Shown here in pieces: positions 1 through 64,000 of a stretch of 64,000 nucleotides of DNA. The notes beneath the pieces were generated by a model. The model was given only the letters and a program-made list of their open reading frames with translations, did not search any database and had not been told where the DNA came from. The DNA lies in the NCBI RefSeq assembly GCF_000219125.1, contig NZ_AFGF01000050.1, positions 1 to 64,000 of the forward strand. Direction: 5' to 3'. Origin of the DNA: Acetonema longum DSM 6540. GTDB taxonomy: Bacteria > Bacillota > Negativicutes > Sporomusales > Acetonemataceae. Within the stretch, counting starts at the first letter, position 1. Each line of letters begins with the position of its first letter. Both the position numbers and the translations under genes were made by a program.

Positions 1-94
1 TTTTTAGTCGTGATCATACATCGCAATAACCTTTCCTTATTTATTCGTACTGTCTTTTTCTCTATCAGAATCGCAAAAGATCTGACTCATAGGA

Positions 95-126
95 AAGACC
101 CGCTTTCTTGCCTGGAAGCGGGTCTT
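95..126 (-). terminator. Putative terminator after QueG-like gene
   Basis: An 11-12 bp inverted repeat (AAGACCCGCTT / AAGCGGGTCTT) lies just beyond the stop of the minus-strand iron-sulfur protein gene. The T-run on the minus side is short (TTTCC), while the plus side is followed by a longer T-rich stretch, so it may work in both directions. Bases 1-94 show no gene or other structure. Confidence 0.5.
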
Positions 127-144
127 GTTAACATTCTTTTTTTC

Positions 145-930
145 TTATTTCGAGATATTTCTTCTTTCTTTTGGTATCCGGTCCTCACAGGGCACGCCGG
201 TCTGACATTTGCCGCAGCCGTAGCGTGGCTTATAGCGGGCCAGCATTGCATCCACATAATCGGAACAAATGGCGTTATCCTTACCGTTCCTGTTAATAGC
301 CTTAGGTGGACAGCGGCGGATACAGGCGCTACAGTGGCTACAGTTGGCGTCAAACTCCTCGTAATCCCGGAGCGTGGGTTCCAGTTTCAGACTGGTAATC
401 ACACTGCCCAGGCGGCCGGCGGAGCCCTTTTGGCTAATGAAGGAACGGCTCAGGCTAAAAGTGCCTAAACCGGCTACAAAGCCCACATGCCGCTCTGACC
501 AGTTGCTGCGGCGATTGACCACAGCCATTCGGCTGTCAAGGGCCGGCGCTACAGCCTGGTATCCTTCCTGCTGCAGCCACTCCACCAGAAATTGGCGAAG
601 GGCGTTGTTCATCATTTCCCCTTCGATCCGGGCGTACAGCCACTCAGCGGCAGGCAGGTCCCCTTGCCGGTTGGCAGTCCTTACCCTTTGGCTAAAAGGC
701 AGGAACCAGGAAATAACCGACTGTCCGGCAGGCAGCCATTCCTGCGGCAACAGATGCTGCGGACCGACGACCTCTTCCTCCTTCAGTCTGCCGAACAAGA
801 GGTCATCGGTACTGGCCACTCCTATCAGCGGAGTGTCATAAATGCGCATAGAACTCAATTCCGGCACGATATTTAGGGGGCTTTCCCGCAAGAACCCGGT
901 CAAAGCCTGCTCCACATCCGAAAAATGCAT
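145..930 (-). CDS. QueG-like 4Fe-4S double-cluster protein
   Basis: 261 aa iron-sulfur protein related to the C-terminal part of epoxyqueuosine reductase. The C-terminal third carries a ferredoxin-like cluster pair: CSHCSACIRRCP, then a Cys near ICSDY, then CGKCQTGVPC. It is shorter than true QueG (about 350-400 aa) and lacks the HEAT-like tail, so it is better called a QueG-like 4Fe-4S protein of unknown substrate than a queuosine enzyme. The ATG at 930 was chosen because GGGAGG sits 8 nt upstream; an upstream extension to 999 has no ribosome site. It is followed by a hairpin at 95-126. Confidence 0.75.
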   Translation of the reverse strand: MHFSDVEQALTGFLRESPLNIVPELSSMRIYDTPLIGVASTDDLLFGRLKEEEVVGPQHLLPQEWLPAGQSVISWFLPFSQRVRTANRQGDLPAAEWLYARIEGEMMNNALRQFLVEWLQQEGYQAVAPALDSRMAVVNRRSNWSERHVGFVAGLGTFSLSRSFISQKGSAGRLGSVITSLKLEPTLRDYEEFDANCSHCSACIRRCPPKAINRNGKDNAICSDYVDAMLARYKPRYGCGKCQTGVPCEDRIPKERRNISK

Positions 931-1029
931 GTCTTTACCCTCCCGTACGATGGTATTGATTTGGCAATTCGCCATTGGTTTATTGCATCCTGCTGCCAAA
1001 GCATCAATATCCCGTTCAGTTCTGTTCGG

Positions 1030-1425
1030 CTATTTTACGACCGGTCCGCGCCAGGAATTCATTCCACCGGTGATATTGTACACATTGCTGAAGCCTTTGG
1101 CGCGCAAAAGCTTTGTGCCCTGACTGCTGCGATTGCCGCTGCGGCAGATCAACAGTACTTTTTTATCCTTGGGGATTTCACGCAAACGGCTCTCTAACTG
1201 ATCCAACGGAATGAGGGGAACCTCCGGAATGTGGCCATCCCGGTATTCCTCCGGAGTCCGTATATCAATAATGGCCGCCTCTTTGTTTTGCCACAGTTCC
1301 AAGGCAGTATGAATGGAGACATTGACATCCTCCCGGTTCGCTCCTGTCCTGCCGCAGCCGGCCAGAGCAACGAAAAGCAAAACAGCAGCTAATAGTATAA
1401 AGGTAAAAATAAGTGTCTTTCCCAT
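1030..1425 (-). CDS. Rhodanese-domain lipoprotein
   Basis: 131 aa. The N-terminus is a lipoprotein signal: a hydrophobic stretch at residues 4-22 ends in the lipobox ALAGC with the lipidated Cys at 24. The rest is a single rhodanese domain with active-site loop CRSGNRS, so the protein is probably a sulfurtransferase or sulfane-sulfur carrier anchored on the outside of the membrane. The ATG at 1425 has GGGGAGG about 8 nt upstream; the longer open frame to 1599 is not supported. The gene is codirectional with the helicase gene upstream, with a 34-nt gap. The family has no single known substrate. Confidence 0.85.
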   Translation of the reverse strand: MGKTLIFTFILLAAVLLFVALAGCGRTGANREDVNVSIHTALELWQNKEAAIIDIRTPEEYRDGHIPEVPLIPLDQLESRLREIPKDKKVLLICRSGNRSSQGTKLLRAKGFSNVYNITGGMNSWRGPVVK

Positions 1426-1459
1426 AAAATCCTCCCCAAAAATGATCAGTCTAAAAACG

Positions 1460-3826
1460 TCATTCTCTTCGCCAAAACTCCCTGGCCCGGCTGACCACTT
1501 CCGAAGCGCCCCCCACTCTGGCCACAGGCTTCCACCATTCCGGCAGCAGGGTCCGGTAGATGCCGCGCTGAAATCTCTCGTCCACCAGCAGCACCACACC
1601 TTTGTCGGTATCGGTGCGAATTACCCGTCCCGCCGCCTGCATGACTTTGTTCATGCCCGGATAGGTGTAGGCGTAGTCAAAACCCTGACTATTTTGGCTC
1701 TGATAGTAACTTCTGATAATCTCCCGTTCCAGGCAGACCTGGGGCAGGCCTACGCCTACAATTATTGTTCCGGACAGGCGTTCTCCCGTCAGGTCGATAC
1801 CTTCGCCGAAAATCCCGCCCATAACGGCGAATCCTATCAGGGTTTCGGACTGATCCGGCACAAATTGCGCCAGATATTGCTCCCGTTCCGACTCCGGCAT
1901 CCCCGCTTCCTGGAGGATAGTCCGAACAGAAGGGTATTGAGCGGCAAAGCGGGCGGCGATTTCATTCATATATTGATAGGAAGGAAAGTACACCAGGTAA
2001 TTGCCCTGTTTTTGGCCCGTCAGAGCGGCGATCAGGCCGGTTACTCCGTCATAGGTGAACTCACGGGCTTTGAAGGTGGTCTGAATCCGGTCGGCCACCA
2101 TAACCATCAGGTTTTCCCGGGGAAAGGGGGAGCCGGCTTTGATCCGGTAATCGTCCGGGTCCCCGCCCAGAGTAGTAAAGAAATAATCCAAGGGGGTCAA
2201 TGTGGCGGAGAAGTAGACTGCCGCTCTTCCTTGAAGCAGAGCCTGCCGCAGCAAATGGGACGGATCGATGCAAAATAATTTCAGGGATAAATCGGCGCCT
2301 TTTTTTTCGATATAGGTCACATACCGCTTATCATAGAGATCGGTAACCCGCAGAAACCAGGTTATGGCGAAATACAGCTCCAACAGTTTTTCCCGGTATG
2401 GCGCCGATTGGTTGCGGACCAGCCATTCATCGGTCTTTTGCACCACCCGCCATAAAGGGGTCAGAAGATCCGGGGGAAAATCCGGCTGAACCAGAGAGTC
2501 CGCCCCCTGCGCTTCACAGCGTTTCCTTAAATCGATAAAACAGTTGTTCACCCCCTGAAGGGCTTTAGACAGGGAAGGATTGTCACTTTGGACCAGCCGT
2601 TTCATTTCCAGCACTGATCCTTTGTCCAGACAGGCCGAGAACATTTCTCTGGCCCGTTCGGGCAGGTTGTGGGCTTCATCCGCTAAAAAGCAATAGCTGC
2701 CGCCGGTTTCACTAAAAAACCGTTTCAGGGACACCCGGGGGTCAAAGACATAATTATAATCGCAGATAATGCAGTCAGCCCACAGAGCCAGATCAAGCGA
2801 CAGCTCAAAGGGGCAGACCCGGTGCTGCCTGGCGCAGGCCTCAATAGCCTGACGGGAAAATTCCTGTAAAGGGAAAATAGCCTCAAGAGCCTGGTTGACC
2901 CGGTCAAAATGGCCGGCGGCATACTCGCATTCATCCCCGTTGCAGCCTGCGCCGGGGGTAAAGCAGATCTTGTCTTTAGCGGTAAGGCACAAAGATTTTA
3001 GAACCAGTCCTCTGTCCTTAAGTTTAGCCAGCCCTTGTACCGCCACTTCCTGAGTGACGGTTTTAGCCGTCAGGTAAAAGATCTTTTCAATCTGCCCTTC
3101 CCCCAAAGCCTTAACAGCCGGAAACAGTGCCGCCAGGGTCTTGCCGGTGCCGGTGGGTGCCTGAGCGAACAGCTTTCGGCCTCCCAGGATGGTCTTATAG
3201 ACGGCCACAGCCAGCTCGCGCTGGCCTTTACGATAGGATGAATAGGGGAAATCCAGGCTGCGGCTGGTCTTATTCCGCTGGCTTTGATGCGCCTCAAGGG
3301 TTCTGGCCCAAGCAAGATAACGGTCAGAAAGATCCTCAAAAAATAATTTCAGCTGTTCAAAAGTGAACTCCTGCCGGAACTGGAGGATTTCCCTGGTCTC
3401 AATGTGGCTGTAGGTAAGCTGTACCCGAATGATTTCCAGGCTGTTCTGGGCAGCGTAGATATAGGCGTAGCACTTGGCCTGAGCCCAATACAGCGGATTG
3501 TCCTCTTCCCGGATTTCCCCCAGTTCTCTGGCTGTGCTTTTAATCTCATCCACCGTCACGCCGTCCCGGCCGGTGATAATCCCGTCAGCCCGGCCGCTAA
3601 TTTCCAGAACCAAACCGTCAGCTTCCCGGCGAAACGACAGGCTTACCTCTTGGCGGTATTCTTCCGGCTGGTCTTTCTGTACCCTTTTGTGGGCCTTAAT
3701 TCCTTCCAGTGCCCGGGACCCGCCGGCAAAGCCGGAGGTCAAATCCCCGGAGCGCAGAATGAATTCCACCAGGGTACGGACGGAAACCTTTATTGCTTGT
3801 ATGGATTGGTTGCCTGTCGTTGTCAT
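1460..3826 (-). CDS. DinG/XPD-family DNA helicase with PD-(D/E)XK-like N-terminus
   Basis: 788 aa superfamily 2 helicase of the Rad3/XPD/DinG type. Walker A is APTGTGKT near residue 225, followed by a cysteine-rich stretch (CFTPGAGCNGDEC, later C at VCPF) that fits the 4Fe-4S domain of this family. The Walker B DEAH box is in FLADEAHNL, and the late motif QAAGRVIR is motif VI. The first ~140 residues contain a DGVTVDEIKST segment typical of a PD-(D/E)XK nuclease-like domain, the layout of bacterial helicase-nuclease proteins that act in DNA repair. The ATG at 3826 has a modest GGATG ribosome site. Confidence 0.85.
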   Translation of the reverse strand: MTTTGNQSIQAIKVSVRTLVEFILRSGDLTSGFAGGSRALEGIKAHKRVQKDQPEEYRQEVSLSFRREADGLVLEISGRADGIITGRDGVTVDEIKSTARELGEIREEDNPLYWAQAKCYAYIYAAQNSLEIIRVQLTYSHIETREILQFRQEFTFEQLKLFFEDLSDRYLAWARTLEAHQSQRNKTSRSLDFPYSSYRKGQRELAVAVYKTILGGRKLFAQAPTGTGKTLAALFPAVKALGEGQIEKIFYLTAKTVTQEVAVQGLAKLKDRGLVLKSLCLTAKDKICFTPGAGCNGDECEYAAGHFDRVNQALEAIFPLQEFSRQAIEACARQHRVCPFELSLDLALWADCIICDYNYVFDPRVSLKRFFSETGGSYCFLADEAHNLPERAREMFSACLDKGSVLEMKRLVQSDNPSLSKALQGVNNCFIDLRKRCEAQGADSLVQPDFPPDLLTPLWRVVQKTDEWLVRNQSAPYREKLLELYFAITWFLRVTDLYDKRYVTYIEKKGADLSLKLFCIDPSHLLRQALLQGRAAVYFSATLTPLDYFFTTLGGDPDDYRIKAGSPFPRENLMVMVADRIQTTFKAREFTYDGVTGLIAALTGQKQGNYLVYFPSYQYMNEIAARFAAQYPSVRTILQEAGMPESEREQYLAQFVPDQSETLIGFAVMGGIFGEGIDLTGERLSGTIIVGVGLPQVCLEREIIRSYYQSQNSQGFDYAYTYPGMNKVMQAAGRVIRTDTDKGVVLLVDERFQRGIYRTLLPEWWKPVARVGGASEVVSRAREFWRRE

Positions 3827-3976
3827 ACTTCATCCTTTTTCATCGCTGGATTTTGCCGTACTCTTAACAGCAACCGGGGTATGGGCAATACTGCCTACCG
3901 ATTCTATCTTCTATATCTCTATATTACACAATTAATTCCCTAGAGACTAGCGTTTTAAGCTGTCGGCAAATAAATT

Positions 3977-4010
3977 AAAGGAGCATTTAATGTCAGTTAA
4001 ATACTCCTTT
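3977..4010 (-). terminator. Hairpin terminator after DUF4241 gene
   Basis: Near-perfect inverted repeat AAAGGAG(c)ATTTAA / TTAAAT(a)CTCCTTT with a 6-nt loop, just beyond the stop of the DUF4241 gene. On the minus strand it is followed by an AT-rich tail (AATTTATTTG). Confidence 0.6.
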
Positions 4011-4042
4011 AACAGCAACTGCAATGTGCAGGTATATAAAAG

Positions 4043-4774
4043 TTACTTGATAGGATCAGCTGGGGGCGAGCCAAACACCATAAAATCAACCACTAGGCTG
4101 CATATCTCACCCTGGGCGTCGATTCCCCAGTAGCAGGGATAATAACCGTCCCCGAAACCGGAGTGGAACATGACCACATTGTGCTTTTGATTTTCGGCGC
4201 CTGGCACTGCAAAGTTCAGCCAGTCTCCAATATCATGGGGATCGGACGGGTCTTTGGCGTTGGCCTTAAAGGCCGGATCAAAAAAATCATCATAGATGTT
4301 GTCCTGGGGATGAGAGGCATAGAATTCCCTGACAAACTGAATATAGGCTTCCTGGGCTCTGGAATCGCAAAAGCAGCCTAAGCCGGCGTCAACGGGAAAA
4401 CCGAAATAATCGTCCTCATGTTTTAAGTCATTGATATCATTTTCATCCGTCAGGGCCATTTCCCATTTTACTGGCAGTTGATCGGAGAATTTGACCATTA
4501 CGGCGGCATAGCGTTCTCCCATATCTTCCGTTGACGCCACACTGACGATCACATCGTAGTCGCCGGGTTTTACTGTCTTGATAAAGGGCAGGCTCACGCT
4601 TAAATAGACCAGCGGGTCAGCCGCGACAATTTTGCCGGAAGCAAGATGCAGTTTGCCCACGGGCAATTGTTCAACGGCGATTCCGTCTATTTGTTGAGCT
4701 GTAAAAAACTGCGTGTAGTCGATTTTGGCCAAAGGCCCTGCAATATTTTTTTTGCCAAATAGATCTCCAAACAT
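4043..4774 (-). CDS. DUF4241 domain protein
   Basis: 243 aa soluble protein matching DUF4241, a family without established function that is often seen near toxin-immunity loci. Features typical of the family are the central segment ending GFPVDAGLGCFCD and the C-terminal FHSGFGDGYYPCYWG followed by CSLVVDFMVF. There is no signal peptide or membrane segment. The ATG at 4774 has GGGAGG 7 nt upstream. It stands alone between two terminators, so it is probably a single-gene unit. No toxin gene is seen next to it. Confidence 0.7.
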   Translation of the reverse strand: MFGDLFGKKNIAGPLAKIDYTQFFTAQQIDGIAVEQLPVGKLHLASGKIVAADPLVYLSVSLPFIKTVKPGDYDVIVSVASTEDMGERYAAVMVKFSDQLPVKWEMALTDENDINDLKHEDDYFGFPVDAGLGCFCDSRAQEAYIQFVREFYASHPQDNIYDDFFDPAFKANAKDPSDPHDIGDWLNFAVPGAENQKHNVVMFHSGFGDGYYPCYWGIDAQGEICSLVVDFMVFGSPPADPIK

Positions 4775-4922
4775 GCCTATTCCTCCCTTTACTGCATACT
4801 TTCGTTAAACTCCGAAATCTACTATAACTCTTTCTTTTTTGACAATTATCCACCTTTCTCCTTTTCCCTTGAGACCTTTTTCCTAAAGAGAAGCGAAGTT
4901 TATTGGGATAGGGAAAAAATAA

Positions 4923-4977
4923 GTCACTTTCAGGTAAGCAGCAAGACGCCTGGACTGGCCTGAGTCTGAAAAGTGAC
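4923..4977 (-). terminator. Second terminator downstream of cyclo-ligase
   Basis: Inverted repeat GTCACTTTCAG / CTGAAAAGTGAC (one-base bulge). On the minus strand it is followed by TTATTTTTT, a good intrinsic terminator shape. With the hairpin at 5002-5040 it forms a tandem stop at the end of the C1 island. Confidence 0.55.
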
Positions 4978-5001
4978 ATTTCCCAAGTCTACAACAAAAT
5001 A

Positions 5002-5040
5002 CAAAGCGGCAGAAACGCTATCGCCTTTTCCGCCGCTTTG
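5002..5040 (-). terminator. Terminator after 5-formyl-THF cyclo-ligase
   Basis: Inverted repeat CAAAGCGGC / GCCGCTTTG, just beyond the stop at 5059, followed on the minus strand by TATTTTGTTG. It probably ends the long minus-strand C1 transcript. Confidence 0.65.
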
Positions 5041-5058
5041 TTCAAGGGACAATATTTT

Positions 5059-5652
5059 TTATTGACCGTCACGGGAATCACAGGACAAAAAGCCGCCTTC
5101 GTTCAGCAGATATTGCATCCGCACATCATGTTTCTCTGCGGGAAGGCTGTCAACCAACTGAAACTGCCAGGCCAGCCCCAGCCGGATGCACTGCGGGGTC
5201 TGTGGTAAAAAGCGGTCATAATAGCCGGCCCCCATCCCCAGCCGGTTGCCGCTGCGGTCAAAGGCCACAGCCGGCACCACGACCAGGTCGATAGCGGCAG
5301 GCGATATGATTCGCGCTTTATCCGGGTCGGGCATTTTCAGCTCCAGCTTGCCGGTCACCAGATCATCCAGACCTGTGATCTCGGCCGCAGTCATTTCCCC
5401 GTATTTTTCCCCCAGCAGCGGTACACATACCCGCTTATGCCGCCCCAGAGCGTCCTGAATCATCTGCTCGGTTTGAGGTTCATCGGGCATGGCCAGATAG
5501 AACATCACCATTGCGCTCTTTTGATACACCGGCCATGAACAGAAAAAGGCAGTTATCTGTTCACTCCCTGCAGCCACTGTCTGGGCCGAGCGGCGACGGC
5601 GTTCTTCCCGCATGTACCGACGCAGCTGTTGCTTTGCTTCCTGCAACTCCAT
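5059..5652 (-). CDS. 5-formyltetrahydrofolate cyclo-ligase
   Basis: 197 aa, the usual size for the MTHFS/YgfA family, which converts 5-formyl-THF to 5,10-methenyl-THF with ATP. Family motifs: the N-terminal RRYMREERRRRS region, the substrate-side VVVPAVAFDRSGNRLG segment and the Mg-ATP loop GMGAGYYDRFL. It lies 27 nt behind fdhF in the same direction with a good GAGGTG ribosome site, so it is probably the last gene of the CO2-reduction operon. A likely role is returning 5-formyl-THF, a dead-end side product, to the folate pool used by the Wood-Ljungdahl methyl branch (inference). Confidence 0.9.
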   Translation of the reverse strand: MELQEAKQQLRRYMREERRRRSAQTVAAGSEQITAFFCSWPVYQKSAMVMFYLAMPDEPQTEQMIQDALGRHKRVCVPLLGEKYGEMTAAEITGLDDLVTGKLELKMPDPDKARIISPAAIDLVVVPAVAFDRSGNRLGMGAGYYDRFLPQTPQCIRLGLAWQFQLVDSLPAEKHDVRMQYLLNEGGFLSCDSRDGQ

Positions 5653-5679
5653 GATGTCACCTCTTTTGAAAAAATGGGT

Positions 5680-7809
5680 CTAACACAGCATTTGCTTTTT
5701 GATTTTGTCGTATTCCACGATAACATATTGCTCTGCCCAGCGCTGATCAGCGATCTTATCCACTCTGACGGCGCAATACTTGTACTCGGGGGTTTTGGAA
5801 ATGGGGTCCAGATGGTCAACGGTCAGCTCGTTGCAAGCGCCGACCCACCAGTGATAGGTCATGTACACGGCCCCGGCATTGATCCGCTCACTGGCCATGA
5901 CCCGGGCCATCACCTTCCCCCGCCGGGAGGATACCCATACCAGGTCCTGATCCTCCAGTGCAAGACGCCCGGCATCCTCCAGGCTCATTTGCACATAGCC
6001 GGGTTCATCGGCCAGCTGCTGCAAAGCGGCGCAGTTGCCGGTCATGGTCCGGGCGGAGTAGTGGCCGGCCTCCCTGACAGTAGACAGGATAAGGGGATAC
6101 TTTTCATCCGGCAGTTCCCGGGGCGGCCGCCATTCAGCGGCGAACAGCCTGCCTTTGCCGCTGGGGGTATCAAACCGGTTGCCCTTGTACAGATAAGGGG
6201 TTCCCGGATGATCTTCCGAAGGGCAGGGCCACTGGATGCTTCCCAGTTCATCCAGACGCTTGTAGCTGGCGCCAGCGAAGCTGGGACACAGATGCCGCAT
6301 CTCATCCCAGATCTCTTCGGTATTATTATACCTCATAGGATAGCCCATGGCAGTAGCTACTAAGGAAATAATCTCCCAGTCAGGTTTGACGTCGCCTTTA
6401 GGCTCTATAGCCTTGTGGAAATGCTGAAAACCCCGGTCAGCAGCAGAGTAGACTCCTTCATGTTCGCCCCATGAGGTAGCCGGCAAAATCACATGGGCGT
6501 GCAAAGCAGTCTTATTCATAAAGATATCCTGAACCACGACCAGGTCCATACTGTCAAGGGCTTCCCGCACGGCGGCGGCGTCCGGGTCACTCTGCACCGG
6601 ATCTTCGCCGAAAATATAGTAGGCCTTGATTTTACCCTCCCTGGCTAAATGGGGCACTTCCGTCAGATGATATCCCGGCTTGGCGGGAAGGTCCTCCACT
6701 CCCCAGGCTGCCGCGAATTTCTGACGGACCTTTTCGTCGGTGACCGGCTGGTAGCCTGGGAAGACGTTGGGCAACGCGCCATGATCGCAGGCTCCCTGCA
6801 CGTTATTTTGCCCCCGCACCGGACCGATTCCCACATTGGGCCGGCCAAAGTTACCGGTTAACAGCGGCAGGGCCGCCAGTCCCTTGACCACATCCACCGC
6901 CTGACCGTAATGGGTCACCCCCATGCCGTAGAGGATAAAGGCGCTGGAGGCCGCGGCATAGATGCGCATGGCCTTACGGATATCCCCGGCGGGGATGCCT
7001 GTAATTTGAGCCGCATACTCCGGTGTATATTTTGCTACCATGGTCCGGTATTCGTCAAAGCCTTCGGTGTATTTTTCGACATAGTCCTGATTATAGAGCC
7101 CTTCCTCGACGAGAACATGGCCAAAGGCATTGACCAGGGCCATATTGGTGCCGTTTTTGATGGGCAGCCACAGGTCGGCAATCCGCGCCGACTCGGTAAG
7201 CCGGGGATCCGTCACCACGATTTTGGCGCCTTTCTGCTTGGCGTTCACGATGCGGCGGGCCACAATCGGGTGAGAATCGGCGGCATTATAGCCAAAGACA
7301 AATACGCACTTGGTATCTTCTATTTCCGGAATCGAATTGGACATCGCCCCGTTTCCCAGTGTGTAGGCCAGACCGGCCACAGAGGGAGCGTGTCAGACAC
7401 GGGCGCAGTGATCAATATTATTGGTGCCGATCACTGCCCGAACAAATTTCTGCATGCAATAGTTGGCCTCATTGCCCGGCCCCCTGGCCGATCCAGTGGC
7501 CATAATCGCGTCAGGACCGTATTTTGCCTTGATTTCCTGCAGTTTGCCGGCCACGAAGCCAATGGCTTCCTGCCAGGATACCGGCACAAAGTCGCCATTT
7601 TTCTTCAGCAGAGGCTTAGTCAGCCGGGAAGTCAGCCGCCTGGTGTCATTCAAAAAATCCCAGCCGTAACGCCCTTTCAGGCACAAAGTGCTTTCATTTG
7701 TGCGGCCGGGAGCCGGTTCGGCGCCGGTGATCGCCCCGTTGTCCACTGTTAAGTAGATTTTACAGCCAGCCCCGCAATAGGGACAGACTGTCAGTACTTT
7801 GCTAGCCAT
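5680..7809 (-). CDS. fdhF: Selenocysteine formate dehydrogenase H-type, catalytic subunit
   Basis: 709 aa molybdopterin (Mo or W) formate dehydrogenase that interconverts CO2 and formate. An in-frame TGA at 7393-7395 is read as selenocysteine 139: the residues around it, CARV-U-HAPSVAGL, match the active-site Sec of FdhF, and the downstream frame stays open to the family's normal length. The N-terminus binds one 4Fe-4S cluster (C9, C12, C16, C43). The ATG at 7809 overlaps the upstream stop (TGATG) and has GGGAGG 8-9 nt before it. The gene sits directly behind three HycB-like ferredoxin subunits and an [FeFe] hydrogenase, the set expected for a hydrogen-dependent CO2 reductase. Automatic annotation would split it into two ORFs (7393-7809 and 5680-7380). 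Confidence 0.95.
7358..7395 (-). promoter_or_regulatory. Bacterial SECIS element in fdhF
   Basis: Directly after the UGA the mRNA can fold as GUGGCC-GGUCU-GGCC-UACAC. The apical GGUCU flanked by G/C pairs lies 18 nt after the UGA, as in the SelB-binding loop of E. coli fdhF (GCAGGUCUGC). This supports selenocysteine insertion rather than termination. Confidence 0.8.
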
Positions 7810-8420
7810 CAACTCAACCTCCCTGGCGCCGGTGCATGCTCCGCCGCCTGCGGCGGCAGGCGCGACAATTCGACTGCACAGGCCTTTCTTCTTTGCTTGG
7901 CATATAGAGATAATGTCTGGCCGGCGACGGGTTTAAATGCTTGGGTGGGACAGACGCCGGCGCAGGCCGGGCCTTCGGGCCGCTCCCGGCATAAATCGCA
8001 TTTATAGGCTACCAGTTTTTCTTTGGAACGGCCACCGGCGGCATCTACCACTTTCAGGCCCTCCTGCAGCACTGTTTCGCCCTGCATCACCTGGGGCGCC
8101 AGCTCCATGACGCCGAAGGGACAGGCCAACAGGCAGCTCTTGCAGCCAATACAGGCCTCTCCTTTGACCTGAATGCTGTGATGTTTATTAATGATCGCGC
8201 CTGTGGGGCAAACGTTGGCGCAGGGAGCGTCCTCACACTGGCGGCATTGGACCGGGACTGTGACGGCCGCAATTTTAACCACCTTGAGCCGCGGATGGAA
8301 GTCCTGGTCCAGGGTCCCGGCGATAAGGGCATCCTTAGCTGCATGGGCCAGGGCGCAGGCAATTTCACAGGTCCGGCAGCCGATACATTTATCGGGGTCA
8401 GCTACGAGAAAATCATTCAC
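7809..8420 (-). CDS. HycB-like 4x[4Fe-4S] ferredoxin subunit of CO2 reductase
   Basis: 203 aa polyferredoxin of the HycB/HydN type. Four cysteine clusters are visible: CIGCRTCEIAC, CRQCEDAPCANVC, CIGCKSCLLAC and CDLCRERPEGPACAGVC, each completed by a later CP. It should pass electrons between the hydrogenase and the formate dehydrogenase. The GTG at 8420 is preferred because GGGGG lies about 9 nt upstream; a TTG at 8474 has no ribosome site. It overlaps the start of fdhF by one base, suggesting translational coupling, so it is the most likely direct partner of FdhF. Confidence 0.85.
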   Translation of the reverse strand: MNDFLVADPDKCIGCRTCEIACALAHAAKDALIAGTLDQDFHPRLKVVKIAAVTVPVQCRQCEDAPCANVCPTGAIINKHHSIQVKGEACIGCKSCLLACPFGVMELAPQVMQGETVLQEGLKVVDAAGGRSKEKLVAYKCDLCRERPEGPACAGVCPTQAFKPVAGQTLSLYAKQRRKACAVELSRLPPQAAEHAPAPGRLS

Positions 8421-8455
8421 CCGAATTCCCCCTTTGTCGGTATTGGCAGGACTTG

Positions 8456-8995
8456 TTAACGTCTGCCGCGGCAAAGACCCCTAATGATCCGCGCGGCTTC
8501 CAGATTCTTTTCCCGCCTTTCTTGCAGCGGTTCAACCAAACGCAGCGCCTTTTCCGGGCAGGATTCCACACAAACCGGCCCCTGATCCCGTCCCCGGCAA
8601 AGGTCGCATTTGTCAGCAACCCAGCTCGGGCGCAGACTGCCTGCTCCTCCCTGCCTCTTCGGCGCCAACCGAATCGCACCGAAAGGACAGGCCAGCACAC
8701 AGTCCGGACAACTTTGGCAGAAAGCAGTATCCACCCGGACCCGGCCATCACAAAACCGTACGGCTCCCCGGGTGCAGCTCCCGGCACAGGGAGCGCCCTC
8801 GCACTGCCGGCATGATTCCGCTGTACCCCCGGCCTGCGTCCGCCTGATCCATATCTTGGGCAAAACCGGACCGGTTGCCGTACCGGCTGTCTTTCCCTCT
8901 GGATGATGCCAGGCATGGCAGGCCACTTCACAGGTCTTACAGCCGGTACACCGGCTCTGGTCAGCTATGATAAAGGACAGCAGATGCTGCTTCAT
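8456..8995 (-). CDS. HycB-like ferredoxin subunit (second copy)
   Basis: 179 aa protein of the same four-cluster family, with CTGCKTCEVAC, CRQCEGAPCAGSC, CQSCPDCVLAC and CDLCRGRDQGPVC. It is more diverged from the other two copies and has an insertion-poor middle. The ATG at 8995 with AGGGGG 7 nt upstream was chosen; an upstream ATG at 9034 overlaps the hydrogenase stop but is less well placed. In the known hydrogen-dependent CO2 reductases two such subunits bridge HydA2 and FdhF and form the filament; here three copies are present. Confidence 0.8.
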   Translation of the reverse strand: MKQHLLSFIIADQSRCTGCKTCEVACHAWHHPEGKTAGTATGPVLPKIWIRRTQAGGTAESCRQCEGAPCAGSCTRGAVRFCDGRVRVDTAFCQSCPDCVLACPFGAIRLAPKRQGGAGSLRPSWVADKCDLCRGRDQGPVCVESCPEKALRLVEPLQERREKNLEAARIIRGLCRGRR

Positions 8996-9030
8996 ACTTT
9001 GCCCCCTAAGCTCCGCACCTAGATTGTCGC

Positions 9031-10416
9031 TCATTCCTCCTGGCGCCGGGACGTATAATGGGTATGTAACAGATGATGCGATTCTGAACCCAGGGGCTTT
9101 CCCAGGAAGGCTTCATATAACTTTTGAATTTCAGGGTTGTCATGGGATTTTCTGAGAGATAACGCCGCATCGTGGTTATAAATGCTGCCCTTCCGGCCGG
9201 CGTAGGCAGCAGGCTTGTCGCCCGGGATCAGTACCTTGGGTTGGCCGCCGCCGCTGACACAGCCGACGGGACAAGTCATAACCTCTATGAAATGGAAGTC
9301 CGCCTTGCCGGCCTTGACCTGTTCCAAAAGTTCCCGGACATGTTTTAGTCCGGCCACAACGACTACTTTCAGTTCCAAGTCCCCCAGCTTCACAGCCGCT
9401 TTTCTGACTCCTTCCCCGCCGCGGACGGTTGTAAAATCCAGTTCAGGCAAGGACTGACCCGTGACCCATTCGTAAGCGGTCCTCAAGGCAGCTTCCATGA
9501 CGCCGCCGGTAACGCCGAAAATGGCGCCGGCGCCGGTATAAGTCCCTAAGGGCTTATCGAATTCGGCTTCCGTCAACTTGTCAAAATCAATGCCGGCATC
9601 CTTCAACAGCTGGGCCAATTCCCGGGTGGTCAGTACGGCATCCACGTCATGGTAACCGCTAGCCGCCATTTCCGGCCGTTCACACTCAAATTTTTTACAG
9701 GTACAGGGCATCACCGACAGGCTGTAGACCCTGGCCGGCTCCACTTCGTCCAGCTTGGCGCCGAAGGTTTTAAACAGGGCCCCCGCCATCTGCTGCGGCG
9801 ACTTGCAGCTGGAGAGATGGGGAATGAGTTCGGGATAGGTATCTTCCACATATTTCACCCAGGCAGGACAGCAGGAGGTAAACATGGGCATTCTGCCGCC
9901 CTGAGTCAGCCGCTGCACCAGTTCGGAGCTCTCTTCCATGATTGTCAGGTCAGCCGCAAAGTTTGTGTCATAAATCCGGTCAAAACCGGCTGTTTTTAAG
10001 GCCGCCGCCATTTTACCGGGAGTCAGGCTGCCCAGAGGCAGGCCGAACTCTTCGGCAATAGCCACCCGCACTGCCGGCGCGCACTGAACGATCTTAAACA
10101 GGCCGGGATCAGCCAGAGCCGCTTTCACCCGGGGCGCATCCCCCCGGTTATAGGCCGCAAATAAGGGTTCCCGCACTGATGGCAGCAACCCGCGTTCGGC
10201 CAGTTTTTGCTCCCGGGGCGCAATCTCTTCGTCAAAAATAGAAGCATAAGCGCTGCAGATCTGAACGCACTGGCCACAGACAATACATCGTTCCCGGCTG
10301 ATCGTATGGGGCTGGCCTTTTTCGCCTTCAATGGCATCAACCGGACAGACCTGGACACAACGCCGGCAGCCGGTACAAAGTTCCCGGTCAATGTGAATGA
10401 ATGGGACTACCGCCAT
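9031..10416 (-). CDS. hydA2: [FeFe] hydrogenase subunit of hydrogen-dependent CO2 reductase
   Basis: 461 aa monomeric-type [FeFe] hydrogenase. Two N-terminal 4Fe-4S clusters (C14/17/20/24 and C44/47/50/54) precede the H-cluster domain. H-cluster motifs are TSCCPAW (180-186), MPCTCKKFE (236-244) and TCPVGCVSGGGQP (from 381; C382 and C386). The last motif has PV where most hydrogenases have PG. There is no NAD- or flavin-binding region, so electrons must leave through the adjacent HycB-like proteins. The short length and neighbours match HydA2 of the Acetobacterium CO2 reductase. It starts 4 nt after the preceding ferredoxin gene. Confidence 0.9.
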   Translation of the reverse strand: MAVVPFIHIDRELCTGCRRCVQVCPVDAIEGEKGQPHTISRERCIVCGQCVQICSAYASIFDEEIAPREQKLAERGLLPSVREPLFAAYNRGDAPRVKAALADPGLFKIVQCAPAVRVAIAEEFGLPLGSLTPGKMAAALKTAGFDRIYDTNFAADLTIMEESSELVQRLTQGGRMPMFTSCCPAWVKYVEDTYPELIPHLSSCKSPQQMAGALFKTFGAKLDEVEPARVYSLSVMPCTCKKFECERPEMAASGYHDVDAVLTTRELAQLLKDAGIDFDKLTEAEFDKPLGTYTGAGAIFGVTGGVMEAALRTAYEWVTGQSLPELDFTTVRGGEGVRKAAVKLGDLELKVVVVAGLKHVRELLEQVKAGKADFHFIEVMTCPVGCVSGGGQPKVLIPGDKPAAYAGRKGSIYNHDAALSLRKSHDNPEIQKLYEAFLGKPLGSESHHLLHTHYTSRRQEE

Positions 10417-10420
10417 ATTG

Positions 10421-11011
10421 TCAGCCTCCCATAAAACTTTTCATGGAATGCAGCAGATTGAGAGCCGCTTCCCGGTTGCGCCTTTTTTGGTCTTTTGGCG
10501 GATAAATCACCGTCAGAGCCTTCTCCGGACAGGCTTCCACGCAAGCCAGCCCGCCGTCGCGATCATGGCACAGGTCGCATTTATTGGCCACAATCCATTC
10601 TTTGTCCCGAAGACCGGCCTGACTTTCCACCTTCAGGGCACTCTGACTGACCGGCTTGCCGCCGCGATACACAGGCACCAGATCAATCGCCCCAAAGGGG
10701 CAAGCCAGCATGCAGGTCTTGCAGCCGATACAGGTATCGGCGTCGATCAGAATGGTGTGATGGGTCTGAGTAATCGCCGCCACCGGACAGGCATTGGCGC
10801 AGGGAGCATCTTCACAGTGACGGCATTGGACCGGCACGGTCACTTCCGGTGTCTTAACCAGGTACAATCTGGGAATGACCGGCGCCGTCAGCGTTCCGAC
10901 CGTGGCCCCCGATTGATCGGAATGAGCTACCGAGCAGGCTAGCTCGCAAACCCGGCAGCCGATACATTTTGCAGGATCAGCCGTGACAAACGCATTTAAT
11001 TTGTTGTCCAC
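10421..11011 (-). CDS. HycB-like ferredoxin subunit (first gene of CO2 reductase operon)
   Basis: 196 aa four-cluster ferredoxin: CIGCRVCELAC, CRHCEDAPCANAC, CIGCKTCMLAC and CDLCHDRDGGLACVEAC. It resembles the copy at 7809-8420 more than the one at 8456-8995. The GTG at 11011 was chosen because AGGGGAGG lies 7 nt upstream; an ATG at 11029 lacks a ribosome site. By position next to the hydrogenase it is the likely HydA2-side electron carrier. A strong hairpin precedes it at 11064-11118. Confidence 0.85.
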   Translation of the reverse strand: MDNKLNAFVTADPAKCIGCRVCELACSVAHSDQSGATVGTLTAPVIPRLYLVKTPEVTVPVQCRHCEDAPCANACPVAAITQTHHTILIDADTCIGCKTCMLACPFGAIDLVPVYRGGKPVSQSALKVESQAGLRDKEWIVANKCDLCHDRDGGLACVEACPEKALTVIYPPKDQKRRNREAALNLLHSMKSFMGG

Positions 11012-11063
11012 CCTATGGCCTCCCCTCATATTGATTGATCAGTCGGCTGAATCGCCAAGCGCC

Positions 11064-11118
11064 GATTGGCAGTCCTGCGAAAGCCGTTTGTTCCGGCTCC
11101 CGCTGATGACTGCCAATC
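11064..11118 (-). other. Stable RNA hairpin between cooT and the CO2 reductase operon
   Basis: Outer arms GATTGGCAGTC / GACTGCCAATC (11 bp) enclose an inner 10-bp stem, GCGGGAGCCG / CGGCUUUCGC, with loop GAACAAA. Two inner pairs are G-U when read as minus-strand RNA and become mismatches on the plus strand, so the structure is shaped for the minus transcript. No T-run follows, so it is not an ordinary terminator. It could be an RNase barrier, attenuator or protein site that sets different levels for the acs and CO2 reductase parts of one transcript. Confidence 0.6.
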
Positions 11119-11126
11119 AGCTGATT

Positions 11127-11318
11127 TTACTCGTTTCCTTCGAGAATAATCCGATGATCCACCAGCAGTAACTCTTTAATTTTACCTTTAACGATTTTCT
11201 GCTGGCCGAAAATATTCCGCAAATGCACTTCTGTTCCGGTAGGAACCACATAAAGCACATCTTCCATGATCAATTTTTCTTTGCCGTTTTCATACAGATA
11301 GGCGTTGGATTCGCACAT
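11127..11318 (-). CDS. cooT: CooT-family nickel-binding protein
   Basis: 63 aa. It begins MCESNAYL, keeping the Cys2 that binds nickel in the CooT family, and ends in the small beta-barrel sequence typical of the family. CooT takes part in nickel supply to CO dehydrogenase. Its place between acsE and the CO2 reductase genes, in an operon with two CooC ATPases, agrees with a role in loading Ni into AcsA or AcsB. The ATG at 11318 has GGAAGGA upstream. It is 33 nt after acsE. Confidence 0.85.
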   Translation of the reverse strand: MCESNAYLYENGKEKLIMEDVLYVVPTGTEVHLRNIFGQQKIVKGKIKELLLVDHRIILEGNE

Positions 11319-11351
11319 GATTTTATCCTTCCCTCGTTCTTCTTATCAAAA

Positions 11352-12149
11352 TCAATGAGCGGAATGCTGCCGGAATACCTTTTGGTAGGAATCGCAGTAG
11401 ATGTCTTTATTGAGGATCAGCCGGGCCGTGGCAATAGCATCCACCATCGGGTCATCCATCACGTCCATAATGGCCGAATCCAGACCGGCGCCCATGGCCA
11501 TAACGGCAAAAGTACGGTTGATCAGCGGGCGATGAGGGGTTTTCTGGGATACATTGCTCAGACCGATGGTGGTCCGAGGCGCCGGATTGGACAGGGTTTT
11601 AATCTGGCGCAGGGTCTCCAGGACCTCAATAGCATGTTCCTGGCCTACGTTGACCGGCAGACAGATGGGGTCCAGGTAGAGGTCTTCAAAAGGCAGACCG
11701 TAGGCATCGGCATTGGCCACCAGTTCCATGGCAAAGGCTGTCCGGTCTTCGGCGCTTTTAGGCACGCCCTTGTTGGTCATGCACAAGCCGATGAGAGCGG
11801 CCTTATGTTCCACCGCCAGCGGGAACAGCCGGTCGATTTCCGCCTGTTCGCATTTGCAGGAGTTGATCATGCCCGGTCGCTTGAGGACTTTCAAGGCGGC
11901 TTCAATGGCGTCAAAGTTAGTGCAGTCCAGACACAGGGGCAGGTCAGTGACTTCCTGGACCGCCTGGGCCATCCAGGGCAGGGTTTTCACCTGATCTTCA
12001 GCATTAGGCCCGGTGTTCACATCCAGGTAGTGGGCCCCCGCCGCCTCCTGTTTTTGGGCCCATTCCTGCAGCGGTTTAGGATCCCATTCGATTACGGCTT
12101 TGCCAATATCCTTAAACATCCCGTTAATTCTCTCACCAATTAGGATCAT
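11352..12149 (-). CDS. acsE: Methyl-THF:corrinoid iron-sulfur protein methyltransferase
   Basis: 265 aa TIM-barrel methyltransferase that moves the methyl group from 5-methyl-THF to the cobalt of the corrinoid iron-sulfur protein. Family features are the N-terminal MILIGERING, the pterin-site segments LDVNTGP and CLDCTNFD, and INSCK. The length matches Moorella AcsE (262 aa). It has a strong GGAGGAG ribosome site, lies just after acsD and before cooT, and should be cotranscribed with the whole acs cluster. Confidence 0.95.
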   Translation of the reverse strand: MILIGERINGMFKDIGKAVIEWDPKPLQEWAQKQEAAGAHYLDVNTGPNAEDQVKTLPWMAQAVQEVTDLPLCLDCTNFDAIEAALKVLKRPGMINSCKCEQAEIDRLFPLAVEHKAALIGLCMTNKGVPKSAEDRTAFAMELVANADAYGLPFEDLYLDPICLPVNVGQEHAIEVLETLRQIKTLSNPAPRTTIGLSNVSQKTPHRPLINRTFAVMAMGAGLDSAIMDVMDDPMVDAIATARLILNKDIYCDSYQKVFRQHSAH

Positions 12150-12183
12150 ATATGCTCCTCCTTTTATTCATTGTACGAAAGTC

Positions 12184-13158
12184 TTATACTGCCTGCGGCA
12201 CCATCAGCTCGGCGATATTTTTCCGCACTAACTCAATCGCTTCCGGGTGGCGCATAATCAGGATATGAACGCCGCCTTGCAGAAGAGCGGTAGCAGTCAT
12301 AGCTTCCCAGAGGATGCCCCGCTCAGCCTGGTCTCCCCAAGCCGGGAAGTCGCTGTGAGGGGCATTGGCCTCTTTGGCTCTCCAGGCTTCGTAGCCCACG
12401 CTGGCGATAATCGGCGTGGACAGCATCCGGTCGCCCTGCAGCGCCCCCAGACGGCCCCGTTCCAGAATGGAATAAGTATACTCAATGCCGTATCCCAGTC
12501 CGCCGGCGCCCGGATCAACCACGATCTTATCCAGGGGCAGACCCATTTCGGTAATCAGGATGTTCAGCTGTTTGCAGATATTAATATCGCAGGGAGTCAG
12601 GGCAATGACATTATGCTTGTGGACCATAGCCGCCGCCACTATGGACTTGTAGTTTTCCTGCTCCGCCACGCCGAGAAGCAGGTTTTCGCCGCTGGTTGCC
12701 TCTGCCACTAAGGGCATGACCTGATTGTCTTTTTCTTCATTGCCGCAGCCTGATACAATAAGGGGTACGCCCACTGCCGCCAGCACGTCTTTAACGATTT
12801 TGACGCATTCCTCGGGACTGTGATTTTCCAGGTCCGGGTCAGCCCCGGCCAGTTTCAGATAGATCACTTCCGCCCCGTATTGTTCGACGCATTTCTTGGC
12901 CCAGGCTGCAGGATTGGCCACCACATCGGCAAAGGGAGCCTTCACGACTTCATTCCACTGTTCCGGCACCCGGCTTTGTACCTCCATAGCAATCACCGGT
13001 TTGTAAGGAAACTCTCCTTCAAATTGCAAAAAGGGCAGGGCTGTATCGCCGCCCACTGTCACTACGCTGGTCCGGGTCCCTCCTTGTTCTTTGGTGGCGC
13101 CCAGAACCACAGAAGTAATTTTTCCTGAATTTCTTTCTTTAAGAATTTGCAGGGCCAT
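12184..13158 (-). CDS. acsD: Corrinoid iron-sulfur protein, small subunit
   Basis: 324 aa beta subunit (CdhD/AcsD family). It is a TIM barrel that carries cobamide together with the AcsC subunit. Recognisable segments are [19 protein letters not shown], the central GCGNEEKD and [18 protein letters not shown]. The ATG at 13158 is preferred over the one at 13164, which is only about 1 nt from the GGAG site. It acts as methyl carrier between AcsE and the acetyl-CoA synthase. It lies between the CooC/AcsF ATPase and acsE. Confidence 0.95.
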
Positions 13159-13183
13159 AGTCATGCTCCTCTCTCACTTATTC

Positions 13184-13936
13184 CTATAAATTTACTTTGT
13201 CGCAAATGGCATTAACCGCTGTCACGGCCGGAGAATCCTCCGGCAGGTCGAATAAAGGCTTGCTCTCCAGATCATAGCGTACGATGCAGGCGTCATAGGG
13301 GATCACTCCGATGAGAGTCAGACCGGTGGCGGCGATTTCCGCCTGTAAGGCTTCCAGGTCCCCGGTCTGGTTCTTGGTCACGATGAGATAGATCTCCTTG
13401 ATCCGGGAGCTTAAACTCCGGACCAGGCTGTGGACCCGGCCCGCCGAGCGGATGCCTCTGGCTGAGGTATCGCTGACAATAAACAAAATATCCACAGCGC
13501 TGGTCACCCGGCGACTGATATGTTCCATGCCGGCTTCATTGTCCATAATGGTATAATTATAACCGTCACTCAAATTCTCCAGGTGCTTGCGCAGGATGTT
13601 ATTGGGGAAACAATAGCATCCTGGCCCGTCAGGCCCGCCCATGACCAGTAAATCCACGTCCTTGGTCTCGACCAGAGCTGACTGCAGTTTGTACTGGATA
13701 AAAGTTTCCTGGGTCATGCCCGCCGGCAGGCCTTCAGCAGATTTGGTCCGGGCAATGACCTCGGAGATGGTTTCTCCCAGTTTCAATCCCAGAGCTTCGT
13801 TTAAATTGGCATTGGGATCGGCATCCACCGCTAAAATAGGTCCTTTTTTCTTTTCAATCAGGTAGCGGATCAGTAAGGAAGTAAACGTGGTTTTACCGGT
13901 GCCGCCCTTGCCGGCTACTGCAATTTGTCGTGTCAT
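13184..13936 (-). CDS. CooC/AcsF-type nickel-insertion ATPase
   Basis: 250 aa MinD-like ATPase with deviant Walker A KGGTGKTT near residue 10 and the paired cysteines in GCYCFPNN that bind metal in CooC dimers. In acetogens the copy beside acsV/acsD (AcsF) is linked to maturation of acetyl-CoA synthase, while the one beside acsA serves CO dehydrogenase; here both are present (second copy at 21708-22469). Position therefore favours AcsF, but sequence alone does not separate the two. GGGGAGG lies about 11 nt before the ATG. Confidence 0.88.
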   Translation of the reverse strand: MTRQIAVAGKGGTGKTTFTSLLIRYLIEKKKGPILAVDADPNANLNEALGLKLGETISEVIARTKSAEGLPAGMTQETFIQYKLQSALVETKDVDLLVMGGPDGPGCYCFPNNILRKHLENLSDGYNYTIMDNEAGMEHISRRVTSAVDILFIVSDTSARGIRSAGRVHSLVRSLSSRIKEIYLIVTKNQTGDLEALQAEIAATGLTLIGVIPYDACIVRYDLESKPLFDLPEDSPAVTAVNAICDKVNL

Positions 13937-13960
13937 GATATGTCTGCCTCCCCGATTCTA

Positions 13961-15823
13961 TTACTTGTCGATAGACGGAAACAAAGTCAGGTCTGTATGG
14001 GGCAAAAACAGCGCCGCCATGAATTCTTCCATAAAGCCATTCCCCAGGGATAATTCCAGGTAGGTCATTCGCCGGGCCAGATCTTCGGCGGCGACAACAG
14101 CCCCTGAGGAAACTAAGGCAGTATAAGCGCCTTTGACTGAGGTATTGCCGAGGAAATGATATTTTTCCGGCGCAACATCCGGCAGCAGTCCGATCTCTAC
14201 GGCCGCCGCCACATTGAGGCAATTGCCGAATCCGCCGGCAATACAGATCCTTTCGATGGAGTCCAGTTCCAGGTCCACCGCCTTGAGCAGGCTGCGCAGG
14301 CCGGCATACACAGCGCCTTTGGCCCGCAGCAGATTTTTCACGTCAGCCTCAGTGATGACGATATCCCGACCACCGGCTGTCTCACCTGCCCAGACCAGCA
14401 CATACTCCATGCCGCCGTCGGACCGGCGCAGCCGGGGCGTGGCCAGATCCTGAATCTTTCCGGCCCGGTCAATGATCCCGGTCTGGCGCATGGCCGACAG
14501 GGCATTAATGAGGCCGGAGCCGCAGATTCCCACCGGTTTAGCGCCGTCAATGGCAAAACAGGTGACTTCATAAGTTGCCGGGTCGATGCTAATCCCCTCA
14601 ATGGCTCCCGGCATGGCTCGCATGCCGTCGGTGATGCCGGCGCCTTCGAAAGCCGGGCCGGCGGAGCAGGCGCAGGTCACGATCCAGTCCTGGTTGCCCA
14701 GTGCCATCTCCCCGTTGGTGCCGATGTCGAGGAAGAGAGTTAATGCTTCTGACTCGGTCATGCCATTAATCAGAGAACCGGCGACGATATCGCCGCCCAC
14801 ATAGCTGGCCACTGCCGGAAAGGCATAAACCAAGGCCTGTGGATGAACCGTCAGCCCCAGTTCCCCCGCTATTAGGACAGGAAAGCTGCTGACTGCCGGC
14901 ACATAAGGCTCCAGCCGGATATAGCGGGGCTGAATGCCAAAAATCAAATGGGTCATGGTGGTGTTCGCCGCCACGGTAACCGCCTTGATCTCTCTGGACT
15001 GAATCCCCTGGCGGCTGATTAGGTCTTGAATCAAACCGTTCATGGTGTCCAGCACGGCCTGCTGTAGGTCCGCCAGTCCATTTTCCTGCTCATCGGCGTA
15101 GATGATACGGCTGATCACATCATCGCCGAACTGAGCTTGTTTGTTGTGGGTTCCCGCCTGGCCGGCAACAGTGCCGGAAGCTAAATCTACCAGATAAACC
15201 GCCACCGTGGTGGTTCCCACATCCACGGCGATTCCCCAGGAGCCGGGGGCAGCATCACCGGCGGGAACCTCCAGGCCGATCAGCCGGGCAGAATCGCCAA
15301 CGATCCCGTAAGTCAGGTCCAGACGCCAGTTATTGCGCCGCAACAGGTCCGGCAGGGAACGGATCTGCTCCAGTTCCAGCCCGGCCAGCTGCAAGCCGGT
15401 GGCTCTGGCAAAGGCCAGGCAAAGCCGGTCCAGGTCATTGCCGGGATCAGTCAGGCTGGGAGGAACAACCTCCAGCCTAACGGTCCGGCACAGAGGTTTA
15501 AGAGGAAATGAGGCTGGCAATGCCGGCGCACCGGCCAGCAATACCTGATGTCCGTTTAGCCGGGAAGAAGCCGGTATTTCCACCACCGGATCATCCAGTA
15601 CCAGTGTCTGGCAGGCAGCCACCCATCCGTCCTGAGTCGGCTGGTCCTGGTAATCTACCGAACCTTTGACCACCTTTACCCGGCATTTACCGCAGCTGCC
15701 TTTGCCGCCGCAGCTGGCTTTCATTTCAATGCCAGCCTGGCGGGCCGCTGTCAGGAGATCCGTTCCTTTATCCACTTCTAACCGGATGTTGTCAGGCTGA
15801 AACAGTACGGTGCATTGTTGCAT
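13961..15823 (-). CDS. acsV: Corrinoid protein reductive activator
   Basis: 620 aa. The N-terminal ~90 residues are a plant-type [2Fe-2S] ferredoxin (CGGKGSCGKC plus a later Cys); the rest is an ASKHA-fold ATPase of the RACE family (DUF4445) with phosphate loops VDVGTTTVAVYL, LDIGTNGEMALG and AGGFGNCL. It reduces oxidised Co(II) in the corrinoid iron-sulfur protein back to Co(I) at the cost of ATP. The start at 15823 (MQQCTVLFQ) has GAGGG upstream; the longer frame to 15913 overlaps acsC and is not used. A shorter relative without the ferredoxin domain lies at 26679-27980. Confidence 0.9.
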   Translation of the reverse strand: MQQCTVLFQPDNIRLEVDKGTDLLTAARQAGIEMKASCGGKGSCGKCRVKVVKGSVDYQDQPTQDGWVAACQTLVLDDPVVEIPASSRLNGHQVLLAGAPALPASFPLKPLCRTVRLEVVPPSLTDPGNDLDRLCLAFARATGLQLAGLELEQIRSLPDLLRRNNWRLDLTYGIVGDSARLIGLEVPAGDAAPGSWGIAVDVGTTTVAVYLVDLASGTVAGQAGTHNKQAQFGDDVISRIIYADEQENGLADLQQAVLDTMNGLIQDLISRQGIQSREIKAVTVAANTTMTHLIFGIQPRYIRLEPYVPAVSSFPVLIAGELGLTVHPQALVYAFPAVASYVGGDIVAGSLINGMTESEALTLFLDIGTNGEMALGNQDWIVTCACSAGPAFEGAGITDGMRAMPGAIEGISIDPATYEVTCFAIDGAKPVGICGSGLINALSAMRQTGIIDRAGKIQDLATPRLRRSDGGMEYVLVWAGETAGGRDIVITEADVKNLLRAKGAVYAGLRSLLKAVDLELDSIERICIAGGFGNCLNVAAAVEIGLLPDVAPEKYHFLGNTSVKGAYTALVSSGAVVAAEDLARRMTYLELSLGNGFMEEFMAALFLPHTDLTLFPSIDK

Positions 15824-15848
15824 AGCAGCCACCCTCACATATGTTATA

Positions 15849-17183
15849 TCAGGCAAAGCGCGCCTTAGCGAAAGTCGGTATGCCGGCAGCTTCCTGAGGC
15901 CCCACCAGCACATTCCAGCCGGATTTTTCCTTCAGTTTTCCGCTGAGTACGGCGGTATGGCCGGGGATCACGCAGGTGGTATGATCAATTTTGCTCTTGA
16001 TGCCGGAACTTTCCAGAAAATCGGCGATGGAATCGGCGCTGAATTTGCCCGAGGCCCAGGATGTGAGCACCGACGTACCGTCGGTATCCACCGGTAGGAT
16101 ATAACCGGGGATCTTGCTGGCAGCCACTTCGCCTTCAACTGCGAAATAGGTCAAAGCAAAGTTGGTGCAGACATAAACCGGCGAGGCAGGAGTGACGGCA
16201 CCGATTTCATAGATCTTCGCCTCCACCGCAATGGGTTTTTGCGGGTCGGTAAACACATTCTGCCGCCAGGCCAAAAGAGGCAGGATTTGGGACTTTTCGT
16301 CAGCCTTCATGACGATAATGCCGGCGAATTTAGCCACATAGACGCTGGCCTGAATGACTTCCTCCCGGGGGTCTTCCGGGGCAGTAAAGGTAATCGTAGG
16401 ATAGCCGAAAGGCCGGAACTTCTTTTTGACGGCCAGGCGACGGATCTGGGTTTGATCGGCCAGTACCTGGGAGGTGCTCCGGCTGCCGGTATCAATGACC
16501 AGTTCTTTATACAGGGGAGCAATTTTTTCCACCAGTTCCGCTGTGTCCGCCAGATTTTTTCCCTTAACGGCCAGCGGGCAGTTGTGGGTCTTGGCCAGTT
16601 CCGCCATGGCCTGATAGTTATCGGCCGCAGCAGCGTAAATCAGCGGTTTCTTAACAGCTACTCCCGGCAGGGCCGCTTCAAAGGCCGCCGGATTATCGCT
16701 GACCAGAATCAGAGGCAGCGCGGTTTTCTCCGCCACCTGCGCCACGAAGGTTTTATAATTGGCCGGGTCATGGGAGGCATCAATAACGGCGATCAAATTG
16801 ACGCTCAGTTGCTGACCGACCCTTTCTACCTTGAGATCGTTGATTTTTCCTATCTTAGCGGCCAACTGGTCCAAGGGAAGGGTATCGTTTACGCTGATAG
16901 CCAGACCTGTGGGATGGAAAAAGGTTTTATCATGGCGGAAGATCACTGTCTCATCCCCCAGGGCCAGGGCATGCTCGCCACTGCCCACTGTCACCAGCCG
17001 AATAGGCGGCGCCGAAGCGGCGCCCAGATTTTCTTTCGCTTCTTCAGATACGTAGGGACAAAGATCCAGGGATGTTTTGGCGGCAGCCAGCGCCATGGCA
17101 AAAGCCATGCAAGTAGCTGCGCCGCACTCCTTGCAGTTTTTCTTTGGCAGTTGTTTAAAAATATCTAATCCCGTTAAAGCCAT
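15849..17183 (-). CDS. acsC: Corrinoid iron-sulfur protein, large subunit
   Basis: 444 aa gamma subunit. The N-terminal 4Fe-4S cluster cysteines are C17, C20, C25 and C42, the same numbers as in Moorella, followed by a TIM barrel and a C-terminal cobamide-binding domain. With AcsD it carries the methyl group to acetyl-CoA synthase. The ATG at 17183 with AAAGGGG 8 nt upstream is used rather than 17201. A 128-bp palindromic repeat fills most of the gap to acsB. Confidence 0.95.
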   Translation of the reverse strand: MALTGLDIFKQLPKKNCKECGAATCMAFAMALAAAKTSLDLCPYVSEEAKENLGAASAPPIRLVTVGSGEHALALGDETVIFRHDKTFFHPTGLAISVNDTLPLDQLAAKIGKINDLKVERVGQQLSVNLIAVIDASHDPANYKTFVAQVAEKTALPLILVSDNPAAFEAALPGVAVKKPLIYAAAADNYQAMAELAKTHNCPLAVKGKNLADTAELVEKIAPLYKELVIDTGSRSTSQVLADQTQIRRLAVKKKFRPFGYPTITFTAPEDPREEVIQASVYVAKFAGIIVMKADEKSQILPLLAWRQNVFTDPQKPIAVEAKIYEIGAVTPASPVYVCTNFALTYFAVEGEVAASKIPGYILPVDTDGTSVLTSWASGKFSADSIADFLESSGIKSKIDHTTCVIPGHTAVLSGKLKEKSGWNVLVGPQEAAGIPTFAKARFA

Positions 17184-17250
17184 ACTGTTATCCCCTTTCA
17201 TTTCAATAACTGAATTACCCTGTGCGAACTCATCTACAGCCTCCGAATCT

Positions 17251-17378
17251 GGGCCTGTTCAAAAAGGTCCAGATTCTAGGCGCGACGAGGACGCGCGCGC
17301 AGACAGTACGTTTGGGAGGGTACGGCAAGCGCGCGCCCGCAGGAGCAACAACGCAGATGGGCCTTTTTCAACAGGCCC
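17251..17378. repeat. Interspersed palindromic repeat, copy 1
   Basis: About 128 bp bounded by GGGCCTGTT / AACAGGCCC, then AAAAAGGTCCAGAT on the left and GCAGATGGGCCTTTTT on the right. The middle also folds on itself (GCGCGCGC runs, paired TACG). It begins 2 nt after the acsB stop codon. It shares ends and layout with the repeats at 21584 and 25261. Confidence 0.9.
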
Positions 17379-17380
17379 CG

Positions 17381-19507
17381 TTACATGAGCGGGTCCATAG
17401 TCAACGCCGGGTGCCCTTTTTCTTCCAGGAAAGGCAACACCTCATCAATGGCAGTACCGATGCTTTCGTCGGCGATCTTGTCGAGGAAGTCTTCGCCCAA
17501 TCCTTGCTTTTTGGCTTGTTCGATGAAATCGGCCCGGAGATATTCCTTCAGTTCCTTGGGCATCCAGACAATACGGCCCAGGCCGCCGTCAGCCGGAATA
17601 AACTTATTGCTGACAATATAGCGGCGTCCGATGCCCATAAAACCAGGCGACTGCAATCCGCCGCCCACCGAGCCGGCCAGTGTCGAGAAAGACATGCCGC
17701 AGGGAGTGTCGCCGCCAAATTCCCGGGTGGTGATCATGATGCCGTTAGCTTCCGGCAGGATAGCCATAATGGCCTCAAAACAACCGCAGGAAGTCATGGG
17801 GCGGTCCAGGAGAGTATATAAATTCACTTCTTCCAGGGTGTGATGAGAATTGTTGTAGAGATATTCATTCACGTTCTGCCACATACCTTTGACCTCATCC
17901 AGGCAGGTTCCCTTGGCAATAGGCTGATTGGGGCCGGTAGGAGTGATTTCGTTGGATGCCTTGGCATCCAGCCAGCTGACCGCGCCGCACAGTCCCACCC
18001 TCTCAGGCGTCACGATACAGACGTGGTTGGGAGCAAAGGACTGGCAGAGGATGCAGGAGTAGAAGGTATCCACCGATTCGTCGGTCAGTCCTTTCAGGCG
18101 GGCATCCCGGGCGGCGTATTTTTCCCGGGCGATCTTGATATTTTCGTCTACCTTGGCCTGATCAGTATAGATGGTCACCTGGACCCGGTCCACAATGGCC
18201 GGGTAATCCGATTTAAACTTGGCAATCAGGATCTCGCCGATATCGCGGATCTTAAGACCGGCGGCAGCGGCGTTCTTTCCTATGCGGACCCAGGCCAGAT
18301 CCCTTTGAGCCACGTGCCAAAGCCCTTCGCCATAGTTTACGAAATAATGGATGCGGCGTTCCAGCACCCCTTCAAAATCTTCCTGCATTTTCCGGCCATA
18401 GATATTCACCATGATCCCCAGGGGCAGGCGGTCTCCTTCCTTGACATCGGTGATTTCCGGTCCAATCACGGTGATTTTGCCGTCTTCTATGTCATCCGGT
18501 CCCACCATCCGTACCAGCTCAAAGGCGGTCGTCTTGCCGCCGCCAAATTCCAGATAGGTATCGGCCCGGCGAATGGTTTCGCCTTCAAAGGCCGGTCCGA
18601 CAGTAATCGGCACCGGGATATCGACGATTTTAATCTTAATGCCTCTGAGTTCCAGCGCCAGCTTGACCATTTTGTCATAGTCCGGCTCGGAAACAAACCA
18701 GTCAGGAATTTCTTCCACCACCTGGTCGGTGATCACCGGGAAGCCCATGCCGATAGCGCCCAGTTCAGCGGCGACCCGCACTTCATCCAATTCGCCCAAG
18801 GCCAGCACAAAGGCCAGGACCCGGCGAGCCTGATAATCCAGCTGTTGCTGCCTCTGACCGGGTTTGATGCCGCCAAAGGCCAGACCGGCCCGATAGGCAA
18901 AGTTGACAGCATGAATGGCCTGGGTGAAATTACCCAGGGGGAAGGCGATATAGTCAATCCCTAATTTTACGTTTTCTTCCAATAATTGTTCGATAATCTC
19001 ATTGACCAAAAAGATCATCATGCCTTTGGACTGCAGGCTTTTGATCAGTTTGGCCGCCTCTTTCGAACTGCGGGCCTTGCCGATGATGACCGCCACGCCG
19101 GGAATAGTGTTGTCAACCAGGGGCACGCCGAACTTCCGCAGGATAGGGTCAGGCAGAAATCCTGTCCAGGGGGGTGATTCAGGCCTGGCTCCGTGTAAGT
19201 AACGCAGCGCCTCAATGATATCGGCGGCATAATGGGTAGCTTCTCCCGCCATTTTGGCGTTGTCGAAGGTGAGCTCTTCCCGCAGATGGCTGGTGCGAAT
19301 CCGGTTTAGAATCGGCGGCAGGTCTCCCAGCACATTGACCTCTTCCCCGCTTAACGCCGTAATAACCGGTAACCGATAAGCTGTGTCAGGATATTTTACC
19401 GGGGTGTCAGCCCCGTGATCTTTAATGGCTTTTTCCAACAGGATCTGGGCATAACTGGTGGCAATCACCGCTCCTTCATAAGCGGCTTTAAACAATGCGC
19501 TAGACAT
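17381..19507 (-). CDS. acsB: Acetyl-CoA synthase
   Basis: 708 aa subunit that joins CO, the corrinoid-bound methyl group and CoA into acetyl-CoA at the Ni-Ni-4Fe-4S A-cluster. The A-cluster cysteines are all present: C485, C488, C497, C507 and the CGC motif C574/C576. Each is shifted by exactly 21 from the Moorella numbering, which means the N-terminus is about 21 residues shorter with no internal gap. The N-terminal domain that contacts CO dehydrogenase is intact. GGAGGG precedes the ATG. The stop codon abuts palindromic repeat copy 1. Confidence 0.97.
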   Translation of the reverse strand: MSSALFKAAYEGAVIATSYAQILLEKAIKDHGADTPVKYPDTAYRLPVITALSGEEVNVLGDLPPILNRIRTSHLREELTFDNAKMAGEATHYAADIIEALRYLHGARPESPPWTGFLPDPILRKFGVPLVDNTIPGVAVIIGKARSSKEAAKLIKSLQSKGMMIFLVNEIIEQLLEENVKLGIDYIAFPLGNFTQAIHAVNFAYRAGLAFGGIKPGQRQQQLDYQARRVLAFVLALGELDEVRVAAELGAIGMGFPVITDQVVEEIPDWFVSEPDYDKMVKLALELRGIKIKIVDIPVPITVGPAFEGETIRRADTYLEFGGGKTTAFELVRMVGPDDIEDGKITVIGPEITDVKEGDRLPLGIMVNIYGRKMQEDFEGVLERRIHYFVNYGEGLWHVAQRDLAWVRIGKNAAAAGLKIRDIGEILIAKFKSDYPAIVDRVQVTIYTDQAKVDENIKIAREKYAARDARLKGLTDESVDTFYSCILCQSFAPNHVCIVTPERVGLCGAVSWLDAKASNEITPTGPNQPIAKGTCLDEVKGMWQNVNEYLYNNSHHTLEEVNLYTLLDRPMTSCGCFEAIMAILPEANGIMITTREFGGDTPCGMSFSTLAGSVGGGLQSPGFMGIGRRYIVSNKFIPADGGLGRIVWMPKELKEYLRADFIEQAKKQGLGEDFLDKIADESIGTAIDEVLPFLEEKGHPALTMDPLM

Positions 19508-19544
19508 TTACATCCCTCCAGTTTCAACTGTCGTAATTTGTCTT

Positions 19545-21497
19545 CTAGACAACCTGTTCTGTTTGACTATACTTGGCCGCTGCCTCATTGTGAATGCGCA
19601 GCTTCCAGTTCCGTTCATTCAGTGCGGCCAGCAGTTTCTCGCCGGCTTTTTGGTGATCGGTTTCCATGATGAAATGGCCGCCGAACACATCCTTGGCGAT
19701 TTGAGTCACCACCCCATGGACCAGATCGCTGCCGGTCACCGGAGCGATGACTCCGATGTGCACCGGTATGCCCATAGCCACGAACCAGGAGCCAATGGCC
19801 ACGGCTTTTTCCGACATGGGCTCGGGAGCCGAAGCCACAAAGGGGACTTGTGGCGTGTCAACGCCCATTTCATTGGCCATCATGGTCAGCAGGGCCACGG
19901 TGCGGGAGTTATCGACGCAGGAACCCATATGGAAAATCAGCGGCAGTCCGGTTGTCAAATCCGCTTTGGCGTTAAGCCGCCCGATAAAGGCTTTCAGCCC
20001 GGGTCCGGCATAGGCTTCCACCGCCTCAGGCGTTAAGAGGCCGTTCATGGCGTAAGCCTGACCGGCGCAGCCGGTCGCAATCATGAATACGTCATTGGCC
20101 GCCATCTGTTTGGCAATTTCCAGATGATTTTCGTTATGGGTGCCCTTCAGGTTATTGCAGCCGGCAAACAGTGCTACGCCCTTGATTTCACCGGCCTTGA
20201 TAGCGTCGGTTAATACGCTGATGGGACGATCCGGATTGATTTTAGAGAAAATATCCAGGATGGCTTCCAGGCTAAACCCGGCTATGACTTTGTTTTTCAG
20301 GTCCGGCCGTTCAATCTTTTTGGCATCCCGCAGTTTATAGGTATCAATGGCCAGACGGATAATCGCCTTAGCGCTCTCGGCGGCGTGCTCCTCATCAAAC
20401 TCATAATGATAGGCGCCGGGAATCTTACTGATGGGCATGGTGGTAATGATTTTGGTGTGGAAGCATTCGGCCAGGCTGCGCAGGCTGGGCATGATGCACT
20501 GCACATCCACTACTACCGCATCAACCAGGCCGGTCATGATGGCCAGCTCCTGGGTGGCAAAGTTAGTGGCGATAGCCACGCCGGCCCGCATCAGCACTTC
20601 ATTGCCGGTACAGCAGATGCCGGACAGCTTAATGCCCTTGGCGCCGACGGCTTTGGCCTCATCCTGCATCTGACGGGCCACGTCCACCACCATCTGGCTG
20701 AGCAGCGGATTATGTCCGTGAACGCAGATATTGACCATCTCGGGGTCCAGTACGCCCAGGTTGGCTTCCGATACCGTGGGAGTAGGCGTGCCGAACAGGA
20801 CGTCGGAAAGATCGGTGGCCAGGTACTCGCCGTCCAGGTCTCCCAAGGCAACTTTTAAACCGTTGAAAATGATATTAACCGGATCGCTGTCCACCCCCAT
20901 ATGGGTTTGGTGCAGCAATTCGGCAATAGAGCCATTAATGCTGGACGTCATAATCGTAGTGTCCTTAAACTTTTTTCTTCTTCCTTCGGTCAGAGTAGTC
21001 TCAAGCCAGGTGCAAGGCGAACTGTCCAGACGGCCGAAGTCCAGCAAAGCGGCGCTGGCTACTTCTTTCGCCACCTCGTTGACCGGTTTGCCTTCAGTGG
21101 CAATCCCGATGCGTTGCGCGACTTTCATCAGTTTGGCGGTATCATTGATCTTATAGTCCTTGGCATGGCCCTCGGCCACGTGCAGTACGGTGGTAGCAAT
21201 GTGCCGTCCGTGATCGGAGTGGGCGGCCGCCCCGCCGGCAATAAGCCGCACGGTGTTGCGGGCTACAATCGTATAATCCGCCGCCCCGCAGATCCCCTTA
21301 TTGGCTCCCGGCTTTTTGGGAATAATCCGGCATGGCCCCTGCATGCAAATCCGGCAGCAAATTCCGGTATTGCCGAAGGCGCAACGAGGTTCTTGGGCTT
21401 TGGCCCGCTCAAATGTGGTCAGATAGCCAATTTTCTTGGCTTTTCCCAGCATTTCCCGCGCGGCGGGGTCTACAGTGCTTTTTTCAAATTCTGACAT
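19545..21497 (-). CDS. acsA: Carbon monoxide dehydrogenase catalytic subunit
   Basis: 650 aa Ni-Fe CO dehydrogenase that reduces CO2 to CO for the acetyl-CoA synthase. The N-terminal D- and B-cluster cysteines are in CAFGNTGICCRICMQGPC, and the C-cluster ligands are in HGHNPLL, GICCTGNE, AGCNN, TGCAGQ and GSCVDNSR. It lies 37 nt before acsB, is preceded by GGAGGTAGGAG, and has a palindromic operator candidate at 21532-21549. The gene next upstream is cooC, in keeping with nickel loading of this enzyme. Confidence 0.97.
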   Translation of the reverse strand: MSEFEKSTVDPAAREMLGKAKKIGYLTTFERAKAQEPRCAFGNTGICCRICMQGPCRIIPKKPGANKGICGAADYTIVARNTVRLIAGGAAAHSDHGRHIATTVLHVAEGHAKDYKINDTAKLMKVAQRIGIATEGKPVNEVAKEVASAALLDFGRLDSSPCTWLETTLTEGRRKKFKDTTIMTSSINGSIAELLHQTHMGVDSDPVNIIFNGLKVALGDLDGEYLATDLSDVLFGTPTPTVSEANLGVLDPEMVNICVHGHNPLLSQMVVDVARQMQDEAKAVGAKGIKLSGICCTGNEVLMRAGVAIATNFATQELAIMTGLVDAVVVDVQCIMPSLRSLAECFHTKIITTMPISKIPGAYHYEFDEEHAAESAKAIIRLAIDTYKLRDAKKIERPDLKNKVIAGFSLEAILDIFSKINPDRPISVLTDAIKAGEIKGVALFAGCNNLKGTHNENHLEIAKQMAANDVFMIATGCAGQAYAMNGLLTPEAVEAYAGPGLKAFIGRLNAKADLTTGLPLIFHMGSCVDNSRTVALLTMMANEMGVDTPQVPFVASAPEPMSEKAVAIGSWFVAMGIPVHIGVIAPVTGSDLVHGVVTQIAKDVFGGHFIMETDHQKAGEKLLAALNERNWKLRIHNEAAAKYSQTEQVV

Positions 21498-21531
21498 TCT
21501 CCTACCTCCCTGTCTTTTTAAGATATATTTT

Positions 21532-21549
21532 TTTAGATATATATCTAAA
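21532..21549. promoter_or_regulatory. AT-rich palindrome upstream of acsA
   Basis: Perfect 18-bp palindrome (TTTAGATAT / ATATCTAAA) 35 nt upstream of the acsA start, between repeat copy 2 and the ribosome site. The half-site AGATATAT resembles those upstream of the DUF3786 gene (23277) and folD (26296). It is a candidate operator for a C1-pathway regulator. Confidence 0.45.
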
Positions 21550-21583
21550 CAACCGTTGCAAATCCATCTCCGTCCTATAGCCG

Positions 21584-21707
21584 GGACCGTTCAAAAAGGT
21601 CCAGATGCTAGGAAGGACGAGGAAGCGCGTGAGACTGTACGTTCGCAGGGTACGTCGAACGCGCTCCCGCAGGACTGACAACGCAGATGGGCCTTTTTCA
21701 ACGGTCC
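21584..21707. repeat. Interspersed palindromic repeat, copy 2
   Basis: 124 bp bounded by GGACCGTT / AACGGTCC with inner AAAAAGGTCCAGATGC and GCAGATGGGCCTTTTT. Its first base on the minus strand follows the cooC stop codon (21708-21710) directly. The loop half differs from copy 1 but stays self-complementary (TACGTTCG / CGAACG). Confidence 0.9.
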
Positions 21708-22469
21708 TCAACAATCGCTGAGAATGTAATGGTAAATCCTCTGCATTTCAGCCCCGATGGGCCGGCTGCTGTCAGGTACATCCACCGGACCGGCCATGGC
21801 CGCTTCCGGCACCGACTCGTCAAAGGGCAACAGGCCGATCAACCCGCCTGACGGAAACTGATCCTGCAAAAAGGCGGCTTCTTTGGATTGGCGAATCTTG
21901 TTGCCGATAAACCGGATCTTTTTTACCTCCAGGTCATCGGCCAGATTTTTTACAACTTTGGCGGTTTGCACACTGTTCTTAGTAGGTTCAGTCACCACCA
22001 GCATGACATCGACACCCCGGGATGTTCCCCGGGTCAGATGTTCGATACCGGCGCCCATATCCAGGACAACTACGTCTTGCTGCCCCAGCAAAAGCGCATC
22101 CACGATGGCGCGCAAAAAGGAATTTTCCCGGCAATAGCAAGCCGAGCCGCCTTGTTTTACGCCTCCCATGCGCAGAAACCGGATATTGCCAAGCTGTATG
22201 CTGTAAGAATCAAGGATATCATCCACCTGAGGATTCAGCGTGTAAAAGGCGCCGCCGCCGCTGCGCTCGGCAATGACCTGCTGCATTTCGATCATGGGTT
22301 TAACCCGGGCCAATACATCGTCGGCCAGGCCGATGGCGCTACCCAAACTGGCGTCCGGATCGGCATCCACCGCATAGACCTTGTAGCCGTTTTGAGCGAA
22401 CATTCTGGCCAGATTGGCCGCCACCATGGTCTTACCTACGCCGCCCTTGCCTGACACTGCAATTTTCAT
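21708..22469 (-). CDS. cooC: CooC-type CO dehydrogenase nickel-insertion ATPase
   Basis: 253 aa MinD-family ATPase, Walker A GKGGVGKT near residue 8 and metal-binding SACYCREN cysteines. CooC binds Ni as a dimer and drives its insertion into the C-cluster of CO dehydrogenase. It lies directly upstream of acsA in the same direction, separated only by palindromic repeat copy 2 and a palindromic operator candidate. It is clearly distinct in sequence from the second CooC-like protein at 13184-13936. Confidence 0.92.
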   Translation of the reverse strand: MKIAVSGKGGVGKTMVAANLARMFAQNGYKVYAVDADPDASLGSAIGLADDVLARVKPMIEMQQVIAERSGGGAFYTLNPQVDDILDSYSIQLGNIRFLRMGGVKQGGSACYCRENSFLRAIVDALLLGQQDVVVLDMGAGIEHLTRGTSRGVDVMLVVTEPTKNSVQTAKVVKNLADDLEVKKIRFIGNKIRQSKEAAFLQDQFPSGGLIGLLPFDESVPEAAMAGPVDVPDSSRPIGAEMQRIYHYILSDC

Positions 22470-22556
22470 AACTTTTCCCCCTTCTTTGTATATTTAATAT
22501 ATTTTCTATGTTCTGTCTATTCTTGGCGAGCGGCTGCCTGTAAAAATCATCCCGGC

Positions 22557-23240
22557 TTATGTAGCCGCAGAGGGGTTGCTGCTTTTGCCGTTTTTTACTG
22601 TCTTCGCCAGCTGACTCACCCCATACCCGGCCGCCACGATCAAATCTTCGGTGGGCAGATAAAAGGGAGCCGTAGCATCAAACAACACGGTAGCCCGCGG
22701 CGGAAATTCTTCATCGCCGGCCCACAGGGCGTAAGTGACCGGCAATCGGGGCAAAAGATTGAACCGGATGCCGTAATCGCCGCAATCTACCGCAATACCG
22801 CCCAAGGACAACCCGGCCTGAGTCAGGAGTTGGGGCTGACGCCCGAAAACGCCGGTCAGATAATTGACAACCCGTTTGTTAAACGGCTCCAGATAAATCA
22901 TACCCGCCGAGGGAATTTCCTTAAAGGAGATCCAGCGGTGAGCCAGAGGCTGCCCACCGGCCCGAGTCAAATAGTGCAGGATGACGATTTTTACCGTAAT
23001 AGGTACCGGGTCTCCACCCCTCTCGGAGATAATCTCACCGGAGGGAAAATGTACGTTATAATTTTCACTTATATAATGAACTAAAAAACTACTGCTGCCG
23101 TCATCCCAGCTGCTGCCACTGCTAGCCGCCATATCCAGCGGATTCCAGCGTCGGAAAGCTTCACAAGCCTTTCCGTAAGCCGCGTGATAGGCCTGGCGCA
23201 GGTTATCCGCATCCGGCAGCGAATAAGTCACCTGCTGCAT
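22557..23240 (-). CDS. DUF3786 protein in the acs cluster
   Basis: 227 aa soluble protein of the DUF3786 family; function not established. It is rich in aromatic and proline residues, with GLSLGGIAVDCGDYG and a conserved-looking LPRLPVTYALWAGDEEFPPR segment. It has no cofactor motif and few cysteines. Family members are found in acetogens and other anaerobes near CO dehydrogenase and corrinoid genes. The start at 23240 has GGGGGG upstream, and a good TATAAT -10 (23264-23269) together with a 20-bp palindrome suggests a regulated promoter here, making this the first gene of the cooC-acsA-acsB transcript. Confidence 0.75.
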   Translation of the reverse strand: MQQVTYSLPDADNLRQAYHAAYGKACEAFRRWNPLDMAASSGSSWDDGSSSFLVHYISENYNVHFPSGEIISERGGDPVPITVKIVILHYLTRAGGQPLAHRWISFKEIPSAGMIYLEPFNKRVVNYLTGVFGRQPQLLTQAGLSLGGIAVDCGDYGIRFNLLPRLPVTYALWAGDEEFPPRATVLFDATAPFYLPTEDLIVAAGYGVSQLAKTVKNGKSSNPSAAT

Positions 23241-23263
23241 CTATGTCCCCCCTTTCCTGATTC

Positions 23264-23296
23264 ATTATATACGAAGATAGATGTATATACATCTAT
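23264..23296 (-). promoter_or_regulatory. Promoter with palindromic operator upstream of DUF3786 gene
   Basis: A TATAAT box (23264-23269) lies about 24 nt before the start codon of the DUF3786 gene. A perfect 20-bp palindrome, ATAGATGTAT / ATACATCTAT (23277-23296), covers the expected -35 region, so a bound protein would replace or block sigma factor contact. The core ATGTATATACATC recurs upstream of folD. Confidence 0.55.
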
Positions 23297-23419
23297 ACAT
23301 GGTTTGCGTAGGAACATCTCCGGGGATGAAACATAGGGTTCCCCCAAAGCAGGGCGGCTGTGCGGCCAGGCCAAGGCCACCCCGCTTTCGGTGATCCAGC
23401 ACTTCTTTAGAAAGTTTTC

Positions 23420-25180
23420 TTAAAACAGACCGCTGACTTTCCCGTTGTTCACATCCACATCAATCCGGCGATAGGCTGGGTCGGAACCGGTTCCCGGCAT
23501 CAGGCTGATGCTGCCGGCCATGGGGCAAAGGAACTTAGCGCCGCCATAGACCAGGACGTCCCGGATGGGCAGCCGCCATCCCTTGGGTATGCCTTTCCAG
23601 GATGGCTCGTGGGACAGGGACAAGTGGGTTTTGACCATCATGGTCGAATAATCGGCATACTTGGGATCGGCTTCGAACTTTTTCGCTTTTTCCGCCGCCA
23701 GAGGTTCCCAGTCTACGCCGTCAGCGCCGTAAACTTCCTTGGCAATAACCTCAACCCGCTGCCGCAGCGGCATTTCCAGGGGATACAGATATTTGAAATC
23801 AACTTCTTCCCTACAGGCATCCATAACGGCATCAGCCAGGTCTAAAGCGCCGTCTCCGCCCTTTAGCCAGTGTTCGGAGACAGCGGCTCTGGCACCCGCC
23901 TGCTCGGCGATCCGTTTGACCAGGGCGTGTTCAGCCTTGGTGTCGGTATAGAAGGAGTTAATGCAAACCACCGGCTTGATACCGGACTTCTTGATCACAT
24001 TGATCAAATGGACCATATTCTCGCAGCCCTTTTCCAGCAGTTGCAGGTTTTCCTTGGTATACTCTTCGGGCAGAGGACGGCCCGGCACTACAGCGGGTCC
24101 GCCGCCGTGCATTTTCAGCGCGCGGACTGTAGCCACCAATACTGAAACATTGGGTTTCAATCCGCTCAGGCGGCACTTTACGTTCCAGAATTTTTCAAAC
24201 CCGATATCCGCGGCAAACCCGGATTCCGTAACATGATAATCAAAACATTTCAACCCGATGCGGTCGGCAATAATTGAGGACTGACCGATGGCGATGTTGG
24301 CAAAAGGCCCGGCGTGAACGAAGCAAGGCTGCCGTTCCACGGTGCTGCACAGGCTCGGATTGATGGTATTGCGCATCCAGGCGGCGACAGCACCGTCTAC
24401 TTCCAGGTCAGCGGCGGTAACCGGCTTGCCCTGTTTATCATAAGCCACTACGATGTGCTTAACCCGCTCCCGCATATCCGCCAGGTCTTTAGCCACAGCC
24501 AGGATGGCCATCAACTCGGAGGACACGGCAATACCAAACTTGGATTGCATCAAAAAACCGTCGTTTTTGCCGCCAAGGCCGATGGTGATGTTGCGCAGGC
24601 CCTGGGCGCAAAAATCAATGACCCAGCCCATTTCAACTTTTTTCGGGTCAATATCCAGCCGCTTCAGGCCCCGTTTGGCCAGCTCGGCGTCAGTGTAATT
24701 GGCTTCATGCTGCATTCTGGCATTCAGGGCAACCATCATCAGGTTATGGGAGTTCATAATATCATTGATATCTCCGGTCAGTCCCAGAGAAAACTCGGTC
24801 ATCGGGATTAACAATGCATTGCCGCCGCCAGCGGCCGTACCTTTAACGTTCATAGTCGGCCCGCCGGAAGGCTGCCTGAGGGCGCCGCCTACATTGGCGC
24901 CGCGCTTGCCCAGACCTTCCATGATGCCTAAGGAGGTGGTGGATTTGCCTTCTCCCAGCGGAGTGGGAGTAATGGCGGTGACCTCGATATATTTTCCATT
25001 GGGTTTGTCTTTCAGACGATCAATGACCTTCAGAAAATCCACTTTCGGCGTCTTGCCGTGGGGGATGAGCTCATCCTTTTGCAAACCCAGCATTTCCTGG
25101 TATTCTTCCGGGGTCGGCAGATTCTTTTCCGCCTCTTCCGCAATCTGCCAGTCCTTCATTACCGTAGGGTTCCATACCAT
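23420..25180 (-). CDS. fhs: Formate--tetrahydrofolate ligase
   Basis: 586 aa; forms 10-formyl-THF from formate, THF and ATP, the second step of the methyl branch. The P-loop [11 protein letters not shown] lies near residue 72 and the folate-site segments ([26 protein letters not shown]) are intact. It is about 30 residues longer than the ~556-aa norm because of an N-terminal extension. The ATG at 25180 has GAGGAGG upstream. It is separated from folD by palindromic repeat copy 3. Confidence 0.95.
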
Positions 25181-25260
25181 AAATCTAGGCCTCCTCGTGT
25201 TTTTGTATATTCTGGAGATGTTTCAATAAGAAATACTCCATCTGCCACCGCCTCGCACCC

Positions 25261-25383
25261 GAGACCGTTCAAAAAGGCCCAGATGCAAGGAACGACGAGA
25301 ACCGCAGCGGAGGCGTACTGGAGGTACGTCGGAGCGAAGGATCGCAGGAGTGACGCCGCAGATGGGCTTTTTTCAACGGTCTC
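25261..25383. repeat. Interspersed palindromic repeat, copy 3
   Basis: 123 bp bounded by GAGACCGTT / AACGGTCTC with inner AAAAAGGCCCAGATGC and GCAGATGGGCTTTTTT. The repeat supplies the last codons and the TGA stop of folD (25373-25375). The central part again folds (GGCGTAC / GTACGTC) although its sequence differs from copies 1 and 2. Confidence 0.9.
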
Positions 25384-26230
25384 CCAGCTGCAATTGGGCG
25401 GCTTTCACTGTATTATGCAGCAGCATGGCAATGGTCAGAGGCCCTACGCCGCCGGGCACAGGAGTAATATAGCCGGCCACCTCTTTGACTTCATCAAATT
25501 TTACGTCTCCTACCAGTTTATCGCCTACCCGGTTAATGCCCACATCGATCACTGCGGCGCCAGGTTTAACCATGTCTTTGGTGACAAATTCCGGTTTGCC
25601 GACAGCAGCCACGAAAATATCCCCTTGCCGGGTCACGCTGGCCAGATCCTGGGTTTTGGAGTGACAAACAGTGACTGTAGCATTGCGGGACAATAGCAGC
25701 ATAGCCATAGGCTTGCCGACAATATTGCTGCGGCCCAGGACGACCGCTTGTTTACCTTCGATGGAGATACCGCTGATCTCCAGCATTTTTACGATCCCAT
25801 AAGGTGTACAGGGGACCAACCATTCCTTGCCGACAGTCAGATTGCCCACATTCACCGGATGGAAGCCATCCACATCTTTTTTCGGGGAGATTTGCTCCAG
25901 AACCTTTTCCGCATTAATATGTTTGGGTACGGGAAGCTGCACCAAGATGCCGTTGACCTTCGGATCTCCGTTCAGCCGGTCAATTTCTTGCAGAAGCTGC
26001 GCCTCGGCTATGTCTGCAGGCAGACGGACCACTTCGGAGGCAATTCCCAGTTCAGCACAGGCTTTGTGTTTACGGTTTACGTATACTTTCGACGCCGGAT
26101 CTTCACCCACAATGATGACGGTCAGACCGGGCCTGACGCCATGCTTTGCCTGAAATGTCTCAACCTCCTTTTTTACAGTCTCGGTCAGTCTCGCCGCAAT
26201 CTTGACCCCATCCAATAACTGCGCCGGCAT
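25373..26230 (-). CDS. folD: Methylene-THF dehydrogenase / methenyl-THF cyclohydrolase
   Basis: 285 aa bifunctional enzyme converting 10-formyl-THF through methenyl-THF to 5,10-methylene-THF. It shows YVNRKHKAC with the catalytic lysine, QLPVPKHI, the nucleotide-binding GRSNIVGKP and PVPGGVGPLTIAML. The C-terminus LGDR and stop are encoded by palindromic repeat copy 3, so the insertion appears to have replaced or trimmed the original tail. Upstream (26231-26678) is a 450-bp AT-rich control region. It is likely the first gene of the folD-fhs transcript. Confidence 0.95.
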   Translation of the reverse strand: MPAQLLDGVKIAARLTETVKKEVETFQAKHGVRPGLTVIIVGEDPASKVYVNRKHKACAELGIASEVVRLPADIAEAQLLQEIDRLNGDPKVNGILVQLPVPKHINAEKVLEQISPKKDVDGFHPVNVGNLTVGKEWLVPCTPYGIVKMLEISGISIEGKQAVVLGRSNIVGKPMAMLLLSRNATVTVCHSKTQDLASVTRQGDIFVAAVGKPEFVTKDMVKPGAAVIDVGINRVGDKLVGDVKFDEVKEVAGYITPVPGGVGPLTIAMLLHNTVKAAQLQLGDR

Positions 26231-26678
26231 ATCTCTCGACTCCTTTCACCTTCTTTTTTCTCTTTGCCTTCATAATATACTTAAAATAAGTATATATGTA
26301 TATACATCATTACATCAATACAAATATGTAAAAATAGTGAATATCTTTTTCTGATTATCATGTTTAATCAGAAAATTTCGTCTGTTTTCTTGAAATATCC
26401 GGTTTAGCCGTTATCAGTGAATAATTAACGGCCTTCACCTGCAAAATCCCTTCTTTCTTATATATATGTGAAAAGTTTCTCATTATAATATATCTTCGCG
26501 CTCAAATTGGAAATTCCTACTTCTGTTCATTTTTTAAAAAATTTTTTATTAAGTTCTGTAGGAATGGGATTCCAGACATTGTACAACAGGCAGTGACCTA
26601 TTTCGGTATAAAGAAACAAGGGCCAAGCCAGTTCCTCGTCTTGGAACAAGCGGCCCCGACATACTCAAATCGTCTCTG
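26231..26678 (-). promoter_or_regulatory. AT-rich control region upstream of folD
   Basis: No gene is seen in this 450-bp stretch. It holds a 12-bp palindrome ATGTATATACAT at 26296-26307 (identical core to the DUF3786 promoter site), lying in the spacer of a possible promoter (TTGATG, 18 nt, TATACT on the minus strand). Further upstream is a perfect 11-bp inverted repeat TTTTCTGATTA / TAATCAGAAAA at 26347-26375. Both are candidate operators for the folD-fhs unit. Confidence 0.45.
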
Positions 26679-27980
26679 TCACTCAAATGGTCTCAGATAT
26701 ACACTGGCAAAAAAATCCGTTTCAACTGCCGTATCAAAGGCCAGATTGCCATACTTGACAGCTTGTCTCAGTTGATCCAGCATCTCACCGGCCCTGCGGC
26801 TGCGCAAAATGTCCTCACAGCCTTTTAGGGCTATATTGCCGCACAGTTCGATTCCTGCCGCGTCTACGCCCGGGAGCAAGCCGATTTTCTGAGCACTGGC
26901 CACATCTAACAAACGGCCAAAATGACCGGCCACATAAATTCGCCGGATATCCGGCAGCCACATTTCCGCCTGGTGCAAGAGATTTCTCAGTCCTGCCTCT
27001 ACGGCCGCCTTGGCCCGCTGTAGGGTATCAATATCCTGCTTGGTGATCCAGATGAAGGGCTCTGCCTGGAGTTCTATTTTTTCATCTGCCGCCGGTTCAC
27101 CCTGCAGCCGTCCCAGATTGTCCAAACGGTTCGACTCCAAAAGCAGCCGCAATATATCGACATACCCTGAGCCGCAAATCCCCATCGGGCTTTTTCCTTC
27201 CAATGTCTCAAACTCAAACAGCCCTTGAGAGGATTCAGACCGTCTGGCCCGGAAAATAGCCCCTGGCAGAGGCGCCGAGCCGCAGCTCAGTCCGTACCCT
27301 TCAAAAGCCGGACCGCCGGCAACGGAAGTGACCCATGCGGTCGTGCCATCCCATAGGGCAATCTCAGTATTGGCGCCGAAGTCTATTAGAAGCGTTCCCG
27401 GCGCCTGCTCCGGCATCCGGGCAGCCACCATCCCGGCCAAAAGGCCTGATCCCGTAAAGCCCATCAGCGGTTCAATGATTTCTATACCGGCCACCGGGCA
27501 AAACTGCCGTAAAACAGTGACAAGGCCTGTCTTGCCGGCAGCCTGAAACGCCCAGGGTTCCTGCCAGGAATCCGGGTCCAAAAACCGTCTTTGTCCCGTA
27601 TTGTAAAGAAGCGCCAGCATAGCAGTATTTCCTACAACCCCGACGCCGGCAATCTCAGTGCGGCCAATGCCGCTTGCCTGGAGTGCTTCCTGGAGGCATT
27701 GCTCGATCCCTTCAATCAGCTTACCCTGCAAATCAGCCGCCACTACCGGATTAGAAGCTTTAACCAGTCGGGCGATCATATCTGCTCCATGTTCCTGCTG
27801 GGGATTGCTGAACTGCCGCTCGACGAGCCTCTGCCCATCCCGCATACGAAAAATGGATAATCCTACGTTGGTAGCGCCAATGTCAAGGGCTACTCCGCAA
27901 TCTTCCTGGCCCAGCCGATACCTATCCGGTGAAAAATCAGCGTCTTCCCGATGCTTCGGATATTCTTCCCTGTTATCCAT
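26679..27980 (-). CDS. RACE-family ATPase lacking the ferredoxin domain
   Basis: 433 aa ASKHA-fold protein of the same DUF4445/RACE family as AcsV, with phosphate loops LDIGATNVGLSIF and IDFGANTEIALW and the ICGSGYVDILR and AGHFGRLLD segments. The N-terminal [2Fe-2S] domain is missing: only about 28 charged residues precede the first ATPase motif. It could use a separate ferredoxin to activate a corrinoid protein, or have another regulatory ATPase role. The ATG at 27980 has AAGGAGC upstream. It lies between the phosphotransbutyrylase and folD. Confidence 0.75.
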   Translation of the reverse strand: MDNREEYPKHREDADFSPDRYRLGQEDCGVALDIGATNVGLSIFRMRDGQRLVERQFSNPQQEHGADMIARLVKASNPVVAADLQGKLIEGIEQCLQEALQASGIGRTEIAGVGVVGNTAMLALLYNTGQRRFLDPDSWQEPWAFQAAGKTGLVTVLRQFCPVAGIEIIEPLMGFTGSGLLAGMVAARMPEQAPGTLLIDFGANTEIALWDGTTAWVTSVAGGPAFEGYGLSCGSAPLPGAIFRARRSESSQGLFEFETLEGKSPMGICGSGYVDILRLLLESNRLDNLGRLQGEPAADEKIELQAEPFIWITKQDIDTLQRAKAAVEAGLRNLLHQAEMWLPDIRRIYVAGHFGRLLDVASAQKIGLLPGVDAAGIELCGNIALKGCEDILRSRRAGEMLDQLRQAVKYGNLAFDTAVETDFFASVYLRPFE

Positions 27981-28076
27981 CCCTTTGCTCCTTCACAGCC
28001 TTATATGATCCGGGTTGTCTTCCGGCGAGATTTCCCATCCGGAAAACTGAAGCCGCCCCGATTTAAAATGCGTCAA

Positions 28077-28985
28077 TTAGCGCTTATCAGCCATTAAAAT
28101 TCCAATGGCTATGGAGTGCAGTTTGGTAATGTCCGAGTCCGCCCTTGAGGTTAGAACAATAGGGGCTTTAGCGCCGACGACGATGCCGGCGATCTTGCCT
28201 CTGGCGAAAAATACGATGGATTTATAAAGGGCGTTGCCGGATTCAATAAAGGGAACCATAAGGATATCCGCATGGCCTGCCACGGGGTTGACAATGCCTT
28301 TGTGCTTGGCGGCCTCAGGCGATACAGCGTTATCCAGAGCCAGAGGTCCTGCCACCAGGCAGCCTTTCAATTCGCCTGCCTGATTCAGTTTCACCAGTTC
28401 CTCGGCATCCAGCGTCGCCGGCATTTTGAGATTCACTTTTTCTACTGCGCAAACACAGGCCACTTTAGGTTGGTCATTCCCCAAGGCATTGGCGACTTGA
28501 ACCGCGTTTTCAATAATCTGCTTCTTTTCGGCTAAAGTCGGCGCAATGTTCATGGCCGCATCAGTAACGTAGAACAACCGGGCATACCCTTCCAGCTCGG
28601 CCACAGCCACATGGGACAATACATTCGCCGTCCGCAGGCCGATTTCTTTATCCAGCACTGCTTTCAGCAAAACTGCAGTATCAATCAGCCCTTTCATAAC
28701 CACCTGAGCCTTGCCCTGGGAGACAAACTGAACCGCCGTTCTGCAGGCCTGCACATTGTCCGGCTCATCAATGATCTGGAAAGCGTCCAGTGAGATCTGG
28801 TTTTCCGCCGCAATACGCCGGATGTCCGCCGCCTTGCCCACCAGTATGGCGCTGGCAATGCCCAGATCAGCCGCGTTCTTCACTGCCAGCAGCACGTCCA
28901 GGTCTTGCGCCACAGCCACGGCAATCGTCTTAGAGCCTCGCGCTTTAGCTGTCTTAATAATTGCCTCAAAATTTTTTATTGCCAT
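28077..28985 (-). CDS. Phosphate butyryltransferase / phosphotransacetylase family
   Basis: 302 aa, matching the usual ~300 aa of Ptb, with GKAQVVMKGLIDT, ATLDAEELVKLNQAGELKG and PIVLTSRADS characteristic of the Ptb/Pta family. It swaps acyl-CoA for acyl phosphate. Next to the acetyl-CoA pathway it could provide acetyl phosphate (energy step) or butyryl phosphate if the organism makes butyrate; the sequence resembles Ptb more than Pta, but substrate cannot be read from it. The ATG at 28985 (MAIKNFEAI) has GAGGTG upstream; the frame to 29039 is not favoured. No acetate or butyrate kinase is in the window. Confidence 0.8.
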   Translation of the reverse strand: MAIKNFEAIIKTAKARGSKTIAVAVAQDLDVLLAVKNAADLGIASAILVGKAADIRRIAAENQISLDAFQIIDEPDNVQACRTAVQFVSQGKAQVVMKGLIDTAVLLKAVLDKEIGLRTANVLSHVAVAELEGYARLFYVTDAAMNIAPTLAEKKQIIENAVQVANALGNDQPKVACVCAVEKVNLKMPATLDAEELVKLNQAGELKGCLVAGPLALDNAVSPEAAKHKGIVNPVAGHADILMVPFIESGNALYKSIVFFARGKIAGIVVGAKAPIVLTSRADSDITKLHSIAIGILMADKR

Positions 28986-29055
28986 TTTTCTCACCACCTC
29001 ATCTAGACCAATGATAACCGTAAATTCGGCAAATCGCAAGAGTGGAAATAACCAA

Positions 29056-32000
29056 TCAGCCGGAGTAGTTTACCGGCGGTTTTTTCTTCCCGTGCAATTG
29101 AGCCGAAATCCATTCCACCACCACAAATAACAGAGGGATGAGGAAAATGCCGAAAGCGGTGGCAACCGTCATTCCACCTACAACCGCAGTACCCATCGCT
29201 TTCCTGGCGGCGGCGCCGGCGCCGCTAGCCATGGTCAGCGGCAGGCATCCAATAATGAAGGCAAATGAGGTCATCAGAATCGGTCGGAGCCGCAAAGCTG
29301 CAGCTTCAACTGCCGCTTGCACCGGTCCCATGCCCTTATCCACCCTGACTTTGGCAAATTCGACAATCAGAATGCCATTCTTGGCGGCTAAGCCGATGAG
29401 CATGATGATCCCAATCTGCATATAGACACTGTTTTGCAGATTCATCACATATTGCGACAATAAGGCCCCGAAAATGCCGGCCGGTACCGAAAGCATGACA
29501 GCATAGGGAACACTCCAGCTTTCATACAGCGCCGCCAGGCATAAAAAGACAAATACCAGGGCCAGCGCCAGAATCTGCATGGTTGTGCTGCCAGCCTTCT
29601 TTTCTTCCCGGCTTTGCCCGGTCCATTCCACGTTAAACCCGGCAGGCAGTGTCTCTTTCGCCAGTTTTTCCATGGCCGTCAGGGCTTGGCCCGAGCTATA
29701 GCCTTCCCTTACGGAACCGTTGATCTGAATGCTGCGGGCGGCATTGAACCGGGAAATAATAGACGGCCCGGTAGTCAGTTTCGGTTTTAGCAGGGTATCC
29801 AGCGGGATCATGGCGCCATTTGAGGACCGGACATAGATAAACCGGGTCATGTCGGCTTCATTGCGGAACATCGTATCGGCCTGCATAACCACTTTATAGC
29901 TGCGGTTAAACATGTTGAAATCGTTCACCTGCATCCCGCCGAAATTGACTTGCAGCGCCGTGAATACATCATCCAGCGCAATGCCAAGATTTTTTACCTT
30001 TTCCCGGTCCACTTCGAATTCATATCCGGGAGAATCACTTCTGTACGTAGTATATACCGCAGTCACTTCCGGCAGTTGATTGGCCGCAAGGACAAATTGC
30101 TGGATGGCTGCATCCAGTTCCGCTTTGCTATGGCCCGACATATCCTGCAGTACCATGGTAAATCCGCCGACCATGCCGAGACCGGGCAAAGCAGGAATGT
30201 TAAAGGCCATAACCGAGGCTTCCGGAAACAGGTCCCCCTTGCCCATCGCCTGGCCGACGAGAGAATCGATCTGGGCGGCAGGGTCCTGGCGCCGGCTCCA
30301 GGGTTCCAGCCCTGAAAACAGGGTGGCCGCATTGGATTTGGCCCCGTTTGACAATATATCAAAGCCGGTGATCGCAATGACCTGATTGACGCCGGAAAGC
30401 TGCCTGATCTCCGCCGCCAACCGGTCGGCGACCGCCTGGGTCCTGTTCAGGCTCGCCCCTTCCGGCAGGTTGACTACCGCCGCAAAAAACCCCTGGTCTT
30501 CATCCGGCACAAACGTGGTGGGAACAATTTTGTATAAGTACACCGTTCCCACCAGAATGACCAGCAAGAAAATGCAACCGTACTTTGCCTTGGCAATGAA
30601 TGCTTTCACCGTTTCACGGTACGCGCTGGTGGTTCGTTCAAACCAGTCGTTAAACCGGTCGAAAAACCTACCCGCAACACCGGCCTTCGCCTGGGGTTCA
30701 TGAGGCTTTAGCAGCAGGGCGCACAGCGCCGGCGTCAGCGACAGGGCGACGAGGGCTGATAAAGCCATCGACACCGCAATCGTCAGGGCGAACTGGCGAT
30801 AGAGTACGCCCACCATGCCGCCGATAAAAGCAACCGGGACAAATACGGCGGCCAGTACGAAGGCAATGGCGATAACCGGTCCCGACACTTCGTCCATGGC
30901 CCGTCGTGTGGCCTCCAGCGGGGTCAGCCTGCTATAGCGGATATGATGCTCGACCGCTTCAATCACCACGATGGCATCATCGACTACCAGGCCGATAGCC
31001 AGTACCATGGCGAACAGGGTCAGGGTATTGATTGAAAAGCCGAGAATCATAAAGGCGCCCAATGTGCCGATTAATGACACGGGCACAGCCAGCATCGGAA
31101 TGAGCGTGGCCCGCCAGCTTTGCAGAAAGAGAAACACGATGATCATAACCAGAGCCATGGCTTCCAGGAAGGTTTTAACCACCTCGGCCATGGATTCCGA
31201 AATATAGTCCGTATTATCAAAAACCGCCCGGTATTTCATATCCGGCGGAAAATCCGCCGCTGCCGCGGCCACTGCCTGCTTTATTCCGGCAATGGTATCC
31301 ATTGCGTTAGCGTCACTGGTAAGTTGAATGCCTATCGCGGCTGCATTGGCCCCATCCTGCTTTGAAGAAATATTCAACTCCTTGCCGGCGTTTTCGATGC
31401 GCGCGATATCTTTCAGATAAATAAAAGCGCCATTCGGCTGGGCCTTGACGATGATATTTTCAAAATCGGCGATACTTTCCAGGCGCCCCCGCACTTTCGC
31501 AGTATATTGAAACTCCTGGCCCCGGGGTACGGGCATGGCGCCAATGGTGCCAGCCGGCGCCTGCACGTTCTGTTCCCTGACGGCGGCAATCACATCGGTA
31601 ACCGTTAATCCCAGTTCCGCCATGCGGTCCGGATTGATCCAGATACGCCGGGAAAAATCCGACCCTAAAACCATCACGTCGCCGACACCGTTAACCCGCT
31701 TAATCGCATCCTTCAAATAAACATTGAAATAATTCGTTAAAAAGGTATTGTCATAGGTGCCCTTGGGTGAATAGAAGCTCACCAGCATAGCCATGTCGGA
31801 AGAGGCTTTTCTGGTAGTAATGCCGGCTGCGGTTACCTCTGCCGGCAAAGAGGAGTTGGCCTGGGCCACACTGTTTTGCACCTTTACGGCGGCAATATCC
31901 CCGTCGACCCCCAGATCAAAAACGACTTCCAGGCTATAGGTGCCCGAGTCGTCGGAATTGGAGCTCATATAGTTCATGCCCTGTACGCCGTTGATCTGTT

Positions 32001-32199
32001 CCTCCAGAACCTGGGCTACCGTCTGGTTGACCACCTCGGCGTTGGCCCCGGTATACATCGTCGATACCGATACGGTGGGCGGCTGGATTTGCGGGTATTG
32101 GGCAATGGGAAGATTCAAGCCGGCAATCGTTCCCGCCACTACAATCATAATGGAAATGACGATGGCGAAAATGGGCCGGTCGATAAAAAAACTGGCCAT
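29056..32199 (-). CDS. RND multidrug efflux transporter, AcrB/HAE1 family
   Basis: 1047 aa inner-membrane proton/drug antiporter, full length for AcrB/MexB. It has the N-terminal FIDRPIFAIVISIMIVVAG helix, then the porter domain, a helix bundle with VVDDAIVVIEAVEHH (the proton-relay aspartates in AIGLVVDDAIVV), and a second half with GLAAKNGILIVEFAK. It is codirectional with the membrane-fusion gene 15 nt upstream. Presence of an AcrB-type pump fits a diderm Firmicute (Negativicutes), since it works with an outer membrane channel; no TolC-like gene is nearby. Confidence 0.93.
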   Translation of the reverse strand: MASFFIDRPIFAIVISIMIVVAGTIAGLNLPIAQYPQIQPPTVSVSTMYTGANAEVVNQTVAQVLEEQINGVQGMNYMSSNSDDSGTYSLEVVFDLGVDGDIAAVKVQNSVAQANSSLPAEVTAAGITTRKASSDMAMLVSFYSPKGTYDNTFLTNYFNVYLKDAIKRVNGVGDVMVLGSDFSRRIWINPDRMAELGLTVTDVIAAVREQNVQAPAGTIGAMPVPRGQEFQYTAKVRGRLESIADFENIIVKAQPNGAFIYLKDIARIENAGKELNISSKQDGANAAAIGIQLTSDANAMDTIAGIKQAVAAAAADFPPDMKYRAVFDNTDYISESMAEVVKTFLEAMALVMIIVFLFLQSWRATLIPMLAVPVSLIGTLGAFMILGFSINTLTLFAMVLAIGLVVDDAIVVIEAVEHHIRYSRLTPLEATRRAMDEVSGPVIAIAFVLAAVFVPVAFIGGMVGVLYRQFALTIAVSMALSALVALSLTPALCALLLKPHEPQAKAGVAGRFFDRFNDWFERTTSAYRETVKAFIAKAKYGCIFLLVILVGTVYLYKIVPTTFVPDEDQGFFAAVVNLPEGASLNRTQAVADRLAAEIRQLSGVNQVIAITGFDILSNGAKSNAATLFSGLEPWSRRQDPAAQIDSLVGQAMGKGDLFPEASVMAFNIPALPGLGMVGGFTMVLQDMSGHSKAELDAAIQQFVLAANQLPEVTAVYTTYRSDSPGYEFEVDREKVKNLGIALDDVFTALQVNFGGMQVNDFNMFNRSYKVVMQADTMFRNEADMTRFIYVRSSNGAMIPLDTLLKPKLTTGPSIISRFNAARSIQINGSVREGYSSGQALTAMEKLAKETLPAGFNVEWTGQSREEKKAGSTTMQILALALVFVFLCLAALYESWSVPYAVMLSVPAGIFGALLSQYVMNLQNSVYMQIGIIMLIGLAAKNGILIVEFAKVRVDKGMGPVQAAVEAAALRLRPILMTSFAFIIGCLPLTMASGAGAAARKAMGTAVVGGMTVATAFGIFLIPLLFVVVEWISAQLHGKKKPPVNYSG

Positions 32200-32214
32200 A
32201 ATTATTTACACCTC

Positions 32215-33375
32215 CTAGGAGTTAATTGATAACTCCAACTCCGCCGGCGTCACAACGGTTACGTCAAGCGCCGCTCCTTCCCGGACCTTGGTCAATCCTT
32301 CCACAACAACTGTGTCGTCCGCTGTCAATCCTTCCTTGACCAGCCAGAAACCGCCCACCTTTTCCCCCAGCGTTACCGGCCGCGGCTCAGCCTGATTGCC
32401 GGCATTGACCACCATGACCAGCGATTTGTCCAGGATCTGCTGCACGGCCCGTTGGGGAACCAGTATGGCGTTTCTGATCGGCGCGCCGGCAATTTTAACT
32501 CTGGCGAACATGCCCGGAATTAAAATCCCCTCCGGATTGGCAAGGGTGGCTTTTAACGTCAGGGTGCCGCTGTTATTGGCCAGCCCCCTGTCCACCTGCG
32601 TTACTTTGCCGCTCAGCGGATAGGCCGCGCCGTTGCTTAAGGTAATCGTCACGCCCTCGCCCCAGCCGCCGTCGGCAATGTTGTCCGGCGAAACCTGCCG
32701 CAGGTTAAGGTATTCATTTTCGCTCATATTAAATTGGACAAACACCGGGTCCTGAGACCCCACTGTGACCAGCGTGGTACTGCCTGCCTGTACAAAGGTT
32801 CCCACGCCGACATCATCTACGTCGATGCGCCCGTCTATTGGCGAAATGACCAGGGTGCTATCGACATCATCCTGCGCCTTTTTGACCAGCGCGCGGTAAG
32901 AAGCCACAACAGCTTCATTCTGCCGCTCAGCCGCTTTCTGGGTAGTCAGGCGCTGTTCGGGGATCGCCGCCTGCTGCAGCAGATTTTCATACCGCTCTGT
33001 ATCAAGACGCGAGTTTTCCCAATTGGCCTCGGCCTGCGCCAGCTGCGCTTGAGCGGAAAGCAAGCTGCTTTCATATTGAAGGCTGTCGATGCGGAACAAT
33101 GGCTGCCCTGCCTTTACCATATCACCGCCGGCGACCATTTTTTCCATAATATGGCCTGACACGCGGGCCTGAATTTTCACTTCGGTTTTCGCCTGTATTT
33201 GGCCGGCATATTCATTGGCGATCTGTACATCCTGCTGAATAATCTTTACGGCTTTGACCGGCACTGCTCTTTCCTGCGCCGCCTCTTGCGGGCCGCCGCA
33301 GCCGGCCAGGATTAAAATTGTCACAGCTGCACTCAATCCTGCCCGGCAGCCCTTGATCATCTTTACTGAAAACAC
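32215..33375 (-). CDS. RND efflux membrane fusion lipoprotein, AcrA family
   Basis: 386 aa periplasmic adaptor. A lipoprotein signal ends in LAGC with Cys26, followed by the lipoyl-like half (AKTEVKIQARVSGHIMEKM), a coiled-coil hairpin (about residues 100-165) and the beta-barrel section. GTG at 33375 was chosen because GGGAGGT lies 9-10 nt upstream. It forms one unit with the AcrB-like pump and is read from a MerR-type promoter at 33451-33481. Confidence 0.9.
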   Translation of the reverse strand: MFSVKMIKGCRAGLSAAVTILILAGCGGPQEAAQERAVPVKAVKIIQQDVQIANEYAGQIQAKTEVKIQARVSGHIMEKMVAGGDMVKAGQPLFRIDSLQYESSLLSAQAQLAQAEANWENSRLDTERYENLLQQAAIPEQRLTTQKAAERQNEAVVASYRALVKKAQDDVDSTLVISPIDGRIDVDDVGVGTFVQAGSTTLVTVGSQDPVFVQFNMSENEYLNLRQVSPDNIADGGWGEGVTITLSNGAAYPLSGKVTQVDRGLANNSGTLTLKATLANPEGILIPGMFARVKIAGAPIRNAILVPQRAVQQILDKSLVMVVNAGNQAEPRPVTLGEKVGGFWLVKEGLTADDTVVVEGLTKVREGAALDVTVVTPAELELSINS

Positions 33376-33450
33376 GGTTTTTCAACCTCCCTGTTTTGTG
33401 GCCGTCATCTATTTGCCTCTCATAATTGACCATTTTTGCCCTATTGGTTT

Positions 33451-33481
33451 ATTATAAAGTATACAGTAACTGAATAGTCAA
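33451..33481 (-). promoter_or_regulatory. MerR-type promoter for the RND efflux operon
   Basis: On the minus strand: TTGACT (33476-33481), a 19-nt spacer, then TATAAT (33451-33456). A 19-nt spacer instead of 17 is the hallmark of promoters activated by MerR-family proteins, which untwist the DNA. The spacer contains the palindromes GTATAC and CAGTAACTG. The divergent gene at 33499 encodes a MerR-family protein, the obvious regulator. Confidence 0.75.
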
Positions 33482-33498
33482 GAGGAGAGGGCGCACGG

Positions 33499-34344
33499 AT
33501 GAACGAGTTTTTGCAAAAACAGCTTACTACCAGCCAATTTGCCGCTATGTACGGCATTAACAAGCGAACCCTGATGTATTATGACAGCATTGATTTATTT
33601 AAACCGGCCGTGGTAAAAGAAAACGGCTATCGGTACTATACATTAAGTCAAATGATATTATTTGATGCGATTCAGCTGCTGCGCAAACTCCGTGTACCGC
33701 TGGAAGAGATTAAAGCCCAATTGGCGAAACATTACACCCCGCAAAACCAGCTGGCATTTCTTTACAAGCAAAATCAGCTGCTGGAGCAGGAAATGGATGA
33801 ACTGCGATGGCTGCAAAGAGTGGTACAGAATAAAATCGGCAGCATGGAAGCGATCTCAACAGTCGATCCTGCCAAAATCGAGATTTTAGAACAAGTCGCG
33901 CAGGCAATCGTCATCAGTCAATCCATTTTCGATCTGCCGATAGAAAAAGCGTTAAAAGTGCTCACCAATTTTATGCGCGACTGCTATCATACCCGCAGCT
34001 ATACTGGTTACCCTGACGGCTACATGGTGGACGCCAGGCAGTTGCAGCAAAGAAATTTTAATCCAAACTCCTTTTGCCAAATCACGCATTGTTTTTACCC
34101 TGTTGATGCAGAACAGGCCCAATCGATGACTTGTGCTTATAAACCCAGCGGACGCTACCTGGTAGGCTATCATAAAGGGAACCTGCTCCAGATAAGCCAA
34201 GCCTTGCAACGCTTGGCGGACTATGCGGATGCGCATAAACTGACATTCACCGGACACGCCTATATCGAAAGAGTCCTCGATGATATCGCGCCCGCCGAAG
34301 ATCCTTTCTATTCCGAAGTCCGCATTTCAGTTTTATTGGAATAA
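33499..34344 (+). CDS. MerR-family transcriptional regulator with effector-binding domain
   Basis: 281 aa. Winged HTH at residues 10-75 (TTSQFAAMYGINKRTLMYYD and NGYRYYTLSQ), then a dimerisation coiled coil and a C-terminal ~150-residue domain resembling the GyrI-like ligand domain of BmrR/TipA-type drug sensors. It is divergent from the RND pump with a 19-nt-spacer promoter between them, so it probably senses a toxic compound and activates the pump. GAGGAGAGG precedes the ATG. Confidence 0.88.
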   Translation: MNEFLQKQLTTSQFAAMYGINKRTLMYYDSIDLFKPAVVKENGYRYYTLSQMILFDAIQLLRKLRVPLEEIKAQLAKHYTPQNQLAFLYKQNQLLEQEMDELRWLQRVVQNKIGSMEAISTVDPAKIEILEQVAQAIVISQSIFDLPIEKALKVLTNFMRDCYHTRSYTGYPDGYMVDARQLQQRNFNPNSFCQITHCFYPVDAEQAQSMTCAYKPSGRYLVGYHKGNLLQISQALQRLADYADAHKLTFTGHAYIERVLDDIAPAEDPFYSEVRISVLLE

Positions 34345-34346
34345 AT

Positions 34347-34394
34347 GAAGGGGATCGCAAAACGCTTTTACCAAGCGCATGCAATGCCCCTTTT
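34347..34394. terminator. Bidirectional terminator between merR and pnkp
   Basis: AAGGGG / CCCCTT arms with an inner GCTT / AAGC pair lie between two convergent genes. T-rich sequence follows on both sides (CCTTTTGC on plus; CCTTCATTTATT on minus). Confidence 0.5.
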
Positions 34395-34417
34395 GCAGTT
34401 TTACCTCCCTTCATTTA

Positions 34418-37030
34418 TTACAGTCGCGGGTCTACCGGCTCGCTCTCCAAGGCCAAGACGGCAAACACGCATTCATGGATTCGGTGAAGAGGCTCCTGCC
34501 GGACAAACCGCTCCAGGGCCTCCACGCCGAGAGCAAATTCCTTCAGGGCCAGGCTGCGTTTCTTCCCCAGCCCTCTTTGGCGCAGGCGCTCCAGATTTTC
34601 AGCCAGGGTGTATTCCGGGCCGTAAATGATGCGCAGATATTTCCGGCCGCGGCATTTCACGGCCGGCTGCAGCAGTTCCCGTCCATTTTTCACGATAAAA
34701 TCACAGGGTTTTACCACCATGCCTTCCCCGCCGGCGGCAGTCAGATCAGACCACCAGGCGACGCCCCTGGCTGTATCTTCCTCCTTGGTAACGTCCACCA
34801 CAATATGATTGGTCGGCATGAACAGCGCATCCTCCCCGGCGCAGTACTTCGCAACGGCGTTCATATGCCAAAGATGATTTTGATCGGTATGCGCCTTGCC
34901 TTCCGTTGCCAGGATGTGGAAAGGAGCCAGTCTCAGGTCCTCGATCGAATCCACCGGCCAGCAGTAGCTCCGGTAGGCCTCGACGTACTGATGCATCATA
35001 GCGGAACGTTCCGTAAACCGTTGCAGCAAAGCCCGAATATCCGCGTTCTGCCCCGAGGCTTCCCTGTCCACAGCCCGGGGCAACCTTTCATGCGCCGCAG
35101 CCTGCCGCAGCAGGGCTGCGGCTTCATCCAGGGCTACTCTGCCCGCCCGGCCGACGGCCGCGTACTGTTCGGTCAACAGCGCCTGGGCCTTGGCCGACCA
35201 GGGCATTAATTCACAGTCGAGGCACACCCAGTCAGTGGTAAAATCCTGCCAGAAACCGGAGCGGGTGAGGACTTGCCGCAGCCTTTCCAGGAAGGCGGCT
35301 TCCAAATCACTGTTGTCAAAAAAATGCCGTCCGGTGCGGGTATAGCAAATCCCAGCCGAACCGTCAGCCACGCCGAAACGGGCTGCCGCTGCCGCCTGGT
35401 CTTTGCAGACAATCACCACGGCCCGCGAGCCCATATGTTTCTGCTCGCAGACAACCCGATCCACACCCCTGGCCCGGAAATAGGCGAAAGCTTCATCGGG
35501 ATGCTCCAGCATCCCCTCCGCGTGGCTGGTCTCAGTGGGCGACATGGTCGGCGGCAGATAGATCAGCCAGCGGGGATCGGCCGCAAAGCGGCTCATTACT
35601 TCCAGGGCAGCCATGGCGTTTTCCTCCCGCACCATGATATTGCTGTACAGCCGGGTGCCAATGACGCGCTTGCCCAGGACATCCTGAATATCCAGGATAT
35701 TGTGATCCCGCTGCGGTTCCGTGAGCGGCGCCTGCGCATCCTCCGGCAGGAACGGCTTGGCCGGTTCATAATAGGTTTGCAGGGCCTTTACCTCGCTGAA
35801 GCTTTTCTCCGGGTAGCGGTATGCGGTAAGCTTGCCGCCAAACACGCAGCCGGTATCGATATTGATGGTATTGTTCAGTTCGGCAACGGCCGCCTGGGGC
35901 GTATGGCCGTACACAACCGTGGCCCGGCCCCGGTAATCGGCCGCCCAGTCATAGCGCACCGGCAGACCGTAACTGTCGGTTTCGCCGCTGGTTTCGCCAT
36001 AAAGGGCGAAATCCCGCACCTTGCCTGACCCCCGGCCCTGCAGGTTTTCTTTCATGCCGGCATGAGCTACCACCAATTTGCCGTCGTCCAGCACATAATG
36101 ACTGATCAGCCCGTCGATAAACAATTTTACCTTTGCAATAAAGGCAGGGCTTTCGGATTCCAGTTGCGCCAGCGTTTCGCCCAGGCCGTGGGTGACCTGA
36201 ACATTGCCGCCCTTCAGCTTCTTCAGCAGCTTCACGTCATGGTTCCCCGGCACGCACAGCGCATTGCCGTCCCGCACCATGGCCATCACCAGCTTTAATG
36301 TATCCGCAGTCCGCGGGCCGCGGTCAACCAGGTCGCCGAGAAAAATCGCCTTGCGCCCGTCCGGGTGGGCTGCCCGGAAATCCTTTTCCCCGGCCGCGTC
36401 CACGGTCTCTTCAACCATATACCCCATATTGGCAAGCAGCATTTTTAGTTCAGCAAAGCAGCCATGAACATCGCCGATGATGTCAAAGGGCCCGTGCTCG
36501 TGCTTCAGGTTGTTCCAGAGCGGCTGCCGCCGGCACTGCACCTGTTCCACTTCCTCCGGCGAATTCAGGACATAGACCTGCCGGAATCCTTCCTTGCGCA
36601 GATTGCGCAGGGAACGCCGCAGCTGGGCGATATGGTTTTTGATGACGTAATCGCCCACCTGCCGGTCGGTCCGGCTTTTATTTCTGTCCTGGCAGACCCG
36701 TTCCGGCAAATTCAATACGATGGCCACAGGAATGCAGTGGTGGTCCCGGGCGAGCTGCAGCAGCGGCTTGCGGGCCGCTTCCTGCACATTGGTGGCGTCA
36801 ACAACCGTCAGTTTGCCCAGCTGCAGCCGCTTGCCGGCAATATAATGCAGCACCTCAAAGGCCGGATTGTTTACCGCCTGGTCATTTTCATCATCGGCAA
36901 CCAGGCCGCGGCAAAAGTCGGATGAAATGACTTCCGTCGGCTTAAAATGCCGCCGGGCAAACGTCGATTTCCCGCAGCCCGAGGGGCCGATCAACAAAAC
37001 CAGGGACAATTCCGGCAGCATCAATTCCAT
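34418..37030 (-). CDS. pnkp: Polynucleotide kinase-phosphatase-ligase
   Basis: 870 aa, the same length as Clostridium thermocellum Pnkp. Three domains in order: 5'-kinase (P-loop GPSGCGKST at residues 15-23, then VISSDFCRGLV), a calcineurin-type 2',3'-phosphatase (DIIGDVHGC, LGDLVDRGP, PGNHD, YGHTPQ) and a ligase adenylyltransferase with the lysine motif QKHMGSRAV. It heals both ends of cut RNA and, with Hen1, seals them. The ATG at 37030 overlaps hen1 by 10 bp and has GGGGGTG upstream; a longer frame to 37162 lies inside hen1 and is rejected. It is the last gene of the RNA-repair island. Confidence 0.95.
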   Translation of the reverse strand: MELMLPELSLVLLIGPSGCGKSTFARRHFKPTEVISSDFCRGLVADDENDQAVNNPAFEVLHYIAGKRLQLGKLTVVDATNVQEAARKPLLQLARDHHCIPVAIVLNLPERVCQDRNKSRTDRQVGDYVIKNHIAQLRRSLRNLRKEGFRQVYVLNSPEEVEQVQCRRQPLWNNLKHEHGPFDIIGDVHGCFAELKMLLANMGYMVEETVDAAGEKDFRAAHPDGRKAIFLGDLVDRGPRTADTLKLVMAMVRDGNALCVPGNHDVKLLKKLKGGNVQVTHGLGETLAQLESESPAFIAKVKLFIDGLISHYVLDDGKLVVAHAGMKENLQGRGSGKVRDFALYGETSGETDSYGLPVRYDWAADYRGRATVVYGHTPQAAVAELNNTINIDTGCVFGGKLTAYRYPEKSFSEVKALQTYYEPAKPFLPEDAQAPLTEPQRDHNILDIQDVLGKRVIGTRLYSNIMVREENAMAALEVMSRFAADPRWLIYLPPTMSPTETSHAEGMLEHPDEAFAYFRARGVDRVVCEQKHMGSRAVVIVCKDQAAAAARFGVADGSAGICYTRTGRHFFDNSDLEAAFLERLRQVLTRSGFWQDFTTDWVCLDCELMPWSAKAQALLTEQYAAVGRAGRVALDEAAALLRQAAAHERLPRAVDREASGQNADIRALLQRFTERSAMMHQYVEAYRSYCWPVDSIEDLRLAPFHILATEGKAHTDQNHLWHMNAVAKYCAGEDALFMPTNHIVVDVTKEEDTARGVAWWSDLTAAGGEGMVVKPCDFIVKNGRELLQPAVKCRGRKYLRIIYGPEYTLAENLERLRQRGLGKKRSLALKEFALGVEALERFVRQEPLHRIHECVFAVLALESEPVDPRL

Positions 37031-38409
37031 AATGTAAACACCCCCATCTGAGTCGGACTGCCAACTTCCGGATCGGCTGCGCCGACCGGCATAAAGCGTA
37101 CGCTGTAGCCGTAACACTCCGCCACCCGTGTCGCCCAGGCGGCGAATTCGCCGCGGGTCCATTCAAAGCGGTGATCCCGGTGCCGCATGTCGGATGCGGT
37201 CAGGCCATAGCGAGCATTGTATTCTTTATTTGGCGTAGATACAATCACAGTGTGCGGCTTGGCAAACCGAAACAGGACCTGCTCCAGGGCAGCTAAGCGG
37301 TGAGGGTCCAGATGCTCGATCACCTCCACCAGCGTGGCCGCGTCATAGCCGGCAAAACGCTGATCACGGTAGGTTAAAGACCCCTGCAAAAGGGTGATCC
37401 TCTGCCGCTGCAGGTCCGACAGCCGCTCGAGCTTCAGCCTGCTTTTGGCCCGCTCCAGCGCACTGCAGGAAACATCCACGCCGGCAAGCTGTTCAAAGCT
37501 TTTGTCCCGCAGCAGCAGGGCCAGGAGTTTCCCCTCACCGCAGCCAAGGTCAAGCACGCGTTTGGCCTGAGCGCTCTTAAGGGCGGCGACCACCGTTCCC
37601 AGGCGCTCTTCATTCAGGCTCCGCTTGTCTTCCGCTTCTTCCTCCGGCAGTTGGCCGGCCTCTTCCTCTGCTGCCGACACATCGGGCAGCAACCGGTTCA
37701 AGGCCTGGTCCACCAGATTTCTTTTTCGTTTCAGGTATCTGCCGATTATGAGCTCCCGTTCCGGATGGCCGGCCAGCCAGCCTTCGCCGTGGCGCAGCAG
37801 TTTATCGATTTCAGCCTCGCCGATCCAGTAGTGCTTGTCGCTGTCCAGCACCGGAATCAGCACATAGAGATGGCGCAGCAGGTCCTGCAGCCTGACTGCT
37901 GCGGTCAGCGTAACATTAAAATATCGGCTTTTACCCCACTGGGGAAATTGTTCGTCCAGCTCATAGTCTTCCGCCCCGACAGTATAGCCCAGCGGCTCAA
38001 ACAGCCGGCGGATCATCGCCGTCTGGCCCCGACAGGGCAGCATAACGATTCCGGCCTGAAACGGCAGGGCCTGCGCCGCCAGTTCCGGCCGATCCTTGCA
38101 TCTGCCGGTCATGGCCGTGCCGAATACTTTGGCGATGGCAACGCTTAAAAAGGAAGAGGCCACATAGGGCCTGTCATTGACATAGTCAAACAGGCCGCCT
38201 GCCGCGGAACCCCTTTTGCCGCGCGCCAGGTCCAGGGGATCGATATCCAGCAGCAGGACTACCGTGCACCGTTCATCGGTGACTTCGGGATAAAAGATAT
38301 GGGCCTGCCCGTGGCTGAGATCAAAAGTCTGCGGCCGCGAGGGATTTTTGTGCAGCAGATAGCCCAGATCGGCAGCCGGCTGCCGGGTGTAGGTAATGGT
38401 TAACAGCAT
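37021..38409 (-). CDS. hen1: Hen1 3'-terminal RNA ribose 2'-O-methyltransferase
   Basis: 462 aa. The N-terminal ~240 residues are the bacterial Hen1 domain that binds and activates the Pnkp ligase; a charged linker (EEEAGQLPEEEAEDKR) follows; the C-terminal half is the methyltransferase with SAM motif DLGCGEGK and the metal-binding EVIEHLD and HRFEWTRGEF segments. It marks the 3'-terminal ribose at the break, so the repaired junction resists being cut again at the same place. Start 38409 has AAGGAG upstream. It overlaps pnkp by 10 bp, consistent with a stoichiometric complex. Confidence 0.95.
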   Translation of the reverse strand: MLLTITYTRQPAADLGYLLHKNPSRPQTFDLSHGQAHIFYPEVTDERCTVVLLLDIDPLDLARGKRGSAAGGLFDYVNDRPYVASSFLSVAIAKVFGTAMTGRCKDRPELAAQALPFQAGIVMLPCRGQTAMIRRLFEPLGYTVGAEDYELDEQFPQWGKSRYFNVTLTAAVRLQDLLRHLYVLIPVLDSDKHYWIGEAEIDKLLRHGEGWLAGHPERELIIGRYLKRKRNLVDQALNRLLPDVSAAEEEAGQLPEEEAEDKRSLNEERLGTVVAALKSAQAKRVLDLGCGEGKLLALLLRDKSFEQLAGVDVSCSALERAKSRLKLERLSDLQRQRITLLQGSLTYRDQRFAGYDAATLVEVIEHLDPHRLAALEQVLFRFAKPHTVIVSTPNKEYNARYGLTASDMRHRDHRFEWTRGEFAAWATRVAECYGYSVRFMPVGAADPEVGSPTQMGVFTLWN

Positions 38410-38420
38410 AGTTTCACTCC

Positions 38421-39578
38421 TTACAATGTGGACGGAACAATCCACTGTACGGAAGGCGCTTCGGTAAGGACAGGCACCTCCAGCTTGTGGATCATCCGAT
38501 GGATGGCTTTCTCCGGCACCGGAGCGGAACGTTCCCGGTTGCGCCGCAGCAGCAGCGCGTAGGGCACTTCCAGATAGACTATTTTCACCCTGGCGCCATA
38601 AGCGGTAAAAAGGGCAATGAGCTGCCGGCGGGTTGCTCTGCTAATATTCGTCGCGTTCCAGACGAAAGGCCGCTGGTCGCGCAAAAATTGCCTGGCCCTT
38701 TCCTTGGCTGCCTGGACAACCTGGCCCTGCTCCTCATCGGGAGCGATTTTAAGCTCCTGCCGCAGCCGGTCCAGGGAGACCACCGGCAGGCCGGCGCAAT
38801 GCCGCGCAACCCAGGTGTCCTTGCCGGCCGCCGGCAGCCCGGACATCAGAATCACTTCAAATTTTGTATCATCATAAGCCCGATAAGCCGGGTCGGCCTT
38901 TTCCTTCTGAAAGTACAGGAAGCGGCTGTAAGCATCGGCAAACCTGCCGCGCTCCCGGTAGCAGCCGTGCTCCCGGCAAAAATCGGCAAACAATTCGATT
39001 CGTTCCAGCAATTCCTGCCGGTCCGGGCACCGCCGGCCCAGGACGTCGGCTTTCGCCAGCAGGGCCAGCCAGTCCAGCCTTACCATCTGACTGGCTTCCA
39101 GGACCGCGCGGACCGGGTCCTCCTTTTCCAGAAAGAATAACGGCAGGCCGTGAAAGCGCACCAGCTTGGCGATCTCTTCCCGGCAGGCAAAGGGAACCGG
39201 CGTTGTTAACCCGGTTTCCTTATACAGTATCTCTCTGGTTAGGAACTCTCCCAGCAGGGCATGTCCCCCGGAAGTAATCCGGCCATGATCGACCCTGGTG
39301 CAAAAAGGCTTGGCCACGTCATGCAGCAATGCCGCCGCCAACAGCATATTTCGGACGGGCTCAGTCATCTGCCGCCATTCCGCCATCTGCATGAGCGCCT
39401 CGCATACCAGCCGGGTATGGGTCAGCACATCGCCTTCCGCGTGAAATACCGGGTCCTGTACAATGCCCTGCAGCTCCCTGAGCCAGGCAAAACGGCCGCA
39501 CAGCCCGTCCCAGTCAAGCTCCCAGTCAGGCGCGCCGGGACAATGGGGAAAGACCCAGGGATCATAAAAATTTTGCAT
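38421..39578 (-). CDS. HD-phosphohydrolase / P-loop kinase fusion
   Basis: 385 aa two-domain protein. Residues about 40-200 are an HD domain (H54, H86-D87 in LLHDVAKP, a later RFHGLP) like that of tRNA nucleotidyltransferases; residues about 240-385 are a polynucleotide-kinase-like P-loop domain (GLPAAGKDTW at 247-256, VWNATN as the family's D/NxT motif, and a lid RRNRERS). The HD part could remove a 2',3'-cyclic or 3' phosphate and the kinase part phosphorylate a 5'-OH, giving a second end-healing enzyme beside Pnkp (inference). It lies 11 nt from hen1 and 6 nt from the RNA ligase gene, strongly suggesting one operon. Confidence 0.85.
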   Translation of the reverse strand: MQNFYDPWVFPHCPGAPDWELDWDGLCGRFAWLRELQGIVQDPVFHAEGDVLTHTRLVCEALMQMAEWRQMTEPVRNMLLAAALLHDVAKPFCTRVDHGRITSGGHALLGEFLTREILYKETGLTTPVPFACREEIAKLVRFHGLPLFFLEKEDPVRAVLEASQMVRLDWLALLAKADVLGRRCPDRQELLERIELFADFCREHGCYRERGRFADAYSRFLYFQKEKADPAYRAYDDTKFEVILMSGLPAAGKDTWVARHCAGLPVVSLDRLRQELKIAPDEEQGQVVQAAKERARQFLRDQRPFVWNATNISRATRRQLIALFTAYGARVKIVYLEVPYALLLRRNRERSAPVPEKAIHRMIHKLEVPVLTEAPSVQWIVPSTL

Positions 39579-39584
39579 GTCCTG

Positions 39585-40388
39585 TCACCCCTGTCCGGCT
39601 GAAAACAGATCCGTTCCGTCCCGGAGCAGATTGGAAATAACCGGCCGGTCCAGCCAGTGGCTTTCGGCGTTGAGGATGCTGGTCAGAAAGCTGGCTCGCA
39701 CATATTTGTAACGTTCCTTGACCACGCCCGCTTCTTCCACTTTAATATACAGCCCTTCCATCAGCGGCCCCATGTCCGTCTCCCGCAGCACCCGGGCAGC
39801 GTCCAGTTTTTTGCCGTCACATATTCCCCGCAGTTTATCCCCGGCTGCCGCGGAGATAAAACGCGACGGCCCCAGCAGTCCGGCCAGCGCTTTGTGCTGC
39901 TGCAGCCGGCCTTCAAATAAAACCAGCACCGGCGTAATAAAAGGGTGATTTTGCAGCAGGCTGCGCCGTCTGACGGTGCTGAGAAACTGCTGTTCCGCTT
40001 TGTCATAGATGTCAAACTCCATGAAATAATGCGGCAGCTGGTCATAAAAAACAGTGTGCTTGGCATACAGCCATTCGCCGTACAGGATATAGCGGCCGCC
40101 AAGGATGTCCCAAAAGTCGGCTTGATGGGCATTGGCCCATGTTTTGAGCAAATTGAAATGTTTCTCCCGGCCCCCGCCGGTTAAATAATGCCCCCGGCTT
40201 TGCAGCCTCAGCTCGCCTTCCGGGCTAAAGCTTATGCCGCTGTTGGCGCCATCGACCTTTTCCTCGACCACCAGAAACCGGTTGGCAATCCGGCTGAACG
40301 GCACGCTCTCCAGGTCTTCATCCCCCGGCTGACAGCGGGAGCCTTCGATATGGGGGGTTCTAGGATACTTTATTAGCATGTTTATCAT
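39585..40388 (-). CDS. RNA ligase family protein
   Basis: 267 aa member of the Rnl2-like/DRB0094 nucleotidyltransferase group. The adenylylation motif is EEKVDGANSG with Lys44; later motifs include ILYGEWLYAKH, FMEFDIYD, EGLYIKVEEAG and RYKYVR, with lysines expected for motifs IV and V. It joins RNA 3'-OH and 5'-phosphate ends with ATP. It is a second ligase besides the one in Pnkp. It is preceded by a 94-bp gap, after which (upstream) the base composition drops. Confidence 0.88.
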   Translation of the reverse strand: MINMLIKYPRTPHIEGSRCQPGDEDLESVPFSRIANRFLVVEEKVDGANSGISFSPEGELRLQSRGHYLTGGGREKHFNLLKTWANAHQADFWDILGGRYILYGEWLYAKHTVFYDQLPHYFMEFDIYDKAEQQFLSTVRRRSLLQNHPFITPVLVLFEGRLQQHKALAGLLGPSRFISAAAGDKLRGICDGKKLDAARVLRETDMGPLMEGLYIKVEEAGVVKERYKYVRASFLTSILNAESHWLDRPVISNLLRDGTDLFSAGQG

Positions 40389-40482
40389 CTTCTTTCCCGG
40401 CCATGACGATTGATTAGAAAGTCATAGCGTTTTGCATCTTTAGGGCAGTAAAATACTTGAAAAGTATCGCTCATTCTGATGT

Positions 40483-41256
40483 TTAGTACGCTGCTGAGCC
40501 GCCGTTATCAAGCAGGTTCGCGATAAACAGGTTATATTGATCCTTCAGCGGCAAATCGTCATCCACTTTGATCCGCCTTCTTGGAACTGTCGTTTGCCCT
40601 GTTATTACATTTTCACAGACTTTCTCATATTGCTCCCAGTATAGGCCGATGCCGCTCTTTTGCCATGAAGGAACATCGTTAAAGTTCATACCGTATTGAT
40701 AGAGAAGCTCGTTTTTATCTTTTACACCCATGCCTAATAACAAGCTGTTCGCTTCCGCCACGGTTTTGCCGTTACGCCTTAACAGCCAATAGCAGTGAGC
40801 ATTCAGCGCATTGCGGCAAGCATCCTCATAGCGCCAGCGGAAATAATTTACCACCAGTTCTTTATTGGGCAGTACGGATATCCTGCAGTCAAAAGAGGCA
40901 GCACCGCCCAGCAGCAAAGAAAATTTCGCGCTTGCTTCCCCGGCCAGAATAGAGTTGAATTTACGCGTTTTTCGCCCAAAGGCGGTTTCATCCAGGTGGA
41001 AAAGGAGTGAAATCTCATCACTCTGGGTATAGCCGTAAATGACCCGAAACCCGCATTGCATCAGATGTTCAACCGTAGCCACCATATAATCTCTAAACCG
41101 AATATCATATGGGCTTTCAAATTGATAAACTTCTTTGGTCAATCTGGTAAATGAGCGGCCATCTATGCGCGCTGCCATGTAAACGCCAGGAATCACGCAA
41201 TAATCATGGGCCGTCTCATATACCCTCATTTTTATGTCAAAGTCACTGAATTTCAT
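40483..41256 (-). CDS. Thg1-like 3'-5' RNA polymerase
   Basis: 257 aa Thg1-family protein. The catalytic palm shows ARIDGRSFTRL (D32) and GYTQSDEISLLF (D80, E81), the metal-binding acidic residues; NYFRWRYEDACRNALN is also typical. Eukaryotic Thg1 adds G-1 to tRNA-His; bacterial Thg1-like proteins repair 5'-truncated tRNAs by template-directed 3'-5' addition. Bacterial tRNA-His G-1 is normally encoded, so a repair role fits this neighbourhood better. It overlaps the kinase gene upstream by 14 bp and has a good AGGAG ribosome site. Confidence 0.92.
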   Translation of the reverse strand: MKFSDFDIKMRVYETAHDYCVIPGVYMAARIDGRSFTRLTKEVYQFESPYDIRFRDYMVATVEHLMQCGFRVIYGYTQSDEISLLFHLDETAFGRKTRKFNSILAGEASAKFSLLLGGAASFDCRISVLPNKELVVNYFRWRYEDACRNALNAHCYWLLRRNGKTVAEANSLLLGMGVKDKNELLYQYGMNFNDVPSWQKSGIGLYWEQYEKVCENVITGQTTVPRRRIKVDDDLPLKDQYNLFIANLLDNGGSAAY

Positions 41257-41713
41257 GCTTCCACTCCTGTACTATGAATATTTTATTATGATTACTGCTA
41301 TCATGACCCGTTCTGACAAAATACAGGGCGTCAAAGCCTTCCTCCTGCCTGGGCAGTTGCAGCTTAGCATACGTGCTTTTGATGCCCGGCACGGGAACAG
41401 CCTCCCTGCCGGTTCTGCTTTCATTCCGCCGGATCGATTCCTGAATGCAAGAGTGAAAATAATAGCCTGTCACTGTAAACCCGGCGTTTTTAACTATGGT
41501 TATGTATCTTTTACGGTCTTCAACAGTCGGATTGGTATTATCCACGACAAAAGGCTGTTTACCGCGAATGCAGGCATCCAGTAAGATGCTTTCCCGATGC
41601 CGGGTTTTCAGCATATCCAGGTTAATTCTAATATGGGTTTTAAAAAAATTTTCCTGATAAAAAGTACTTTTACCCGCAGCTTGAATACCGATAAAAATAA
41701 CCGCTTCCATCAT
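41243..41713 (-). CDS. P-loop polynucleotide-kinase-like protein
   Basis: 156 aa stand-alone AAA_33/PNK-like kinase. Walker A is GIQAAGKST (residues 9-17), followed by RINLDML, the DNTNPT motif and a lid region with RRNESRTGRE. It probably phosphorylates 5'-OH RNA ends. Start 41713 has AGGGGG about 6 nt upstream; the longer frame to 41752 is not needed. It overlaps the Thg1-like gene and is the third kinase domain in this island. Confidence 0.8.
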   Translation of the reverse strand: MMEAVIFIGIQAAGKSTFYQENFFKTHIRINLDMLKTRHRESILLDACIRGKQPFVVDNTNPTVEDRKRYITIVKNAGFTVTGYYFHSCIQESIRRNESRTGREAVPVPGIKSTYAKLQLPRQEEGFDALYFVRTGHDSSNHNKIFIVQEWKHEIQ

Positions 41714-41758
41714 CAAAACCCCCTGCATATCCATGCTGTTCAGTCTTAGCAAAAAAAC

Positions 41759-42142
41759 TTATTGTTTCTCCTTGTCCTTAAAATATTGCTGATATAACTT
41801 CTTTTTTCTTTGATTCAACCGCGCCGGATTACTTATAAAATAAAAATGTGGCAGCCCTGCGGCGTCTAAGTTGGGCTCATGCGGTTCGTACCTGTCCCTC
41901 TCTCCTTGCCTTAACGGATTTCTGAGACAAATTCCAAAGCTGCAGCTGCAAAAGGATTCATGGACTATTTTGGCTGCTTGCATCGCTTCCTCCAAATTGG
42001 TATATAATCCCGGTGCAAAAGAAGAATTTTTTTCACACCAAAAAAAGCAAAATTCCTTAGGGCACTCAAAGGGGGAAGGCTTTTCACGCGGTATATAGGT
42101 TCTGTTTTTCATATTGTCATCCTCTTCAAAGGTTTTGTCCAT
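41759..42142 (-). CDS. Unknown 127-aa protein in RNA-repair island
   Basis: 127 aa, not recognised. It is rich in aromatic and charged residues and has six cysteines in its N-terminal two thirds, including ECPKEFCFFWC and SFCSCSFGIC, a possible metal site. The C-terminus is basic (NQRKKKLYQQYFKDKEK), which would suit RNA binding. AGGGGG lies 9 nt before the ATG. It sits in the same direction between the TPR gene and the P-loop kinase gene with gaps of about 50 bp, so it is probably part of the RNA-repair operon. The name suggested by neighbours would be only a guess. Confidence 0.65.
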   Translation of the reverse strand: MDKTFEEDDNMKNRTYIPREKPSPFECPKEFCFFWCEKNSSFAPGLYTNLEEAMQAAKIVHESFCSCSFGICLRNPLRQGERDRYEPHEPNLDAAGLPHFYFISNPARLNQRKKKLYQQYFKDKEKQ

Positions 42143-42195
42143 GCCATAGCCCCCTGAACTACTTTCGTCTTCAATCCGCCGCCTTAAAATTATAA

Positions 42196-43326
42196 TTAGA
42201 CTCCAAATAAATAAAGTCTCTTACCGCATGCAAGCGCATCGCACATGTGTGAAATAAGTTCAATATGGATACGTTTCAATTGCTCCAGCCATTCCATCCA
42301 GTGAACTTCAAAATCGGCAAAATCCCTGATCAGAGTTGCTACAAACCAGGTTTCTACTACATGGCTGAAAAAATCAGCATAACTGCAAACCAAGTTTAAA
42401 GCAGCTAAACTGTCGATCAATCCATCCAGCACCTGCCTCATATCCTGTATGGAATATTCAAAGTTTCCATAGATACTAAATGTCGGAAAAGGCTGAGCAA
42501 AACATTTATGAACTTCCATAAAAATACAATCTTCTATATACCAGGAATCCGGATGCCACGGTTTATGCTGATCGGTATTCTCCGCAAAATAAAACTCAAT
42601 ACAAGGTCCGCCGATAACTTCCTTTTGCAGTGCCATCACTGGAGTATGCTGAGCGTAAGGATAAAAATTCCTGAATTTTATATAATCATCACGGGCTTCC
42701 GACCATTGTTTAAGTTGTATATATAGTTCGCCCCGCCGATTATAAAATCGCCAGTCCTGTGGTTTAAGAGAAATCCCTTTGTCATAATCACCCAGTGCTT
42801 GATGATACCGTTTCAAACTCTCAAAACATTCTCCACGTTCCAAATAAAAATTGACATTGTCCATATTAGATTGAATGGCATCGCTAAAATATGCGACCGC
42901 CGCCGCATAATCACGTTTTTCATATTTTAGAATATTAGCCAGTTCGAACATGGCTTGTGCATGACCAGGATTCATTTTTAGAACTTCATTGAAATAATAC
43001 CAGGCTTGTTCGACAGAATGCTCTAACGCATGATTATCGCGATAGGTCATAGCCAAGTTAAAAAGCAGTTCCTGCTCGGCCTGGCCTTGTTCCAATGCGT
43101 TTTCGAGAATTTGAATCGCCTTGTTCAAATCATCAGTCTTTCTGTCGTACTCTTCCAGTAAGCCATAAACCAGAGCTCGTTTACGGTAGGCGTCACCATA
43201 AACAGCATCTCTCTCGATGGCTTGGCTATAAAAATCCAGGGCCGTTATAAGGTATGCCTCTTCGTAACACCGATCATATTCACGCATAGCTTCTTCCGCT
43301 TTGTTAAAGCATTCAATACCCGTCAT
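42196..43326 (-). CDS. TPR-repeat protein in RNA-repair island
   Basis: 376 aa. Residues 1-230 form about five tetratricopeptide repeats (for example AYLITALDFYSQAIERD, YHQALGDYDKGISLKPQDW), a protein-binding scaffold. The C-terminal ~150 residues form an aromatic-rich domain I do not recognise (YFAENTDQHKPWHPDSWYIED, WVATLIRDFADFEVHWMEWLEQLKR). No signal peptide. It may scaffold or sense for the repair enzymes. Codon and base composition are AT-richer than pnkp and hen1. Confidence 0.75.
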   Translation of the reverse strand: MTGIECFNKAEEAMREYDRCYEEAYLITALDFYSQAIERDAVYGDAYRKRALVYGLLEEYDRKTDDLNKAIQILENALEQGQAEQELLFNLAMTYRDNHALEHSVEQAWYYFNEVLKMNPGHAQAMFELANILKYEKRDYAAAVAYFSDAIQSNMDNVNFYLERGECFESLKRYHQALGDYDKGISLKPQDWRFYNRRGELYIQLKQWSEARDDYIKFRNFYPYAQHTPVMALQKEVIGGPCIEFYFAENTDQHKPWHPDSWYIEDCIFMEVHKCFAQPFPTFSIYGNFEYSIQDMRQVLDGLIDSLAALNLVCSYADFFSHVVETWFVATLIRDFADFEVHWMEWLEQLKRIHIELISHMCDALACGKRLYLFGV

Positions 43327-43406
43327 GCTATCACCATTTAAAATTCGTTTTGCCCATTCCTGTTTTACATATAGGCTTGATTTCCAGGCATGAGTCTCAC
43401 TACGCT

Positions 43407-43955
43407 TTAATTTTTTTCCTCAATATCGATATACTTTGCCACAACAAATTCCGCCAGCCATACCAGGTCGTTTCCCTTATAGAAGGCTACTCCGTCCTGC
43501 CGGGCTTCCCGGGCTTTAATGGTAAGCAATACCGGCTTATTATCGCGGCGTTTGCCCACCTGTAAGGCCATCTTGGGATCAACCGCCATGTGCACATACT
43601 GCCTGCCCCGCGGCTCAAGGCCATTGGCCATAATCGCGTCAGCCTCCTGTCTAGAGGTGCCGTGATAGAGTAATTGCGGCGGTTCGCCGGGGGCCTTTAT
43701 GATCCTGAGGGGAATGGAGTGCCCATACAGCGCTCTGATTTTGCTGTCCGCTATTTCGAAGCGGCCCTTATCCGAGGTTTTGGCCACATAATAGATATTC
43801 TCGGCTTTGACATCCGACCATTTCTGCTCTTCCTGCAGGGAATGCAGCAGTTGAATAATTGAAACCCAGCCGCCTTCATCCATCTCCAGCTCATATTCCC
43901 ACGGTGCATGCCGCAAGGCATAGGACATGGTTTTGCTTAATTTAATATAGTCCAT
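43407..43955 (-). CDS. kptA: RNA 2'-phosphotransferase
   Basis: 182 aa Tpt1/KptA enzyme that moves an internal RNA 2'-phosphate to NAD+, giving ADP-ribose 1'',2''-cyclic phosphate. Diagnostic elements are YALRHAP (R15-H16), GWVSIIQLL, LYHGTS, MANGLEPRGRQYVHMA and VGKRRDNKPVLL, containing the Arg-His-Arg-Arg tetrad. Most bacteria lack an obvious 2'-phosphate substrate; here the gene opens an RNA-repair gene group, suggesting it cleans junctions formed with a 2'-phosphate. ATG at 43955 with GAGAGG upstream; the frame to 43991 is rejected. Confidence 0.93.
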   Translation of the reverse strand: MDYIKLSKTMSYALRHAPWEYELEMDEGGWVSIIQLLHSLQEEQKWSDVKAENIYYVAKTSDKGRFEIADSKIRALYGHSIPLRIIKAPGEPPQLLYHGTSRQEADAIMANGLEPRGRQYVHMAVDPKMALQVGKRRDNKPVLLTIKAREARQDGVAFYKGNDLVWLAEFVVAKYIDIEEKN

Positions 43956-44138
43956 AAGACAAACCTCTCTAACTATCTTTACTTTCTTCAATTATCAACC
44001 CGTACACCACTTGTCCGCCGATAATCAACAGTTTTTTGGCATATAAGCTTCTCTTTTCAGGATTAGTTTTTTATTCTTAGGAAAGACGCTTGTCAGCCTT
44101 TTACCGTAAAAACAGGCTCTACTTCTGCCATATAGCGC

Positions 44139-44187
44139 ACAAATAAAAAGGCGGCTAAATCCGGCTGAACGGACTTAACCACCTTTT
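44139..44187 (-). terminator. Terminator upstream of the RNA-repair island
   Basis: On the minus strand AAAAGGTGGTTAAGTCC pairs imperfectly with GGATTTAGCCGCCTTTT and is followed by TATTTG. It separates the RNA-repair genes from transcripts coming from the small ORF at 44489, so the island's own promoter should lie between 44138 and 43956. That stretch holds TTTTACCGTAAAA (44099-44111) and a weak CTGACA-17-TAAAAA promoter candidate. Confidence 0.6.
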
Positions 44188-44301
44188 ATAACCATATCCA
44201 TTATCCCGAGGAAGCCGGAAGAAAGGCTCAGGCCTTCCTTGCGGCAGGCTGGATTCAACAGATCGATCAGTCTTTCCAGCATCCCGGGGAAAAAATATAA
44301 A

Positions 44302-44331
44302 AGCGGTTAAGCTTTATTGGGCCTAACCGCT
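44302..44331 (-). terminator. Terminator of the 40-aa ORF unit
   Basis: AGCGGTTA / TAACCGCT stem; on the minus strand it is followed by TTTATATTTTTT, a classic intrinsic terminator. It begins 36 nt after the stop codon of the small ORF. Confidence 0.8.
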
Positions 44332-44366
44332 CTGACAACTATGCAAGATAAATAGTTAACAAAACA

Positions 44367-44489
44367 CTATCTCTCCTGACACCGTTTCGACAGAGGATTA
44401 AGCCAATGTATGCCAATGTTCCCCATTGAGTTTTCTGATGCAAATATTTCTTGATTGTGTTTAGACTCATAGTCATATAAATGATACAT
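44367..44489 (-). CDS. Small 40-aa ORF with its own promoter and terminator
   Basis: 40 aa starting MYHLYDYESKHN and ending NPLSKRCQER. Not recognised; no signal peptide or membrane helix. Support is from context: AAAGGAGG lies 7 nt before the ATG, a sigma-A promoter (TTGACA, 18-nt spacer, TATTAT) lies at 44582-44611, the leader can fold (CTGCCG / CGGCAG), and an intrinsic terminator follows at 44302-44331. Thus a compact unit of about 280 nt. It could be a true small protein or a regulatory RNA with a leader peptide. Confidence 0.55.
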   Translation of the reverse strand: MYHLYDYESKHNQEIFASENSMGNIGIHWLNPLSKRCQER

Positions 44490-44581
44490 TGCTAGTCCTC
44501 CTTTCCGGCTATTCTGTACTTAGCTGCCGATGGTATCGATAATATCCGGCAGGTACAATCTTTGGGAAATACAATGATTAA

Positions 44582-44611
44582 ATAATATCACAGGAAAATT
44601 AGCCCTGTCAA
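44582..44611 (-). promoter_or_regulatory. Sigma-A promoter for the small ORF
   Basis: TTGACA (44606-44611), 18-nt spacer, TATTAT (44582-44587) on the minus strand. The leader between it and the ORF contains TGTAC-TTA-GCTGCCG / CGGCAG-G-TACA as an imperfect hairpin (44518-44555). Confidence 0.65.
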
Positions 44612-44720
44612 CAATTTCCGTCTTCTGGTTTGTTTCAAACTAAATTCCAAGATGTTTTGTATAAAAAGGGAGCACCTGTAAAAATAATAGTAACATACTG
44701 AAAAATCGGGGGGCTGCATC

Positions 44721-45266
44721 ATGAGTAATCAGGTACTTTTGTGGAGCGCGCTGCTTTTACCTTGGCTGACCCTATTCTTCATGCCGAGAGGAGGTATTAA
44801 GCGCTGGATGCCTGTCGCTTTATTCTCCTCGCTTATTAGTGTATTATCCGTAGAGTTGGGAGAAAATCTGGGCTGGTTTATCTATGAACCAGCCGTCTAT
44901 CCGCTTCGTACATCTTCTTATATCATTTTTGGGCTAAATATGGTCACCACGATATGGTTGTTCTCTTTTTTGTACGGTCGGTTTTGGCAATATCTTGCAA
45001 TCGATACAGCGTTAAATTTTGGATTCATTTACCTAATTCATGTCTATGTTCTAGGCGGCAGAGGTCTTTTTTCCGAGGTCGGTATTACCCCCTTCCTAAA
45101 TGTGTTAATTGTTACCTTCGCCGGTGTTTTGGCCTATGGCTATCAAATGTGGCAGGAAGAGATTTTGGTTCGTGCTGACATCCCATCAGCCGGTTATCTT
45201 CCCGGCCTGAAACCGGCAGCAACCAAACCGTTGCCCGAAGATCAGGGCAATGAAAAAAACGAATAG
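44721..45266 (+). CDS. Multi-pass membrane protein, unknown (CBO0543-like)
   Basis: 181 aa with about five hydrophobic segments (LLWSALLLPWLTLFF, WMPVALFSSLISVLS, SYIIFGLNMVTTIWLFSFL, YLAIDTALNFGFIYLIHVYV, FLNVLIVTFAGVLAYGY) and a polar C-terminal tail ending PEDQGNEKNE. It resembles the CBO0543-type membrane proteins of Firmicutes, whose role is unknown. GGGGGG lies about 7-9 nt before the ATG. It is transcribed away from the RNA-repair island and converges on the plsC-like gene. Confidence 0.65.
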   Translation: MSNQVLLWSALLLPWLTLFFMPRGGIKRWMPVALFSSLISVLSVELGENLGWFIYEPAVYPLRTSSYIIFGLNMVTTIWLFSFLYGRFWQYLAIDTALNFGFIYLIHVYVLGGRGLFSEVGITPFLNVLIVTFAGVLAYGYQMWQEEILVRADIPSAGYLPGLKPAATKPLPEDQGNEKNE

Positions 45267-45336
45267 ATGACTATTTGATGGCAGATTGTGCAAAATCTCA
45301 TCGCTGGAATCAGCTTGTCCATAAGCATAGCTATCA

Positions 45337-46626
45337 TTATTGCGCCACAGCCAGCATTGTTTCCTGCCGGACGTCAGACGGAACCTGCCATTCTGCCCGG
45401 CTCCGGGCTTGTTGCTGTTCATACAGCAGCGATATAGCCGCCTCGATCCGGACAGTTTGCTGCTCTTCGGCCAGAAAAAACCACCAGGCATTAGTTGTAT
45501 CACAAATTTCAAAGTCATCTTTGAATTCAGTGGAAATGGACGGCAGCATTTCGCAGGAAAAAGACAATTCAGCCGCCTGTCCGTCTATCATGCCATAAAA
45601 ATGCAGTCCTTCCTGATTGACTGTCATTTCTCCGTAACCGCAGCTGCGATAGGCGCCGGAATATTTATCCGCCACCTGTAAGTCTCTGACCCGGACACGA
45701 ATCTGATAGTTCTCATCCTGTAAACAGACCAACATGTTCTGACGCTGCCAGGCGTTCCATTCTACCGGATTGTTAAAAATAACGCTTTTCTTGTTAATAG
45801 GCAGCAAAAATCCATATACATCAACTATCGCCCCGTTACCGCACCGGTTGCACAAGAGCTTGTTCCGGCTGCTGCCCATGACGCTTTCGCCATGGCAGCG
45901 GGGACATTGATGCAAAATAAGATGCAGGTTTTCAGCTGCATCGTTATGAGGATAAATCTCCCGGGCATTACGATTCCATTCGTAGTCATTATAGGTCAAA
46001 GCCCGGCAAACTGTATCATATATTTCCCGGGTGCTCATTCCGGCAATGTCTTCGGCTGACAGCAGCTGCACCGCCACCGTTTCCACCCTCCCCCGCCGCC
46101 AGTCAGGCGACCAGCGGGGCCAGACAAAGTAACCCCCGTTTGTTTTGACGGCCACAACGGGAACCTTTAATTTTTTAATAAGCTTCGCCACTGATTCCGG
46201 TATCGGGCAGCAACTCCCGTCAACCGAACGGCGTCCTTCCGGAAATATGCCCACCACGCCGCCCCGGGAAATCACCTCTACTGTTTTGCGCGCCGAGCGC
46301 ATGTCAGGGGAGAATTGTATCTTTGGAATGGCTTCGAACAGCCGTAACAGCCTGCCGATAACCGGCAGGCGAAAGTAGTAATTCGAGGTGAGAAAATAAC
46401 AGGGATAGGGAATGGCATACTGCACCAGCGCCGGATCAAAATTCGATGTATGATTGCCCAGTACGATAAACGGCGGCTTGATTCCCTGTATCCCGCTGCG
46501 GTCGATCTTTATTGCCGCTCCCGGTTTAAATACGACATATACAATGATATAAGCCGCCGCAATCTGCAGCAGCGCTAATATGTTTCGTTTAAGCCGGATT
46601 GCGGCTGAGAGAACAAAGTTCTTCAT
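45337..46626 (-). CDS. PlsC-family acyltransferase with C-terminal zinc ribbon
   Basis: 429 aa. Residues 1-220 form a 1-acylglycerol-3-phosphate acyltransferase domain: a membrane anchor (about 15-33), the HX4D catalytic motif NHTSNFD (H59, D64) and EGRRS (130-134). A zinc ribbon follows (C241, C244, C259, C262), then an unrecognised ~165-residue domain. The extra ~200 residues are unusual for PlsC. It lies 50 nt after the GNAT-type gene in the same direction, reminiscent of OlsA and OlsB in ornithine-lipid synthesis. GAGGTC precedes the ATG. Confidence 0.8.
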   Translation of the reverse strand: MKNFVLSAAIRLKRNILALLQIAAAYIIVYVVFKPGAAIKIDRSGIQGIKPPFIVLGNHTSNFDPALVQYAIPYPCYFLTSNYYFRLPVIGRLLRLFEAIPKIQFSPDMRSARKTVEVISRGGVVGIFPEGRRSVDGSCCPIPESVAKLIKKLKVPVVAVKTNGGYFVWPRWSPDWRRGRVETVAVQLLSAEDIAGMSTREIYDTVCRALTYNDYEWNRNAREIYPHNDAAENLHLILHQCPRCHGESVMGSSRNKLLCNRCGNGAIVDVYGFLLPINKKSVIFNNPVEWNAWQRQNMLVCLQDENYQIRVRVRDLQVADKYSGAYRSCGYGEMTVNQEGLHFYGMIDGQAAELSFSCEMLPSISTEFKDDFEICDTTNAWWFFLAEEQQTVRIEAAISLLYEQQQARSRAEWQVPSDVRQETMLAVAQ

Positions 46627-46676
46627 ACTTATTGACCTCTTTATGTGACGGAATTTGAATGTAAATAAGGATAATT

Positions 46677-47423
46677 TCAGGATGCCCAGCTGGGATATTT
46701 TTCGGCCGGGAAAATCGTAAAAAAGTCAACTACCGGCGGATTGAAATCAGCGTCAACAGACGGTTCGCTGATAAACTCCGCCCCGTATTTATAATAGGCC
46801 AGCATAAGGGTGGACATCTTATTGATGATTTCCCGTTCACTGACAGCGGCGATGGTGTAACTCCCTCCCTCGGCTTCGTCGATATAGAAATCTTTTTTTG
46901 GCTTTACGCCAAAAGAGATGTTAACCACTTTTTTCTCAGTCAGATATTCGATGATCATTTTGATATCGGTCCTGGAATCAAATGACACAGTGGTAAGACC
47001 AATCATGTAATCATGGGGAAATAACTTCAGATAAGCGCCTACACCGGAAAATAGCAGTTTAAAGACTTTGGTATTCCGGTACGGGATATCGATACAAGCC
47101 CGCCCCAGTTCCAAAACTCTGTTTCTTTCACACTTTAACTGTCCAATATCAAACCATTGCTCCGAATAAAAGCCTTGGTTTCCCTGCAGCCTTTTACCCG
47201 ATAAAAACCGAAAAGTCCCGACGCATTGGCCTGCTTCCTCATCGCAAATCATCAGATGATCGCAAATTTCATCATAAGAGTCATATTCCTGTTCACCTTC
47301 TGTCTGTTTGCCCGCAAAATTCATTTCTTTATGGTAAACATTATGCCGGAGCCGGTAAACCTGTTCTTTTTCGCTTGCATTTTCAGCCAGTTTGACTAAG
47401 TATTTTCCTTCCCGGAGCTGCAT
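46677..47423 (-). CDS. GNAT-type N-acyltransferase, OlsB-like
   Basis: 248 aa acyltransferase of the GNAT/autoinducer-synthase-like fold. Typical are VYRLRHNVYHKEMNF, CVGTFRFLSG and VLELGRACIDIPYRN. Relatives include OlsB, which N-acylates ornithine, and other amino-acid N-acyltransferases; the substrate cannot be told from sequence. Next to a PlsC-like gene it could make the lyso form of an aminolipid. The ATG at 47423 is spaced correctly from GGGAGG, while the ATGs at 47429 and 47462 are not. Confidence 0.7.
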   Translation of the reverse strand: MQLREGKYLVKLAENASEKEQVYRLRHNVYHKEMNFAGKQTEGEQEYDSYDEICDHLMICDEEAGQCVGTFRFLSGKRLQGNQGFYSEQWFDIGQLKCERNRVLELGRACIDIPYRNTKVFKLLFSGVGAYLKLFPHDYMIGLTTVSFDSRTDIKMIIEYLTEKKVVNISFGVKPKKDFYIDEAEGGSYTIAAVSEREIINKMSTLMLAYYKYGAEFISEPSVDADFNPPVVDFFTIFPAEKYPSWAS

Positions 47424-47573
47424 CGTCATACCTCCCTTATACTTAAACCTGTTGTAATGCATAGTCTAATTGTACCGTTTAGCCATTTATAAAAAATTAA
47501 CCCACTGTTAATTTTTGTTAACGTTTTGTAACGGTTTGTAAAAAAAGATAGAAAAAGATTGATTCAAAGACAA

Positions 47574-47618
47574 AAACCGGGATATTCTCCGCCAGATTCG
47601 GCTGGAATATCCCGGTTT
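47574..47618 (-). terminator. Terminator after MFS gene
   Basis: Perfect 14-bp stem AAACCGGGATATTC / GAATATCCCGGTTT with a 17-nt loop, followed on the minus strand by TTGTCTTTG. Confidence 0.75.
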
Positions 47619-47668
47619 ACGATCTAAGCTATGTTCAAAACAGAAGCACCCTGCGCCCAAATGCCCGG

Positions 47669-49081
47669 CTAATCCTGCTGACCTTTCGCGTCATCAGGGG
47701 CAGACCGCTCTTTGCTCCCCCGGGCCAGCGATGCAAATACCCCAATAATGCAGATGGCTGTAAACACCATGAAGGATGCCCGGGAAGCGGCCACGATCAT
47801 AGGAGCGGAATTCTTGTTCAGGCCCGCATCTCCCACAAAGCTGGCGATCAGCAGGGTGACCACAGCCATGCTGACTGCCTGGCCCACCAATCTCATGGTC
47901 CCCAGGGACGAGGAAGCCACGCCGTAAAGCTTCTTCTCCACCGCGCTCATGATGGCGTTATTATTAGGAGAGGCAAACAGGGCGAAGCCTACTCCGATCA
48001 GCGCCAGATTGGCGATGATCAGCCCTAAGTATGTGTCGACGCTGATAAAGACGAACAGGAATAACCCCAGGGCGGTGATGCCCATGCCCCAGGAAGCCAA
48101 TATGGAAGGCGATATACGGTCTGAGAGGGTGCCGGCAAAGGGGGAGAGCGCCGCCATCAGCACGGGCTGCGACAGCAAAATCAGGCCGGCCATCTGGGAA
48201 TCATACCCCATCACCAGCTGCAGATGCAGCGATATCAAAAAGCCTACCGCAAATGTGGCGCTGTAGTTAATCATGGCCGCCAGGTTGGAATAGGCGAAAA
48301 CCTTGTTTTGGCGGAATAGCTCCACCTGCAGGATGGGATGCTGCTGGCGGGACTGGTGATGCAAAAACAGGGCCATCAGCGCCAGGCCTGCAACCAGGAT
48401 GTATTTTGCCCAGATCACGCTGGAGATGGAAGAAAAGCCGTACAGGACGGCCGAAAGCGCCAGGATGTAGCCAGTGCTGCCAATGAAGTCAAAGGTCTCT
48501 CCCCGGGCGCCTGCCCATTCCCCTTCCAGCCGCCAGATGGCCAGCAGGGCTGCCAGTATGCCGATGATGGCGGTAAAATGAAAGATGCTGCGCCAGCCCA
48601 GATAATGATTCATCACGCCGCCCAGCACCGGTCCCGCCGCCAGGCCAATATAGACAACTGCAGCCGTCAGGCCCATAGCCTTGCCCCGCTTTGGAGCCGG
48701 ATAGACGGTGGTCAAAATGGCCATGCCGGTGCTAAAAATCATGGCGCTGGCAATGCCCTGAGCCGCCCTGAACCAGATCAGTGATGTCAGGGACCAGGCA
48801 AGGCCGGATAACGCGGCAAACAGAGAAAATAAGACGGTACCGGCAATAAAGACTTTTTTCCGGCCCACAATATCCGCGTAGCGGCCAAAAGGCAGCAGAA
48901 ACACCGCCGAAGTCAATAAATAACCGGTGACCATCCATCCCAGCAACAGGGCATTATCGCCAAATTCGGCTGCAATGGCCGGTATGGACAGGTTCACAGC
49001 GCTGCCCATAAACGGCGTCAAAAAAGATGTAGCCATAACCACAATCAATACAGCTGTTTCCAATGGAAGAATCCTATTCAT
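47669..49081 (-). CDS. MFS transporter, EmrB/QacA drug-efflux type
   Basis: 470 aa with about 14 transmembrane segments. Signature sequences are GRYADIVGRKKVFIAG (motif A between TM2 and TM3), LIWFRAAQGIASAMIF and GLAAGPVLGGVMNHYLGWRSIF (motif C region of DHA2 drug/proton antiporters). The tail is short and charged. It is monocistronic, with a GAGG ribosome site 7 nt before the ATG and a strong terminator at 47574-47618. The substrate is unknown. Confidence 0.88.
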   Translation of the reverse strand: MNRILPLETAVLIVVMATSFLTPFMGSAVNLSIPAIAAEFGDNALLLGWMVTGYLLTSAVFLLPFGRYADIVGRKKVFIAGTVLFSLFAALSGLAWSLTSLIWFRAAQGIASAMIFSTGMAILTTVYPAPKRGKAMGLTAAVVYIGLAAGPVLGGVMNHYLGWRSIFHFTAIIGILAALLAIWRLEGEWAGARGETFDFIGSTGYILALSAVLYGFSSISSVIWAKYILVAGLALMALFLHHQSRQQHPILQVELFRQNKVFAYSNLAAMINYSATFAVGFLISLHLQLVMGYDSQMAGLILLSQPVLMAALSPFAGTLSDRISPSILASWGMGITALGLFLFVFISVDTYLGLIIANLALIGVGFALFASPNNNAIMSAVEKKLYGVASSSLGTMRLVGQAVSMAVVTLLIASFVGDAGLNKNSAPMIVAASRASFMVFTAICIIGVFASLARGSKERSAPDDAKGQQD

Positions 49082-49206
49082 GCATAGTCCTCATTTTTCA
49101 TATATTTGCATCCCCGTTAAGCCGCAAATAGGTCTGCTGCAACTATTATAATGCTTTTTATATCTAAAATAAAACAGCCACTGCGTTTAACAGCGCCCTG
49201 CTCTTT

Positions 49207-49830
49207 TCACCGCGACAATGTCAGCTTAATCCGCTCCAGCGGTAAAAGCCGCATGATTAAGAGGCAGATGAGCAGGTTAGGAATCAGGTAGCCGGCGTTG
49301 AAGATGGCGGAATATACATAAGGAGACATGCTTTCTGGAGCATAGCTGGCAAAAAATACAATTCCTGATATGTAATGGCAGATAAACCGTCCCAAAACGC
49401 CGACAATTGTTCCCCAAAAAATCCGGTCCCGAAAATAGCCTGCAAGGCCAAGCGCCATATACGGCAAAGGGTAATCGAACAACACCTGCACCGGATGTAA
49501 AATATAAGGACTCTGAATCAAATGGATCAGACCATAAACAAACCCGGCAAGATAACCTACTTCCGGTCCGTACAAAAAGGCAATCAGCAGCAGTGGCACC
49601 ATCGCTCCCAAAGTGATGCTGCCGCCCTGCGGCATGTGATACAGGCGGAAGGTGTGCAGTATGAGCGCCAAAGCAAGCGCCAGGCCGATATGTGTGATTA
49701 GCCGCGGCTGCAAAGCGATTTTTTTGATGCGCAGGAAGGCCAGTATCAGAAGCATCAATCCTAAAAGGACCGCGATACTGACCGGATTGTCCGCAAGCAT
49801 ATTCAATTTTTTAATCAATGAGTCAGTCAT
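49207..49830 (-). CDS. thiT: ECF transporter S component ThiT-like (thiamine)
   Basis: 207 aa membrane protein with six hydrophobic segments, containing MPQGGSITLGAMVPLLLIAF, the conserved thiamine-binding region of ThiT-type substrate-binding subunits, and a GYLAGFVYGLIHL helix. The energising EcfAAT module is not encoded here and would be shared. The TPP riboswitch directly upstream (49968-50056) independently supports thiamine as the substrate. GGGGAG lies 8-9 nt before the ATG. Confidence 0.88.
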   Translation of the reverse strand: MTDSLIKKLNMLADNPVSIAVLLGLMLLILAFLRIKKIALQPRLITHIGLALALALILHTFRLYHMPQGGSITLGAMVPLLLIAFLYGPEVGYLAGFVYGLIHLIQSPYILHPVQVLFDYPLPYMALGLAGYFRDRIFWGTIVGVLGRFICHYISGIVFFASYAPESMSPYVYSAIFNAGYLIPNLLICLLIMRLLPLERIKLTLSR

Positions 49831-49917
49831 AAGATCATCTCCCCTTACTTTTCTTTAATGCGTTATGCGTTTATGTACTAGCAAGGACGCAAGGCGTCTC
49901 TTATTAATTCTGATATA

Positions 49918-49949
49918 AAGAAAAACGCAATCCTGCAGGATCGCGTTTT
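49918..49949 (-). terminator. Riboswitch-controlled terminator before thiT
   Basis: AAAACGCGATCCTGCAGGATTGCGTTTTTC on the minus strand is a long stem followed by T residues, placed between the TPP aptamer and thiT. It is the likely expression platform: thiamine pyrophosphate binding should favour termination. Confidence 0.8.
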
Positions 49950-49967
49950 AACATTTATCATATTATA

Positions 49968-50056
49968 TCGCTTCCCTACACTGGCATTATCCAGATCAGG
50001 TGATGAGGGTCAATGAAATTGCTTTCATTTCTCAGCCTGCGGCACCCCTAGCTATC
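49968..50056 (-). ncRNA. TPP riboswitch (THI element)
   Basis: The minus-strand RNA has the conserved thi-box parts in order: GGGGTGCC, GGCTGAGA, a variable hairpin (AATGAAAGCAATTTCATT), ACCCTCATCACCTGATCTGGATAATGCC (in part) and GTAGGGAAG. It lies about 140 nt upstream of thiT and controls it with the terminator at 49918-49949. Confidence 0.95.
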
Positions 50057-50259
50057 CTGTATTCAATTTATACTTATTCTAATATATTTGCTTATTTTTG
50101 GCAATCCGCAATTTTCTTTTAGGACAGGAGCACCACGGAGACAGGAACTGAGCCTTATTATGTTTTCTTCCCAGCTCATGTATACTAACAGTTAAGCAGC
50201 TATTAGGTATCGTCTGATATGTATCCCATAGATCTTTGGTAAAGAAGGAGTGGATTCAA

Positions 50260-51336
50260 ATGGAAACCAAATTGTTGGCCGTTAACGACTTAGTCCCGGG
50301 CATGATCATCGGTTCGTCTGTCTTGTCGCCGACCGGTAAAGTCCTCCTGGGAAAAAACGCGGCGGTGACGACCAGGACCATCTCGCTTTTAGCGATGTGG
50401 GACATTCGCTTTGTATACATAGTGGATGATGTTGCAGCTGCGCCAAATCAACCGTCGGAACAGCCGGAGCAGCCGGACAGTCTGTCCCAGGTGTTTAAAG
50501 ATTTTTATAAGGAATATAGCAGCATTGTCGACAGTTCCTCCCGGTCTTTCGATTTTGTCCGCAACCAAAAGCAAGTACCGGTACCGGAACTTAAAGATAT
50601 CTCTTTCGGCATTTATTCCACCGTGCTGTCAACCGGCCCCACCCTTATGGAGTACCTTCTAGTCTGCGATCAGAAATTGGCCGATGAGGTTTCCCGTCAT
50701 TCGGTTATGGTGGCATTTATCAGCGGCATGATTGGCCGTGCCATGAGGCTGCCGGAAGAAACCGTCCAAACACTGGTCCTGGCCGGACTGCTGCATGATA
50801 TCGGCAAATTAGTCATTCCCCAGGATGGCAGTTCCGGACCGGAAGATCATGTCATTCACGGAGCTAAATTGCTGCGTAATGTAGACGGCATTTCCCAGGA
50901 TGTTCTGGCGGCTGTTCTCTACCACCATGAATACATGGACGGCAGCGGCTTTCCCCTGGCTAAGCAGGGCGACAAAATTCCTGTCCTTGCCCGGATCATC
51001 GCCGTAGCAAATGCTTTTCACAGGGAAGCTTACCACGATACTGTCAATCCGTTTATCTCGCTGGAGCATATTGCTCAGAATAAATTTACTAAATTCTGCC
51101 CTGAAGTCTGCCAGCCTTTCCTCGACAGTGTGCGAGACTGCCTTATTAACAGCTCGATCATGCTAACCGATGACCGTACGGCTCAAGTAGTACTTTTCGA
51201 CAGAGAACGGTTCACCAAGCCACTGGTTAGAACCACAGCCGGTGCAATCATCGACTTGTCCACCGTGAAAGGGATTGCCATCAAACATATATTAAATCAA
51301 GAATATCTGGCCGCAGTTAACGGCGGAATTTCATAG
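50260..51336 (+). CDS. HD-GYP-type phosphohydrolase
   Basis: 358 aa. The N-terminal ~60 residues are a DUF3391-like segment (LAVNDLVPGMIIGSSVLSPTGKVLLGKNA), and the HD domain carries LLHDIGK and HHEYMDGSGFP, the HHExxDGxGYP signature of HD-GYP c-di-GMP phosphodiesterases, with F in place of Y. It may hydrolyse cyclic di-GMP or act as a sensor. The ATG at 50260 has AAGGAG 9 nt upstream; the frame from 50236 is not needed. It stands alone and ends with a hairpin at 51348-51379. Confidence 0.85.
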   Translation: METKLLAVNDLVPGMIIGSSVLSPTGKVLLGKNAAVTTRTISLLAMWDIRFVYIVDDVAAAPNQPSEQPEQPDSLSQVFKDFYKEYSSIVDSSSRSFDFVRNQKQVPVPELKDISFGIYSTVLSTGPTLMEYLLVCDQKLADEVSRHSVMVAFISGMIGRAMRLPEETVQTLVLAGLLHDIGKLVIPQDGSSGPEDHVIHGAKLLRNVDGISQDVLAAVLYHHEYMDGSGFPLAKQGDKIPVLARIIAVANAFHREAYHDTVNPFISLEHIAQNKFTKFCPEVCQPFLDSVRDCLINSSIMLTDDRTAQVVLFDRERFTKPLVRTTAGAIIDLSTVKGIAIKHILNQEYLAAVNGGIS

Positions 51337-51347
51337 AATAACCTTAA

Positions 51348-51379
51348 CCGCCCGCCGGAGCCACTGTTCCGGCAGGCGG
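51348..51379 (+). terminator. Hairpin after the HD-GYP gene
   Basis: CCGCC-c-GCCGGA / TCCGGC-a-GGCGG, a strong G/C hairpin 12 nt after the stop codon. There is no long T-run, so termination would be weak or factor-dependent. Confidence 0.4.
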
Positions 51380-51464
51380 TCCACTTCTGCGCAACTTGAT
51401 TGTCACCGGGGAAACATGGTATGGTAGTAAATATCAGAAACTCAGGTGACAAGGGGGAAACCGC

Positions 51465-52112
51465 ATGCTGCTTCAGAAAGAGCGGGAACTGATCGTAGAA
51501 TATGGCCAGAAACTGATTACCACCGGCCTGACAAAGGGGACCGGCGGTAATATCAGCATCTATAATCCGGAAAAACAATTGATGGCGATCAGTCCCAGCG
51601 GACTGGAATATTTTAAAACCCTGCCGGAAGATGTGGTAGTGCTGGATCTGGCCGGGCATGTGGCCGACGGCGGAAGAAAACCTTCCAGCGAATTCGAGAT
51701 GCACTGTATCTTTTACCGACGGAGGCCCAATATCCAGGCGGTGGTCCATACCCATTCCCTGTACGCTGCGGTCCTGGCCTGCCTGCACTGGAATATTGAA
51801 CCGACTCACTATCTCATCGGCTTTGCCGGCAGACAGGTGAAATGCACACCTTACGAAACCTTTGGCACCCGGGAATTAGCCGAAGCCGCCTTTGCCGCCA
51901 TGGAGGACAATTACACCGTGCTGCTGGGCAATCATGGCCTGCTGGCAGTTGGGCCGGATATTGTCCGCGCCTTTCAGACGGCGGAGGAAACGGAGTTCTG
52001 CGCCCAAATTTACTATCTGACAAAAACCGCCGGTCAACCGGTAATTTTGTCCGACAGTCAAATGGATGTAGTTCTGGAGAAGTTTAAGACTTATGGGCAG
52101 AAGGAACGGTAA
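51465..52112 (+). CDS. Class II aldolase, L-fuculose-phosphate aldolase family
   Basis: 215 aa, typical for FucA. It shows TKGTGGNISI, the phosphate loop SPSGLEY, the catalytic glutamate in SSEFEMH and zinc histidines in VVHTHS and GNHG. It cleaves a 1-phosphorylated ketose to dihydroxyacetone phosphate and an aldehyde; 5-deoxyribulose or methylthioribulose phosphates are alternative substrates in related enzymes. AAGGGGGAAA precedes the ATG. Its 3' end overlaps the convergent AAA ATPase gene by 29 bp. Confidence 0.85.
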   Translation: MLLQKERELIVEYGQKLITTGLTKGTGGNISIYNPEKQLMAISPSGLEYFKTLPEDVVVLDLAGHVADGGRKPSSEFEMHCIFYRRRPNIQAVVHTHSLYAAVLACLHWNIEPTHYLIGFAGRQVKCTPYETFGTRELAEAAFAAMEDNYTVLLGNHGLLAVGPDIVRAFQTAEETEFCAQIYYLTKTAGQPVILSDSQMDVVLEKFKTYGQKER

Positions 52113-53343
52113 CCCAGCCTTCCAGCAGCCAATCCAGCACATTCCGTTTGAGGATGCCATCATAATTCCCTTCGCTGAACAGGACATCCATCGTCAGCAA
52201 GGTTTTGGGGTGGTTATCTTTGATACGGCGCAAGGGTGTCAACTCACGGTGTAATATGCTTTCGTCCAAGGCCGTCCAAGCCACTTGGTAATAAGCTAAA
52301 CTGTCGCCGTCCTCCGTCACAAAATCCACTTCACCCTCATTATCCGCCACGCCGACAAACACGCGTCCGCTTCTGCGCAGCAATTCCAAATAGACGACAT
52401 TTTCGAGGACATGCCCGGCATCGCTCTCTTTTCCGCGCACAAAAGCGTTGCGCAGTGCGGTGTCTACACAATAATACTTGCTCTGGCTGGATAGATACAT
52501 CCGTCCTTTGATATTGAACCGATTGGCTTCATACAGCAGCAAGCTGTCCGTCAGGCCGCGTATATAGCGGTCAACCGTTTTAGGGTCAACGCCTTTGCCA
52601 TCGGACTTCAGCGTGTTGGCAATTTTGGTCGGGGCAATCTTGTTGCCGATGTTGTGCAAAAGGAATTTTGCCACATTTTCCAGAGCGTTAACATCGGGAA
52701 TACGCAAACGCGCCACCACATCCTTGAGCAAAACAGTGTTGTAAACTCCGCGTAGGTAATCCAATGTCTCCGCCGATGTTCCGGGAAAACGGGAAAGGTA
52801 GGGAAAAGAGCTTTGGGTTAAATACGCCTGAAAGGCCTCTTCTTTGGACAGTTGCCGGTCGTGCAGGGCCAATCCTTCATAAAACTCCGAAAATGAAAGC
52901 GGAAGCATCTTCAATTCGACGTAGCGTCCGGAAAGCAGGGTGGCCAGCTCTCCGGACATAAAATACGCATTCGAGCCGGTTATATATACGTCACAGTTGT
53001 TTTTAATAAATAAGCTGTCCACCACTCGCTCAAAGCTGTTGACATGCTGGATTTCATCCAAAAAAATATAGTTCATCCGGTCAGACAGCAATCGGGCTTC
53101 AATGAAGGCGTACAGTTTGCGGTAATCGAGGTAGTCTTCATAGGCGATATCTTCAAAATTTAACGCAATGATTTGCCGCTCGGCAACACCGATTTGCATA
53201 AGATGGGAGCGATATAACTCAAACAGCGTCGATTTTCCCGAACGTCGGACGCCAGATACAACCTTAATGATCTGCCGGTCTTTCCAACGCAGCAACCAAT
53301 CCATATAGGCTTTACGCGGGATATTGATTTGTGAATCAAACAT
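52084..53343 (-). CDS. AAA ATPase with DUF4143 domain
   Basis: 419 aa. N-terminal AAA domain with Walker A SGVRRSGKST and Walker B YIFLDEIQHV, then the DUF4143 C-terminal region (YPLSFSEF-like LPLSFSEFYEG, the VLENVVYLELLRRSG segment and EVDFV, a restriction-nuclease-like core). These proteins are common in archaeal and bacterial mobile regions and their function is unclear. The ATG at 53343 has a perfect AGGAGG site; the longer frame is rejected. It lies next to the IS3 remnant. Confidence 0.85.
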   Translation of the reverse strand: MFDSQINIPRKAYMDWLLRWKDRQIIKVVSGVRRSGKSTLFELYRSHLMQIGVAERQIIALNFEDIAYEDYLDYRKLYAFIEARLLSDRMNYIFLDEIQHVNSFERVVDSLFIKNNCDVYITGSNAYFMSGELATLLSGRYVELKMLPLSFSEFYEGLALHDRQLSKEEAFQAYLTQSSFPYLSRFPGTSAETLDYLRGVYNTVLLKDVVARLRIPDVNALENVAKFLLHNIGNKIAPTKIANTLKSDGKGVDPKTVDRYIRGLTDSLLLYEANRFNIKGRMYLSSQSKYYCVDTALRNAFVRGKESDAGHVLENVVYLELLRRSGRVFVGVADNEGEVDFVTEDGDSLAYYQVAWTALDESILHRELTPLRRIKDNHPKTLLTMDVLFSEGNYDGILKRNVLDWLLEGWVTVPSAHKS

Positions 53344-53574
53344 AGCAATACCTCCTATCGAGTGATTTCCATTATAGTCAGATTGGATAAAAATGTCAAG
53401 AATTTTGTGGAATGGAATCCTCAATCATTGTAACAAAGCGATATTTACGGAGTCATATCCCATAACATTGATTCGCGATAAAATAAACAAGCCCCTTCTC
53501 TCGTCTGGGCATGGTGTAGAGCCCCAGAACGACCAGACAGAGAATAAAAGCCCCGGAGGCAGGAAATCGTGAAA

Positions 53575-54430
53575 TTACGCGAACTGACGCCGCTTTTCAA
53601 GTGGCGTCAGTTTTGTACTTATTTGAATTCGCTCATTGTTGTAGAACCAGATATAATCATCAATGAGATTAACAGCATGCTGAAAAGAGAGGCTCTTTTG
53701 CCGATAAATGCACTCAGACTTAAGAATGGAAAAGAAGTTTTCTGCCATAGCGTTGTCATAACAATTGCCCCGTCTTGACATGGAAGAAGTAATCCCGTAC
53801 TCTTTAGTCAGGCTGAAATATGCGTGTGAGGTATAAAATTAATAGCCTCGGTCGCTGTGGAGGTGGATCTCCCCAGTGACCGCTCTCTTTCTATGGGCAT
53901 CTTTACGGTATTTAGTACCAGATTCACAGTTCGCTGAGTGGCGGTTCTGTGGGCAACGTGCTGTTATCGAACAGATCACGGATCACTGACAGGTACAGTA
54001 TGCCCTGAGAGGTGTGGATATACGAAATATCCGTTACCCACTTTTGGTTTGGCTGAACGGCTGTGAAATCACGGTTTGGTAAGTTGTCATATCGGTGGAG
54101 CTGCTGTCCCATCGTTCTGTATTTCCTGCGGCGGCGCACTTCGCTGAGCAGGCCATATTTTCGCATCATCCGCAAGATAGTTTTGGGATTGTGGTAGATT
54201 CTCTGTCTCTCCAGCCAAATATGTACTCGCCGGTAGCCATAGGTTTTCCGGCTTTTCTCCTGGCATTGGGCAATTCGCACAGACAGAAGTTCATCTCGGT
54301 CTGGTCTGCCCATTCGATTCACATAATCATAATACCCACTCCGGGATACTCCGAAGAATCGACACATCACCTGAATTGGATAGTTGTCACGATGTCGCCA
54401 GATCGTCAAGTATTTCACCACCGCTCTCAC
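53575..54430 (-). pseudogene. IS3 orfB transposase, broken
   Basis: The N-terminal piece (53924-54430) has the HTH_21 region KTYGYRRVHIWL and the DDE start (KWVTDISYIHTSQGILYLSVIRDLFD); the C-terminal piece (53575-53781) has SRRGNCYDNAMAENFFSILKSE with the catalytic Glu and YNNERIQ. Between them at least two frameshifts and an in-frame TAA (where relatives have GYQFYTS) interrupt the DDE domain. Joined across the breaks it would be about 280 aa, the normal size. Confidence 0.85.
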
Positions 54431-54731
54431 CTCCTTCCAGCGAGCTGAAGAAAATCCCGCAGCAGCCTGTTTTCCATGCGCAGTTGTTGTATTTCATAAT
54501 CCTTCTCTTCTCCGGCTTTCTTGTACCTTTTGGAAGGGCGACCTTTAGGACGAATTTCAATTCCAGCCATCATTTTTTCTTCCTTGCGCCTGCATCGCTT
54601 CAAAAAATTGTGTACGGGTCGATCTCCTTCCAGCCATAATACTTTTCTATTTCCCTGTGACTTTTCCCCTGCGCTATCATTTCGTCGATTTCTTTTTCCA
54701 GCATGCCTATTTTGGTATACCTTCTACCCAT
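54427..54731 (-). pseudogene. IS3 orfA, frameshifted
   Basis: Starts MGRRYTKIGMLEKEIDEM with a helix-turn-helix (GKSHREIEKYYG), then a one-base loss near 54630 shifts the frame. The original reading continues as LEGDRPVHNFLKR and KGRPSKRYKKAGEE down to the TGA at 54427, overlapping orfB by a few bases as is normal for IS3 elements. Confidence 0.75.
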
Positions 54732-54879
54732 GACAAAGCCCCCAGTCGTAGTCATTATCCTACGTCTGGGGGCTTTCTTGCAATGTCCGTTTTCATTGGT
54801 TCTGGGCAACACGGGAGGGATTTATTTAACTCAAATTCTCCTGTAGGACCTGCGTGTTCAGAGTCTCCGAGTGGCCATC

Positions 54880-56268
54880 CTAGAACGCCAATCCAGCCTC
54901 AATATACCCTTTCAGCTCGCTAATCGGCATCCTCACCTGCTCCATAGTATCCCGGTCGCGTACTGTGACCTGGCCGTCGGTTTCCGAGTCGAAGTCGTAG
55001 GTTACGCAGAAAGGCGTGCCGATTTCGTCATGGCGGCGGTAGCGTTTGCCGATGGAGCCGGCTTCGTCGTAATCCACCATGAAGGATTTGGCCAGGTCCT
55101 GGAACACCTTCAGGGCGCCGTCGGACAGTTTCTTGGACAAGGGGAATATGGCCGCTTTGTAAGGCGCCAGGGCCGGATGCAGGTGCAGTACGGTGCGAAC
55201 GTCGTCTTTTTCCAGCTGCTGCTCTTCATAGGCGTCAATCAGGAAGGCCAGGGTCACCCGGTCAGCGCCCAGAGAGGGTTCAATGCAGTAGGGGATGTAC
55301 TTTTCGTTGGTTTCCGGATCGAGATAGTGGAAATCTTCGCCGGAATGCTGCATGTGCTGTTTGAGATCGAAATCGGTCCGGTCGGCGACTCCCCACAGTT
55401 CGCCCCAGCCGAAGGGGAACTTGTATTCAAAGTCGGTGGTGGCGTTGCTGTAGTGAGACAGTTCCTCATGGGAATGATCCCGCAGCTTGATATTTTCTTC
55501 TTTCATGCCTAATTTCAGCAGCCATTCCCGGCAGAAGCTCCGCCAGTATTCAAACCATTGCAGATCTTCGCCGGGTTTGCAGAAGAATTCCAATTCCATT
55601 TGTTCAAACTCCCGGGTACGGAAGGTGAAGTTGCCCGGGGTAATTTCATTGCGGAAGCTTTTGCCGATCTGGCCGATGCCAAAGGGGACCTTTTTGCGCA
55701 TGGTCCGTTGAATGTTCTTGAAGTTGACAAAGATGCCCTGGGCGGTTTCCGGCCGCAGGTAGATTTCGTTCAGGCTGGATTCGGTGACGCCCTGGAAGGT
55801 TTTAAACATCAGGTTAAACTGGCGGATGTCGGTAAAATCGTAACCGCCGCATTCAGGGCAGGCGATTTTGTATTCATCGATCAGTTGTTTCAGTGCATCG
55901 AATTTCAGACCGTTGATATCTCTTTCGATTCCTTTGGCAGCCAGCTCGTTTTCAATCAACTTGTCGGCCCGGTGACGGGCCTTGCATTGCTTGCAGTCCA
56001 AAAGCGGGTCGTTAAAGTTGCCAACGTGGCCGGAAGCCACCCAGGTCTTGGGATTCATCAGAATAGCCGTGTCACAGCCTACGTTATAGGGGGATTCCTG
56101 GACAAACTTGCGCCACCAGGCCCGCTTTACGTTGTTTTTCAGTTCCACGCCCAGGGGGCCGTAATCCCAGGTATTGGCCAGGCCGCCGTAGATATCGGAA
56201 CCGGGAAAAATAAAGCCCCGATGTTTTGCCAAGGATACGATTTTGTCCATAGTCACACTCATTCTCAT
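54880..56268 (-). CDS. glyS: Glycyl-tRNA synthetase (dimeric type)
   Basis: 462 aa class II synthetase of the homodimeric GlyQS type. Motif 2 region [27 protein letters not shown], motif 3 [20 protein letters not shown], and the C-terminal anticodon-binding domain ([20 protein letters not shown]) are complete. Zinc-type cysteines occur in CKQCKARH and CPECGGYDF. Expression is controlled by the T-box leader at 56298-56530. AGGAG lies 6 nt before the ATG. Confidence 0.95.
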
Positions 56269-56297
56269 TCCACTCCTATTATTTATTCCGGATAATA

Positions 56298-56530
56298 AAA
56301 ACAGAAAAGCTCCCGCCTACGGCCGAATCGAATCCGGCCATAGGGACGAGAGCTGCTGCACCCGCGGTTCCACCCTATTTGACGCACCGTGCAATAGGGT
56401 GCATCCCCTTAAAAATCAGCTCCGGACTGCCGTTTCACCGATGCCTTTTCCCGGGCTCCCACTCTTCCCGGATCGCTGTCAAAAGGTTGTATCAGGTACT
56501 TATTGGTCCATCACAGCCAAGATATAGTCT
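56298..56530 (-). ncRNA. T-box leader of glycyl-tRNA synthetase
   Basis: On the minus strand the T-box sequence AGGGTGGAACCGCGGG (56361-56376) is followed by a terminator stem AGCTCTCGTCCC / GGCGGGAGCT (56308-56354) and TTTTCTGTTTTT. Uncharged tRNA-Gly should bind and favour the antiterminator. The upstream stem I region reaches to about 56530; its exact 5' end was not fixed. Confidence 0.9.
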
Positions 56531-56598
56531 TATTTTTAAGGATACAGAAATTGTCGGCAAAAAGCAAGAGAGCATCGCTATTTTTTGCAAATTCCCGC

Positions 56599-57288
56599 TT
56601 ACTTTTGTTCACTCAATCCTGTCACCCAGGCAAAGGCTTTTTCCGCCGTAAAATCAGCAATGCCGTTTCGGCATAGAAAATCAGCCCGGCCGAAGCAGTC
56701 AGGCAAAGGATCCGCCGCCAGGCAAGGCAGGGCGATGCAATACATCCCGGCGTTTTGGGCGGCTTCCACCCCGTAGCGGGAGTCTTCCACCACCAGGCAG
56801 TTTTCCGCCGGCACTCCCAGACGCCGGGCAGCCTCCAGGAAGATATCCGGCGACGGTTTGCCCCGCTTTACATTTTCCGCCGAAAGGACCACATCAAACT
56901 GACCCGTCAAGCCGGTTACCGACAATACCAGTTCAATGACTTCCGGTGAAGATCCTGAGGCAAGGGCTACCGGGTAATGGCTGTCTTTCAGCAGATGCAA
57001 AAATTTGATCATTTCCGGATAAGCCACTGTACCGGTCCGGGCGATTTCCAGATAATAATCATTCTTTTTGCGCAGCAGGACTTCCATCGATTCTGTAATA
57101 GGATAGATCTGCTTCAGGTCTTCCAGCATCTCCCGGGATCCGATTCCCACATATTTGTTTTTCATTGCCTCGTCAAAATCCGGAATGCCGTATTCGGCCA
57201 GAAGCCTTTTGTCCGAGGCGAAATAATTGGGTTCGCTGTCAACAAGGGTTCCATCCAGGTCAAAAATAATGGCTTTTATTTTTTTCAT
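56599..57288 (-). CDS. HAD-superfamily phosphatase, beta-phosphoglucomutase-like
   Basis: 229 aa with all HAD motifs: FDLDGTLVDSE (nucleophile DxD), ASGSS, KPSPDIF (motif III lysine) and VVEDSRYGVEAA. The helical cap type matches the beta-phosphoglucomutase/phosphatase subfamily. It may dephosphorylate a sugar phosphate or similar small metabolite; the substrate is not readable. The ATG at 57288 was chosen over the frame to 57372, which overlaps the LysR gene. Confidence 0.85.
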   Translation of the reverse strand: MKKIKAIIFDLDGTLVDSEPNYFASDKRLLAEYGIPDFDEAMKNKYVGIGSREMLEDLKQIYPITESMEVLLRKKNDYYLEIARTGTVAYPEMIKFLHLLKDSHYPVALASGSSPEVIELVLSVTGLTGQFDVVLSAENVKRGKPSPDIFLEAARRLGVPAENCLVVEDSRYGVEAAQNAGMYCIALPCLAADPLPDCFGRADFLCRNGIADFTAEKAFAWVTGLSEQK

Positions 57289-57319
57289 TGATTTTCCTAC
57301 TCCTATTTCCCATAAAAAA

Positions 57320-58207
57320 TCATCGGGCCAAAAAATAGCTTTTGGCCAGTCGTAACCATTCCCGCGTCGCAAACGAGAGGTACTTGTCTTTTTTCCAGAT
57401 AATCGCCAGGTTCCAGGGAATCACCGGGTCACACAGGGCGATGCTCTTAAAGCGATGGGGGTCCAGTTCTTTGCAGATTGTTTCCGGCAGCAAAGCGATG
57501 CCTAACCGGGCGCCGACCATTTCGACGATGAAGTCCCACTGGGAGCTTTGGCAGGCGATGGACGGCGTCATGCCTCTTTCGTGGCAGTGAAAGAGAATAT
57601 GATCATATAACGAAAAATCATCCTTATAGAGTACAAAAGGCTCATCCTTCAGATCCAGCAAGGTCAATGCCGTATGATTCGCCAGCGGGTGATCCTGATT
57701 CAGCACCACCCGCAGGGGTTCATTAACAAAGGAAAAAACCTCAAAGCCGTTGATGGTTGTAGGCAGGGCGACCACGCCCAATTCCAAAACCCCTGCTTCC
57801 ACATCCGCCTCCACCTGTTTGGAACCCACTTCAATCAGCTTCAGGTGAATCTGGGGATAGGTCCGTCGGAAATTGCCGATCACCTTAGGAAAAAAGCGCG
57901 AGCCGATCATGGGGGGAAGACCGATGATAACCTCGCCTTTTTTCAGGTTGAACAGATCGGTCAGTTCAGCGGTCAGGGTGTGAAATTCGTTAACCACATG
58001 CTGGGCCTGCCGCACAATGGCTTTGCCTGCATCGGTTAACTCCACCTCCCGGCCGGACCGTTCAAAGAGAGTGACATTCAGTTCATTTTCCAGGGTCTTG
58101 ATCACTTTGCTGATGGACGGCTGACTGACCCGCAGGGTTTGTGAGGCTTTAGTGAAGCTTTTCTGGCGGGCCACTTCGAGAAAGTAGTTTAAGTGCAGTA
58201 TATCCAA
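57320..58207 (-). CDS. LysR-family regulator divergent from lrgAB
   Basis: 295 aa. N-terminal winged HTH (LNYFLEVARQKSFTKASQTLRVSQPSISKVIKTLE) and a periplasmic-binding-like effector domain. The TTG at 58207 was chosen because GAGGG lies 7 nt upstream; an ATG at 58249 has no ribosome site. It is divergent from the lrgA/lrgB pair, the arrangement seen for CidR-type regulators that respond to acetate or related signals, so it probably controls these genes. Confidence 0.85.
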   Translation of the reverse strand: MDILHLNYFLEVARQKSFTKASQTLRVSQPSISKVIKTLENELNVTLFERSGREVELTDAGKAIVRQAQHVVNEFHTLTAELTDLFNLKKGEVIIGLPPMIGSRFFPKVIGNFRRTYPQIHLKLIEVGSKQVEADVEAGVLELGVVALPTTINGFEVFSFVNEPLRVVLNQDHPLANHTALTLLDLKDEPFVLYKDDFSLYDHILFHCHERGMTPSIACQSSQWDFIVEMVGARLGIALLPETICKELDPHRFKSIALCDPVIPWNLAIIWKKDKYLSFATREWLRLAKSYFLAR

Positions 58208-58327
58208 ATCCGAACCCTCGCTAGAAAGTACTGTATAACTTTGCCGCATAGATGCAATACATTACAAGTATTTTATTCTTTTTGGCCCTTGCTGTAAACT
58301 AGGTACACAAAAGGAGTGAAATCTATA

Positions 58328-58705
58328 ATGAAATGGCTGAATATAGCAGGTCAGATCACTGTTTTATGCGGCATCAGCCTGCTTGGCAATAGTATAGCAC
58401 AGGTATTAAATATCGGCATCCCTGGTTCCCTGATCGGAATGGGAATGCTTTTTTTGTTGATGGAACGGCAGTGGGTCAAGCTGGAGTGGATTGAGGCAGG
58501 CGCCAATTTTCTCATCGCCGAGCTGCTGCTTTTTTTCATCCCTGCCGCCATCGGCGTCATGCAATACAAGGACCTGTTTCAAAGTGAACTGACCAGCTTT
58601 CTGTTGGTTATCGTGTCCAGCACCATACTGATCCTGCTTACTGCCGGGGCTCTTATCGAATTGACCAGCCGGCATCGGGAAAAAAAGAGAGGCGCATGCT
58701 CATGA
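58328..58705 (+). CDS. lrgA: LrgA/CidA holin-like protein
   Basis: 125 aa with four membrane segments, IGIPGSLIGMGMLFLL being the family signature. CidA/LrgA proteins act in murein hydrolase control or, as more recent work suggests, in pyruvate or metabolite movement with LrgB. The ATG at 58328 is preferred; a GTG at 58316 overlaps the AAAGGAG site. It overlaps lrgB by 10 bp. Confidence 0.85.
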   Translation: MKWLNIAGQITVLCGISLLGNSIAQVLNIGIPGSLIGMGMLFLLMERQWVKLEWIEAGANFLIAELLLFFIPAAIGVMQYKDLFQSELTSFLLVIVSSTILILLTAGALIELTSRHREKKRGACS

Positions 58706-59382
58706 TCCCTGGCTTGTTGTTTACCATTACGGTTTATTTAGTTTCCAAATGGCTTTACCGCCGATATCCCCATATCCTTCTTTCACCGTTAATTATCTGT
58801 CCGGCTGTTCTGATCCTGCTGTTAACACTGCTGCATATTCCTTATGCGGCCTATGACGCAGGCGGGCATTACCTAACTTTGATGCTGCAGCCAGCTACGG
58901 TGGCCTTCGCCATTCCTCTGTATAAATACCGGGATATTCTGAAGCGGTATATGCCGGAGATTGCATCCGGCGTAACCGGCGGCGCGGTGGCGGCCATTCT
59001 CACAACAGTGGGAATCTCCCAATTGGTGGGGCTGAATTCTCAGCTCGCCACCAGTCTGGCCCCCCGTTCCATTACCACGCCGATGGCCATGAATGTGGCG
59101 CAGATATTGGGAGGAGACCCGGCGATCACCGCTGTATTCGTGATTATCACCGGGGTAACCGGCGTCGTATTAACCTCCATGATGCTGAAATGGGCTTCCA
59201 TTGAAAGACCACTGACCAAAGGCATGCTGTTTGGCATCGTGGCCCATGGAACAGGTACAGCCCGGGCCTACGAGACCGGCTCCCTGGAAGGTTCCATCGC
59301 CAGCCTGGCTATGATTTTCATGGGCCTGATCACCACAGTCATTGCCCCTGTCCTGGTCCCTCTTTGTTTCCGTTATTTTTAG
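58696..59382 (+). CDS. lrgB: LrgB/CidB membrane protein
   Basis: 228 aa with six or seven membrane segments, LAPRSITTPMAMNVAQILGG and HGTGTARAYETGSLEGSIASLAMIFMG being the family signatures. It works together with LrgA. The start overlaps the end of lrgA, indicating translational coupling. It converges with the VOC-family gene with only 2 bp between the stops. Confidence 0.9.
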   Translation: MLMIPGLLFTITVYLVSKWLYRRYPHILLSPLIICPAVLILLLTLLHIPYAAYDAGGHYLTLMLQPATVAFAIPLYKYRDILKRYMPEIASGVTGGAVAAILTTVGISQLVGLNSQLATSLAPRSITTPMAMNVAQILGGDPAITAVFVIITGVTGVVLTSMMLKWASIERPLTKGMLFGIVAHGTGTARAYETGSLEGSIASLAMIFMGLITTVIAPVLVPLCFRYF

Positions 59383-59384
59383 CC

Positions 59385-59753
59385 TTACCGTTTCTCCGGC
59401 AGGATTTCCAGCCAATAACCGTCCGGATCGGAGATGAAGTAGATCCCCATGGTCGGATTCTCGTAGCAAATGCAGCCCATTTTTTTGTGTTTTTCGTAAG
59501 CCGCCTGATAGTCATCTACGGTAAAAGCCAGGTGAAACTCATTTTCGCCCAGGTTATAGGGCTGAGTCCGGTCTTTCAGCCAGGTTAGTTCCAAGGTGTG
59601 AGGGGTTCTCCCCCCGTCTCCCAGAAATACCAGGATAAAGCCGGGCTGCTCTTTGCGCCTCACCTCTGTCAGGCCCAGAGCTTCACTGTAAAAATCAAGG
59701 CTTCTCTGCAAGTCCAATACGTTAAAGTTATTGTGATAGAATTTAAAATTCAC
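59385..59753 (-). CDS. VOC-family (glyoxalase-like) protein
   Basis: 122 aa single vicinal-oxygen-chelate domain: FYHNNFNVLDLQRSLDFYSEALGL at the start and GIYFISDPDGYWLEIL at the end, with the metal-binding His and Glu positions present (H at 8, E near 117). It may be a glyoxalase I-type lyase or another small-molecule enzyme. GTG start at 59753 with GGAGG 9 nt upstream. Confidence 0.85.
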   Translation of the reverse strand: MNFKFYHNNFNVLDLQRSLDFYSEALGLTEVRRKEQPGFILVFLGDGGRTPHTLELTWLKDRTQPYNLGENEFHLAFTVDDYQAAYEKHKKMGCICYENPTMGIYFISDPDGYWLEILPEKR

Positions 59754-59850
59754 AGGTTTTGTCCTCCTTGCCGCTTTTTTATTATTATATCAAGAATTTC
59801 AAAAGTCTTCCAAACATATCTTAGCCTGATGCGAATAAACCTCATCAGCC

Positions 59851-59883
59851 AGAACAGTCTCCCCATCGTCGGCAGACTGTTCT
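59851..59883 (+). terminator. Hairpin between GDYXXLXY and VOC genes
   Basis: AGAACAGTCT / AGACTGTTCT stem with a 13-nt loop. The T-run (TTTTTATT) lies on the plus side; on the minus strand the stem starts 3 nt after the GDYXXLXY stop codon but has no T-run, so its use as a minus-strand terminator is uncertain. Confidence 0.45.
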
Positions 59884-59885
59884 TT

Positions 59886-60464
59886 TTATTCCTCCGGGTC
59901 TTCATCCGCCGTCTCAGGGGACAACAGATATTCGCCAATGGTTTGTTTGCCAATATATAGCCCTTCTATAACACCGTAGCCATCCTTGACCCTTACCGCA
60001 ATAACGCCGTTTTTTCTGGCTTGCTTCCGGTAGGCCCTTTCAGCTGCCGGCGCCAGGTCTTCCCGCATATAAAAGCGATTAAACGGCAGTTTGAAATGGA
60101 CTATGTCCCCGTCTTCAATCCATCCGGCCTTTGTCTGGATATAGTCACTGCCGGCGGGACGCTTGTCTGTGACAGCGCGAATCCTGGCAAAGCCCTTCGC
60201 ATCTTTTTCTAATAGGACATAGGCTGTTTGTCCGCTCTGCAGCCTGGCGCCTTCTGCAATGGGCCCCTCGGTATTTCCCCGGACCCGGATATCAACGTAA
60301 CGGCCGCGAAATGGGTCATACGGGTCTACCGGTTCCGCCGGCAGCCGGTACTGCTGGCCGTTGGTCAGCACATCCTCCCAACGCAGAACCATAAAGAGAA
60401 GCACAGAGAGCTGAATAAGAGCCAAAATAACAAACAACGAGAAAATCCGTCTGTTCTTGTTCAT
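59886..60464 (-). CDS. GDYXXLXY-domain protein
   Basis: 192 aa with one N-terminal membrane segment (LFVILALIQLSVLLFMVLRW) and an outside domain containing VDPYDPFRGRYVDIR, matching the GDYXXLXY family (here the family motif reads GRYVDIRV). Such proteins are commonly encoded right after DUF2157 membrane proteins, as here with a 4-bp overlap (ATGA). Function unknown. Confidence 0.75.
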   Translation of the reverse strand: MNKNRRIFSLFVILALIQLSVLLFMVLRWEDVLTNGQQYRLPAEPVDPYDPFRGRYVDIRVRGNTEGPIAEGARLQSGQTAYVLLEKDAKGFARIRAVTDKRPAGSDYIQTKAGWIEDGDIVHFKLPFNRFYMREDLAPAAERAYRKQARKNGVIAVRVKDGYGVIEGLYIGKQTIGEYLLSPETADEDPEE

Positions 60465-61756
60465 TTTGCCACCTCTTTTTTACGGCGCACCATGATCAGA
60501 TTGGCTGCCAGGAAAATGAGCCCCAGAACAACAAATACCAAACCACGGGCAATGATGCTGAGATCAATATCCAGAAACCGCAGCACAATAAGCAAGGCCA
60601 GCATCAGCATGCCCCCATTCAGCATGCCCAGCTTTTCCTCTTTGACGCCGCGGATAATGATATACACGCTCAGCACCAGAAGGTAGCTATTGAATAAAAT
60701 GGCCGAGGCAATACCACTCCGGTCCCAAGCAGCCAGCAGGACCCCTATCACCGTCAATATCGGACCGCTTCCCCACAGCCAATGCCGCCGGGATCGCCTG
60801 TGGTGCAGGGCCAAACCCAGCGCCAGGGTCAATAGCAGCATTGCTGCCGCCAGTGTCCCTTCCGCCCCTCCCATCCCTTCCAGGATATGTCCCATACCGA
60901 TCCAGACATCATGAAAGGTGGCAACAACGGACAGTATCACGCAGCCGGCCAATCCGGCGATTGCATAAGGATTGCGCCAATTAACCGGGGCATCGGGGAA
61001 CCACAATAAACCGCTGAAATAGGAGATGGTAAAAGGCAGTGTGTACATGACCGGTTCTAATGTCCGGATATAGTCCTCCAAAACCAGGCCAAAGCAAAGA
61101 GCCAGAATGAAGAGCCAAACCCAGGAAAAGATCACCGCCGGGTTACCGTAACGGTCCCGCAGCAGCAGCCGGTAGTGAGGCAGCATCACCGCCAGGAGCA
61201 GCCAGATTGTCTGCTTGCCCCCCATGCCGTAGTCGCCGTTATCAATCCAAAGGATCATACCGACCAAATACAGCAGCGCCGGCATGTGGACCCGCATCAG
61301 ATACACCAGCGGCGCCGACAGCAGCATCCAGGTCAGCAAAAAGCCGCCAAAGTCATCGGACAAATGATAGGTCTGCCCCACCAACGCTATGGAGGCGCCG
61401 ATCATCAGAGTCAGAAAAGTAGCGGTTCCTTCCCGCCAGGCCCTGCTGTCCGGCTGACGCCAGAGAACCCATCCTGCCAGAAATTGCGCTGCCAGCAGCA
61501 TTCCCACCCCAATCATCATGCGGCTAAACCGGGTCAACTGGTCCCAGTTGTGGGCCAGGATCAAAATGACTCCTAAACCTACCAGGGCCACGCCGGTGAC
61601 GGCAAAGATGCTCAGGATCAGCCGGCGGCTCTTTCGGGATTGGTCGACCGGTCCGTAAAAATTTCGCAGCGCATCGGCGCTTTCCGCCGGGATAACCCCC
61701 TCCGCCACTAACTTAGGCAATTGCTCATAAAGCCAAGTAACAGCCTTGCGATTCAT
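60461..61756 (-). CDS. DUF2157 membrane protein
   Basis: 431 aa. A short soluble N-terminal region (WLYEQLPKLVAEGVIPAESADALRNFYG) is followed by about twelve membrane segments, the layout of DUF2157 proteins. It is coupled to the GDYXXLXY protein downstream and the two probably act together in the membrane. No substrate is known. GGAG lies 7 nt before the ATG. Confidence 0.8.
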   Translation of the reverse strand: MNRKAVTWLYEQLPKLVAEGVIPAESADALRNFYGPVDQSRKSRRLILSIFAVTGVALVGLGVILILAHNWDQLTRFSRMMIGVGMLLAAQFLAGWVLWRQPDSRAWREGTATFLTLMIGASIALVGQTYHLSDDFGGFLLTWMLLSAPLVYLMRVHMPALLYLVGMILWIDNGDYGMGGKQTIWLLLAVMLPHYRLLLRDRYGNPAVIFSWVWLFILALCFGLVLEDYIRTLEPVMYTLPFTISYFSGLLWFPDAPVNWRNPYAIAGLAGCVILSVVATFHDVWIGMGHILEGMGGAEGTLAAAMLLLTLALGLALHHRRSRRHWLWGSGPILTVIGVLLAAWDRSGIASAILFNSYLLVLSVYIIIRGVKEEKLGMLNGGMLMLALLIVLRFLDIDLSIIARGLVFVVLGLIFLAANLIMVRRKKEVAK

Positions 61757-61781
61757 ATTCTCACTCCGTCTCTTCCTGATT

Positions 61782-62735
61782 CTATTGATTGCCTGCGTAT
61801 AAAGCCTTGCGATTATGACCGTATTGAAACTCCAGTTCCATGATGCATTCCTTGGTCTTCTGCCAATTGACGGCCGGATCGATGATCCCGGACCGGGCTG
61901 CGTTAATCCGGCTGCAAAAATGCTGCACTAAGCGCGCTCCCGGCTGCAGTCCGCAGAGATAAAAGGGTTTCTTAAAAACAAAATTCACCAGAAAATGCTC
62001 GGTCAGGATATCCGCCATATCGGGCGGCTGTGCGGGATCAACCTTGTCCATGCGCACATAATTACTGTATATCAGCCGGTTCAGGTCCTGGTGCAGCGAA
62101 TTCTGCCTGTCCAAACGGCCTATGGCCTCTACAGTCTGGAACAGCAGATTCACCCGCGCCTGAACCGGCATGAGCCGGCACTGCAGGATATCAATGAAGT
62201 GATGCTCCAGTTCAAAATAGTAATAAAGCGGATGCCGGTCCGAATACTGCTGGGGATAAACCTGGGCCACGCAACTATCCGGCATGACTGCCAGTGGCGC
62301 CTGTTCGGAGCGCACAATGGCCAGGGGCTGCTGCCGGCTCACCAGCCGGATAACAGCCGGACAACTAAAGCTCAGAGTCAGTTCCAGTCCCCGCGCCGTA
62401 TCCAGCGGATAGCGGGGAAAGGTCCGGCACACCGAGTCCAGATGCGCATGCCCTGCCTCTCTATGCAGCCGGCAAAGCTGGTCCGGCTGCAAAAACCAGC
62501 AGCCTCCCGCAGGTTGTTTGGCGATATAGGCATACTCTCCCGGACTGCTCTCTGCGCAAATCCGGATAAAAGCCTTAGCGAATTCCTGTTCTCGCCCTGC
62601 AGCTGCAAACAGGCGGGCATTGCGGGAAAAACTTTGCGCGTCAACTGTTACCACCCAGTCGTTGCGGCAGCAGGAACCGCACATTTCACACTGGAATCCC
62701 GCTGCAATGTCCAGATAAATATACATCTGTGTCAT
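61782..62735 (-). CDS. FliB-like / YkgJ-type Fe-S protein
   Basis: 317 aa. It begins with a cysteine cluster FQCEMCGSCCRNDW, followed by GCWFLQPDQLCRLH and CRTFPRYP, the arrangement of flagellin lysine-N-methylase (FliB) and related CxxCxxCC proteins. In Salmonella FliB methylates flagellin lysines. No flagellar gene is in this window, so the target is uncertain. The start is uncertain: ATG at 62735 or 62726, neither with a strong ribosome site; the open frame to 62954 is probably not translated. Confidence 0.7.
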   Translation of the reverse strand: MTQMYIYLDIAAGFQCEMCGSCCRNDWVVTVDAQSFSRNARLFAAAGREQEFAKAFIRICAESSPGEYAYIAKQPAGGCWFLQPDQLCRLHREAGHAHLDSVCRTFPRYPLDTARGLELTLSFSCPAVIRLVSRQQPLAIVRSEQAPLAVMPDSCVAQVYPQQYSDRHPLYYYFELEHHFIDILQCRLMPVQARVNLLFQTVEAIGRLDRQNSLHQDLNRLIYSNYVRMDKVDPAQPPDMADILTEHFLVNFVFKKPFYLCGLQPGARLVQHFCSRINAARSGIIDPAVNWQKTKECIMELEFQYGHNRKALYAGNQ

Positions 62736-62961
62736 CCCAATCGTAGAATCAAAATAAAGGTGATGTATATTGTTATGCGGCAGCTTCGTAAAATCCTGCT
62801 GTTCTGTCTGTATTGGTTTCAATAGCAAAATGTATGAAACAGCCTTGAATTGGGGCAGAATAATCCAGGTACCCGGATAGTTCAGGATCTTTTTAAGTTT
62901 TCTTTGCGCTTCCCCTGAATGTAGGCTATAATAGAGATGCCTACATAATATCAAACGAGGT

Positions 62962-62989
62962 TGTCATTTTGCCTTCTCAAACTATACGT
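62962..62989 (+). promoter_or_regulatory. Putative sigma-A promoter for the zinc-ribbon gene
   Basis: TTGTCA (62962-62967), 16-nt spacer, TATACG (62984-62989), about 68 nt upstream of the ATG at 63057. Confidence 0.45.
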
Positions 62990-63056
62990 TAGTAGGAGAA
63001 GTCCCGATGAATCTCCATTTGCTATTCGGGTAATAGATTTGAGGAGGCTACTATTC

Positions 63057-63377
63057 ATGGCTCAAGACAAAACTTTGACCTGCCGCGATTGCGGCGCCGA
63101 ATTTGTATTCACCGCATCCGAACAGGATTTCTTTGCGGAAAAAGGGTTCACTAACGAACCCGGCCGTTGCCCCGACTGCCGGGCAGCCCGCAAACAGAAC
63201 AACGGCGGATTCAATCGTGGCGGCAGCCGCGGCGGTTTCGGCGGTCAGCAGCGGGAAATGCACGACGCAACCTGTGCGGCCTGCGGCGTTCAGACCCAAG
63301 TTCCTTTCCGCCCCACCGGTGATCGTCCGGTTTACTGCCGGGACTGCTACAGCCAAAACAACAGCCGTCGTTACTAA
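63057..63377 (+). CDS. Zinc-ribbon protein with RGG-type linker
   Basis: 106 aa. Two zinc-binding halves: TCRDCGAEFVF with CPDCR, and CAACGVQTQVPF with YCRDC. They are joined by a flexible glycine/arginine linker (NNGGFNRGGSRGGFGGQQRE) like the RGG boxes of RNA-binding proteins. It probably binds nucleic acid, but no target is known. GAGGAGG lies 9 nt before the ATG; the frame from 62961 is not coding. It has its own promoter candidate and terminator. Confidence 0.8.
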   Translation: MAQDKTLTCRDCGAEFVFTASEQDFFAEKGFTNEPGRCPDCRAARKQNNGGFNRGGSRGGFGGQQREMHDATCAACGVQTQVPFRPTGDRPVYCRDCYSQNNSRRY

Positions 63378-63388
63378 AAACGACGCCC

Positions 63389-63428
63389 AAGCTGCCCCCA
63401 TCATGATTATGATGGGGGCAGCTTTTTT
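63389..63428 (+). terminator. Terminator after zinc-ribbon gene
   Basis: AAGCTGCCCCCATCAT / ATGATGGGGGCAGCTT, a 16-bp perfect stem with a 4-nt loop followed by TTTT. Confidence 0.95.
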
Positions 63429-63448
63429 CCTTTATTTTCAGAATTATC

Positions 63449-63477
63449 TTGACGACATGCCGAAATAATTTTATAAT
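63449..63477 (+). promoter_or_regulatory. Sigma-A promoter of the mannitol PTS gene
   Basis: TTGACG (63449-63454), a 17-nt spacer and a perfect TATAAT (63472-63477), about 140 nt upstream of the PTS start codon. Confidence 0.75.
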
Positions 63478-63483
63478 GATCAC

Positions 63484-63542
63484 AAACGATTACAATCGGT
63501 CATAAACGATCAAATCAATCTTGAAAATTAACCCAAAACGAT
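63484..63542 (+). promoter_or_regulatory. Repeated AAACGAT boxes downstream of PTS promoter
   Basis: AAACGAT occurs at 63484-63490, 63504-63510 and 63536-63542, with spacings of 20 and 32 nt, just after the -10 box. AATCG at 63494 is inverted to the first box. Spacing near two helical turns suggests an operator for a repressor or activator of the PTS gene. Confidence 0.4.
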
Positions 63543-63618
63543 TGAATGCATGAAAGAAGGTGAGCGGGCAGCTGTTGCCAATAGTCATAAGAAGGGTGAA
63601 AGTGTAAGGAGGGAGAAC

Positions 63619-64000
63619 ATGAGAGAAAGAGTACAAAAGTTCGGCGGTTTTTTGGCAGGTATGGTGATACCCAATGTTGGGGCGTTTCTCTGCTGGGGTC
63701 TGATCACTGCTTTTTTCATTCCTACTGGCTGGGTCCCCAACGAATCCCTAGCCACTCTGGTAGGACCAATGATTACCTATCTCTTACCCATATTGATCGG
63801 TTTTACCGGCGGCAGGCTGGTCTACGGCGCCAGGGGCGGCGTTGTCGGGGCCGCTGCAACCATGGGGGTCGTGGTTGGCAGTTCTATTCCCATGTTCATG
63901 GGGGCCATGATCATGGGACCTCTTGGCGGCTGGGTGATTAAAAAGTGGGACGAAGCGGTCGAAGGCAAGATTCCCACCGGATTCGAAATGCTGGTCAACA
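63619..64000 (+). CDS. mtlA: PTS mannitol transporter subunit IIC (partial)
   Basis: Reads [20 protein letters not shown] and continues through [31 protein letters not shown] and [15 protein letters not shown] to the end of the window (127 residues seen). This is the N-terminal IIC membrane domain of MtlA, which takes up and phosphorylates mannitol. GGAGGGAG lies 7 nt before the ATG. The gene continues beyond the window, so a fused IIB domain cannot be checked. Confidence 0.9.

Follow-up and report, generated by a model that had tools for sequence, protein, structure and literature searches.

A third, divergent HycB in an HDCR-type operon of Acetonema longum and its membrane-linked relatives

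What is a third HycB doing in an operon for a hydrogen-dependent CO2 reductase (HDCR)? Among about 60 hydA2 loci surveyed, nearly all have two HycBs beside hydA2. The Acetonema longum assembly (4.32 Mb, 295 contigs) holds a locus with three, in the gene order hycB-hydA2-hycB-hycB-fdhF that a sequence-only reading had described behind the acs cluster of the window (the whole 64,000-nucleotide stretch analysed). ORF calls and homology confirm all five genes, on the minus strand after acsE and cooT, transcribed in the order hycBa-hydA2-hycBb-hycBc-fdhF. The genes are separated by anything from a few bases to 35, and each has an SD-like sequence on its 5' side. The features are as follows:

11352-12149: acsE, upstream of cooT and the operon
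11127..11318, minus strand: cooT, CODH accessory protein (Pfam PF10133, 87.9 bits), between acsE and hycBa
10421..11011, minus strand: hycBa, HycB4-type polyferredoxin, 196 aa, GTG start at 11011
9031..10416, minus strand: hydA2, [FeFe]-hydrogenase, FdhF-linked, group A4 type
8456..8995, minus strand: hycBb, the third, divergent HycB
7809..8420, minus strand: hycBc, HycB3-side polyferredoxin, probable FdhF partner
5680..7809, minus strand: fdhF, selenocysteine-containing formate dehydrogenase catalytic subunit, 709 aa
7393..7395, minus strand: UGA selenocysteine codon (residue 140 of the P0001 translation); this in-frame TGA coincides with the active-site selenocysteine of FdhH
7345..7392, minus strand: candidate bacterial SECIS, GGUCU apical loop, fold -17.5 kcal/mol
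5059..5652, minus strand: putative 5-formyltetrahydrofolate cyclo-ligase gene, an ORF with its own SD, identity from sequence motifs

The putative cyclo-ligase gene starts 27 bp past fdhF; possibly it is the last gene of the operon, transcribed with the others and linked in function to the one-carbon pathway. A gene for a DUF4241 protein (4043-4774; Pfam PF14025, 202 bits) lies downstream on the same strand. The operon encodes no membrane subunits and no hydrogenase large or small subunits of the Hyc/Hyf type. Between cooT and gene 5059-5652 there are no genes for NAD(P)- or flavin-binding (bifurcating, diaphorase) subunits, in contrast to the Fdh-coupled, electron-bifurcating Hyt type of C. 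autoethanogenum, which has NAD(P)-binding diaphorase subunits.

The best solved relatives of HydA2 and the HycBs come from the T. kivui HDCR (PDB 7QV7). HydA2 matches its HydA2 over the full length (7qv7_D; 717 bits, 9e-215, 454/461 residues) and contains two N-terminal [4Fe4S] motifs, an H-cluster domain, and a small-subunit domain (Pfam Fe_hyd_lg_C and Fe_hyd_SSU). HycBa is closest to HycB4 (7qv7_B; 231 bits, 1.2e-67, versus 148 bits for HycB3), and in a HycB tree built on full-length sequences it groups with T. kivui HycB4 among the upstream HycBs. HycBc is nearly balanced in pairwise comparison (HycB4, 158 bits; HycB3, about 137-138 bits); in the tree it falls with T. kivui HycB3 inside the superclade of downstream HycBs (support 87/80), forming a trio (100/100) with its counterparts in the operons of Anaerospora hongkongensis and a Solidesulfovibrio MAG. 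HycB4-type and HycB3-type polyferredoxins, with four [4Fe4S] motifs each, are both present in the operon.

FdhF matches TIGR01591 (919 bits, cut-off 666) and is nearer to E. coli FdhH (1aa6; 1044 bits; 62% identity to E. coli FdhF) than to T. kivui FdhF (749 bits). Its branch is of the E. coli FdhH type, common to HDCR-type clusters of Pelosinus, Paenibacillus, and Peptostreptococcaceae; the T. kivui protein, of the Cys type, falls in another. The genome also encodes a tRNA-Sec (contig C40; 64 bits, cut-off 47 bits). The fold energy of the candidate SECIS is by itself not significant (z -0.73). However, the 35 bases 3' of the TGA, GGUCU apical loop included, are near-identical in Anaerospora and the Solidesulfovibrio MAG, and the element is accepted as a candidate because of this DNA conservation across three distant genomes, fold energy alone being insufficient. 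The genome holds no second FdhF of this type: the next-best paralogue is only 36% identical, carries a twin-arginine-type leader, and lies beside cytochrome genes. This makes the operon's FdhF the only candidate of its type for the formate step of the pathway. (On contig C172, locus L127, a homologue of Fdh/nitrate reductase that has a twin-arginine-type leader is encoded next to genes for a multihaem cytochrome and cytochrome assembly.)

The HydA2 match, together with the single FdhF of its type in the genome, makes HDCR function very likely, and we have little doubt that the operon is of the HDCR type, as the sequence-only reading had proposed. The complex would serve the methyl branch of the Wood-Ljungdahl pathway as a hydrogen-dependent CO2 reductase/formate hydrogenlyase: HydA2 would split H2, a wire of HycB polyferredoxins would carry the electrons, and the selenocysteine FdhF would reduce CO2 to formate, reversibly. 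Relatives of this design are known. The Clostridium beijerinckii Fdh/Hyd (FdhF/HydA/HycB1/B2) is likewise a soluble complex of a group A4 [FeFe]-hydrogenase and a formate dehydrogenase, with both HDCR and formate hydrogenlyase activity (PMC12905484), although it has two HycBs and its genes lie in two operons. E. coli formate hydrogenlyase-1 (FdhF-HycBCDEFG) shares the HycB-type wire and the reversible formate/H2 chemistry, but is a membrane complex with a [NiFe] hydrogenase and one HycB, whereas the A. longum operon encodes an [FeFe] enzyme and no membrane subunits.

Does a third HycB gene then mean a new function? The reading had reasoned so, on the premise that known HDCRs use two HycBs. That premise fails. 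The T. kivui HDCR, which shares HydA2, HycB4- and HycB3-type subunits, and FdhF with that of A. longum and differs in having two HycB genes and no HycBb orthologue, nevertheless assembles three iron-sulfur subunits into each hexameric repeat (PMC12905484). The A. woodii cluster encodes HycB1/B2/B3 (PMC8390402), and its HDCR accepts reduced ferredoxin with HycB2 and HycB3 as linking subunits (PMC6288185). Neither ferredoxin entry nor filaments therefore need a third gene, and neither gene count nor ferredoxin use makes the operon special. By its published description, the A. woodii cluster (fdhF1/fdhF2, hycB1/B2/B3, fdhD, hydA2) resembles that of A. longum in its three HycB genes, HydA2, and an available selenocysteine FdhF; the difference is that its extra HycB has been attributed to another isogene of FdhF, hycB1 going with fdhF1, whereas A. 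longum has one fdhF and an extra HycB of a different branch. A partnership of this kind with a second FdhF was considered for HycBb and rejected, given that the genome has only one FdhF of this type, and given the position of HycBb on the HycB4 side.

The same comparison bears on the suggestion that HycBb is a separate entry port for electrons from ferredoxin or CO. HycBb is a four-cluster polyferredoxin, and an alternative ferredoxin entry does exist in the A. woodii HDCR; there, however, HycB2 and HycB3 serve as the linking subunits (PMC6288185). The HycBb orthologues have hyf genes as neighbours and no linked gene for ferredoxin or CODH, and the adjacency to acs and cooT is common to the whole operon, not to HycBb alone. 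A dedicated port is very unlikely, and no tie of the third HycB to CO was found; the tie that was found is to Hyf, a complex-I-like membrane module, in the Anaerospora and Solidesulfovibrio operons.

The three iron-sulfur subunits of the T. kivui repeat are reportedly one HycB3 and two HycB4. Since a known repeat offers three iron-sulfur positions, three HycB genes could fill positions that already exist. HycBc, being of the HycB3 type, would be expected to sit at FdhF, and HycBa, of the HycB4 type, at HydA2. HycBb would be a further, specialised subunit on the HycB4 side and would most likely take one of the two HycB4 positions in the hexameric repeat. The result would be a hetero-HycB backbone, in which one HydA2 site is held by HycBa and the other by HycBb.

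The sequence of HycBb fits this placement in part. Its best solved relative is T. kivui HycB4 (132 bits), and its predicted model aligns with 7qv7_B through residue 175 (VIA-align Z 8.2, rmsd 6.7, 153 residues). The sequence match carries the HycB4 assignment, because other families in the fold-comparison list score only about 1 Z lower. All 16 cluster cysteines are kept and invariant in the alignment. The model is moderate overall (pLDDT 69.7, loops under 50), but predicts a C-terminal helix of 22 residues (156-177) at a pLDDT of about 90. HDCR filaments form through the C-terminal helices of HycB, and a HycB4-like subunit with such a long predicted helix might alter filament assembly. As the reading had noted, HycBb is the most divergent HycB, with 33-43% identity to the other HycBs of the A. 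longum and Anaerospora operons, and no close HycB is found elsewhere in the A. longum genome. Judged by identity to the Anaerospora orthologues (50%, where the two remaining HycBs reach 60% and 63% and the four other proteins as a group span 60-79%), it is the fastest-evolving of the five operon proteins. Relative to HycBa, it has also lost 14 residues from the surface loop that precedes the fourth cysteine motif and follows the third. This loss and the fast divergence mean that HycBb may not bind HydA2 as HycB4 does. Overall, a place for HycBb at a HycB4 position is rated at slightly better than even.

Where did HycBb come from? In the HycB tree it is a rare branch on the HycB4 side. No further HycBb besides that of A. 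longum was found among 398 Bacillota genomes (E <= 1e-38); this even sample does not include Anaerospora, so the search speaks to the rarity of HycBb and not to its absence. Among Sporomusales hydA2 loci, the exception with a HycBb-like gene is that of Anaerospora hongkongensis (NZ_SLUI01000005.1; G005:C5:214001-234000, 3594-18000 of L167), whose operon reads focA-hycBa-hydA2-hycBb-hyfBCEFGI-fdhD-hycBc-fdhF. The same five genes are collinear with those of A. longum, with the selenocysteine FdhF and the same SECIS region; the difference is the addition of focA and the insertion of seven genes, the six-gene Hyf module and fdhD, between hycBb and hycBc. The Solidesulfovibrio MAG has an expanded version: focA-mobA-hycBa-hydA2-hycBb-hyfBCEFGI-fdhD-fdhF2-hycB-hycBc-fdhF. 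In 149 Desulfovibrionaceae genomes HydA2 occurs in five, and four of the five have ordinary two-HycB operons.

HycBb matches the Anaerospora gene between hydA2 and hyfB at 178 bits and groups with it in the HycB tree (99/95). Constraining the Solidesulfovibrio HycBb to join this pair gives a higher likelihood and is not rejected (p-AU 0.64). The HydA2 and FdhF trees also join A. longum with Anaerospora and Solidesulfovibrio; inner support is weak, and A. longum and Anaerospora appear as sisters at only 0.74 in the HydA2 tree. It is highly probable that HycBb is the orthologue of the Hyf-linked HycB gene, and common descent of the operon best accounts for the shared gene order and the trees. 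(Chance or artefact as the cause of the third HycB is ruled out by the orthologous operons in distant genomes.)

The operons of Anaerospora and Solidesulfovibrio (L167 and L189) join an HDCR, consisting of HydA2, HycBs, and a selenocysteine FdhF, to a six-gene Hyf module, plus focA and fdhD; putatively, they encode an energy-coupled, [FeFe]-based formate hydrogenlyase/CO2 reductase. No described function was found for the Anaerospora operon and, in the open-licence literature, no description of an [FeFe]-hydrogenase/Hyf/Fdh complex. Two things set the A. longum operon apart, the lineage of HycBb and the link of that lineage to the Hyf arm, and the published HDCR survey text mentions neither; the operon itself is a modest variant, and its arm-bearing relatives are the more striking. 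In other Sporomusales (L115/G017, L164/G013, L165/G014), a [NiFe]-less Hyf module adjoins hydA2 and the HycB genes are truncated, missing, or rearranged; arrangements include focA-hydA2-hyf and hyf-fdhF-hycB-hydA2-hycB.

The hydA2-linked HyfG proteins, the large subunits of the module, have lost the first cysteine of the C-terminal CxxC motif (ELSYAC). Those of Anaerospora and Sporomusa-like genomes have also lost the first cysteine of the N-terminal motif (RISGVC), and thereby two [NiFe] ligands; the N-terminal motif of the Solidesulfovibrio MAG protein was not recovered by the motif pattern. With these ligands lost, hydA2-linked HyfG probably binds no [NiFe] centre. A Hyf module of this type is absent from the A. 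longum genome, in which only two HyfG homologues were found: that of a stand-alone Hyf on contig C66, which keeps all four cysteines (RICGAC/ELCYAC), and a NuoCD-like protein on C5. The C66 hyfBCEFGI operon (L126 495-8180) has ELC, not DPC, at the C-terminal HyfG motif, and its small subunit also carries two ferredoxin motifs. A. longum is listed as Rnf-negative and Ech-positive (PMC8578096), which would suit this Hyf.

Might HycBb nevertheless dock the HDCR onto a complex-I-like membrane complex, possibly the C66 Hyf, and couple H2/formate/CO2 turnover to ion transport? In Anaerospora and Solidesulfovibrio the gene for its orthologue is flanked by hydA2 and hyfB, and E. coli HycB joins FdhF to HycF/HycG/HycE in formate hydrogenlyase (PMC9474812). 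Moreover, the C66 operon is complete and has no HycB or FdhF gene near it. However, the C66 Hyf differs in type from the hydA2-linked Hyf, and its genes are unlinked to hycBb. Of 28 Sporomusales genomes, 25 have a HyfG match; most of these matches are of the C66 type, and many of the genomes lack hydA2, so that this Hyf must work there without HycBb. Such docking is rated as unlikely. A bolder version would make the HDCR a modular enzyme able to carry an ion-pumping, complex-I-like arm without a [NiFe] site, with HycBb a coupling subunit that still docks it reversibly onto a separately encoded Hyf, so that the step from CO2 to formate would be energised and membrane-linked; this seems improbable.

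The missing module also invites the opposite view, that HycBb is left over from a membrane-linked operon since lost and, although still expressed, can be dispensed with. The module presumed to be its partner is missing and none of the five proteins has diverged further, yet the 16 cluster cysteines, a strong SD, a GC3 and codon composition like those of its operon neighbours, and the confidently predicted C-terminal helix are all kept. We consider this view improbable.

The best explanation, favoured by a modest degree as a whole, is that of an HDCR with HycBb at one HycB4 position, the third HycB having been inherited from a membrane-linked relative whose arm A. longum no longer has. Loss of the arm in the A. 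longum lineage is the simplest reading, though not a proven one, the alternative being independent gain in the other two. Because the third HycB matches a gene that sits in closely similar, arm-bearing operons of two distant bacteria, the A. longum operon looks like a pump-less version of its membrane-linked relative.

Published work describes the HDCR as a soluble enzyme without energetic coupling (PMC6288185). HDCR operons with the HycBb subtype form a branch which, in Anaerospora and the Solidesulfovibrio MAG, also carries the genes of a complex-I-like membrane module whose [NiFe] site is degraded. Were this module an ion pump, the reduction of CO2 with H2, the first step of acetogenesis and an energetically difficult one, would be tied to membrane energy. 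The arm-less operon of A. longum and the arm-bearing operon of Anaerospora form a natural comparison for the contributions of the third HycB and of the membrane arm.
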